This document shows positions 1 to 38,703 of a stretch of DNA of 38,703 bases, in pieces. Origin of the DNA: Chthonomonadaceae bacterium (GTDB lineage Bacteria; Armatimonadota; Chthonomonadetes; Chthonomonadales; Chthonomonadaceae); NCBI GenBank assembly GCA_027450145.1, contig DAIDKH010000042.1:1-38703 (forward strand), given 5' to 3'. Within the stretch, counting starts at the first letter, position 1. Each line of letters opens with the position of its first letter. The notes below the pieces were generated by a model, which made no database searches, was not told the origin of the DNA, and worked only from the letters and a program-made list of their open reading frames with translations. A program made the translations under genes and the position numbers.

Positions 1-507
1 AACGATGTGCAGCCCTGCCATTCTAGCGAGTTGGGTTGCTGCAATCCCCACGCCGCCGGACGCACCTCGAATGAGCACAGTCTGACCGGGGCGAGCTTTC
101 GCCACCTGAAAAAGGGCCCTCCATGCCGTTGCATACGGAATTCCTATCGCTGCGCCTTGGGCAAAATTTAACTCATCAGGTAGGGCGCGGATTTGATCCG
201 CTGAGCACAGAGCGTGGTCGGCGTATGTACCTGTGGCCGAGCCAAACAGATAGACTCGATCTCCTTCTGAATAGTGACGCACGTTATTACCGAGGGCAAC
301 TATAGTGCCTGCTCCGTCGAATCCAGGCGTGTACGGGAGCTGCGGTAACTTGCCATAAGCGCCAGATCGAATGTAGGTGTCAACGGGATTAACTCCTACG
401 GCAGCTAATTGCACAAGCACCTCGTTAGCAGCGGGTAACGGCGTCTCTACCGCTTCAATATGCATCACGGACGGAGGCCCAAAGGAATTAACTATAATCT
501 TTTTCAT
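1..507 (-). CDS. NADPH:quinone oxidoreductase / zinc-type alcohol dehydrogenase-like protein, 5' part (runs off the left edge)
   Basis: The reverse strand opens with ATG at 507 and reads 169 codons without a stop to the window edge, so the C-terminal half is missing. The N-terminus MKKIIVNSFGPPSVMHIE is typical of the zeta-crystallin/QOR branch of medium-chain dehydrogenases. Further in are the GroES-like fold signatures GVNPVDTYIRSG and YTPGFDGAGTI, and near the edge the start of the Rossmann nucleotide-binding domain (GQTVLIRGASGGVGIAATQLA). QOR-family enzymes reduce quinones or enones with NADPH and lack catalytic zinc; no zinc-ligand cysteine pattern appears in the visible part. It is divergent from the riboswitch-flgM unit on its right. 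The family is clear; the substrate cannot be told. Confidence 0.88.
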   Translation of the reverse strand, partial: MKKIIVNSFGPPSVMHIEAVETPLPAANEVLVQLAAVGVNPVDTYIRSGAYGKLPQLPYTPGFDGAGTIVALGNNVRHYSEGDRVYLFGSATGTYADHALCSADQIRALPDELNFAQGAAIGIPYATAWRALFQVAKARPGQTVLIRGASGGVGIAATQLARMAGLHIV

Positions 508-534
508 GGAATAACCCCCCAACCTTCAAGAAAT

Positions 535-563
535 TTGAAAATATGCCCTGAAGAGTGTACTAT
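535..563 (+). promoter_or_regulatory. Candidate sigma-70-type promoter for the riboswitch-flgM transcript
   Basis: TTGAAA at 535-540 is followed after 17 bases by TACTAT at 558-563, overlapping TATAGAT. This would start transcription near 570, about 30 bases before the conserved riboswitch core. The placement fits, but the -10 matches consensus at only four of six positions. Confidence 0.4.
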
Positions 564-589
564 AGATAACCAATAATGGGTAGTGAAGG

Positions 590-696
590 GTGATGAAAAG
601 GCAAATTCGTAGAAATGCGAAGACGCAAAGCCATGGACCTAAGCAACTAGTGGTAGTAAGATTGCCTACTAGTGTATGGTAGCCAGGTTGCCGTCC
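590..696 (+). promoter_or_regulatory. Cyclic-di-GMP-I (GEMM-I) riboswitch aptamer
   Basis: The conserved GEMM-I blocks occur in order. GGCAAA at 600-605 is followed by a short hairpin capped by a GAAA tetraloop (about 606-621, TTCGTA/TGCGAA). Next come GACGCAAAGCC at 622-632 and CCTAAG at 638-643, a variable hairpin with an ACTAGT-type stem at about 646-674, then GGTAGCC at 678-684 and GGTTGCCG at 686-693. GGCAA (600-604) can pair with TTGCC (688-692), closing the domain. GEMM-I RNAs bind c-di-GMP (established family knowledge). The aptamer ends about 55 bases before the ATG of the FlgM-like gene. Between them are two overlapping alternative hairpins, GACAAT/ATTGTC (about 699-722) and GGTGGA/TCCACC (about 707-727), which could serve as an expression platform. 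Whether the ligand turns expression on or off cannot be read from the sequence. Confidence 0.93.
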
Positions 697-749
697 TAGA
701 CAATCCGGTGGAGATTATTGTCCACCTATGCAAAGTCTGGAGGCAAATT

Positions 750-1058
750 ATGCAGATCTCTATGGGCGAAGTTAATCGCCTGCTCGCTCAGGTTGGGGCG
801 GTTCGGGATGGTCATCAAAACAGCAACGATCAATTCGTACTCAGCGAAGCGGTTGTAAAGGAAAGTGGCCATCAATCGGAAGCGAACGAGCGTGAGATTG
901 ATATGGTCTTGATGGAACTGGATCGTCTACCAGATACCAGAGAAGACCGCGTTGCGGCTCTTAAAATGCAAATTGAACGAGGTGAGTACAACGTTTCGTC
1001 GGATGACATCGCGGATCTCATCATTCGACGATGTTTGGCAGATAACACCGCGTCATAA
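750..1058 (+). CDS. flgM: FlgM-like anti-sigma-28 factor under a c-di-GMP riboswitch
   Basis: This is a 102-residue protein. Its last 40 residues match the FlgM C-terminal sigma-binding region: LPDTREDRVAALKMQIERG, then EYNVSSDDIADLII. FlgM binds and holds the flagellar sigma factor (SigD/FliA) until export or release. The length is close to the family's usual 90-100. The N-terminal half (MQISMGEVNRLLAQVGAV, then a polar linker) is not conserved, as is usual for the disordered half of FlgM. I chose ATG 750 because TGGAGG lies 7-12 bases upstream; an in-frame ATG at 674 falls inside the riboswitch and would encode the aptamer. No flagellar or sigma-28 gene is in the window, so the partner sigma is unknown. 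Expression is probably set by the upstream c-di-GMP riboswitch. Confidence 0.75.
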   Translation: MQISMGEVNRLLAQVGAVRDGHQNSNDQFVLSEAVVKESGHQSEANEREIDMVLMELDRLPDTREDRVAALKMQIERGEYNVSSDDIADLIIRRCLADNTAS

Positions 1059-1065
1059 TAAGTGT

Positions 1066-1100
1066 AGCGGCTTGGATTTGGTGAGACAATCCAAGCCGCT
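1066..1100. terminator. Hairpin between convergent flgM-like gene and parB
   Basis: A perfect 13-bp stem (1066-1078 with 1088-1100) and a 9-base loop lie just after the FlgM-like stop codon and before the end of convergent parB. On the plus strand it is followed by TTGT...TTTTGTG, a weak U-rich tract. It may serve both directions. Confidence 0.65.
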
Positions 1101-1131
1101 TTGTACTGCCTTTTGTGAGTTTGTGCTACCC

Positions 1132-2058
1132 CTAATTTAGCGGATTAATTGAAACAAGCAGATCGAATAATCGTGCTAAATCATCTTCGCTGTAGAATTC
1201 GATTTCTAGTTTGCCCACGCCTGTATTTGCCCACTTAAGGTTCACGCGCGTTTGAAGGATTTGCTGCAGGTCATCGACTACTCTTGCGTTAAAGGGTTCG
1301 GTGCCATTGCCATTCTCAGTCAGTGCGTGCGAAGATGAGTCGCTTGGGGGCCGTGTGTATACGTCTTGCTGTAGATCTGGGGTGCCGGTTCCGGAATGCG
1401 CCTTTGCCTCGCGAGCTAAACGCTCTGTTTCTCTCACGGACAGACCACGGCGTTTAATGACATCCCAGATCATTAACATCGCCTCATGTTTGTCTGCCAT
1501 TAGCAATGCACGGCCATGCCCTTCAGAGATTTCACCGATCTCAACACTGTTCTGGATCTGTTCAGGAAGCTGAAGCAGTCGGAGAGCATTGGAAATAGCA
1601 GGTCGACTTTTACCTACTCGAATTGCTATCTGATCTTGCGAAATTCCGAATTCGGTTACCATCCGATGGTATGCCCGTGCTGCCTCAATTGCCGAGATGT
1701 CTGCACGTTGAATGTTTTCTACAAGTGCCTTCTCAAGCATGTCACGATTGCTGAAGGACTTAACGATGCACGGTACTGTTCCAAAGCCCAGGCGCTCTGC
1801 TGCACGAAATCGTCGTTCTCCGGCTAAAATCTGATATTTATCAGCCCCAATCTGGTTAAGAAGGATCGGCTGGAGAATACCGTGCTCGCGAATAGACAAC
1901 TCCAGGTCAGCTATTGATTGGGAATCAAATTGCGACCTGGGTTGATATGGATTTGGTACAATTTGGTTTAGAGGAATCTCTCTAATAAGGTTGCCCGGAG
2001 GAAGTGCTGATTCCGACAGAAGAGCCTCCAGTCCTCTTCCGAGACCTCGTTTCGCCAT
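1132..2058 (-). CDS. parB: Chromosome-partitioning protein ParB (Spo0J family)
   Basis: This 308-residue ParB begins MAKRGLGRGLEALLSE, the typical N-terminus. It has the N-terminal CTPase/ParB domain (residues about 25-115) with the GERRFRA motif at 80-86. A helix-turn-helix region at about 135-162 (GISQDQIAIRVGKSRPAI) binds parS, and a C-terminal dimerisation domain follows. ParB loads at parS, spreads as a CTP-dependent clamp and works with ParA to segregate origins. Its ATG lies inside the 3' end of parA in another frame (77-base overlap) with AGGAGTT upstream, implying translational coupling. A parS-like site lies in the neighbouring parA. The family call is secure. Confidence 0.96.
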   Translation of the reverse strand: MAKRGLGRGLEALLSESALPPGNLIREIPLNQIVPNPYQPRSQFDSQSIADLELSIREHGILQPILLNQIGADKYQILAGERRFRAAERLGFGTVPCIVKSFSNRDMLEKALVENIQRADISAIEAARAYHRMVTEFGISQDQIAIRVGKSRPAISNALRLLQLPEQIQNSVEIGEISEGHGRALLMADKHEAMLMIWDVIKRRGLSVRETERLAREAKAHSGTGTPDLQQDVYTRPPSDSSSHALTENGNGTEPFNARVVDDLQQILQTRVNLKWANTGVGKLEIEFYSEDDLARLFDLLVSINPLN

Positions 2059-2812
2059 CGATTAGTAACTCCTGTGCGAGCTTCTTATATGCTAATGCGC
2101 CTCTTGATTTTGGATCATACAACGCGATAGGAAGACCGTGGCTTGGTGCTTCCGAGAGTCGAATGTTCCGGGGCACCTGCGTTGAGGAGACACGGTCGTT
2201 AAAATGACGGAGCACTTCCTCCGCAACTTGCTGTGCGAGCTTTGTGCGGGTGTCCGCCATAGTAAGTATAACCATAGCAACTTCCAATTGGGGATTTATG
2301 TGCTGCCTCACCATTTCTATTGTTCGAACTAAGTGACTGATACCTTCCAATGCGAAGTATTCGGTCTGGATTGGCAGTATCAGTGCATCCGCAGCGCACA
2401 ATGCGTTTAAAGTTAGCAGCCCCAAGGACGGTGGTGCATCTGTAATCACGTAATCGTAGTTAGACGCTTCGTTGGTCAGTGCATTGCGCAAGACCGTTTC
2501 ACGTGAAATCCGGGGCATGAGCTCAACTTCCGCAGCAGCCAGTTCCAATGTGGCTGGTAGCACATCCAGGTTTTCTACAGCACAACTCATTACGCAATCA
2601 CGAACGGACCTTCCGTTCACCAGCACATCGTAAACAGAAAGGTCAATGTTTGAACGTCGAATTCCTAGTCCACTTGTAGCATTGCCTTGTGGATCGGTAT
2701 CAACAACGAGAACCCTGGCCCCAGAAAGTGCAAGGTAGGCGCTGATGTTTACAGCTGTGGTTGTCTTCCCAACGCCACCTTTTTGATTTACAACTGCGTA
2801 AACAACAGCCAA
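1982..2812 (-). CDS. parA: Chromosome-partitioning ATPase ParA (Soj family)
   Basis: The protein is a MinD/ParA ATPase with the deviant Walker A motif NQKGGVGKTTT near the N-terminus and the switch motif VVDTDPQGN. Later blocks include DYVITDAPPSLG and LPIQTEYFALEGI. ParA forms ATP-dependent gradients on the nucleoid that move ParB-parS complexes. I chose the TTG at 2812 (AVVYAVVNQKGG): GGAGG lies six bases upstream, and a good promoter (-10 at 2841-2846) would start the transcript near 2834. An ATG at 2830 is in frame but has no ribosome-binding site; the longer frame from 2932 would begin upstream of the promoter. With the TTG start the length is 276 residues, normal for Soj. It overlaps parB by 77 bases. 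Confidence 0.95.
   Translation of the reverse strand: MAVVYAVVNQKGGVGKTTTAVNISAYLALSGARVLVVDTDPQGNATSGLGIRRSNIDLSVYDVLVNGRSVRDCVMSCAVENLDVLPATLELAAAEVELMPRISRETVLRNALTNEASNYDYVITDAPPSLGLLTLNALCAADALILPIQTEYFALEGISHLVRTIEMVRQHINPQLEVAMVILTMADTRTKLAQQVAEEVLRHFNDRVSSTQVPRNIRLSEAPSHGLPIALYDPKSRGALAYKKLAQELLIDGETRSRKRTGGSSVGISTSSGQPY
2495..2510. promoter_or_regulatory. parS-like ParB-binding site inside parA
   Basis: CGTTTCACGTGAAATC contains a perfect 12-bp palindrome (TTTCACGTGAAA). It matches 13 of 16 positions of the well-known consensus TGTTTCACGTGAAACA, differing only at the outer bases. Location inside parA, next to parB, is typical for chromosomal parS. I found no second copy in the window. 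Confidence 0.85.
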
Positions 2813-2840
2813 GAAGGTCCTCCGTCGCATTGATGGGTAG

Positions 2841-2870
2841 AGTATACTCCTAAACGGAAACCTCAGCCAA
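2841..2870 (-). promoter_or_regulatory. Promoter of parAB
   Basis: On the minus strand TTGGCT (2870-2865) and TATACT (2846-2841) are separated by 18 bases. Transcription would begin near 2834, 20 bases before the TTG start of parA, leaving room for its GGAGG. Confidence 0.6.
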
Positions 2871-2908
2871 CAGCGGCATACTTGTTTAAGCAGGAGGTAG
2901 TCGGTTTC

Positions 2909-5560
2909 ATGAGGAGCTTGTCGGATGTACAACAGCGAGCGGCTTGTACCGAACTCCCCAATGTTGCACTAAGTGCCGGCGCCGGGTCGGGTAAAACATC
3001 GGTTATCGTAGAGCGTATTATTAATCTAATTTCAGCCTCTGCGTCGGAATCGCCGTCTAGTACAATAAACAATATTCTGGCAGTCACCTTCACTGACAAA
3101 GCAGCCCGTGAATTAAAAGAGAGGCTGGTTCAGCGTCTTACAGACGACGCAATGTTAGAAGAGCGGCGTCAAATTGAGACAGCGTTCATATGCACAATAC
3201 ATGCTCTTTGTGCCCGCCTGTTACAGGAAAACCCATTTGAGGCAGGTCTAAACCCGGGATTTGAGGTGCTGGCCGGCGAGGGATCCAATGATCTGATTAG
3301 AAGTGCGCTCTCCCAGTCAATCCAAATCGGAGCCGAGGGGCACAGTGACTACTCCTTTATTATTCGTACAATAAGCCAGTGGGGTAGTGCAGTTTCGCCT
3401 GACTTGTTTCTAATGGACGCTGTAATCGATGTCCTTCTGGAATTGAGGGGTTCGGGCTGTTTCGTCGAGGACTTGATGCAAAAAATAGGCACTTCTGACC
3501 AGGAATACCGGCAGACGCTCTCGGAGAAAGCCAATTCCCTTGTCGGCTTCGTCATGCCGAGAGCGCTAGCGGCACTGAAGACTATTGAATTATTGATGCA
3601 CGCTGTACCTGTTAAAGTCGCAAGAAACATTCAAAATCTCGTTAGCCTCATACATAGATTTAACGATGAACCTCAACTTTTGGAGCGAATTAATGTTGGT
3701 AGAGAGGTTGAGAAGTCGTTAGCAAGTCTCATTGCTACAGGTATACTTCCCCAAAGTCTTCAGGAGTCGCTAGTTGCTCTGCAATTCTCCCTTCAATTTG
3801 CAAAGCAGTTAAAACCAGTAGACAGATCTCTTCAAGAAGAAGCATTTGACCTTTCTGTATCGCTCATGTCTCTGGTTGTGATCGTTTGGAAGAACTACAC
3901 CACTGCGAAATCGAACATAAACGCAATTGATATTGATGACCTGCAAGAATTGGCCGTTAGGCTTCTGGAGGGCAATGCGAATGTCGCTAAACGTTATCGG
4001 GAGCGGTTCAAACATATCATTGTCGACGAATTTCAAGACACAAGTCTAGTTCAAATGAGACTGCTAAATTCCTTGCGTGGTCCCAATAAGGACGTAACTA
4101 ACCAGTTTTTCGTTGTTGGTGATCGTCAGCAGTCTATCTACTCGTTCCGCAACGCCAATCCTGATCTCTTCGGCTCGTTATGCCGGGAGTTCGGTTCTTC
4201 GACCATTGGCAGTCACATAACTTTGGAGGACAATTACCGAACGCATCCCAGCCTGCTCATGGCAATAAACGGGCTGTTCACAAATCTATGGGCGAATACT
4301 GACCATCCGTTGCAGCACCAAATTGCGATGCGCGCTGCGGAAGATGATGTACTACGCTTCGAGCTACTAATTTCTGCAGGGCTTAGAGGCGACTATTATC
4401 GTCGCGATGAAGCAGCCGCACTCGCAAACCGAATTTTAGATCTGGTTAATTCGAGTACCAAATTAGTTTACGATAGATCAAATCAATTGCGGCGTGTTCA
4501 ATATGGGGACATCGCCATTGTGATGAGAAGCCTTAAGGACCTGCGTTACATCGAACAGGAATTCTTGAAGGCCAATATACCGCATTTTGTAATTGGGGGT
4601 GTTAGGGGCTACTTCAGCCGAAGCGAAATAAGGGATGTCGTAAACGTCCTTGCGCTAATCACTGAACCTCATGATGATCTTGCATTTGCAGCCCTGCTAC
4701 GTAGCCCCTTTGTTGGATTAAGCATGGATAGCGTAACAGACATCGTTAACTGTGTGAATAGCGCGCTCTCCCCAATGTGTCTATATATGGCCGTACAAAC
4801 CCAGGCTGTTCAAGCGAAATTGGGTGAGCACCAAAGCACGCGGATCCTGACTATAACGAGGCTACTAGATTCGTTGAGAGATCAGCATTCCACCATGAGG
4901 CCGTCCGACCTGTTGCAGCGAATCGTAGATGAGACGGAATACGATTCCAGGTTGTTGGTGCGTGCAAACGGCCGGCGCAAGCTCGCTAACCTCCGTAAAT
5001 TGCAGGCGCTAGCGGCAAGCGAAGAGACCTACGGGGTACGGTCATTCATACAAAAACTCCAAAGCCTGACTGAGCTGTCTGAGCGCGAAGGGGATGCACC
5101 GACTGAGGAGGAGGATGCCAATGTAGTGCGCCTACTCACCATACACAGCGCGAAAGGACTCGAATTTCCGGTTGTCATAGTAACCGATCTTGGTCGGCCC
5201 CTGATGCGTCGCGAAAACCGTGCATTTGTCTGTGACGGTTCGTCGCAAACCTTAGGTGTGAGTGTGGACGGTGTGCCGGACATCATCTACCAGCTCCTCG
5301 TGAGTGCGCGCGAGGAGCGGGAGCGTGCAGAGTACCTGCGCTTGCTATATGTCGCGATGACCCGTGCTAGAGATTACCTTATACTCGCGGGCGATGTAAT
5401 ACCCGTGAAGGGTTTTAACTGGGCCTCTTATGTCTTCCCATCGCTCGGGATTCTAGAAGAACCGCGTATCCCACAAGTGGTCAAATTAGTCGGGGGACAC
5501 TCGGCGCTCGTTTCACCAATTTCGTATTATGCACGTCGTAAGCCTACGACGATAGACTAA
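2909..5560 (+). CDS. UvrD/AddA-like superfamily 1 helicase without nuclease domain
   Basis: This 883-residue protein carries the SF1A helicase motifs in order: Walker A SAGAGSGKT (residues about 22-30), AVTFTDKAARELKERL, Walker B DEFQDTS (about 373), VVGDRQQSIYSFRNA, LEDNYRTHP, LTIHSAKGLEFPVVI (about 740) and LLYVAMTRARDYL (about 812). The KGLEFPVVI and TDLG details resemble the AddA/RecB branch more than UvrD/PcrA. Such enzymes unwind DNA ends for recombinational repair. AddA is about 1,200 residues with a C-terminal nuclease; here the protein stops about 70 residues after motif VI, so nuclease and AddB partner are absent from view. ATG 2909 was chosen for AGGAGGT at 2892-2898; a TTG at 2882 is the alternative. 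Its end overlaps the convergent subtilase gene by 48 bases. Confidence 0.85.
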   Translation: MRSLSDVQQRAACTELPNVALSAGAGSGKTSVIVERIINLISASASESPSSTINNILAVTFTDKAARELKERLVQRLTDDAMLEERRQIETAFICTIHALCARLLQENPFEAGLNPGFEVLAGEGSNDLIRSALSQSIQIGAEGHSDYSFIIRTISQWGSAVSPDLFLMDAVIDVLLELRGSGCFVEDLMQKIGTSDQEYRQTLSEKANSLVGFVMPRALAALKTIELLMHAVPVKVARNIQNLVSLIHRFNDEPQLLERINVGREVEKSLASLIATGILPQSLQESLVALQFSLQFAKQLKPVDRSLQEEAFDLSVSLMSLVVIVWKNYTTAKSNINAIDIDDLQELAVRLLEGNANVAKRYRERFKHIIVDEFQDTSLVQMRLLNSLRGPNKDVTNQFFVVGDRQQSIYSFRNANPDLFGSLCREFGSSTIGSHITLEDNYRTHPSLLMAINGLFTNLWANTDHPLQHQIAMRAAEDDVLRFELLISAGLRGDYYRRDEAAALANRILDLVNSSTKLVYDRSNQLRRVQYGDIAIVMRSLKDLRYIEQEFLKANIPHFVIGGVRGYFSRSEIRDVVNVLALITEPHDDLAFAALLRSPFVGLSMDSVTDIVNCVNSALSPMCLYMAVQTQAVQAKLGEHQSTRILTITRLLDSLRDQHSTMRPSDLLQRIVDETEYDSRLLVRANGRRKLANLRKLQALAASEETYGVRSFIQKLQSLTELSEREGDAPTEEEDANVVRLLTIHSAKGLEFPVVIVTDLGRPLMRRENRAFVCDGSSQTLGVSVDGVPDIIYQLLVSAREERERAEYLRLLYVAMTRARDYLILAGDVIPVKGFNWASYVFPSLGILEEPRIPQVVKLVGGHSALVSPISYYARRKPTTID

Positions 5561-7420
5561 GCCCAATCGGCTCCGTAAACGCGGTTGGTGCGTTGATGTT
5601 CGAGTACCTAGGACCTGTCGTGGGATAACACACCATTGACATACAGAGCAAAGCCATGGCAAGTTGACTGCAAGCCATGGAATCGTGACTAAGTTCTCTG
5701 GCCCAATGCCATGAGGTACGGTTCCCCTTAATATCTCCCATAAAATGTGCAAAGTCAGTCCGGCAGCAAGATATCCCGCTAATTTCTTGTCATCGGAATT
5801 CCGAGCACCTGAAGCCAAAATCAATGCGGGAACCAGGGTGCTGTGGGCTAGGAGGAGCCAATGGGACGACAGACCAAAATAGCCAATGATCCAATCCGGC
5901 AGCACCATACCCATACCGAATGCAGCAACGAACCAAAACTGAGGCGTAAAGCGGAACCCGGCACCCCTGATTAAAGTCGACCACATGAAGGCAATAAACA
6001 ATGACCCCGCTATAAGCCAGAATCTTAAAACACCGTCCTCATGAATCCTTGAAGCAAGGGAAACAGCTTGACCGGCATTCAGCACTCCTGCGCCGTATTT
6101 TGCCTTTGGTAAACGCGGAGTGGCGGACTGTTCCAGGATAGATCTTACGTCTTCAGGCCGTCTAATGCCCGTAGACTGGATTAGTGCAGCAGTTGCGGCT
6201 ACATGAGGAGCAGCCATTGAGGTTCCCTGGAACCTATAATAGTCGTCCTTAACCAGACCAGTTCCATCACCCATGGTATTCTGAAGAATACCACCGTCAG
6301 AACCCCCTGTGTGCGTATCCCCTCCCGGTGCAGCGAGACATAGGCCATTGCCATAATTGGAGTAAAAGCTTAACTCACCAGATGGGCCAACCGCCGAGAC
6401 TGCCACGCAAGACTTGTATGCCGCGGGATAGCTGAGCCGATCGGTACCGTTATTGCCTGCCGCACACACTATAGTAACGCCCTTGCTATATGCATATGCG
6501 CAAGCGTCTTTTATTAATCTGTCGGGGAGAGGTGAGCCCAAACTCATGTTGATAACTGTGGCATGGTGATCAACGGCATATCGGATGGCTTCAGCAATTC
6601 CTGCGGACGAACCCCCGCCGAAAGCTGAAAGTGCCTTGATGGGCATTATTGTCGAGTTAAATGCTAGGCCCGTAACTCCCAGACCATTATTGGTTGACTC
6701 AGCGATGGTTCCGGCAACGTGTGTTCCGTGGCCGTTATCGTCGCTGGGAAGGTCATCACGGTGTATAAAATCGTATCCCGGAGCAAAATGCGTTTGGTTG
6801 AAGTCCTGGCACTGAAACCCACGCTCGGTGTGGGCATAGGCCACTCCTGTATCGATTACTGCAACAGTCGCACCTTTACCGGTGGCTATGGACCAAGCGT
6901 CGCCAGCATGAACCATGTGGAAGTTCCACTGTTCTTGGTACCGCGGATCATTGGGTTGGTACGGCTTGCGGTTAGTCTTGGCGGTTCGGTCGACATCAGA
7001 ATTGTCGATCACGTATTCTGACGGAAGTATTTTACTAGAAGGTACGCTGTAGATGTGCTCTTCATCTGCGTCTACCACGGCGGGATCCGCTCGAAGGTCT
7101 AGGATTATTAGGTGCAGCCGCCTATTACCAGGAATTGAGCCCACAGCAATTTCAGTTTCGTGGTGCAGCGGACTGCGCCATCTTAAGGAGATGCCATACT
7201 TTGATTCTAGCGACTTTAGATCTGAATCAGTCTCACCGGGCTTTAGTTCAACCTCAATCCTATGGGGAATGGTCCAGCGAGTGACCGTGCTAGCGCGAAA
7301 GCTGAAATGTGGCCTTGGGCTTCTCGTCCCAAACCATCCCGCCACTAGCGGAAAAGACAAGATGGCAATCGCGGTGACAAGCCACCACCTAAAATGATAC
7401 AATTTGCCCTGACCACTCAT
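5513..7420 (-). CDS. Subtilisin-like (S8) serine protease with N-terminal anchor and C-terminal membrane segments
   Basis: This 635-residue protein has a signal peptide or anchor at residues about 12-31, a pro-region to about 150, then a subtilase domain with the full catalytic set. D190 lies in VAVIDTG, H231 in NGHGTHVAGT, oxyanion N323 in CAAGNNG and S401 in GTSMAAPH. After about residue 465 come several hydrophobic stretches (466-482, 493-512, 518-537, 548-562, 578-599), likely membrane helices, an uncommon tail for a secreted subtilase. It follows the 62-residue protein gene by 23 bases, probably as one transcript. The last 40 residues are basic and look unlike protein in this frame, while another frame (ending 5544) reads more naturally. 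A late frameshift is possible. The gene overlaps the helicase gene tail to tail. Confidence 0.93.
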   Translation of the reverse strand: MSGQGKLYHFRWWLVTAIAILSFPLVAGWFGTRSPRPHFSFRASTVTRWTIPHRIEVELKPGETDSDLKSLESKYGISLRWRSPLHHETEIAVGSIPGNRRLHLIILDLRADPAVVDADEEHIYSVPSSKILPSEYVIDNSDVDRTAKTNRKPYQPNDPRYQEQWNFHMVHAGDAWSIATGKGATVAVIDTGVAYAHTERGFQCQDFNQTHFAPGYDFIHRDDLPSDDNGHGTHVAGTIAESTNNGLGVTGLAFNSTIMPIKALSAFGGGSSAGIAEAIRYAVDHHATVINMSLGSPLPDRLIKDACAYAYSKGVTIVCAAGNNGTDRLSYPAAYKSCVAVSAVGPSGELSFYSNYGNGLCLAAPGGDTHTGGSDGGILQNTMGDGTGLVKDDYYRFQGTSMAAPHVAATAALIQSTGIRRPEDVRSILEQSATPRLPKAKYGAGVLNAGQAVSLASRIHEDGVLRFWLIAGSLFIAFMWSTLIRGAGFRFTPQFWFVAAFGMGMVLPDWIIGYFGLSSHWLLLAHSTLVPALILASGARNSDDKKLAGYLAAGLTLHILWEILRGTVPHGIGPENLVTIPWLAVNLPWLCSVCQWCVIPRQVLGTRTSTHQPRLRSRLGLVYRRRLTTCIIRNW

Positions 7421-7443
7421 AGTTGATTTCCCCTAACGCGCCC

Positions 7444-7632
7444 TTATTTGCTTAGCCAATCAGGATGGCGCCGCAGAATATACTCATATCGATCCAGTAT
7501 TCTTCCGGAGACCATGTCAAACAGAGGATTTCCACCTGCATAAACAGTATCAGGTGGGTCGCCATACTGATTGAGACGATCCTGCTTTATTCGCGAATCA
7601 ATTTCATGCTTCTGTTTTTCTGTTAGGCTCAT
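7444..7632 (-). CDS. Small hypothetical protein (62 aa) upstream of subtilase
   Basis: ATG 7632 has a near-perfect ribosome-binding site, GGAGGTGA, eight bases upstream, and a -10 box (TATAAT) 28 bases further up. The protein starts MSLTEKQKHEIDSRIKQDR, probably a short helix. It continues with a Gly/Pro-rich middle (YGDPPDTVYAGGNPLFD) and an aromatic, charged end (DRYEYILRRHPDWLSK). It has no signal peptide, membrane segment or cysteine. I do not recognise the family. The longer reading frame from 7908 lies opposite wecB and is not credible. The gene is co-directional with the subtilase 23 bases downstream, so a joint function is possible but unproven. Confidence 0.6.
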   Translation of the reverse strand: MSLTEKQKHEIDSRIKQDRLNQYGDPPDTVYAGGNPLFDMVSGRILDRYEYILRRHPDWLSK

Positions 7633-7659
7633 TACAAAGTCACCTCCCACTCTAATTGA

Positions 7660-7665
7660 ATTATA
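7660..7665 (-). promoter_or_regulatory. -10 box for the 62-aa protein and subtilase unit
   Basis: Perfect TATAAT on the minus strand, placing the start of transcription about 20 bases before the ATG at 7632. No convincing -35 box lies 17 bases upstream (CATGCT), so the assignment is tentative. Confidence 0.4.
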
Positions 7666-7744
7666 CAGTAGAATTATCGGTAAGCATGGATATTGGCTCG
7701 ATTCAAAAGAGTGGAAGACACGAGGGTCGTTGTTGCCACCACTA

Positions 7745-7756
7745 AGGATGCATCCT
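7745..7756. promoter_or_regulatory. Perfect 12-bp palindrome just before the wecB start codon
   Basis: AGGATGCATCCT is a perfect palindrome ending two bases before ATG 7759 and includes the only ribosome-binding-like bases (AAGGA). As DNA it could be an operator; as RNA the hairpin is poor because the palindrome has no loop. Function unknown. Confidence 0.3.
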
Positions 7757-7758
7757 AA

Positions 7759-8892
7759 ATGACTAAATTTCAGCGCCCAGCAAGAGTAGTTTGTGTATTT
7801 GGTACGCGTCCGGATGCCGTCAAAATGGCGCCGGTAGTGCATGCGCTGCGCAGCCGCTCGAACGTCTTCAATACTAGAGTGGTAGTTACCGGTCAGCACC
7901 GAGAGCAACTCGATCAGGTATTAAAGGTATTCAATATCGTGCCGGACCTCAATTTGAATATTATGCAGCACGGTCAATCGCTCACGGATATTACCATACG
8001 GGCGTTACAAGGTTTGGACACGGATTTTCAGGAGAATGGTGCCGATATTTGCCTGGCACAAGGAGATACAACCACAACTTTCGTGGCAGGTTTAGCTGCG
8101 TTTTATCACAAGATTCGTTTTGGGCATGTGGAGGCAGGGCTGCGTACGGGAAACAAATTTGACCCGTTTCCCGAGGAGATGAACCGAATGTTAGCTGCGC
8201 CACTTGCCACCTGGCACTTTGCTCCTACGCCGGTCGCGAAGGATAACCTGATTCGTGAGGGTGTCGATACATCTAATATCTATGTAACAGGCAATACATC
8301 AATTGATGCGCTTAAGTGGGTGGCATCCAGCGGTTACAAGGTAGATGACCCGCAGATTGAACAATTACTATCCTCGGGTAGTCGTATTGTGCTAATTACC
8401 ACTCATAGGCGTGAAAACTGGGGCGAACCCATGCGCAATATTGCAGCCGCAGTGGCCAAATTGGCAGCGGACTTTAAAGAAACGTCATTCGTGGTAGCTC
8501 TCCATCGTAATCCGATCGTGCGGGAAGTACTGTGTCCTGTGCTTGCCAACATCGAGAATGTACATTTAATTGAGCCCCCAGACTATGCGCCTTTCGTCAT
8601 GCTCATGAAGGCTGCGGCACTCATACTTACGGATAGTGGTGGAGTTCAGGAGGAGGCGCCCACACTCGGCGTGCCTGTTCTCGTACTTCGTAGCACTACT
8701 GAACGACAGGAAGGCGTAGATGCCGGCACTGCCAAGTTAGTCGGTACAAACACCGATTATGTGATTAGTGAGGCGACTAAACTGCTTACGGATGCAAGTG
8801 CTCATGCTGAGATGGCACATGCGGAGAACCCATATGGTGACGGAGTCGCGGCTGATCTCATTGCTGATATCCTTGCAGAGTCGGTCATTTAG
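7759..8892 (+). CDS. wecB: UDP-N-acetylglucosamine 2-epimerase (non-hydrolysing)
   Basis: This 377-residue enzyme interconverts UDP-GlcNAc and UDP-ManNAc, supplying ManNAc for cell-wall or surface polysaccharides. The family signatures are clear: FGTRPDAVKMAPVV at the N-terminus (Asp where most have Glu), TGQHREQLDQVL, AQGDTTTTFVAGL, GHVEAGLRTG, PFPEEMNR, THRRENWG, TDSGGVQEEAPTLGVPVL and RSTTERQEGVDAGTAKLVG. The length is standard. It stands alone between the divergent small-protein gene and convergent lipB, so no polysaccharide cluster is visible. The ribosome-binding site is weak and embedded in a palindrome. The mnaA and wecB names are both used for this family. Confidence 0.96.
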   Translation: MTKFQRPARVVCVFGTRPDAVKMAPVVHALRSRSNVFNTRVVVTGQHREQLDQVLKVFNIVPDLNLNIMQHGQSLTDITIRALQGLDTDFQENGADICLAQGDTTTTFVAGLAAFYHKIRFGHVEAGLRTGNKFDPFPEEMNRMLAAPLATWHFAPTPVAKDNLIREGVDTSNIYVTGNTSIDALKWVASSGYKVDDPQIEQLLSSGSRIVLITTHRRENWGEPMRNIAAAVAKLAADFKETSFVVALHRNPIVREVLCPVLANIENVHLIEPPDYAPFVMLMKAAALILTDSGGVQEEAPTLGVPVLVLRSTTERQEGVDAGTAKLVGTNTDYVISEATKLLTDASAHAEMAHAENPYGDGVAADLIADILAESVI

Positions 8893-8917
8893 CGATTTGG
8901 CAAGGATTTGATGGCTG

Positions 8918-9616
8918 TTAGTCTGATAGCTCCTCTAAGGTAACCCACCTGACTAGTGAATAATTAAAGACCTGCTGCATGCTTAAGCAGAGAGCATTAC
9001 TAACCTTTGAAGCATCAACGTTGTGACCGAGCTCATGCGCCATCGAAGTGACTCCGCGGTCCGCGATTCCGCAAGCAACGATGAGGTCAAAATATTCAAG
9101 GTCGATGTTCGTATTCAAGGCAAAACCATGTTGGGTAATCCAGTGACTGACCTTAATGCCCATTGCCGCTAACTTGCGACCACTAGCCTCGTCCGGGTCA
9201 ATCCATACTCCCGTCAATCCGGGCACGCGACCGCCCTCTAAGCCGAACGACCTGATAGCTACGATTATCACCTCCTCAAGGCTGCGAAGGTATTGATGAA
9301 CATTTCCACAGTGCAGATCATTGTGGAGGTCGATAATCGGATAGCCCACTACTTGCCCCGGACCATGGAAAGTGACGTCTCCACCTCGATCCGACTCGAA
9401 TACCTCTACACCCAGTTGCTTTAGGCTATCGGTGCTTGCAAGAAGGTTACTTGGTGATGCAGAACGTCCCAACGTAATCGTGGGCGTATGCTCTGTGAGT
9501 ATCAATACATCATTATCTAAACTCGATCGTCTCAGACGAGCTATTGTCTGTTGCAACCTGCGTGCATCGGGGTAATTTGTGATGCCGGCGTCAAATACCC
9601 ACAGTTCATTCGTCAT
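8918..9616 (-). CDS. lipB: Octanoyl-[acyl-carrier-protein]:protein N-octanoyltransferase LipB
   Basis: LipB moves octanoyl groups from acyl carrier protein to lipoyl domains, the first step of endogenous lipoate synthesis; LipA then inserts sulfur, and a lipA gene lies at 37090-37983. Motifs seen are LTEHTPTITLGR, DRGGDVTFHGPGQVVGYPIIDL, GVWIDPDEASGRKLAAMGIKVS (conserved Lys) and VACGIADRGVTSM (catalytic Cys). I chose ATG 9616 (MTNELWVFDAG); a GTG at 9628 would add four residues, and neither has a strong ribosome-binding site. The length of 232 residues is normal. The gene is convergent with wecB, 25 bases away. Confidence 0.96.
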   Translation of the reverse strand: MTNELWVFDAGITNYPDARRLQQTIARLRRSSLDNDVLILTEHTPTITLGRSASPSNLLASTDSLKQLGVEVFESDRGGDVTFHGPGQVVGYPIIDLHNDLHCGNVHQYLRSLEEVIIVAIRSFGLEGGRVPGLTGVWIDPDEASGRKLAAMGIKVSHWITQHGFALNTNIDLEYFDLIVACGIADRGVTSMAHELGHNVDASKVSNALCLSMQQVFNYSLVRWVTLEELSD

Positions 9617-9722
9617 AGTAGTGTCCACACTTTGTGCTGAAGATATTAGCCATTGTGGCTAAGCGGTTAATGCGTGCTAGTTAGCCCACAACGATCTGCT
9701 TTCAGCCGAGATTAAATGGTCA

Positions 9723-9731
9723 TGGTATAAT
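9723..9731 (+). promoter_or_regulatory. Extended -10 promoter of the small Cys-rich protein
   Basis: TGG followed directly by TATAAT (9726-9731) forms an extended -10 element. No good -35 box is present, as is allowed for this promoter type. The transcript would start near 9738, about 44 bases before the ATG at 9782. Confidence 0.6.
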
Positions 9732-9781
9732 ATATTAGCCGCAATGTCACCTTGATCATTGCAAGCGAAGGAGATGTTCAC

Positions 9782-9955
9782 ATGGCTAAAAAAGATACAT
9801 CAAAAACCAACGTTACCGCGCGCGCTGCAGCTAAACTTGAACAGTCTACCTGCCGTTTCTGCGGTCGCAAGCCTGAGGTAGTACGGGTTCTCACTCCATC
9901 CGGCAAAACGCAAATGTTCCGCAAATGCTGTGCTTCCGCAGGTATTGCTGCGTAG
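9782..9955 (+). CDS. Small basic Cys-rich protein (57 aa), possible zinc ribbon
   Basis: ATG 9782 is preceded by AAGGAG with good spacing and by an extended -10 promoter, and it is followed by a hairpin, so this is a complete single-gene unit. The protein begins MAKKDTSKTNVTARAAAKLE, basic and probably flexible. It then has CRFCGRKPEVVRVLT and, 18 residues on, FRKCCASAGIA: a CxxC pair plus a CC pair, which suggests a small zinc-binding knuckle like those in ribosomal or RNA-binding proteins. I do not recognise the family. The MAKK start, basic charge and strong signals would suit a ribosome-associated protein, but that is inference. Confidence 0.75.
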   Translation: MAKKDTSKTNVTARAAAKLEQSTCRFCGRKPEVVRVLTPSGKTQMFRKCCASAGIAA

Positions 9956-9967
9956 CTACGAATGTAA

Positions 9968-10004
9968 GGTGGTATCTGCGCGTTCAACGCGTGTAGATAC
10001 CGCC
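9968..10004 (+). terminator. Hairpin after the small Cys-rich protein gene
   Basis: GGTGGTATCT (9968-9977) pairs with AGATACCGCC (9995-10004), with inner CGCG/CGCG pairing. It begins 12 bases after the stop codon. The tract after it (TCGCGTCGTTTCTCCC) is only mildly U-rich. Confidence 0.5.
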
Positions 10005-10080
10005 TCGCGTCGTTTCTCCCGCTGATGGTGCTTCCGTAGCCTGCTCTCCCCTTCATTATATTGACTTTTGCCCCTGTTTG

Positions 10081-10110
10081 TTGACGCATTCTCTCTCCTT
10101 GTGCTATCCT
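10081..10110 (+). promoter_or_regulatory. Strong promoter of the SLH porin gene
   Basis: TTGACG (10081-10086) is followed after 18 bases by TATCCT (10105-10110), preceded by TGC (extended -10). A second TTGACT lies at 10061-10066. The start of transcription would be near 10117. Confidence 0.6.
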
Positions 10111-10441
10111 GTTACAACCATCAGGATAAATATCGCGTTTTGATGTGGAACTATTTACATCAATGGCTCGTTATTTAACCGATGTGTTGTGTTTGATCGT
10201 TCGTTTACATTGAGAACAAGTGTTGGGTGCATGTGCGAAGGGTGGTTTTCAGTAAGGCGAATCTGCGAAGTTGCAGTGGCTTTGGGAAGATGGATACAAG
10301 GAATACTCTTCTCAATCTCTTCACTTCGAGGCTCTAACGACTGGATTAACTTTCCGTCCGCAGGCGCCAACGCCAGGTTCTCAGTCGGCACTCTTGTAAT
10401 CGACTGCAGGAGTGACCACAACCAATTGGAGAAAGAGAATC
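10111..10441 (+). other. Long untranslated leader of the SLH porin mRNA
   Basis: About 325 bases separate the promoter from the porin ATG. No convincing gene is present: an antisense 88-codon frame here has no ribosome-binding site. Near the 5' end is a hairpin, TTGATGT (10140-10146) with ACATCAA (10157-10163). No riboswitch family was recognised. Long leaders often stabilise or regulate abundant outer-membrane mRNAs; that is inference here. Confidence 0.45.
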
Positions 10442-12325
10442 ATGAAGAAGTTTATGCCCTATCTCGGGGCAGCACTGTCTCTTCTCGCTGTAGCGTGGGC
10501 AACTCCTTCAAGGGCACAGGACAATCCCTTTAAGGACGTTCCAACAGATCACTGGGCATACCAGGCTGTTACCGACTTGCAGCAGAAGGGCATTCTCCAG
10601 GGCTATCCAGATGGGTACTTCCTGGGCAAGCGCACCCTTACCCGCTACGAATTCGCCGTTGCTCTTGACCGAATGCTTAAGGATCTTCCTGCTGGTACCG
10701 CCGGCCCCGAAGGTCCCGCTGGTCCTGAGGGTCCTGCCGGCCCGCAGGGTCCTGCTGGCATGACGCCAGAAGAGGTAAGCGAGCTTCAGGGTCTTACCAA
10801 GGAGTTCAAGTCCGACCTGGCTAATCTTGGCGCCAACGTCAAAGAGATCCAGAATCGCCTTGATAATATTGCCGCCCGACTAGATCGACTTGAGAGAAAA
10901 GTCAACAACCTTCCAAAGATTTCCGGCGACGTTTTCATTGGGATGCGAGCCGATAATTCGCGTGGTGCGTTTGTCGACGCAAGCGGTTCGCTCCGACCGG
11001 GCGCTTCCTCCTTCACCAACAGCGTCAACGTTGTTCATGACTTCCACCTTAAGATATCTGATCACCTTAAGGGTGGCATCATGGTATGGGCAGAGCCTGT
11101 CATCAGCAACTACCTCAGCTACGCCTCAAACGGCGCTACTGCCCTTGGCGGTAATGTAGGAGCGAACGCTCCTTCGGCTGAGAAGGAAGTTGGCAGCCTC
11201 TACACCGTGGGCATCACTGCTAAAGTGGCTGGTGGCAAGCTGACCCTTGGCCGTTTTGGACAAGCGTTCACGTCCTTGACCTACTCTCGTCCGAACGTCG
11301 ATGCGTACTTCAATGTACCGTGGTACAACACCGGCAAGTGGATTGGTGATGGTTTCAACTACTCCCACAAGTTTGGCAGCGCCACCATGGATGTGTTGGG
11401 TGTTAGCTACCAGACCCTCGGTACCACCGCATCCGGTCTGTTGCTCAACCAACCTCTAGTTGGCGCGCTGGCTGGTCCACGAAGCGCCTCGCCAATCAAG
11501 CCTGCCGGTATCTACGGGCAGGGTCAGATTGCCGCTACGCAAGCTCTCGGCACCCACATCAACGTTCCATTCGGCCACAACTACAACATCGGCCTAACAG
11601 CCATGGACCTGGGCAGCAATGTTTCTAGCGCTGCTGCATTCAATAATGTTGTAGAATACGCCGTGAACTTTGGTGCACGCCACGTAGGTCCATTCGCGAT
11701 CACTGGTGAAGTAGCGAAAGCTGTTACACAGAAGTCCATTAGCAATGGTGCACCTGGGCTGTCCAACGACGACAACAATGCCTACATGGTGAATGCTGGC
11801 GCCAAATTCGGCAGCGTTCGTGCGAACGTTGGCTACAAGTATGTAGACCCACGTTTCTACTCCGCTGGTTCTTGGGGTCACATTGGTAACTGGTACAACC
11901 CAACCAACATTCAGGGTCCATACGCCAATGTATCCTTCAAGCTGTTCCACAAGCTTGGAATCAAGCTTGGTGGCGCATACTACGGCGGAGCACGCAATCG
12001 TGTCTATGGCCTTGGCGAAGGCTTCACCATCGGTAGCTCGGTAGCAGATGCGAACGCGTCTCTTAGCTATGCCTTCAATCGCAAGTTCTCGCTGATGGCT
12101 GACTACGAGGGTGCGTTCTACAATCTGTCGAGTGGCGTTTCCGCTACCGGCACCAGGTCCCATCCGGTTGAGCAGTACATCACCATCGGCGCCAGCTACC
12201 TGCTGGGTGGCAACACCTCGCTTGGTCTAGCGTACCAGATGATTGCTAACAGCTCTACTGGTGGCTTCGGTACGGGCAGCAGCAATGCAAACGTACTGAC
12301 CTCGCAGGTCTCGGTCAAATTCTAG
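10442..12325 (+). CDS. SLH-domain outer-membrane porin with collagen-like stalk (OmpM/Slp-like)
   Basis: This 627-residue secreted protein has a signal peptide (residues 1-25, ending PSRAQ) and one SLH domain at about 27-80 (NPFKDVPTDHWAYQAVTDL, then GYPDGYFLGKRTLTRYEFA). Next are six Gly-X-Y triplets at 88-106, a heptad-like coiled coil at about 110-155, and a beta-barrel from about 160 ending in SVKF, a terminal Phe expected of BAM substrates. SLH porins of Negativicutes (OmpM), Cyanobacteria and the Thermus group bind secondary cell-wall polymers with the SLH domain and tether the outer membrane to peptidoglycan. This protein should act likewise and be abundant. ATG 10442 was chosen because of the GGAGAAAGAG upstream and the signal peptide. 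The collagen-like insert between SLH and coiled coil is unusual. The gene forms a single unit with a strong promoter and terminator. Confidence 0.9.
   Translation: MKKFMPYLGAALSLLAVAWATPSRAQDNPFKDVPTDHWAYQAVTDLQQKGILQGYPDGYFLGKRTLTRYEFAVALDRMLKDLPAGTAGPEGPAGPEGPAGPQGPAGMTPEEVSELQGLTKEFKSDLANLGANVKEIQNRLDNIAARLDRLERKVNNLPKISGDVFIGMRADNSRGAFVDASGSLRPGASSFTNSVNVVHDFHLKISDHLKGGIMVWAEPVISNYLSYASNGATALGGNVGANAPSAEKEVGSLYTVGITAKVAGGKLTLGRFGQAFTSLTYSRPNVDAYFNVPWYNTGKWIGDGFNYSHKFGSATMDVLGVSYQTLGTTASGLLLNQPLVGALAGPRSASPIKPAGIYGQGQIAATQALGTHINVPFGHNYNIGLTAMDLGSNVSSAAAFNNVVEYAVNFGARHVGPFAITGEVAKAVTQKSISNGAPGLSNDDNNAYMVNAGAKFGSVRANVGYKYVDPRFYSAGSWGHIGNWYNPTNIQGPYANVSFKLFHKLGIKLGGAYYGGARNRVYGLGEGFTIGSSVADANASLSYAFNRKFSLMADYEGAFYNLSSGVSATGTRSHPVEQYITIGASYLLGGNTSLGLAYQMIANSSTGGFGTGSSNANVLTSQVSVKF
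10703..10759 (+). repeat. Collagen-like GPx/GPA triplet repeat in the SLH porin
   Basis: Six consecutive nine-base units encode Gly-Pro-Glu, Gly-Pro-Ala and Gly-Pro-Gln triplets plus a final Gly. Codons vary between units (ggc/ggt, ccc/cct), so the repeat is not a recent exact duplication. Confidence 0.9.
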
Positions 12326-12355
12326 GCTCTACCTGGAGTTTGTGATGCGAATATT

Positions 12356-12385
12356 GAAACCGGAGTGGTCTTTCACTCCGGTTTC
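12356..12385 (+). terminator. Terminator of the SLH porin gene
   Basis: GAAACCGGAGTG (12356-12367) and CACTCCGGTTTC (12374-12385) form a perfect 12-bp stem with a 6-base loop, starting 31 bases after the stop codon. There is no clear U tract after it, so it could also act as a 3' stabiliser. Confidence 0.75.
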
Positions 12386-12437
12386 ATCACTTCTAGTGCA
12401 TATGAAATTGCGTTGTTTGTGCAAGAATCTTTAAACT

Positions 12438-13937
12438 ATGTACACTCCCGATATCAACTTGTTTCGCACTCTCTGTGCCTCAGGAAACCTCATACCCGTA
12501 ACGCGTGAAATCCTCGCAGATAAGCTCACACCGGTTTCTGCATATGAGAGACTAACCGCTTCAAGTGACGTACGCTATTCGTTTCTGTTGGAGAGCGTTG
12601 AAGGTGGAGAGCGCGTAGGCAGGTACTCTATTCTTGGCCGCAATCCATCTCGAGTTCTTCGCACTCGGGGCGACAAAGCAACAATTGATTGTCATGGTAC
12701 CGTAGAAAACCTTGTTTTACTTCCAGGTGAAGATCCGCTGCTACTCATAAAGCGGTTCATGAACAGGTACCGATATGTATCTAGACCGGGCCTTCCAAGG
12801 TTCTGTGGGGGTGCCGTGGGGTTTTTTAGCTACGACGTTGTGAGGTTTTTTGAAGATCTCCCGGATAAAAACGAAGACCCTCTTCAAACGGACGATGCTT
12901 GTTTCTTTTTCACCGATACGCTCATCATATTTGACCATGTCCGCCATAAGATGATTCTCCTGTGCAATGCTTTGGTCGAGGGCGATCCGGAGGCCGCCTA
13001 CGCCGAAGCGGTCGAGAAGCTACAGGCACTCGAGGCAAGCCTAAAAGCCTCTCCTGTCGTTCTGGAGCCAACTACCTCGCAGCCAGAGGCTGCCAATGAA
13101 ATGGTGGTAGAACATCTTTGCAGCCGTGAGGATTACGAGGCGTCGGTTGAACGTTGTAAAGAATACATTAAGGCCGGCGACGCATTCCAGATAGTGCTTT
13201 CACAGCGATTTAAGGTGCCGTTTACTGCGCCGCCATTCGATATCTACCGTGCATTGCGATCTGTCAATCCTTCACCTTACATGTTCTACCTTGATTTGGG
13301 GAGGAGAAAGCTTATTGGTTCATCTCCTGAGATACTTGTTACTGTGACCGGAGATACTGTGAGGCTGCGCCCCATCGCAGGGTCTGCGCCGCGTGGAGAG
13401 ACTGTTGAAGAGGACCAGCGGAATGAGCGGGAACTGCTCGCCAACGAAAAGGAGCGCGCAGAGCACATTATGTTGGTCGATTTGGGACGAAATGATGTCG
13501 GACGGGTATCCCAATTCGGTTCTGTAAAAGTGAACGAGTTAATGGTTATTGAGAAATACTCGCATATAATGCATATAGTTAGCGATGTTACTGGTCGACT
13601 TGCAGATGATCGCGATATGTACGATGTTTTGCGTGCTAGTTTTCCTGCTGGTACAGTATCTGGTGCCCCTAAAGTACGCGCTATGGAGATAATCGACGAG
13701 CAAGAAAAATATCGTCGGGGCTTTTATGCAGGTGCAATCGGTTACTTTGGGTTCAACGGTGACATGGATATGGCCATTACCATTCGAACCATGCTAGTGG
13801 ATGGTCAAGTTGCATACCTCCAATCAGGCGGTGGATTAGTAGCCGATTCCGTACCCGCCAAGGAATACCAGGAGTGCATGAACAAAGCTGGTGCACTAAT
13901 TGCTGCAATTAAACGCGCCGAGGAGGGCCTTGATTAA
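12438..13937 (+). CDS. trpE: Anthranilate synthase component I
   Basis: TrpE makes anthranilate from chorismate with ammonia from the glutamine amidotransferase subunit TrpG, the first committed step to tryptophan. The 499-residue protein has the N-terminal regulatory domain with LLESVEGGERVGRYSILG, the Trp-feedback element. The chorismate-binding domain follows: LIGSSPEILV, RLRPIAGSAPRGET, NERELLANEKERAEHIMLVDLGRND (shown in part), FPAGTVSGAPKVRAMEII and QSGGGLVADS. The length matches TrpE rather than shorter PabB. No trpG, trpD or trpC lies next to it, so this is a stand-alone trpE. I see no leader peptide with tandem Trp codons and no T-box in the 110 bases upstream. The ribosome-binding site is weak. 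Confidence 0.96.
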   Translation: MYTPDINLFRTLCASGNLIPVTREILADKLTPVSAYERLTASSDVRYSFLLESVEGGERVGRYSILGRNPSRVLRTRGDKATIDCHGTVENLVLLPGEDPLLLIKRFMNRYRYVSRPGLPRFCGGAVGFFSYDVVRFFEDLPDKNEDPLQTDDACFFFTDTLIIFDHVRHKMILLCNALVEGDPEAAYAEAVEKLQALEASLKASPVVLEPTTSQPEAANEMVVEHLCSREDYEASVERCKEYIKAGDAFQIVLSQRFKVPFTAPPFDIYRALRSVNPSPYMFYLDLGRRKLIGSSPEILVTVTGDTVRLRPIAGSAPRGETVEEDQRNERELLANEKERAEHIMLVDLGRNDVGRVSQFGSVKVNELMVIEKYSHIMHIVSDVTGRLADDRDMYDVLRASFPAGTVSGAPKVRAMEIIDEQEKYRRGFYAGAIGYFGFNGDMDMAITIRTMLVDGQVAYLQSGGGLVADSVPAKEYQECMNKAGALIAAIKRAEEGLD

Positions 13938-14354
13938 GTCTAAAACGGCTCAATTTAAAACTCTCCAATGAGCTCTCGACGTGTAATAACATGACTTGGG
14001 AATTCCAGCATGGCGATATATTAATTGTTGCCGACCAATATGCGAGCTCATTTTGTGAATAGAGACGATAACCAATGACTGCCCGTCATAAAAGCTGACC
14101 AAGTTGTCGTTTGCATGACAACAAACCGTAAACCAAATGGGAAATCTAAACGAACGTCAGTGCAAATTGGCGCTCAGTAATCGTCAAAATCGTATATGAC
14201 AGTTGACCGCTGTCCACCACGAAATTGGTTCTTGTGCTATTCGGCTACAGTAGTCTCAAATAATAATGGTCTTTGGGCAAGCCTAAACTAAGACGTCAAT
14301 AGTTTAAGTAGTTAGTTCACTGCAAAATCGAGTTGTTGGTTGACTTTTTAACCA
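13938..14354. other. AT-rich noncoding stretch after trpE
   Basis: About 420 bases with no credible reading frame on either strand and many stops in all frames. It is visibly more AT-rich than its flanks. I recognise no RNA family, repeat or remnant gene in it. Confidence 0.5.
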
Positions 14355-14383
14355 TTGTAATCATAACTTGACCAAATTATAAT
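14355..14383 (+). promoter_or_regulatory. Promoter of the clostripain-like lipoprotein gene
   Basis: TTGTAA (14355-14360) and a perfect TATAAT (14378-14383) are separated by 17 bases. Transcription would begin near 14390, giving a leader of about 230 bases. Confidence 0.6.
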
Positions 14384-14618
14384 TATGCGATCACGCTATG
14401 CAGCAGCATTCGTTTATTTCACTACTGTTCTCGAAATTACCGTAGAATAAAGTGAATTTTGGTGATAGTTTGTGGTGGTTGTAATAAATTACCGCTATGG
14501 TCGTAGCTGGCAGTTGCCAGATTACCATGAAAGATTACAATCGGGTAGAATACAACGTCGGCAGATCCCCCCAGGGTGCCGCGTTTACGGCAATCTATTT
14601 GGAAGGGGTCATTGTTGG
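14384..14618 (+). other. Structured leader of the clostripain-like gene
   Basis: It contains a palindrome CTGGCAGTTGCCAG (14507-14520) and a hairpin TGCCG/CGGCA (14577-14592). A run of six C residues (14567-14572) could pair across that hairpin with the GGGG of the likely ribosome-binding site (14605-14608). Such pairing would mask translation; no known riboswitch was recognised. Confidence 0.4.
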
Positions 14619-16055
14619 ATGGCTTTTAATCAGCGGCTTAAGCGAACTACACTGCTAGGTGCTGCAATAGGACTTTTCGGGCTGGTGGTATCTGGTTGTG
14701 GTGGCGGCGCAAGTAGCAATGTCGGTCCGGTTCAAGGTCGGTTTGTTAGTCCTGGGACTACTCCATTCGTTAATTCGGCCAGCCTATCGCGGGCTGTGTG
14801 CCAGGCAAATCAAATTCAAAGCGGTCGCGCAAAATGGACAGTTCTCATCTACATCAATGCTGCAAATAACTTGCAGCCAGATAGTCTACTTAACGTAGCT
14901 CAGATGGCGTCGGTTGGCTCAGATGGAACAAATCTCAACATCGTTGTACAGTGGAAACAGGCCGACGTGTGTCCGTACTTCAGTTCTGTAAACAACTGCG
15001 GAAACCCCTCATTCATTGGAACCCATCGGTACTATATACTTAAACATTCACAAGCCGATGTCACCGCAATACAAAATGGTGATACGAGTTCGCTCGAGGA
15101 TCCTCAGGAGCGGTTACCGGATCCGTCGACAAACGTTAACGGTACATCCGATATGGGTGACTGGAAGACCCTACAGAATTTCATACAGTGGGGTGCCGCT
15201 CACTATCCTGCGGATAATCTTGCAGTGGTAGTTTGGGATCACGGTAGTGGTGCATTGCCTGTACTTAACCGTTCAGTGGGCAAAGGCATTGTGACACGGG
15301 CTGTCTCCCAGGATAGCAATACGGGGAATCAGATTACGACACCACAGTTGGCCGAAGCACTGGCAAATCCGCCGCAGCCTATCGATGATCTTGTGCTGGA
15401 TTGTTCGTTGCAGTGTACAGCCGAAGTCGCATATGAGCTACGCAATTCTGCCAAGGTTCTAGTTGCCAGCGAGGAGAGCCCTCCCGGCGCGGGTTACCCC
15501 TACAATGTGTGGCTTAACGATCTTAAGTCTGGCAGCGCCAATCCTTGCACTGCTGGGCAAAGCCTGCTTAATGACATGCTTGCAGCCTACCCAGGTTATA
15601 CTGACATTACACAGTCGATGATCGACCTCTCGCAGATGACCAATGTTGCGAGCGCCATAAACACCTTTGGCTCGGCCCTTTTAAACCATGTGTCCGACCA
15701 AACTAATCTCGAATACAATGCACGGTTCAACTCACAGTATTTCGAGTTTCCTGAGTACAAGGACCTGTACGATTTTGCAGATATCGTCCGGACTTCCGCC
15801 GGTGTGCCAACCGACCTTCAAACGGCAGCTGCGGGTGTTGAAAATTCGCTTCTAGGCACGAACGGTGCGATCATGTCATTCGTTCATGGTGCGACTGGTC
15901 AAACCTACTCGTCTGGTTTATCAATCTATCTGCCTGGCCCACAAGAGCCCAGTTCAGTTGATACTAGCGTGGGCTATGACCCTGTTTATTCTTCACTCGC
16001 GCTCTCTCAGGCTGCTCCTGAGTGGCCACTCTTCCTGCAAGCTCAAAAGCAGTAG
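14619..16055 (+). CDS. Clostripain-family (C11) peptidase-like lipoprotein with altered nucleophile site
   Basis: This 478-residue lipoprotein has a signal peptide with lipobox VSGC (acyl Cys at residue 27) and a short Gly/Ser linker. A C11-type domain follows: WTVLIYINAANNL at its start, VVWDHGSGALP with the catalytic-type His208, then LDCSLQCTAEVAYELR and VLVASEESPPGAGYPY. Known C11 peptidases have DAC at the nucleophile position; here the motif reads D261-C262-S263, so the aligned position is Ser and a Cys sits one residue earlier, with another Cys at 266. It may be inactive, use a shifted Cys, or be a disulfide-bearing relative. ATG 14619 was chosen for GGAAGGGG upstream and because it gives a proper lipoprotein signal. 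C11 enzymes usually cut after Arg or Lys. Confidence 0.85.
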   Translation: MAFNQRLKRTTLLGAAIGLFGLVVSGCGGGASSNVGPVQGRFVSPGTTPFVNSASLSRAVCQANQIQSGRAKWTVLIYINAANNLQPDSLLNVAQMASVGSDGTNLNIVVQWKQADVCPYFSSVNNCGNPSFIGTHRYYILKHSQADVTAIQNGDTSSLEDPQERLPDPSTNVNGTSDMGDWKTLQNFIQWGAAHYPADNLAVVVWDHGSGALPVLNRSVGKGIVTRAVSQDSNTGNQITTPQLAEALANPPQPIDDLVLDCSLQCTAEVAYELRNSAKVLVASEESPPGAGYPYNVWLNDLKSGSANPCTAGQSLLNDMLAAYPGYTDITQSMIDLSQMTNVASAINTFGSALLNHVSDQTNLEYNARFNSQYFEFPEYKDLYDFADIVRTSAGVPTDLQTAAAGVENSLLGTNGAIMSFVHGATGQTYSSGLSIYLPGPQEPSSVDTSVGYDPVYSSLALSQAAPEWPLFLQAQKQ

Positions 16056-16062
16056 GTCCTGG

Positions 16063-16096
16063 ACCCGGCAGTTGAGGAATGTTCCAATTGCCGGGT
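16063..16096 (+). terminator. Terminator of the clostripain-like gene
   Basis: ACCCGGCAGTTG (16063-16074) pairs with CAATTGCCGGGT (16085-16096), one G-T wobble, 10-base loop, starting 8 bases after the stop codon. No long U tract follows. Confidence 0.65.
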
Positions 16097-16494
16097 ACCC
16101 AGCTTTCTGGCCTTGGCCCCACATCGTGTCTCGACACTTTTAAGTCCTATAAGGTACTGTGTCGCTCCACTAACAACGTCTGTGGAGATCCGTCCCGCCT
16201 GGTGCTCCAAGTTGTGATTAGCAATTCCCAGGATTGCATGCTATTTGAAAGCCGTCATCGCACTACCAGCAGACCTTTTAAACCGCTATGGTTAAGCAGC
16301 AACAGTCTAAAATCTGCGTTGGTTGACAGTGTAATGAACCCGGCCCAACGATTACGGCGAAGGGCTGCGGCCACTCCCGTACCCTTTCTAAGGTAGTATT
16401 AGCAAGTAACAAGTGTGCTGTAAGAGAGATGATTGCCGTGTTATGTGCACCATTTTGAGGTCGATACATTTGAAACAGTAGTGGAGAACCGTAC
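16097..16494. other. Noncoding stretch before the Sm-like/pseudo-receiver pair
   Basis: About 400 bases without a credible gene. A 105-codon frame in it (16079-16396) starts inside the terminator hairpin, has no ribosome-binding site and reads like random translation. No promoter of high quality was found; the downstream ribosome-binding site is GTGGAGAAC near 16482-16490. Confidence 0.45.
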
Positions 16495-16794
16495 ATGAAC
16501 GACACACACCAGAGCGAAATTACTGCTTTAGAGACATTTGACGATCAATTTGCCTTGCGGTTTGTCCGTAGCCGTGCCACAATCTATTATTCGAACTACT
16601 CAAGTTATACCGATACAGGAAAGATCACCTACCTGGATAACCACTGGCTTGAGCTGCTGAAGGATAACGGTGAGCAGCTTGTTATTCCTGTTAACGCCGT
16701 ACGAATTATCAAACTTATTGAGGCAACCGACAAATCACATGAAGCAACGACCCTCCTCCGTCCATCGGGTCCCGACGCGACGGCAGACAGTTGA
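16495..16794 (+). CDS. Small hypothetical protein (99 aa), possibly SH3/Sm-like
   Basis: ATG 16495 has GGAGAA 7-12 bases upstream. Residues 20-75 look like a compact beta-rich domain: FALRFVRSRATIYYSN, then DTGKITYLDNHWLELL and LVIPVNAVRIIKLIE. The alternation of a strand, a tight turn, and a second strand ending IPVNAVRIIKL is reminiscent of Sm-like or SH3-type barrels, in which a similar segment sits at the subunit interface. This is a fold-level impression, not a family match. The tail is polar. No signal peptide or cysteine is present. The next gene starts 56 bases before its stop, so the pair is translationally coupled and probably works together. Confidence 0.65.
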   Translation: MNDTHQSEITALETFDDQFALRFVRSRATIYYSNYSSYTDTGKITYLDNHWLELLKDNGEQLVIPVNAVRIIKLIEATDKSHEATTLLRPSGPDATADS

Positions 16795-17278
16795 GGAACC
16801 CAGCGCGAGAAACCCGTTTAGAGTAGTTATAGCCGTACACCGGCCCCGGTTCAGACGGCGCGCAGAGCGAGCGGTACAGTTTGAGAATTGGGAAATAACC
16901 GTTTTATTGAATAAGGAAGATGCTGTTGGTGCTTGCCAGCGTGGCCCTCGTCCACCAGACATCCTCGTGATATCCCATGATTTCGGCCGCCAGAAAACCT
17001 TGGCGATCTTCCGTGCCGTCCAGAATTTACGATCCTCGGGTCTCAAAATCGTGGGCTTGGTAGAGGATTGCAACAGCGGACCCGACGAATTTCCGGAAGC
17101 GGTACCCGCCCGACTGTGTGACGTTTGCCTTACCGAGCCCATCAAAACAGCTGATTTACAGGCCGTTTTTGTCAACCTGTTTGAGCAGATACGGGGAACA
17201 GCCGCACGTCAGCTACTGCAGAGCAAGACCGGCGGTCGCGACTCCGAGTCTGTTGAAGATGAGGACGACGAGATCTAA
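16739..17278 (+). CDS. Degenerate receiver-domain (pseudo-receiver) protein
   Basis: From ATG 16739 this is 179 residues. Residues 27-150 follow the CheY-like order of strands and helices: FRVVIAVHR, WEITVLLN, PPDILVISHDFG, GLKIVGLVED, DVCLTEPIKTADLQAVF. All the phosphorylation residues are altered. The acidic pair after strand 1 is V-H, the phosphoacceptor position is Ser79, and the conserved Lys before the last Pro is Glu133. So phosphorylation by a kinase is unlikely. The N-terminus is basic and the C-terminus (residues 168-179) is strongly acidic. No output domain is fused. The start overlaps the preceding gene by 56 bases with no clear ribosome-binding site; upstream starts in the same frame lie deeper inside that gene. 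The gene ends 7 bases from the convergent neighbour. Confidence 0.6.
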   Translation: MKQRPSSVHRVPTRRQTVEEPSARNPFRVVIAVHRPRFRRRAERAVQFENWEITVLLNKEDAVGACQRGPRPPDILVISHDFGRQKTLAIFRAVQNLRSSGLKIVGLVEDCNSGPDEFPEAVPARLCDVCLTEPIKTADLQAVFVNLFEQIRGTAARQLLQSKTGGRDSESVEDEDDEI

Positions 17279-17285
17279 GCGGGAT

Positions 17286-19553
17286 CTAGGGACGGCGCAA
17301 ACGTGACAACTGGGATACTGCTTTGGTGTTGGCCTCGGCGGCATCTAGAAACTGCCGTTGAGGAACCTGTATTCCCAGTTCGTTTTCACCAAACTGCTTT
17401 GGTTTCATGTTTTTTCTGCCCGTAAGCTTGATCCGTACTGTGCGAGCGAGAAGGTGTTGTGACTGCTCTATAAGGTAAACGCCATGTCGCTCCGTTGGCC
17501 ATTCTACCAGTGCTTCGGCGCTTTCAAGCACGAGCGTTCGCCCATAGGAAATACGAAGCTTCTTTCCCGCACCCCAAGGATTGTAAATGCGGCATGTGTT
17601 CCCTAGTAGACTGCGTACTGCCGCATATACAAGTACTCCTCTTCGTGCCTCCGCACACACTCTAAACCCTCCTGGAGCCGCCAGTGCATACGCGGCGTTC
17701 CATGACTCAGGTATCTCGCTGCCCAAATCTAGTGTTCCAGTTACGAGACGATCATATGAGGACTCTAGGTCCCACAGATCCCAAACCGGTGGAGTTTCTT
17801 TAAGGAGTAAATCAGTAAGGCTGGCTATGAATTGTGCGCCCTGGCGAAGATCCGGGCCGTTTCCTGATTGAGTGAACCAACCTTGAGCGTTCACCCGTTT
17901 GGATCTCAACAGCTTGCGCAATGCTGTCACACGGTCATCGGTTTCCGTGCTTGGCCTACGTTCACACTCAGTGAAACCTTTCTCCTGCAGTTGTTCACAC
18001 AGGGACTGCCAATCGTGCTGCCTATCCTCATCGATCTGCAGTTCCTTGGAAGCCCATAAGAGCGCCTGGACGACGGAATGCAACAGGCTAAGGCCCACAT
18101 GTTCAACAGGCTGGTATGCGATAGGTTGGTTTATACCAATATTCATCCAATCCTCAGAAGTTGCCTTGTCGATGGCGGCGTCCGCCGTGGCTCTAAGGAT
18201 GCAGTACACGCGTTCGCTAAGGAAATCAGGATCCGGCGCATAGCGGTAGGTCTCCCACAATAGCAGACAAGTACGTAATCCATCTGCAATACGCTTAGCA
18301 TCGGTTTCAGCACTTGGCACTTCTGCTGCAGGAATAAGCGCCCTCAATGGATGTCCAAACCGGTTGAATTGAGTTGGGAAGATAGCTCCACACACACCAT
18401 CATCCTGACTCGTAGTAGCTGCAACATGCGGCAGTATACGATTAAGCGTGTCTACTGCAGGCACAGTGAGCTCCATGTGGCCAGTAGGCAACATAGGTGC
18501 GATGAGGTGTTGGATATCCCTAAGCGAGTACGTTGCACTGCCATCTCTGCGGTCTCCCGCAGTTAACAAATTTGCTCCATTGGCCAGTGCCGCGTCTGAT
18601 CCGCAAGAACAGCAAGCCGAGTAATAAAGGTGCAAGTACCAAAGGTTTTCAGCAAAGGCGGCAAGCGGATCGGAAGCGCTAGTTAGGCAAACGAACGATC
18701 TCTGCCAGAACGCTGCCCAGTGTTTTCGATGTTCCTTAAGCAGAGCTTCAAAACCTAGTTCCATGGCACGGTTGATCTGCGCCTTAGCATGCATAACTGG
18801 GTCGCCATCTTTTGGAGTAGTAGCTACTGCAACATAAATCGTAAAGTTGCACGAGCGAGACGGTTCAATGTCAATTCTTGCCGTTCTACCATTCACCATG
18901 CGGCTCGTTCCGTTCCGGCCCTGCACACGCGCGACCAGAGCGTAGCGTCTATCCCGCAGTCCCTGCATTACGCCTACACTGTCTCCCAAAGCGAAAACAC
19001 TTGCGGTTCTCCAAATATCTACCTCAATCCACCGTGCGGTGTTTTTGAGTGTTTGATCGTGATAGTCGATCACCAACACGCCTGTGTCTTCGGAAACAAA
19101 CGAGGTCACCTGGCACGAGCCACTGGGTGATTCACTGTCTATAATTGCAGTTGCCGAATAAAGACACAATCTCTGTTCATACCTGGTTGGAGCTTCAAGA
19201 AGTGCTGGCTGAGACCCGATCGAGACGCCGCCTGCGCCTAACAGTGACCAGGCATCTGGGTTTTTTATGGGTACACCGTTGCGACCGGGTGGCGGGTCAT
19301 CCCACAGATCCGTTTTCTGTACCTGCCAATACAATTTTCCAGGGCACCATAAAGTTGCGCCCAAATCGCCATCGCCGAGGCCCATAGCGTCTTTCGCAGC
19401 AGGCGGAGTCCCATATACGACATCATGCCGAGAAATATATGCTGCGTGATCAATGTTTAACGTGGTGCCGTTGAATGCTACGCAGTTATCTCTGGTATTT
19501 GGGTCGTGGATCCCTGGGCTACTCGTGGGAGCTGCAGATGGTGTTGCGGCCAT
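17286..19553 (-). CDS. GH95/DUF5703-like glycoside hydrolase-type protein
   Basis: This is a 755-residue protein. The N-terminal portion has LGDGDLGATLW and LYWQVQKTDLWDD, matching the 'good/neat' signature of GH95-type and DUF5703 proteins (LGNG.LG....., then a KTD.W-like block). A beta-sandwich-like region follows up to about residue 260. HRKHWAAFWQRSFV then leads into an all-helical region with aromatic-rich segments (LWYLHLYYSACC) as in (alpha/alpha)6 barrel enzymes. Known relatives are alpha-L-fucosidases and galactosidases, but I cannot assign a substrate or confirm catalytic acids. No signal peptide is visible: the start MAATPSAAPTSSPGIHD is soluble, so it may be cytoplasmic. ATG 19553 is preceded by GAGGA. 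It is a single gene, convergent with the pseudo-receiver gene. Confidence 0.7.
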   Translation of the reverse strand: MAATPSAAPTSSPGIHDPNTRDNCVAFNGTTLNIDHAAYISRHDVVYGTPPAAKDAMGLGDGDLGATLWCPGKLYWQVQKTDLWDDPPPGRNGVPIKNPDAWSLLGAGGVSIGSQPALLEAPTRYEQRLCLYSATAIIDSESPSGSCQVTSFVSEDTGVLVIDYHDQTLKNTARWIEVDIWRTASVFALGDSVGVMQGLRDRRYALVARVQGRNGTSRMVNGRTARIDIEPSRSCNFTIYVAVATTPKDGDPVMHAKAQINRAMELGFEALLKEHRKHWAAFWQRSFVCLTSASDPLAAFAENLWYLHLYYSACCSCGSDAALANGANLLTAGDRRDGSATYSLRDIQHLIAPMLPTGHMELTVPAVDTLNRILPHVAATTSQDDGVCGAIFPTQFNRFGHPLRALIPAAEVPSAETDAKRIADGLRTCLLLWETYRYAPDPDFLSERVYCILRATADAAIDKATSEDWMNIGINQPIAYQPVEHVGLSLLHSVVQALLWASKELQIDEDRQHDWQSLCEQLQEKGFTECERRPSTETDDRVTALRKLLRSKRVNAQGWFTQSGNGPDLRQGAQFIASLTDLLLKETPPVWDLWDLESSYDRLVTGTLDLGSEIPESWNAAYALAAPGGFRVCAEARRGVLVYAAVRSLLGNTCRIYNPWGAGKKLRISYGRTLVLESAEALVEWPTERHGVYLIEQSQHLLARTVRIKLTGRKNMKPKQFGENELGIQVPQRQFLDAAEANTKAVSQLSRLRRP

Positions 19554-19871
19554 TAGTTCCTCGGTAATTTCTTAGGTGGCAACATTTTTATCGGGTTTTT
19601 TGTGTTAAATCTGCATGCTATCAGCCGGATTACAGTGAGGAAGAAATATGCAGCATTCGAAAAGTTAGCAGAATACGTGGTTAGGCTTCGACCGGGTTAT
19701 GCACACCCAATTCAACGGGCCGGTGATGTTATAGGCCAGATTAGTGCTACCGGCACCATATGATTGAGCATATTAAGGGCAATTAAACAATTATGAAATA
19801 ACGACATTTTTAGAAAACGAATCATGAATTAAGGAGTGTGATGATGTGTGCAGTCGTTGAAGCAAAACTTA
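19554..19871. other. Noncoding stretch between the GH95-like and TPR genes
   Basis: About 320 bases, AT-rich in its right half, holding the leftward promoter region of the GH95-like gene. I find no confident -35/-10 pair and no known RNA. Its right end carries a ribosome-binding site and a 28-codon frame described separately. Confidence 0.4.
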
Positions 19872-19927
19872 CCCACTGCAGGCAAAACAGTGTGCAGTGG
19901 GCGGGTGACGGAACCGTATTTTATTAG
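19841..19927 (+). CDS. Possible 28-residue small ORF (doubtful)
   Basis: AAGGAG (19831-19836) sits four bases before tandem ATG ATG codons. They open a 28-residue frame (MMCAVVEAKL..., ending VFY) that runs through the convergent TPR terminator and stops just past the TPR stop codon. The ribosome-binding site is good, but no promoter is evident and the peptide has no recognisable feature. It may be chance in an AT-rich gap. Confidence 0.2.
   Translation: MMCAVVEAKLTHCRQNSVQWAGDGTVFY
19872..19901 (-). terminator. Terminator of the TPR gene operon
   Basis: CCCACTGCA (19872-19880) pairs with TGCAGTGGG (19893-19901). Read leftwards the stem is followed by TAAGTTTTG, a short U tract. It lies 22 bases after the TPR stop codon. 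Confidence 0.7.
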
Positions 19928-22362
19928 CTTTTAGGCACGATGGCGAAGCGTTGCAGGTTGGCGCGTGCCTGCGCGTTTTGAGGATCGAGCTTAAGTGCTC
20001 GCCTATAATCCGCGATAGCAGCTTTAATTTGCTGCATTTGCTCGTACGCGTACCCGCGGGCTACGTAAGTAGGAGCATCGTCCGGGTTAATCGCTAAAGC
20101 CCGCGTCAAAAAGAGAATCGCATGCTTGTAGGCTCCAAGCTTTAGTGCGGTAACACCTAATCCTCTAAGCGCATCGTTGCTGTGGTGGTTCGCGGAGAGT
20201 GCTTCGTAGAAATACCGCTGTGCGGCTTTAACACGTGTATTGTCATTCTTATGGGCGCTACTGTACGTTTCATCGCCAAGGGCATTGAAGATGACTGCCT
20301 TTTGAGCAGCTGGACCACTTCGTTTTGAAGCATCTTGCAGTACCATAAGTGCTTGATGTTCATGACCCGTATGAGAGAGGGCGGTGTATAGCTGGAATGC
20401 AGCAGACAAGTTGTTTGGCTGGTCGCGTACAATGGTTGTGAGAGTAGATGCGGCACCGCTATAATCCAGCTGCACCATCTGGGCATTTGCGAGAAGTTGA
20501 CGATATTGAATATTGTCCGGTTCTGCAGCTACAAGCTGGGACAGAGTTTTAGTCTCACCGGCGATATCCCCCTGGTTCTGCTGCGACCGCGCAAGAAGCT
20601 TTAATGCTACCTCGTTTTTAGGGCTCGTATCGACCGCGTGTAGAAGCACAGATTGAGCTTTGCTATCACGGTGGCTTCGTAGCAGAGCTTCCCCATATGC
20701 AATTCGAAGGTCATTATTGGTAGGATCTAACGAGGTTGCCCGGTGAAGCGCTACTGCAGCCGTGGCCCATGCATCTGTACCAGTTGAGCTGCGTGCTAAT
20801 TGTGTAGATGCGAGCGCGTATCCCGTGGATGCGTCTACGTTATTAGGATCTATGCTAAGGGCGTGCGAGTAGGCGACTTGCGCTTGTGCGATATCGCCGG
20901 TATGTAGCAGAGAATATCCTAGCCCTACATATGCTAGTCCTTTTGGAATGGCTACGCTTGCCGGATCCAGTTTAACAGCTTGCTCATAAGCTGCGGCTGC
21001 AGTTTGCATTCCGCCAGCCTTGACGCACGCGTTCCCCAGACTGTAGTACGCCGTGGCGCTATCTGGTGATACTCTCGTTAAGTCTGTATAGGTCGCCTCT
21101 GCATCCTTAAAGTTACCGTTTTTAAACTGCGCCATCCCCAGGTTCAGCAGTATCTTAGGCGAGTCAGGCTCAAGCGTTCTTGCATTCTGCAGGTAGGCGA
21201 TTGCAGAGGGATTGTTGCCTTGTTGCAATGCGGCATACCCTGCCCATTGCCATGCCGTTGCGTCTTTAGGTTTGAGTTTTGTGGCAGCAAGGAACAACGT
21301 TTCCGCCTGAGAAGTATGCCCGGTGTTAATGCATGCTTCGCCGTGGTGGAAGAGAACATCAAATCCGGGCGAACCGGCGCCGTCAATAGATGACCGCTTA
21401 TGTGCAGCGCTTTCAAACTGATCTACTGCCTCGTGATCTTTGTGCTGTTCAACCAGAGCTATCCCGTAGGCTTCCTGAAGCTGGTAGTTGTTTGGATCTA
21501 GTTTGAGCGCCTCAGCATCAGTGTGCGAAGCGTTTTCCCACATAGCCGATGCGCTCGTACTTCCCACCGGTGAAGCTACAGCAGCGTTAGCGTACGCCTT
21601 CCCCAGGTCCTCCGTGTATCGGGTATTTCCGGGCTGAAGGCGCGAAGCACTTTCAAATGACTTCAGCGCTTCCGTTATGTTCCCCGTTGCTGCCAGGGCC
21701 GCCCCAAGACCATCTTGTATATGTGCTTTCCGAATAGTACGCGATGGGAGGTTTAACTCCCGATATTTGATGTTCGTTGATGCTCCGGACGAAATGGCCC
21801 TATTTGCGTTCATAGCCGTTCGGAATGCTGCAATCGAGCCTGGATAGTCCTGCGTGTGGAATAGTGAGCTACCGAGATTGGAATAGATTTGGTACCTGTT
21901 AATTCGGAACAGCTGCCTCTTGGGATTTTTGCTCAGTTGGAAGGAATTCGCATGCTCGGCCTTTCTAAACGCTCCAACGGCGTCCGTGTACCTTGCAAGC
22001 TTGTAGAAGCTGTACCCCAGGTTAATGTAAGGTTGCGCATCATGGTGACTCCGGTTCGCCACTCTCGTAAGAGGATCTATCGCCAGAGCGTAGTTATGTT
22101 GAAGGATATAGATGTAACCAATCCACTGAAGTACCACGGGGTTCTTGGGATCTTGTGCCTCCGCATTGTGCAAATGGGTCATGGCCTCGAACAGATACTC
22201 TGGCTTCTGGTCCTTGGTCCATTTGATGTAGAGCTTGTGTGCCGAATTAAAATTCGCCACTACACTGGATGCTTGTGCTGTATTGCATGTGGTTGCAAGT
22301 AAAGCGCTTATTCCCAATGATTGCAGCAAAAGACTTGACTTAGAAAAATGTGATAGTGACAC
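19924..22362 (-). CDS. Large secreted TPR-repeat protein
   Basis: This 812-residue protein has a signal peptide (about residues 1-31, ending NTAQA). The rest is built of tandem tetratricopeptide repeats, roughly sixteen, spaced 34 residues, with clear Gly-Tyr-Ala and Leu-Asp-Pro-x-Asn motifs (DPKNPVVLQWIGYIYILQH, AIADYRRALKLDPQNAQAR). Such proteins are scaffolds; exported TPR proteins often act in polysaccharide export or sorting systems, including PEP-CTERM/exosortase loci (family knowledge). The GTG at 22362 was chosen because GGAGG lies seven bases upstream. It is the last gene of a three-gene leftward unit after the Ig-like lipoprotein and the PEP-CTERM protein (gap 106 bases) and ends at a terminator. 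No catalytic domain is visible. Confidence 0.9.
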   Translation of the reverse strand: MSLSHFSKSSLLLQSLGISALLATTCNTAQASSVVANFNSAHKLYIKWTKDQKPEYLFEAMTHLHNAEAQDPKNPVVLQWIGYIYILQHNYALAIDPLTRVANRSHHDAQPYINLGYSFYKLARYTDAVGAFRKAEHANSFQLSKNPKRQLFRINRYQIYSNLGSSLFHTQDYPGSIAAFRTAMNANRAISSGASTNIKYRELNLPSRTIRKAHIQDGLGAALAATGNITEALKSFESASRLQPGNTRYTEDLGKAYANAAVASPVGSTSASAMWENASHTDAEALKLDPNNYQLQEAYGIALVEQHKDHEAVDQFESAAHKRSSIDGAGSPGFDVLFHHGEACINTGHTSQAETLFLAATKLKPKDATAWQWAGYAALQQGNNPSAIAYLQNARTLEPDSPKILLNLGMAQFKNGNFKDAEATYTDLTRVSPDSATAYYSLGNACVKAGGMQTAAAAYEQAVKLDPASVAIPKGLAYVGLGYSLLHTGDIAQAQVAYSHALSIDPNNVDASTGYALASTQLARSSTGTDAWATAAVALHRATSLDPTNNDLRIAYGEALLRSHRDSKAQSVLLHAVDTSPKNEVALKLLARSQQNQGDIAGETKTLSQLVAAEPDNIQYRQLLANAQMVQLDYSGAASTLTTIVRDQPNNLSAAFQLYTALSHTGHEHQALMVLQDASKRSGPAAQKAVIFNALGDETYSSAHKNDNTRVKAAQRYFYEALSANHHSNDALRGLGVTALKLGAYKHAILFLTRALAINPDDAPTYVARGYAYEQMQQIKAAIADYRRALKLDPQNAQARANLQRFAIVPKS

Positions 22363-22468
22363 GGTATGCCTCCGGTGCGGGCACCAGTTGAAAAGGAGAG
22401 ATGCCTATGGGAGAGAGAGCCTCCCCCATCGACGCTTGAATGGCCAAAAGCTTAGGGACCAGGTTGCC

Positions 22469-23341
22469 CTAGCGCTTACGTCGGGAAGACCGCGACCTAA
22501 GAGCAGCCCCAGTCAGCAACGTAGAGAGCAACCCTAATGCCGTGCTTGCTTCGGGCACGCTGGGCGGAAACAGCGGAGGCTGTCCGGCGCTTGAGCTGGA
22601 GACCAACGGAACAGATGGTAGCTGAAGTGGGGTGGTCGTTCGCGAACCACCGCCAGATGCAAGAGCCGTCGCACCCGCTGCCGGCGGCAGCAGCCACAGT
22701 AACCCGGCTACCCAGTGGTTAGCATTATTCAGCAATCCTGGGATGGTATCCGTTACACCCGGCGCCCCCATTACAGCCGCATTTACCACATCTGCAGGGG
22801 TAGTACCCGGAGTTACCATCGCAAGTTGTGTACCAAATGCAGAGGTAGCATTCACATCGACATTGGCCGGTAATCCTGTGGGAGCTAGACTTACGGTAGC
22901 GCTACGCGGAACCATGGTCAACATGTTGCCGCATATCTGCAGAAGCATAGGTCTACTACCCGGTTTCATAAAGACAAGATCGCCCTTCTTCAGCCTAACT
23001 AAGTGGTATCCTGAGTACTCTCCATTCTTGCTCTGATGGATAAACCATACTTCCAACGTTTCATCGGATGGCAACCGCGAGAGTGTGAGGTGATTAAACA
23101 TATTAAACAGCTGTGCTCGAGTCATGGAGAATACCATCTCGTACCGGTGGAGCACTAGTGGATGCGATCGAACCTCATTAACAAGCTCGCGCACCGAGTG
23201 TACCCGTGTAAGCAAAAACGCGCCATGTGGTACAGGCCGATCGGCCCGAGCACCGGTTGCCGTTGCGGCTGCAAGGCTCGCCGCAATCAACGTTGCGGCA
23301 TACCGCTGCATTTGGCGCGAGGAATTACTCATTTTCTTCAA
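22469..23341 (-). CDS. PEP-CTERM sorting-signal exported protein
   Basis: From the TTG at 23341 this is 290 residues, with a signal peptide ending TGARA (residues about 10-33). A middle region is rich in hydrophobic and basic residues (LEVWFIHQSKNGEYSGYHLV, then LKKGDLVFMKPGSRPMLLQI). A low-complexity Pro/Ser/Ala part follows. The C-terminal tail reads VPEASTALGLLSTLLTGAAL and then a run of Arg/Lys: a Pro-Glu-(Ala) motif, a membrane helix and a basic end, the PEP-CTERM pattern cut by exosortase. The TTG was chosen because GGAGATGG sits seven bases upstream; ATG 23332 is the alternative. LVRLKKGDLVFMKPG resembles the strand-turn-strand of an SLBB or similar sugar-export fold, but weakly. No exosortase is in the window. 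Confidence 0.75.
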   Translation of the reverse strand: MKKMSNSSRQMQRYAATLIAASLAAATATGARADRPVPHGAFLLTRVHSVRELVNEVRSHPLVLHRYEMVFSMTRAQLFNMFNHLTLSRLPSDETLEVWFIHQSKNGEYSGYHLVRLKKGDLVFMKPGSRPMLLQICGNMLTMVPRSATVSLAPTGLPANVDVNATSAFGTQLAMVTPGTTPADVVNAAVMGAPGVTDTIPGLLNNANHWVAGLLWLLPPAAGATALASGGGSRTTTPLQLPSVPLVSSSSAGQPPLFPPSVPEASTALGLLSTLLTGAALRSRSSRRKR

Positions 23342-23366
23342 CGTCCATCTCCTCTGAACCGGGTGT

Positions 23367-24260
23367 TCAGTTAACGGTAACTGTGGCTGTGGCGTGTACT
23401 GTTGGAAGAGCATTACTGGCGACGGTAACATAGTACGTTCCCGCTTTAGACGGTGCAGTATATGACCCCGAGGTTGTAATACTCGAACCGTCAGGTTGAG
23501 CAGTGCTTCCTGCAATCGCGCCTGGTAATTTGTTGCCGCTTGCATCCGACGCAAACCACGAGATTGAATTATCGGTTGATCCTACTACTTTTAGAGAGTA
23601 GCCGAAGGTGCCAGTGGCGCCTGGACCAAGGGTGATCGATGTGGGTGAAATTGATATTGTCGCAGTTACAACTGTGATGAATAGCATGTCTGATTGCGAA
23701 GGATCAGCAGCGCTAGTGGCCTTCACGATGTAGGTGCCGGCTTGACTGGGTGCAGTGTAAATCCCAGCTGCATTTACCGTTCCCCCATTGGTCGATTGCA
23801 CAGTCCAGATCACGCCTACATTGAACGTACCGGTAACGGTTACGTACTGTGCAAGATTCACTGTGGAATTTGCTGCGGTCGAGAGGGTGTGCGTGGTCAG
23901 CTGCAGGTTTACCGCACTGGGAGCTACGGATATTGTTGCTAGTGAATATGTGGACGGGTTTGAGTGACTAGCCACCTTAACATGGTATGTTCCTGGGGAA
24001 CTGGGTGCTGTATACAGGCCCGTTTGATCTACCGATCCGCCACCGGGCTCCACAACGCTCCAAACAACGCCCAAATCCGCAGAGGTACCTTGAATTACGT
24101 AGGTGAAGGCGCGTGACCCACCGGGCACCAGCGATGAAGTAGTTGGGCTCACCGTGAGCGATGAGATACCTGACGAGCCGGACGAACCGCTGCCGCACCC
24201 GGTGAGACCCGCGAAGACGCCGCATGTTGTGGTCAATAGAAGCCTGCGTGAAAAATTCAT
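23367..24260 (-). CDS. Lipoprotein with three Ig-like domains
   Basis: This 297-residue protein has signal peptide MNFSRRLLLTTTCGVFAG and lipobox LTGC. Three Ig-like repeats of about 85-90 residues follow, each ending in the same motif: GLYTAPSSPGTYHVKVAS, GIYTAPSQAGTYIVKATS and GSYTAPSKAGTYYVTVAS. These belong to the bacterial Ig-like family common in surface lipoproteins of several phyla and probably mediate adhesion or act as stalks. ATG 24260 was chosen for GGAAGG six bases upstream and the lipoprotein signal; the longer frame to 24464 has no such support. It is first in the leftward unit with the PEP-CTERM gene (25-base gap) and the TPR gene, behind a CRP-like site. Confidence 0.88.
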   Translation of the reverse strand: MNFSRRLLLTTTCGVFAGLTGCGSGSSGSSGISSLTVSPTTSSLVPGGSRAFTYVIQGTSADLGVVWSVVEPGGGSVDQTGLYTAPSSPGTYHVKVASHSNPSTYSLATISVAPSAVNLQLTTHTLSTAANSTVNLAQYVTVTGTFNVGVIWTVQSTNGGTVNAAGIYTAPSQAGTYIVKATSAADPSQSDMLFITVVTATISISPTSITLGPGATGTFGYSLKVVGSTDNSISWFASDASGNKLPGAIAGSTAQPDGSSITTSGSYTAPSKAGTYYVTVASNALPTVHATATVTVN

Positions 24261-24417
24261 CAGTGTGCCTTCCGCCAATGTCTCCGGATAATGGCTCACC
24301 TCAAACGCGAGCCAAATCTCCGGAATTTCAAATGTATTGGGACTAAATGAACCACCGGGTTTTAGACTAGGATGAGGCTCAAGTGGTTCAGTAGATGTGG
24401 TTGATTTTAATAGTACA

Positions 24418-24446
24418 AGTATATAACAAATGTATAGAAAATGAAA
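24418..24446 (-). promoter_or_regulatory. Candidate promoter of the Ig-lipoprotein/PEP-CTERM/TPR unit
   Basis: On the minus strand TATACT (24423-24418) forms a -10 box with a poor -35 (TTTCAT, 24446-24441), as expected for a promoter that needs an activator. The CRP-like site would be centred about 65 bases upstream of the transcription start. Confidence 0.4.
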
Positions 24447-24456
24447 ATGAAAGATT

Positions 24457-24484
24457 TCACACACTACATGTGAACTATTTCACA
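24457..24484. promoter_or_regulatory. CRP/FNR-type palindrome with an extra half-site
   Basis: TGTGA (24469-24473), six bases, TCACA (24480-24484) is an exact match to the CRP half-site arrangement. Another TCACA at 24457-24461 forms a second inverted pair with the central TGTGA, and TTTCACACA occurs twice 23 bases apart. It lies 209 bases upstream of the Ig-lipoprotein start. Confidence 0.55.
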
Positions 24485-24589
24485 CAGGCGGCGTGCAAAC
24501 GTGCCACGGATGGCTTTTGGGAGGTTCTTTACGTGCAAAGTAGCAAATTAAACTAAAAGACTTACCATCTGAACGTGCAATCTGCGGTG

Positions 24590-25663
24590 TTAGAGCCAGA
24601 GTGATATCCCGCGTTCACCTGCCTCCACACCGCTAAGGTATGCCTCGTGGATTTTGCCAGCATTGGGTCTCAAGCCGTCACCACAAACGAGCAACAGCCC
24701 CTCGCTTCCTTGAGGATTCGCGTCGTCAAAATAGACCATACCGATGGGTTGACTGTACTTCCAGCGCTTTACCTGAAACCAATCTGGGGAATGGAAGGGT
24801 TCACCAACTACATTGCGGATATCACTAATAACCCTTGAAGCGGTTAGTGCATCTTCTTCGAAATAACAATATTTGCTAAACCGCGGCCCCATCTGGGCTA
24901 TTAATACGTCGTGCGTTCCTTTACAGTGGCTTGGTCCCTTACTTGATTCGAAGGCGAGCCACTGCAGATCAGCCGTCCGATCCTGAGCAAGAAGTGCATA
25001 GTAATCAGGTGGTGGCGGTGCGTTGTAGTACCCAAGCATAATAGATATACAGGATCGGTATTCAACCTGGCGCAACGAACGCACCCTGTCCAAGAGAAGA
25101 ATTGGCTCTGGCGTAAATGGCGCACTGGTGGCTACGATGTCTGCTGCCTGTGGAAGAGGAGCACTTACAACAACACCCTGAAATTCACCAAATGAGACAT
25201 TATTATTGTCAAACAGCTCTACGGTGCCGCCGTTTGTAGCAAAGTGGTGGACAGTCGCGTTTAGGATTACAGTGCCGCCTAGCTCCTGAAGTCGCGCCGC
25301 GAGCAAGCGCGCGATAGTATTGATGCCGTTGTAATAGCTGTATTTTGGTGATTCGTTGCGCTCTTCATCCGCCGCATGTACACCTGCAGAGGTACTCCAC
25401 AGGCAGACTGGTTTTTCAATTTGAACCAGGTCTTTACTGGAAAGCTGGTTTGTCATGAGAGAGTGCAACGCGGACTCACCAGGTTTGATATTCTGCGCAC
25501 CATGATCAACAGCTAGATCACCCACGCGGCGGGTCGCAACTCTGCCGCCCAGACCTCGGCTTTTCTCTATAACCGTTACAGTTGCACCCGCAGTCTGTAG
25601 AGTGATCGCGGCGGCCAGACCTGCCATACCTGCACCTATGACGGCAATGCGCGGCCCGTTCAC
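24590..25663 (-). CDS. FAD-dependent amine oxidase/renalase-like oxidoreductase
   Basis: This is a 357-residue flavoprotein of the NAD/FAD-dependent (COG3380-like) group. The N-terminus RIAVIGAGMAGLAAAITLQT is the dinucleotide-binding fold, followed by EKSRGLGGRVATRR, the amine-oxidase GGR block, and DHGAQNIKPG. Near the C-terminus VCGDGLRPNAGKIHEAYLSG is the second flavin-contacting region, where conserved GD precedes the last helix. The substrate is unknown. The start is GTG 25663, which overlaps the RNase E/G stop codon (GTGA, 4 bases), so it is translated with the upstream genes. Why an oxidoreductase follows an RNase is unclear. Confidence 0.85.
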   Translation of the reverse strand: MNGPRIAVIGAGMAGLAAAITLQTAGATVTVIEKSRGLGGRVATRRVGDLAVDHGAQNIKPGESALHSLMTNQLSSKDLVQIEKPVCLWSTSAGVHAADEERNESPKYSYYNGINTIARLLAARLQELGGTVILNATVHHFATNGGTVELFDNNNVSFGEFQGVVVSAPLPQAADIVATSAPFTPEPILLLDRVRSLRQVEYRSCISIMLGYYNAPPPPDYYALLAQDRTADLQWLAFESSKGPSHCKGTHDVLIAQMGPRFSKYCYFEEDALTASRVISDIRNVVGEPFHSPDWFQVKRWKYSQPIGMVYFDDANPQGSEGLLLVCGDGLRPNAGKIHEAYLSGVEAGERGISLWL

Positions 25664-27630
25664 TGTTTACCTTTTCCAGGTTCCGAAAGAATCTGCGCGG
25701 TAGTGTATGAGCGCCTGCTAGTCATAATCCTTGCGCGTAGCTTTTGCCCCACATGTCGAGGATTAGCCTCAACATCTACAAGAAAACCATCAACCCAGCC
25801 AACGCACTGCCCCGAGTCTTTTAGTAGCGAGCGCGTGACGCGGCACTCTACCACCTGCAGTCGCTTAACAGCCTGGCGCAATTTCTCCATTTCCTGGATC
25901 TCGCATGGCTCAATAGCGTATTTCTCCAAATGCATCGAGTCGTCGGCTCTCACGAAGAGGGCGCGCTGCAATAATCGCTCGAGTTCTTCAATGTTACAGC
26001 CTTCGGGCCCAATGAGCAACTCGGCAACGTCAGGATGGCAGCAGATTGAAAACGCTTCTCGACGACCATTACGGTTATCAAGCACAATCCTACGTAGATC
26101 GCGCTCAACAAATAGCGAAACGCTCTCTGGAGACGATAAGTGACCACGCCCCTTGCAATACGGGCACTCCTCGGTTAGAAACGCATTCAAGGTCTCACCG
26201 GTTCGTTTGCGGGTCATCTCTACAAGGCCGAGTGCACTTATACTGGAAATTTTCGTTCGTGATCTGTCACGCTTAAGTGCGGTCTCAAGAGCCTTAATTA
26301 CCGCTTGCTTATCGCGCTGATTGTTCATGTCGATGAAATCAATTACGATGATGCCACCAATATCACGTAGTCGCATTTGGCGAGCGACTTCGACTGCCGC
26401 CTCAAGATTAGTTCGTACAATGGTCTCAGCAAGGCTGTTACCGCCCACACTTTTGCTCGTGTTTACGTCAATTACTGTGAGTGCTTCAGTTTCATCAATC
26501 ACCAGCGAGCCGCCCGATTTTAGAAACACCTTACGTCGCATAAGCCTCTCTATTTCGTCTTCAATTTTGTAGAAGTCGAAAATGGGCTGTGCTTCATCGT
26601 AGAGTTGGATTCTGCCGATTAGCTTTGGCGAAATTCGCTCAAGAAGTTGATTCGCCTTGAAATACTCGGCAGGATCGTCAATCATCAGCTTCTGAACATC
26701 GGACCCAAAGACATCGCGGATGGTTTTGTAAAGTAGCGTGAGGTCTTGCAATATCAGGGCAGGAGGGCGTGATACGCGAGCTTGTTGAAGAGTTTGCCGC
26801 CATGTTTGTATCAAGAAATCCATGTCTGCGGCGAGCTCTTGTTCAGTTTTGTCCTCAGCCTCGGTGCGAATAATAAGGCCAAAACCAGGCTGACGGATAG
26901 CGTCGCCAATCTTTTTGAGCCTATCGCGCTCTTTTGCATCTTCGATTTTGCGAGATACACCTAGTTGATCGGTTTCGGGCATGAGCACCAGATACCGACC
27001 TGGCAGCGAGACTCTTGTAGAAACGCGGGCGCCTTTCGTCCCACGTGGTCCCTTAATTACCTGCACAATGAGCTCTTGGCCCACGTGAAGAACGTCCTTA
27101 ATTCGCTGCTGGCGAAGGGTGGAACGCTTGAACCTTCCACGAGGATGTGTGCTGGAGGCAGTTGTGCCAGTCGTGGCTGCCTCTTCGGCCTCCTCTTCAC
27201 CATCCTCAAGTATCTCTGCCGGTTCTTCTACCATTTCAGCAATAGCGTCTGCTGCTTCCTTCTGAAGTTCCATATCGACCGGAAGTGAGGCACGTTCTAC
27301 AGGTCCCGCCGAGGAAGCAATGGCGTTAGCGTCGCGTCTAGCTCGGCCGAGGCTAATGCGCTCACCCGTATCGGCGCCGGAAATGTCCTCGCTTGTAGGC
27401 ATAACGTCGCCAACATATAAAAATGCATTACGCTCTAGGCCTATGTCTACAAACGCGGCATCCATTCCTGGAAGAACATTCACTACGCGGCATTTGTAGA
27501 TGCTGCCAACCACACGTTCGGCCCGCTCGATGTATAGCTCAACAAGGCGGCTGTCTTCCAGTACCGCAATTCTTGTCTCTCTCTCACCGACGTTGACCAG
27601 AATCTCTTTAACCAGCGGGGGATTTGACAT
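25660..27630 (-). CDS. rng: Ribonuclease E/G family endoribonuclease
   Basis: RNase E/G cuts AU-rich single-stranded RNA and matures rRNA and tRNA. This 656-residue protein has an N-terminal S1 domain (residues about 36-215). It is split by a low-complexity acidic insert (about 85-170, with Glu-rich runs) before TKGARVSTRVSLPGRYLVLMP. The RNase core has catalytic Asp388 in VIDVNTSKSVGG and Asp431 in IIVIDFIDM, and the zinc-link CPYC at 489-492 used for dimerisation. A C-terminal extension of about 150 residues ends in a small domain (VDGFLVDVEANPRHVG) that looks like an RNA-binding fold such as TRAM. There is no long E. coli-type degradosome scaffold. It sits 12 bases after the DUF2344 gene with AGGAG upstream; this pairing is common in several phyla. 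Confidence 0.94.
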   Translation of the reverse strand: MSNPPLVKEILVNVGERETRIAVLEDSRLVELYIERAERVVGSIYKCRVVNVLPGMDAAFVDIGLERNAFLYVGDVMPTSEDISGADTGERISLGRARRDANAIASSAGPVERASLPVDMELQKEAADAIAEMVEEPAEILEDGEEEAEEAATTGTTASSTHPRGRFKRSTLRQQRIKDVLHVGQELIVQVIKGPRGTKGARVSTRVSLPGRYLVLMPETDQLGVSRKIEDAKERDRLKKIGDAIRQPGFGLIIRTEAEDKTEQELAADMDFLIQTWRQTLQQARVSRPPALILQDLTLLYKTIRDVFGSDVQKLMIDDPAEYFKANQLLERISPKLIGRIQLYDEAQPIFDFYKIEDEIERLMRRKVFLKSGGSLVIDETEALTVIDVNTSKSVGGNSLAETIVRTNLEAAVEVARQMRLRDIGGIIVIDFIDMNNQRDKQAVIKALETALKRDRSRTKISSISALGLVEMTRKRTGETLNAFLTEECPYCKGRGHLSSPESVSLFVERDLRRIVLDNRNGRREAFSICCHPDVAELLIGPEGCNIEELERLLQRALFVRADDSMHLEKYAIEPCEIQEMEKLRQAVKRLQVVECRVTRSLLKDSGQCVGWVDGFLVDVEANPRHVGQKLRARIMTSRRSYTTAQILSEPGKGKQ

Positions 27631-27642
27631 ACCCGGCTTCTC

Positions 27643-28347
27643 CTAATCTGCAAATTCCATAGGCAGGGAAATTGGCTGTTCGTTAACGTCCAGCATCATC
27701 CTTCGCACTGTCCTGCGAGGCTTTATTCCCGGTAAAAACTGTGACAGAAGTGTAATAACTTCTGTTGGTTTAAGGTTACCACTTTCGCCTTGCCCAACGA
27801 TCATCGTAATAACTGCGCGGCTGGTATCCGCGTCAAACTTCTCTAATGCAAGGCTGTAAAGATGCTGACGTGCATCCAGTTGTCTCGTTCGGCCCTCGCG
27901 CTGCCGTTCAAGCGTAATACTGGGTAGAGCCAGCAAGTTATCAATGGCAGCTATGATCGTCGCGTAATCGGTAAACACGGGGCAGCTACATATTGTGGCA
28001 TACAGCGCCTTCGTAATATCTTTAAGAAGTGCTTTTGCTTCGTCGTCAGTTATATTTCCGCAAGCTATTACGTGAAAACCGGGTGGTAGAACTGCATTCA
28101 ATCGCTGGGCGGTTTCCATGCACGAAATCTCTTCAACTAAGTCAATAATGAGAGGTTCGCGATCACCAGTAATACCGGTGCCAAGCGCGGAAATAAACGT
28201 AAGCCGTTCACGGGGATTAAATCCGGCGGTATATGCAATGGGAAGGCTAGCTCGTCGTATCGCACGTTCAAACGTTCTAAGGATATCCAGGTGACCAAGC
28301 CAGCGTACTGATTCGCCCTTTTCAAACTGCACCAATAATTTCGGCAT
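27643..28347 (-). CDS. DUF2344 / TIGR03936 radical-SAM-associated protein
   Basis: This 234-residue protein opens with LLVQFEKGESVRWLGHLDIL and continues RASLPIAYTAGFNPRERLTF, both defining the TIGR03936 family. Members are usually fused to or next to a TIGR03960-type radical SAM protein and precede RNase E/G; their role is unknown. Here no radical SAM gene lies immediately upstream, because the next gene is an unrelated periplasmic protein ending in a terminator. The start ATG 28347 lacks a good ribosome-binding site. It is first in a leftward unit with RNase E/G and an FAD oxidoreductase. Confidence 0.9.
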   Translation of the reverse strand: MPKLLVQFEKGESVRWLGHLDILRTFERAIRRASLPIAYTAGFNPRERLTFISALGTGITGDREPLIIDLVEEISCMETAQRLNAVLPPGFHVIACGNITDDEAKALLKDITKALYATICSCPVFTDYATIIAAIDNLLALPSITLERQREGRTRQLDARQHLYSLALEKFDADTSRAVITMIVGQGESGNLKPTEVITLLSQFLPGIKPRRTVRRMMLDVNEQPISLPMEFAD

Positions 28348-28385
28348 TATGTCGGCAATACTGTCCGTTCATAGGTATGTAAATA

Positions 28386-28428
28386 CAACGGGACCGGAGT
28401 CTGTCTGTGCATTCTTCCGTTCCCGTTG
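28386..28428 (-). terminator. Terminator after the small Cys/Lys-rich periplasmic gene
   Basis: CAACGGGACCGGA (28386-28398) pairs with TCCGTTCCCGTTG (28416-28428) over 12 of 13 positions with a 17-base loop. Read leftwards it is followed by TATTTAC. It separates this gene from DUF2344. Confidence 0.7.
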
Positions 28429-28451
28429 AAAACTACCGAATTAGGAGAACA

Positions 28452-28799
28452 CTACTTCTTCTTGCTGCTCGCAGCCTTCTTGCTTTTGAGATCCATCTTG
28501 TACGCGGCCTCAGCCTTTGCAAGTTTCTGCTTTGGCGATAGCTTTGCCCAAACTGGTGGGCAGGAGCTGCAGCAGAAGTGAACGCGGAAGTGACCGATAA
28601 CCTGGGGCTTGCCAGCCTGCATTTTGGGCGTTACATGCTCCATGTTGATGGGGCACGTCCAAACATCAACGATTTTTGGCGCTTTTGTTACTTTGGAAGC
28701 GGTATGTCGTACGACATGATGCTTGGCTGGTGAAGCGATAGCAGTGCTTCCGCCAATAACTGTGAGTGCTGCACACAATGCCAGTAGAGTTCTATTCAT
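28452..28799 (-). CDS. Small exported Cys-containing protein, possible heavy-metal binding
   Basis: This 115-residue protein has a signal peptide (MNRTLLALCAALTVIGG...AIA), a basic His-rich segment (SPAKHHVVRHTASKV), then VWTCPINMEHVTPKM and FRVHFCCSSCPPVWAKL, and ends in a Lys/Ser tail. TCPINMEH resembles the YxCPMHP motif of heavy-metal-binding domains, and HFCCSSC adds a CC-x2-C site, as in YHS/TRASH-like copper or zinc proteins. The likely ligands are visible but the metal is inference. ATG 28799 was chosen (GGAGG ten bases upstream); a TTG six bases earlier is closer to GGAGG and is an alternative. The gene has its own leader and terminator. Confidence 0.65.
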   Translation of the reverse strand: MNRTLLALCAALTVIGGSTAIASPAKHHVVRHTASKVTKAPKIVDVWTCPINMEHVTPKMQAGKPQVIGHFRVHFCCSSCPPVWAKLSPKQKLAKAEAAYKMDLKSKKAASSKKK

Positions 28800-28831
28800 A
28801 TACAAAAAACCTCCGTACCTACGAATGTACT

Positions 28832-28860
28832 GTGAAGCAGCTAATCAGCTGATACTTCAC
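28832..28860. promoter_or_regulatory. Imperfect inverted repeat in the bamA-periplasmic gene gap
   Basis: GTGAAG (28832-28837) pairs with CTTCAC (28855-28860), with an inner AGCT...AGCT palindrome. It could be the bamA terminator (weak U tract) or part of the leader or operator of the downstream gene. Confidence 0.35.
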
Positions 28861-28937
28861 TTGTGTTATACGAGAAAAACAACATCCTGTTACGATTATT
28901 AGTACAAATTGTACCAGAGTTTTTCTTCACCGCGAAA

Positions 28938-30926
28938 TTAAAATGCCTGACCAATACTAAAATCAGCGCGCCCGCCCTCGTCGCCAACACCGTAATCCAG
29001 CCTCAAGGCGCCTATTGGGGTAACTACCAGTACTCCAACGCCTACTGCAACGTGAAGGTGGAACCCACTCTGTTGAAAGCGGTTGATGTTAACCGAGCTG
29101 TAAGGACCGCCCCATGCGTCCCCAATGTCGGTAAACAGAACGCCGGTAAACTTAGGAGCCAGCGGCTGGCGTAGTTCAATGGATGAAAGGAACTCGTACT
29201 TGCCCCAAAATCTGGAGTCGCGGTAGCCTCGAAGCGTATCTCCCCCGCCCACGAAGAACTGTTCTGCGAACGGTAATGTTCCAGTCGATCCACCCAGCAC
29301 TGCCCGTAAAGCCAGAATAGTTTCATCCTTTGTGGGGTCGTTTACTGGCCGCCTGCCAGACAAGCTATAGTACTCCCGGGCCTCTAGACTAAGCTTCAAA
29401 AATGTTGCACTGCCGTACGTGCCTGGAACAGAGATTCCGGGAATGTTGATGGGCGCCTTCAGGTTTGCGTGTCCAAGCTCAAGTGCAAGTTCCTGGTAAC
29501 CACCACTGGCAGGATTTAGGTAGTAGTCACGAGTGTCATGCCGTAACGCTCCACCAACCGCGTAGATCGGTCCATCCTGGATGATTTGCAGGTCTTGCAG
29601 CGGCAGGTTCAATAGATCCGTCGTCACGTTTTCGGCTCGCAGGAACACCGAGGCGTTCACATGCCTGCCATATGGCCGTCCCAGGGTGATTGTGCCGCCA
29701 GCGCGCTGCTCATTGTAGTAGTAGCTTCCACCGTAAGTTGACGCCGACGAATTGAAATTGGAAAGGCTGTTAGAAAAGCGGTATTCAGTGCGGTCGTAAA
29801 GTTGAACACTCAGGCTGGTGTGGTGGGAATCGAGGTATGGTTCTGTAAATCCAAGTTCCACGCTGCCGCGGTTTGCAATGCCTCCGGTAGACGCACGCAA
29901 GGACAGCTTCTCGTCGGTACCACGGAAATTACTGTCGAGTGCCTCAGCATATCCAACAATTCCACCGGTGGCACTGTAACCCAAACCTCCGGTGATTGAG
30001 CCTGTACGCCGTTCCTCTATGGTGAGAGTTATACCAATTTGCCCCGGGCCCATTTGGTATGCCGAAGGAATAACAGACTTGAAGATTCCGAGGTCAAGCA
30101 GCGCGCGCTGATCGTCGCGTAGAAATTTCTGGTTGAAGTAGCCTCCCACTTTGGTCTGCATCTCACGAGTTACGACATATTTGTGAGTTTTGTGCAAGCC
30201 AACAATTTTAAGTGAAGCCACTCGCGCTACGATGAGCGGTACCTCAAGTACGCCATCGCTAGTAATTGTTAAATCCTGGGAGATTGCCGCCAGGTAGCCC
30301 TCCTGGTTGTAGAGGGCTTGTATGTTTTGATCATCTTGGGCGAAATTGGCCGCGTTGAAGACGGTACCTGGTTTGATATTTGCCAGATACTTCATGATAA
30401 CGTCTGGCTTAATGGGCCCGGATCCAGTGATCGTGATGTTTTTAACGGTTGGGTTTTCTTCTACGGTGATGACCACGGTGCAAGTGCCATTTGGTGGGTT
30501 AGGCTCTTCACTCTGAACCTGCACCGGGATGGTAGAGTTCGTGTAACCCGCTCTAAACAGCCCTGTGCGCGTTAGGTTTTGAACCATTTTGTACTGCAGA
30601 TCACTGGTGAAGATGTCGCCTATTTTGGCGCCAGAAGCATCAATAATAAAGGTTTGGTTCAGCGTTTTGTTTCCGCGCACGATGAAGCCCGTAATTTTGG
30701 GGCCTACTGCTATTTGCGGAGAAGTTGTTGGGGCTGTACCCGTGGGTGGCGTTCCTGGCGGTGTAGTCGTGGGTGGGGTAACAGGCGCAGGGGTTTGAAT
30801 GAGCAGCCGACTCGACAATGGTGTTTGAGCGTATGACAAACGTGGTAGGAGACCCAATCCTGCAGCGGCGCAGATGGAGATACAAGCAGGCGCACGATTA
30901 ATAGCAATCCTTTTCAAACAGTTCAT
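28938..30926 (-). CDS. bamA: BamA/Omp85-family outer-membrane insertase
   Basis: BamA folds beta-barrel proteins into the outer membrane. This 662-residue protein has a signal peptide (MNCLKRIAINRAPACIS..., ending SYAQ), a Pro/Thr-rich linker (about residues 45-70) and about three POTRA domains (72-310: ITGFIVRGNKTLNQTFII, then VKNITITGSGPIKPDVI and VASLKIVGLHKTHKYVV). A 16-strand barrel follows with the conserved GGGDTLRGY loop motif and a C-terminal Phe. Three POTRAs are fewer than the five of E. coli BamA, as in cyanobacterial and other Terrabacteria homologues. ATG 30926 was chosen because it gives the signal peptide (AAGGAG upstream, long spacing). It follows the ECF sigma gene by 88 bases. 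TamA-like function cannot be excluded, given the nearby tamB. Confidence 0.93.
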   Translation of the reverse strand: MNCLKRIAINRAPACISICAAAGLGLLPRLSYAQTPLSSRLLIQTPAPVTPPTTTPPGTPPTGTAPTTSPQIAVGPKITGFIVRGNKTLNQTFIIDASGAKIGDIFTSDLQYKMVQNLTRTGLFRAGYTNSTIPVQVQSEEPNPPNGTCTVVITVEENPTVKNITITGSGPIKPDVIMKYLANIKPGTVFNAANFAQDDQNIQALYNQEGYLAAISQDLTITSDGVLEVPLIVARVASLKIVGLHKTHKYVVTREMQTKVGGYFNQKFLRDDQRALLDLGIFKSVIPSAYQMGPGQIGITLTIEERRTGSITGGLGYSATGGIVGYAEALDSNFRGTDEKLSLRASTGGIANRGSVELGFTEPYLDSHHTSLSVQLYDRTEYRFSNSLSNFNSSASTYGGSYYYNEQRAGGTITLGRPYGRHVNASVFLRAENVTTDLLNLPLQDLQIIQDGPIYAVGGALRHDTRDYYLNPASGGYQELALELGHANLKAPINIPGISVPGTYGSATFLKLSLEAREYYSLSGRRPVNDPTKDETILALRAVLGGSTGTLPFAEQFFVGGGDTLRGYRDSRFWGKYEFLSSIELRQPLAPKFTGVLFTDIGDAWGGPYSSVNINRFQQSGFHLHVAVGVGVLVVTPIGALRLDYGVGDEGGRADFSIGQAF

Positions 30927-31014
30927 AAACCGTAAAGTCTCCTTTAAATGCGCGGCGATGCCACTGATGCATTCTGCACCAAAACGCCTCTGTATGTGCA
31001 AGTTATAAGCCCAA

Positions 31015-31689
31015 TTATTCACTGCGATAGTAGGGTTCAAGCTTTCGCCTAAGCATTCCCCTGGCGCGCGACAGACGCGTTTTCACATTTTCAAGCGACA
31101 GACCTGTCGCCTCGACAATTTCGTTATAGGAGAGGTGCTGATATTCGCGCAGCAATATGATCTCTCGGTACTCAATAGATAGCGATGCGACAGCCGCAAC
31201 GATGCGCTCCTGCAATTCCCTATCCTCAAGAACACGTTCAGGTGCATTAGCCCAATCTGGTATCTCACGTGAGGCAGCATCGGTGTCTTCTATGTCCTGA
31301 GGCTGATCCAGCGATTCAAGGCGCATCGCCTTCATGCGATCTCGCCGACGAATCCTGTTAATGCAGTGGTTACGCGCTATTTGGTATAACCACGTAAAAA
31401 CCCGCGACTCTCCACGGAACTGATCGAAATGCCTGTAGGCATTAATGAACGTTTCCTGTGTGAGGTCTGCAGCCTCTTCGTAGTCGCCTAAAAGCCGATA
31501 TATTAGGTTAAATATGCGCTTCTCGTATTTCGCAACCAGAGCATCGAAATCCAGGTTACGGTCAACGTCGTCGGGAGGCAAAGCATTCATGGCGCGATCA
31601 GTAGCCTTGTAAACGCGTTCAGCCTGCCCGAACTTACCGCCCATAGCTCCGGGTCCAGGAACCGCAGCCGACCCATTGGAATTTACCAT
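31015..31689 (-). CDS. ECF-type RNA polymerase sigma factor
   Basis: This 224-residue sigma factor has region 2 at residues about 45-115 (LVAKYEKRIFNLIYRLLGDY, DLTQETFINAYRHFDQFRGE, RVFTWLYQIARNHCINRIRR) and region 4 at about 165-218 (LSIEYREIILLREYQHLSYN, EIVEATGLSLENVKTRLSRA). This is the RpoE/SigW group that responds to envelope conditions. The N-terminal 40 residues (SNGSAAVPGPGAMGG...) are not conserved, and a downstream Met (about residue 34) could be the true start. No anti-sigma gene is next to it. It lies just upstream of bamA on the same strand, so it may be co-transcribed with it. Confidence 0.93.
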   Translation of the reverse strand: MVNSNGSAAVPGPGAMGGKFGQAERVYKATDRAMNALPPDDVDRNLDFDALVAKYEKRIFNLIYRLLGDYEEAADLTQETFINAYRHFDQFRGESRVFTWLYQIARNHCINRIRRRDRMKAMRLESLDQPQDIEDTDAASREIPDWANAPERVLEDRELQERIVAAVASLSIEYREIILLREYQHLSYNEIVEATGLSLENVKTRLSRARGMLRRKLEPYYRSE

Positions 31690-32050
31690 AGGTACCTGCC
31701 CCGATTAGAGCTGGACTGTTTGGTGGAATATGCGGCTATGCTGCAATTCAGCAGGGTAAATATGGTCATGGTGCTGGACGCGTCTTCCATTAGGTGGCGA
31801 TGAGGCACACTGGCGCACCGCAGCAATTAAGCTGAAGTAGGCTCGCTCGCCTGCTTCAATAGGACGAGAAATGACCATAGATGTTACAGAATTGTGTTAT
31901 GCTGGCCAAATGTAATCGAACTCAACGAACGGTAAATTCGACGTTTTGATTCGCTAATTCAGCCTAATTCTGCACCTTTCTGCCGAATATTATGACACAT
32001 GCCCGGGGATATACCTTACGCGAGAATTATCATGGCCGCAGGCACTCAAT
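31690..32050. other. Intergenic region between tamB and the ECF sigma gene
   Basis: About 360 bases without a gene. It holds a hairpin that may end tamB (listed separately) and a small inverted repeat, TGCTG/CAGCA, near 31759-31773 upstream of the sigma gene. I see no confident -35/-10 pair for the leftward sigma gene; an ECF-type self-promoter may be present but I could not identify its sequence. Confidence 0.4.
31833..31858 (-). terminator. Candidate tamB terminator hairpin
   Basis: TGAAGTAGGC (31833-31842) pairs with GCCTGCTTCA (31849-31858), 10 bp with one G-T wobble and a 6-base loop. Read leftwards it is followed by GCTTAATTGC. It is 190 bases past the tamB stop, so the assignment is weak. 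Confidence 0.4.
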
Positions 32051-35000
32051 TTAGAAGCGATATACTCCTTCTAACTGAATAGAGTCGATGTTTTGTTCAT
32101 TTTTTTCGAACGATAATTGTAACCGCTGATCAAGACGAAGGCTCACCTTGATATCTGATAGTACCTTTGAGCCGCCCAACGTGCGGTCGTAAGTAACGTA
32201 CAGTGGCCCTACAATCTGTCGGCTAAGGGTAAAGCTTAGCTGTCGTATGGGGTCGTAGGTTAGAGCAAGTTCCTGAAAGCCCAGCTCGCGTGCAGGTTGG
32301 TCGAACAGAGTTGGAAGCACAGAGTTGGCCACAATACTCGTGACCTGTTGAGAAATGGCCTGCCCAGGGTTTTTATCCAGCCCCTGAATTGTACTAGCGC
32401 CCAGTGCGTTCAACAATTGTGCGGTCAGTAGTTTTTGGTCTCCGGCGAAATCCGGCGGGTTTGTTTGAAACTCCAGCGCAAGGCGAGAATTTCCAGTTCT
32501 CGTATCTATAGTATTTCCGGTGAGAGGACCTCGTGCTGTTACTGTAACCTGGTAACGCTTTCGACCTGAAAACGTATTTGGGTTGGGCAGAACCATGGCC
32601 GTTTCGGCTTTAAGATCCACATTTATACCCAGTATTGCCTGCCCAGGCTGTGTGGGATCGGTAATTGGGTAGTTTAAAGTGATGGTGCCAGGCGGCTTTA
32701 TTACAAATCGAGCGGTGGGTAGTGTCAGAACACCTTGTGTTACCGATAGATCACCGAAAAGGTGCAGCGGGGTTTGCAAAGTAGTCGTCATGCCCTGGTC
32801 TGTGGTTACCCGCTGTCGACTACCAGTGAGCAACAGCGCACCAGTCACTTTGCCATTAAATGCTGAGGCTGCGACCGTTACGTTTCGACGAAGTGCCAGA
32901 GTAAGATTTACTCTGGAGAAAAGTGGAACTTGGAATGCACCACCTGTGCCTGAACCAGTAGTTGCGGGGGGTGAAAGATAAGCGTCACTCAGCCCGATGT
33001 CCCCAGTTAACTGTGGTCGCGTGAGCGATCCAGTTATGTTTAACGCAATATCTGCCTTGCCGCTTACCGCACCGCCCTGCATACCAGGTAACGGGCTCTC
33101 GTTAAACACCGTACTACTAGATCGTATTGAAATGCCGCTAGATGCCTGACCGCCTGGTGCCTGTACAATGGGAAGGGAACCGCTCACCACAATAGGCGAT
33201 GCCTGTTTTGATTGTGATTTTGACGATATGACATACGTTTCTGCCGTGAAGCCATTCCTCACCTGCAGGCTGTCACCACTGAACGAAAGAGTTCCCTTCA
33301 GGTTTCTTACGGCTGTGTGCAAATAGGTCGGCTTGCCAACCGCTGCTTCGCGACCAAAAAGCACCTTGTTCGCGGATACATTAATATCACCCGCGACTCT
33401 TGGGTTAGCAAGGGTATTGGTTATCGAGGCACTCCCGCTTAGCTTACCGTCGGTATCTATCACCAGCCCTGGGGCGAAGGCTGAGAGGTCCTGGAGATTT
33501 TGCTCTGGGATATTCGCGGTTATGCTTAGCGGCGAATCTTTCGAGATAAATGGTGGCTTCCATTGGAACGTCGATTTGCCCTGAACTATGGCATCGAAAA
33601 CCCCGCGTGTGCCATCTGGAGCAATGAATGTTCGTGTAAGGGCCAAATCGTCCGCAGTGAGAGTGTCGCCTTTTGCCTGAGCACGGCTAAGGGTGATTGT
33701 ATCAAATTTTATGTTGCCGTAGGCAAAATTTGTGAGGCTTGCTGAGGCGGTTATCACGGGCTGTGAGGTTGTTCCTGCGGCGGTAAATAGGAGATCGCCT
33801 GTGCCGGCTATCGCGGGGAGTTTGGGCGGGTTGGCCATATTACCGGCGATCGCTGCTGCTATTGCCGGTAACGCAAGATTGTATAAGCCGGCATCCACGT
33901 CGATGGCGCCCCCAAATTGAACGTTCGCAGTTCGAGCAAGCGCTATTCCTAACGGGCTGGTTATTTTTACCGCGGCTCCGGAATAATCCGGTGCTGGCAT
34001 CAGCAGACCCTGCCTGGATATAATTCCGCTGGCATCCAGTGTGTCCAGTGCTATGTTGCCAACCTGCAGCGCTGTGCCGTGCAATTCTGTGTCTGCTATT
34101 GGGTGCGAGAGTGTGCCAGAAATAGCAGCTTGACCGCTAAGGCCGCCGGTGAGTACCGTTTGAGGACGACTTAGGAAGTCCGTGACAGCGCTGCCTTTTC
34201 CCTGTGTTGCGTAGGGCATCTGCAAGTAGAGCGAACGCATTGCTGCCAGTGTGATGTTATTCCATGTGAAGGTACCGGAAATTGTTTTAGACTGAAGGTT
34301 GACGACGCCATTTTGGAGATTGAGCAATGGTTTAGCCGATAGTGGCGACTGTGGCGCCTGTAGACGGGCATCCCGTATTACAACATCCTGCCCGTTGCTG
34401 TGACCTCTCAAGGATAAGTCGCCTAAAGCGAACTGCCGGTAATTAAGCCCGCTTGCATTAAGCCTCAACGTAGTGTGAAGGTCCTTTAGAGGTCCCCGAG
34501 CTGTTGCCTGAAATCCTACATCTCCACTAAAATCCTGTGTTGGCGAACCAGTGACCGCAGTAAAAATTTGTAAAAGCTGCAGGTTGGAGGCGTTCACACT
34601 TGCGTTGAGTTGATGAGAACTGTTAAACGATGCATCTGCCTGCACCGTACCACCGGCGGCCGCGAGAAATCCAACCGCGTTGAAAGTACCATCGGAAGCG
34701 CCGCTTGCAGTAAGTTGTGCTGACTGTATGGGTATTCCGTTAATTACGCCATCCGTTAGAGTCGCTGTAAGAGGGTGCACTAATTTCCAGTTGGCTGGTG
34801 TACCCGCCAGGTGGATTGGGCCAGTATTGAGTGATCCTAAAATCGAACCAGATTGTTGAGCATCAAGAGCGGCAGGTAATGAAACGTGGGCAACGTGCAA
34901 TGCATCGGCGAGATCGACATGCGCCACCTGCGCAGTGAGGTCGAAGTGAGGAACCTGACTTGTGTAGTTGGAAACTACTCCCGAAAACTGTATGTTGCCC

Positions 35001-37057
35001 GGAAACCGCTCTACGATTCCGCGCGATACCGACACTTGGTGTCTATCCACTGCAAAGCGTACTGCAGCGCGATCGAGAAAAATGTCCCCTTCATGCAGAT
35101 TGAATGCCGTTGCCAGCCCCGTTAGAAGGGGCTGTTGAAAGGTTCCACCGAGATGCGCGCGCAGGTATCCAACCCCTGTTAAATCGCTAAGACTGCTGGT
35201 GGCAGCGGAGTTACTTTTTGTGACTGCCTTTTGCAGGCGCGAAACGACCTGGTTGGTGGAAACTGCTGCAACGGTCGCGTGGGTATGCGTCTTCTTAGTA
35301 AAAGCAGAAGCTATAGAGACCAGGCGTGCCAGTTGCAGTTCATCGCCAGTCACCGCAAGATCATAGTGCTGGTGGCTAAGGCTTACGCTGCCCGATGCCT
35401 GCACAGCACCCACGGGATCCTTTACCTGCAACTTGCGAACAAATACGTTACGGCCTACCTCAGCCGCCCGCGCATATACCTCGTTAAGGTGAATTTGCTG
35501 GTAACCCAGGTTAGATATTTCCGCGCGAACTGTGGCGGCGGGCGTACGGCCCAATCGACCGCGCAAAGCAATATCGGCATTTGCAAGGCCGCTAACCGGC
35601 ATACCTATAGCCGAATCCAGGTGGGCAAGATTGAGTGATTCGCCATGTGCTTCTGCTAAAAATGCACCGTGATTAGTTCCATCTACACTGCAGCGAACAT
35701 CCACAGTGCCACCGGAGAAGGCACCGCGTGCCTGAGCTAGAATTCGTTTGTGCGAGTACGCAACATTAAGAAGTGCGGAAGGGATAGTGTATCTGCCCCA
35801 TTGCACGCCTGCTAAACTTGCGCTTGCCCAGGCCGTCGGGGAGACCGCGCGACCCGTGGCGTAAATGCGTATGTTGCCGCTTCCGGTGGCTGCAGCGGTA
35901 TTCGTGACTACATAGTGGGGTTGGCCGCGCGTTAACCGACCAAGGCCAGCCGCACGGTAGAATTTCTGCCAATCCGCTCCATCTAGTTTTGCCTCCATAT
36001 GAATGGTGGGGTCCAGTGCCTTCCCCAAGACTATTCCGGCTGCAGTACCAGTTACTGCACAACGAGCACCACCAAATAGACCGTTGAGGTGAACTGCGGC
36101 AGATGGCCCTGCAAGCGCCACTGTTCCGGTGATTCCCGTCAGCCTGCCAGGCAGGCTTGGCAGCTGTACAGTCCCATTTTTCACGGCTGTAAGCGCCGTC
36201 ACCGATACTGTTAGCGGTCCGTGTGCGCGGTTAGTGGGCGCGGTAATTAGTAGCCGCGCCTTTGTGTTAGCCATGCCAGAAGTTACGCCCGCGATGCGAG
36301 TTGAAATAAAGGTATGTGCTACTGCCGGTAGTGACACGTGCTGTGCATTGGCGTTGATGACAACGCGCAATGGATTCAGCATTACTTCACCAACTACTGC
36401 CACGTCATTCGAAACTTTGGGTACTTTCGCGCTGCCCCGAAATACGACTGGCCCACTGGAGATAAACGTGACCGTTGCATCAATCTTGTGAGCATCCGTT
36501 GTGAGCGGGCGGGTTGGCGTAGAGGTAAGGTGGCCAAGAGAGTGATCTACATAGTGAAGAACACCGTTGCGAACCGTGATTGTACCGAGAGCCGGACGAC
36601 CCGTTCCGTGAGACGGATGTATAAGGGAACTAAAATTCCATAAGCCTGTAGTTCCGCGCACCAGTGTGACGGTGGGAGAAGTGACGGCAATCGTTCTAAT
36701 GCGCGGAACCTCAAGGCTTGAGGAGAAAAGATCTGCTGTGGAGTAAGTTATGGTGATTCGCCGTGCAGAGCCCAACGCGGGAAGCCGGTTAGGTATATCT
36801 GCGCCGACCCAGAGTCTACGTATTGTTACGACATTAGGACCAAGACGCCAAGGAGGAACTTTAAACGCAATCGAGTGGATAAGAACAGTTCGCCCAAGAG
36901 CTCGTGTTGCCTCTACCTCAACAATTTCGGCCAGGTTACGTGGGCTAGTGACGTACTTAAGAACACGAAGAGTGACTACCGCACCTCCCACCAACACCAC
37001 GGCAGCAGGCACGGTAGTAACAAAAATACGGGTCCAGCGGGCAGCTATCTGTTTCAC
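32051..37057 (-). CDS. tamB: TamB/DUF490-type translocation and assembly protein
   Basis: This 1,668-residue protein has an N-terminal membrane anchor (about residues 10-32: VTTVPAAVVLVGGAVVTLRV) and a long stretch of alternating short beta-strand segments rich in Gly, Thr and Val. The C-terminal DUF490 domain contains GPLYVTYDRTLGGSKVLSDI and LRLDQRLQLSFEK, ending GVYRF. TamB proteins form long hydrophobic-grooved beta-structures that bridge the periplasm, serving beta-barrel assembly with TamA/BamA and phospholipid transport (family knowledge). The length exceeds the 1,259 of E. coli TamB. The start is GTG 37057; an ATG at 37083 in another frame would encode a nine-residue peptide ending in GTGA. 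It is 32 bases after lipA and upstream of the ECF sigma and bamA genes. Confidence 0.9.
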   Translation of the reverse strand: MKQIAARWTRIFVTTVPAAVVLVGGAVVTLRVLKYVTSPRNLAEIVEVEATRALGRTVLIHSIAFKVPPWRLGPNVVTIRRLWVGADIPNRLPALGSARRITITYSTADLFSSSLEVPRIRTIAVTSPTVTLVRGTTGLWNFSSLIHPSHGTGRPALGTITVRNGVLHYVDHSLGHLTSTPTRPLTTDAHKIDATVTFISSGPVVFRGSAKVPKVSNDVAVVGEVMLNPLRVVINANAQHVSLPAVAHTFISTRIAGVTSGMANTKARLLITAPTNRAHGPLTVSVTALTAVKNGTVQLPSLPGRLTGITGTVALAGPSAAVHLNGLFGGARCAVTGTAAGIVLGKALDPTIHMEAKLDGADWQKFYRAAGLGRLTRGQPHYVVTNTAAATGSGNIRIYATGRAVSPTAWASASLAGVQWGRYTIPSALLNVAYSHKRILAQARGAFSGGTVDVRCSVDGTNHGAFLAEAHGESLNLAHLDSAIGMPVSGLANADIALRGRLGRTPAATVRAEISNLGYQQIHLNEVYARAAEVGRNVFVRKLQVKDPVGAVQASGSVSLSHQHYDLAVTGDELQLARLVSIASAFTKKTHTHATVAAVSTNQVVSRLQKAVTKSNSAATSSLSDLTGVGYLRAHLGGTFQQPLLTGLATAFNLHEGDIFLDRAAVRFAVDRHQVSVSRGIVERFPGNIQFSGVVSNYTSQVPHFDLTAQVAHVDLADALHVAHVSLPAALDAQQSGSILGSLNTGPIHLAGTPANWKLVHPLTATLTDGVINGIPIQSAQLTASGASDGTFNAVGFLAAAGGTVQADASFNSSHQLNASVNASNLQLLQIFTAVTGSPTQDFSGDVGFQATARGPLKDLHTTLRLNASGLNYRQFALGDLSLRGHSNGQDVVIRDARLQAPQSPLSAKPLLNLQNGVVNLQSKTISGTFTWNNITLAAMRSLYLQMPYATQGKGSAVTDFLSRPQTVLTGGLSGQAAISGTLSHPIADTELHGTALQVGNIALDTLDASGIISRQGLLMPAPDYSGAAVKITSPLGIALARTANVQFGGAIDVDAGLYNLALPAIAAAIAGNMANPPKLPAIAGTGDLLFTAAGTTSQPVITASASLTNFAYGNIKFDTITLSRAQAKGDTLTADDLALTRTFIAPDGTRGVFDAIVQGKSTFQWKPPFISKDSPLSITANIPEQNLQDLSAFAPGLVIDTDGKLSGSASITNTLANPRVAGDINVSANKVLFGREAAVGKPTYLHTAVRNLKGTLSFSGDSLQVRNGFTAETYVISSKSQSKQASPIVVSGSLPIVQAPGGQASSGISIRSSSTVFNESPLPGMQGGAVSGKADIALNITGSLTRPQLTGDIGLSDAYLSPPATTGSGTGGAFQVPLFSRVNLTLALRRNVTVAASAFNGKVTGALLLTGSRQRVTTDQGMTTTLQTPLHLFGDLSVTQGVLTLPTARFVIKPPGTITLNYPITDPTQPGQAILGINVDLKAETAMVLPNPNTFSGRKRYQVTVTARGPLTGNTIDTRTGNSRLALEFQTNPPDFAGDQKLLTAQLLNALGASTIQGLDKNPGQAISQQVTSIVANSVLPTLFDQPARELGFQELALTYDPIRQLSFTLSRQIVGPLYVTYDRTLGGSKVLSDIKVSLRLDQRLQLSFEKNEQNIDSIQLEGVYRF

Positions 37058-37089
37058 GCTGCACCAGTTGGGTGGCCACTCATTTTACT

Positions 37090-37983
37090 TCACGCTGGTA
37101 TACCTACACGCGCCAGACGATCGGAGAGAAGTTTCTCAGAAAAAGCTTGAGCGTTGTAGGATGACCGCACAAACGGGCCGGATGCTACAAACAGGAATCC
37201 TAAATCTTGACCAATTTTCTCGTATTCAGCAAATCTATCGGGGTGAATGTAATCAACAACAGGAAGGTGCCTATCGGTCGTGGGCCGGAGGTACTGGCCA
37301 ATCGTGACTGCACTTACGCCGGCTTGGCGCAGATCTTGTAATGTCTTCACGACTTCTTCATGGGTTTCTCCCAGACCCAGCATCATGCCAGATTTGGTGT
37401 ATATGGTGCTATCCATGTGAGTTACAGATCGAAGAACATCTAATGTGCGCTCGTACCTTGCTTGAGGCCGCACCATCGGCGAAAGCCGTTCGACGGTTTC
37501 AATATTATGATTAAAGATATCTGGTCGCGCTTCCACCACCCGTCGCACGCACCACTTTTTGCCCTTAAAATCGGGCGTAAGAACCTCAACAATGATCCCA
37601 GGAACCGCTTCGCGCAAGGCGGTAATTGTATCGGCGAATTGCCCAGAACCTTCATCTGGAAGTTCATCACGGGCGACCGACGTTACCACCACATGTTTCA
37701 GCCCCATCTCCTTTGCGGCAATTGCCACACGCCGGGGTTCGTCGGCATCCAGTTCCAACGGTTTTCCTACCTTAATGGCGCAAAAACCGCAATTTCTGGT
37801 GCAAATATCGCCCAGGATCATAAATGTAGCTGTCCTTTTGGACCAACATTCTCCTATGTTTGGGCATCTGGCGCTTTCACATACTGTGTGCAGATTGCTG
37901 TGGCGCATCATGGTTTCCACATTCTGCACCGTTTCGGGATCTGGCACTCTTTTGGAAAGCCATACTGGCAGGCGACTATTCAA
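37090..37983 (-). CDS. lipA: Lipoyl synthase LipA
   Basis: LipA is a radical SAM enzyme that inserts two sulfur atoms into octanoyl-lipoyl domains made by LipB (gene at 8918). The motifs are plain: VCESARCPNIGEC (CxxxxCxxxxxC auxiliary cluster), DICTRNCGFCAI (CxxxCxxC SAM cluster) and GPFVRSSYNAQ (RSSY at the C-terminus). I chose the TTG at 37983 because GGGGAG lies seven bases upstream and the protein then begins NSRLPVWLSKRVPD, like family members. An ATG at 38019 would add 12 odd residues and has no ribosome-binding site, and its surroundings resemble a -10 box (TACAAT). Length 297 residues. tamB follows 32 bases downstream. Confidence 0.96.
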   Translation of the reverse strand: MNSRLPVWLSKRVPDPETVQNVETMMRHSNLHTVCESARCPNIGECWSKRTATFMILGDICTRNCGFCAIKVGKPLELDADEPRRVAIAAKEMGLKHVVVTSVARDELPDEGSGQFADTITALREAVPGIIVEVLTPDFKGKKWCVRRVVEARPDIFNHNIETVERLSPMVRPQARYERTLDVLRSVTHMDSTIYTKSGMMLGLGETHEEVVKTLQDLRQAGVSAVTIGQYLRPTTDRHLPVVDYIHPDRFAEYEKIGQDLGFLFVASGPFVRSSYNAQAFSEKLLSDRLARVGIPA

Positions 37984-38405
37984 CCTGATTCTCCCCGTGT
38001 AAGTTAGCGATACGAACATTGTACTATCGCTCGCTAGAGGTAATTAGCCAATCTTTATGCAGGTTAGACTATTGGTGAGAGTTTACCGCATAGTCACCCT
38101 ACCTTGCAATGGCACGGCGAGTTATAGACTGCTTACTTGTCAAGAGCACTTACCATCGGATTTTGATCATCGTGGCGTACTGTCATCCACATTCCTTTCC
38201 TTATACGCTTAGCGCAAGGCACAATGCAACAGACTGGTGCTTAAAACGTGGTGACTTGCATGTGCCTCATATAGGCGATTTCGTGCGTTTCTTAAGGATT
38301 TGCCGTGATTTGGACTTCGTGGGGCGGAAAGTAAGTTTCGGTAGTTGCTAAGCTAAAAATATTCAAAAATATTTGAATTTTGCCCTCTTATGACCATCTG
38401 GAGTA
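37984..38405. other. Noncoding stretch between lipA and the right-edge lipoprotein
   Basis: About 420 bases. An 80-codon plus-strand frame (38109-38351) has no ribosome-binding site and no recognisable protein character, so I do not call it. Near the right end an AT-rich hairpin, ATTCAAA/TTTGAAT (about 38362-38379) followed by TTTT, resembles a terminator. No RNA family was recognised. Confidence 0.4.
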
Positions 38406-38434
38406 TTGACACTAGCTTACCAATCTGTTAAGAT
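38406..38434 (+). promoter_or_regulatory. Near-consensus promoter of the right-edge lipoprotein gene
   Basis: Perfect -35 TTGACA (38406-38411), 17-base spacer, -10 TAAGAT (38429-38434) preceded by TGT (extended -10). The transcript would begin near 38441, about 22 bases before ATG 38463. Confidence 0.75.
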
Positions 38435-38462
38435 GAACTCAATACGGTTAGAGGCATACGCC

Positions 38463-38703
38463 ATGAAGTTATGCCTGCGTGCATTGTTGAAACCTGTTGG
38501 GATGCGCCTAATGCTGAGCGGTCAACAATTTACAATGAGTAATACCCCCCCCTATTTTATTGCTATTAATTGTTTTGTGGCAGTGCTGCTAGCTGGGTGC
38601 CATTCGCAGTCAGTGCCAAAGGCAGTTGCCGGTACGCTCACCCCCGCCAGTTCGCCCGCCAATTCGCTACGGCAAATTGAGCAGCTGCAGAACACAGTCT
38701 ACT
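38463..38703 (+). CDS. Putative lipoprotein, 5' part (runs off the right edge)
   Basis: ATG 38463 has AGAGG eight bases upstream and a strong promoter; 80 codons are open to the window edge. The N-terminal region carries a hydrophobic stretch and lipobox LLAGC (Cys at about residue 46), followed by a Pro/Ser/Ala-rich linker and the start of a helix (NSLRQIEQLQNTV). The signal peptide is long if the first ATG is used; an internal ATG at 38535 would give a normal-length one, but without a ribosome-binding site. A run of eight C residues lies between the second ATG and the hydrophobic core. The mature domain is outside the window, so function is unknown. Confidence 0.6.
   Translation, partial: MKLCLRALLKPVGMRLMLSGQQFTMSNTPPYFIAINCFVAVLLAGCHSQSVPKAVAGTLTPASSPANSLRQIEQLQNTVY
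38545..38552 (+). repeat. Homopolymeric run of eight C residues
   Basis: The run lies within the signal-peptide region of the right-edge lipoprotein (Thr-Pro-Pro). Gain or loss of a base would shift the frame before the lipobox, as in phase-variable genes; alternatively it is simply a hard-to-sequence tract. Confidence 0.6.

Follow-up and report, generated by a model that had tools for sequence, protein, structure and literature searches.

The window, meaning the whole stretch of 38,703 nt that was analysed, belongs to a 4.14 Mb genome (96.7% complete) of the Chthonomonadales, Armatimonadota. Close to its start, the forward strand carries a c-di-GMP-I (GEMM-I) aptamer (590-695) followed by flgM (750-1058), predicted to encode an anti-sigma-28 factor of 102 aa (MQISMGEVNRLL...IADLIIRRCLADNTAS). 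Upstream is a divergent gene for an oxidoreductase (about 1-506, reverse strand) and downstream is a convergent parB/parA pair (1132-2932, reverse strand). A strong stem-loop (1065-1101, forward strand; -25 kcal/mol, z -5.5) separates flgM from parB, and because this structure follows the gene, flgM looks monocistronic. The stem-loop is without a classical U-run and was not called by the terminator scan; it is a possible two-way terminator. In G017 and G042, both distant genomes, a parA gene is also present 3' of the aptamer and flgM, which suggests that the linkage of flgM to parAB is old.

The aptamer is the sole Rfam match found by cmscan in the whole window. It aligns with the full length of RF01051 (model positions 1-87) at 73.1 bits, with an E-value of 1.2e-12 computed over the whole window; the gathering score of this family is 35 bits. 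The alignment includes the GNRA tetraloop and the core blocks GACGCAAAGCC, CCUAAG and GUAGCC...UUGCC. The 5' hairpin pairs 606-611 with 616-621 around a GAAA loop (612-615), and the base of the 3' hairpin pairs AGCC (629-632) with GGUU (686-689), all on the forward strand. As in the RF01051 class at large, sequence and structure together score above the gathering score over the full length; here the gene under predicted control encodes an anti-sigma factor. A genome search identified it as the only GEMM-I copy in this genome.

The flgM reading frame extends from ATG750 to a stop at 1058 and has a Shine-Dalgarno (SD) sequence, GGAGG, at 739-743. Its product matches the Pfam FlgM family (PF04316) with 44.9 bits (cut-off 25 bits, E-value 1.4e-11) over residues 53-92, the C-terminal sigma-binding part. 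The NCBIfam equivalog model FlgM_jcvi (TIGR03824) gives 38.0 bits, narrowly below its curated whole-protein cut-off of 40.75, and on these profile scores we assign the protein to the family PF04316 rather than to the equivalog. A profile of the family also matches FlgM in solved structures of the sigma-28/FlgM complex (chain 9wsf_B, E-value 1.1e-9; chain 1rp3_B, E-value 6e-4). This is the only FlgM copy identified by a search of the window genome. An earlier note on this DNA had read a GEMM-I riboswitch about 55 bases ahead of a protein with a FlgM-like C-terminus, and had suggested a covariance search and an HMM search as checks. The first gave a strong match, well over the gathering score, the second passed the PF04316 cut-off, and the positions in the note proved exact, with a gap of 54 nt (696-749).

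Linkage of the aptamer to flgM across the Armatimonadota

We inspected the DNA 3' of each GEMM-I aptamer in 101 Armatimonadota genomes, a comparison that rests on draft genomes. There are 105 such aptamers, distributed over 56 of the genomes. In 41 of the 101, representing 27 genera, an aptamer lies directly before flgM, one per genome and mostly at a spacing of 50-80 nt. For many genomes this is the sole GEMM-I. Relatives in 14 named loci, which were obtained with a narrower FlgM alignment, belong to the Armatimonadota, order Chthonomonadales, and include a MAG filed as Chthonomonas calidirosea.

Other arrangements of GEMM-I were also encountered. Three tandem aptamers (3087-3182, 3002-3093 and 2919-3009) occur in locus L048 (G029:C283:2919-3182, reverse strand), and tandem pairs are present in G040, G049, G062, G078, G004 and G013. 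In loci L051, L052, L063 and L064 (G004, G013 and G040) GEMM-I, often in tandem, precedes genes for secreted proteins. By eye, these look like subtilase-type peptidases; they are another target that recurs in the phylum.

A candidate sigma-28 promoter before the leader

In the enteric FlgM-FliA system, flgM is transcribed by sigma-28. We scored the DNA ahead of the leaders against the consensus TAAAGTTT-N11/12-GCCGATAA over 16 positions; the published flagellar sigma consensus is TAAA with GCCGATAA (PMC8325347). Perfect copies of TAAAGTTT-N12-GCCGATAA precede the aptamer in G047, G060 and G089, and sites with 1-3 mismatches in 16 positions were identified in many other families. The distance from promoter to aptamer in these relatives is steady, at 12-25 nt. 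The window has a candidate site, TGAAGAGT-N12-ACCAATAA (-35 at 549-556, -10 at 569-576, forward strand), with the position and spacing seen in relatives. This copy is degenerate, with 5 of 16 positions mismatched and a shuffle p of about 0.12, which by itself is not significant. From the motif and its placement, sigma-28 probably transcribes the GEMM-flgM leader across the phylum and is likely to do so at the window's own site. Because near-perfect sigma-28 promoters precede the leader in many relatives, FliA-FlgM feedback is implied.

One flagellin gene of G047 has a similar site, TAAAGAAC-N11-ACCGATAA, 92 nt before its start, and clear sigma-28 promoters were not found at the flagellin genes of the window genome. 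Definition of a genome-wide sigma-28 regulon by strict pattern was abandoned, as it returned only 0-3 matches per genome, near the reversed control; such matches were kept only where they precede a flagellin.

Sigma factors and flagellar genes

The window genome encodes two FliA_WhiG sigma factors (235.3 and 233.3 bits; curated cut-off 189.6), as well as FlhA and several flagellins. A search for a FliA/SigD homologue, also suggested by the earlier note, thus has a positive answer twice over. That note had seen no flagellar genes nearby, which is correct in that none adjoins flgM, and had raised a different role for the sigma factor on this basis. We dropped this suggestion, since a genome that carries FlhA and several flagellins makes a non-flagellar sigma needless. 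FlgM and FliA of this genome are predicted to bind each other.

The FliA encoded on contig C6 comes after a MinD/FlhG-like gene. Its best-scoring solved chains are 6pfv and 6pfj, which are taken here as WhiG of Streptomyces with RsiG and c-di-GMP bound. The second FliA/WhiG sigma (locus L061, G000:C40:5659-6423, reverse strand) is located away from flagellar genes and is a paralogue found in members of the window's family (f1). In a tree of 61 FliA proteins, the FliA/WhiG sigmas of genomes with GEMM-flgM form one clade (support 99/94) that includes both copies from the window genome. Extra FliA copies that adjoin FlhA in G027, G049, G050, G073 and G098 fall outside it.

Some genomes have additional or missing parts. 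A second flgM, without GEMM-I, is present near flagellar genes in G027, G050 and G062. GEMM-flgM and FliA are present in two distant relatives, G035 (L172) and G042 (L176), and neither FlhA nor flagellin was found in these draft genomes, for which completeness is estimated at 98-99%. The FliA gene of G042 has one in-frame TAA, which suggests decay. G017 has flagellins and FliA (L166 and L243); no FlhA match was found in this 97% complete genome, probably due to an assembly gap.

These distributions bear on whether GEMM-flgM acts on another sigma, a WhiG-like one whose regulon is non-flagellar (pili, surface or development), with flagellar control being incidental. Such a role would suit the genomes that keep a separate, GEMM-less flgM beside their flagellar genes, whereas the window genome has one FlgM and flagellar genes. 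It would also suit the retention of GEMM-flgM in G035 and G042, but the in-frame stop in the FliA gene of the latter suggests decay, and FlhA is present in 38 of the 41 genomes with GEMM-flgM, compared with 18 of the remaining 60. The resemblance of the C6 FliA to chains that are presumably WhiG with RsiG is likewise set against its position behind a MinD/FlhG-like gene. Overall, we consider this alternative unlikely, and favour the flagellar sigma-28 as the target of FlgM in the window genome.

Expression platforms

In the window's order, the leader appears to act through sequestration of the SD. The strand UUGCC-G-UCC-U-AGAC (688-701) is able to pair with GUCU-GGA-GGCAA (735-746), which includes the SD (both on the forward strand). 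The first of these overlaps the 3' end of the aptamer, comprising the last P3 bases, the conserved GCC and the 3' side of P1; the second mimics the 5' strand of the aptamer, GGCAAA. The duplex has a computed energy of -15.1 kcal/mol, and none of 100 shuffles is as strong. Minimum-energy folding of the leader up to the start codon yields this pairing, with a hairpin GGUGGA/UCCACC (707-725, forward strand) nested inside. The nested hairpin is also visible in the leaders of G001 and G002.

The pairing is maintained through compensatory changes: AGGA/UCCU in family f1, AAGG/UCUU in f3 and AAGCG/CGCUU in f15. Among 16 aligned relatives, the SD strand pairs in 88% of cells, compared with 43-59% for slid partners (values for the best-pairing register, the choice of which flatters the figure), and double-sided changes occur at 5 pairs of the SD stem. 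Of the 113 other ORF starts with an SD in loci of the order, none has the motif GGCAA beside it. In a ligand-free energy model of the window leader, the probability that the SD is unpaired rises from 0.04 when the RNA folds freely to 0.43 when the aptamer is hidden, a partial release, and most relatives of the order follow the same trend. By pairing, covariation and accessibility, the computed platform and the ligand-bound aptamer are mutually exclusive.

A transcriptional platform was dropped for the window leader, as the terminator scan found no intrinsic terminator between the aptamer and the ATG. Two overlapping hairpins in this interval, GACAAT (699-704)/ATTGTC (716-721) and GGTGGA (707-712)/TCCACC (720-725), had been put forward by the earlier note as the possible switch. 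Both exist as sequence, although neither is probably the switch itself. The first is in no predicted fold and by eye is lost from the sequences of the nearest relatives, and the second is nested within the sequestering stem in the predicted fold. Pairing of 688-701 with the SD region at 735-746 is the better-supported switch in the folding model.

SD sequestration was rejected as a mechanism for the entire phylum. In families f6, f14, f20 and f24, the leaders' own SD pairs do not outscore shuffled or swapped ones, and a convincing expression platform was not found for these four. The leaders of f8 and f19 end in a terminator with a U-tract, and the 5' arm of this terminator is the aptamer's own 5' strand. 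In G098 the terminator stem consists of AAGGGCAAACUCUUCGAA with UUCGGGUUUGCCUUUUUU. Folding up to the U-tract gives -58 kcal/mol and disrupts the aptamer hairpin, so that in the fold model terminator and aptamer of f8 and f19 are mutually exclusive, and a bound aptamer would block termination. The Geobacter pilM GEMM riboswitch, an ON switch, likewise has a mutually exclusive aptamer and terminator (PMC9262584).

Direction of switching and proposed circuit

SD pairing and the terminator are unrelated platforms that predict the same sign, therefore c-di-GMP would raise FlgM in both. We thus propose, with a probability of roughly 0.75, that the leader is a c-di-GMP-I riboswitch that turns synthesis of FlgM on, so that an increase in c-di-GMP results in a decrease in sigma-28 activity. 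When c-di-GMP is low, the 3' end of the aptamer (688-701) would pair with the SD region and flgM would stay untranslated. When c-di-GMP is high, the aptamer and its P1 stem would form, the SD would be freed and FlgM would be made. FlgM would then hold FliA (sigma-28), and sigma-28-dependent genes such as flagellin would fall silent as the cell turns sessile, with late flagellar genes off. If sigma-28 itself transcribes the leader, the outcome would be negative feedback between FliA and FlgM with a gain set by c-di-GMP. The earlier note had supposed that c-di-GMP sets the level of an anti-sigma-28 factor through RNA. The covariance match, the FlgM match and the presence of sigma-28 in the genome support that idea, and conservation in 41 genomes greatly strengthens it.

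The sign of the response is predicted from the folds. GEMM-I occurs in ON and in OFF switches, Cd1 being one of the latter (PMC9262584), and a window switch by which c-di-GMP lowers FlgM and raises sigma-28 activity might fit a sigma with a non-flagellar regulon or a program of attachment in stages. The fold with the aptamer hidden also leaves the SD about half paired. However, the anti-SD strand contains the conserved GCC and the P1 3' side of the aptamer, the terminators of f8 and f19 consume the aptamer's 5' strand, which makes two unrelated designs that predict ON, and we found no leader in which the formed aptamer would hide the SD. An OFF switch is accordingly improbable, and an ON switch remains our reading.

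The ligand of the aptamer at 590-695 is predicted to be c-di-GMP. G600 is the putative counterpart of nucleotide 20 in Vc2 numbering. Some GEMM-I aptamers, the GEMM-Ib, select 3',3'-cGAMP, and A or G at nucleotide 20 decides the matter (PMC6456294). The G mapped to this position would be the c-di-GMP form, and the window genome encodes 14 GGDEF domains, some of which might conceivably make cGAMP; recognition of cGAMP in place of c-di-GMP is very unlikely. That the riboswitch stands before flgM by accident, or is a decayed remnant, is refuted by recurrence of this junction in 41 independent genomes at a similar spacing, an aptamer in which every element is intact at 73 bits, and the compensatory changes in the SD pairing.

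Relation to known systems

In open-access full texts we found no paper that connects flgM or the Armatimonadetes with a c-di-GMP riboswitch, and GEMM-flgM may already have been mentioned in some data table. The aptamer class is known, as are FlgM and FliA; the target and the circuit look new. In the enteric FlgM-FliA checkpoint, the classical input is export of FlgM through the hook-basal body. The window genome has the same pair, a FlgM homologue and a FliA sigma, to which we propose an added RNA input from c-di-GMP.

The Cd1 riboswitch of Clostridioides difficile, located before the flgB operon, is a GEMM-I leader through which c-di-GMP lowers flagellar output (PMC9262584). The same outcome is predicted here by a different route: in Cd1, an OFF switch acts on transcription of a flagellar operon, whereas in the window the inhibitor FlgM is predicted to be under an ON switch, which in the window's order would be translational. 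The pilM riboswitch of Geobacter responds to cGAMP and has a pilus target (PMC9262584), and it differs from the window system, which is predicted to use SD pairing in place of a terminator. In Streptomyces and Rubrobacter, c-di-GMP strengthens the anti-sigma factor RsiG against WhiG, a FliA/WhiG-type sigma with TAAA/GCCGATAA promoters (PMC8325347). The proposed common theme is that c-di-GMP arms an anti-sigma factor against a sigma of this type. It does so in RsiG-WhiG by binding to the anti-sigma protein, while in the window system RNA is the predicted sensor and the anti-sigma factor is FlgM.

Because GEMM-flgM is kept without FlhA or flagellin in some genomes and beside a separate flagellar FliA-FlgM in others, GEMM-I, FlgM and a WhiG-like FliA might conceivably constitute an ancient, self-contained output device for c-di-GMP in the Armatimonadota that is workable without flagella. 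We hold this view only tentatively, and doubt it more than we credit it. If true, such a module would parallel, at the level of RNA, the protein switch RsiG-WhiG.

If the proposed circuit is correct, c-di-GMP would reach the flagellar sigma factor directly through RNA, by way of raised FlgM and not by repression of flagellar operons. The circuit would also be a second way, besides RsiG-WhiG, for c-di-GMP to arm an anti-sigma factor against the FliA/WhiG clade. The ON logic that two unrelated expression platforms would have in common offers a clean natural comparison. The phylum in which the system is conserved has received little study; one representative, Chthonomonas calidirosea, is in culture, so that direct tests are feasible.
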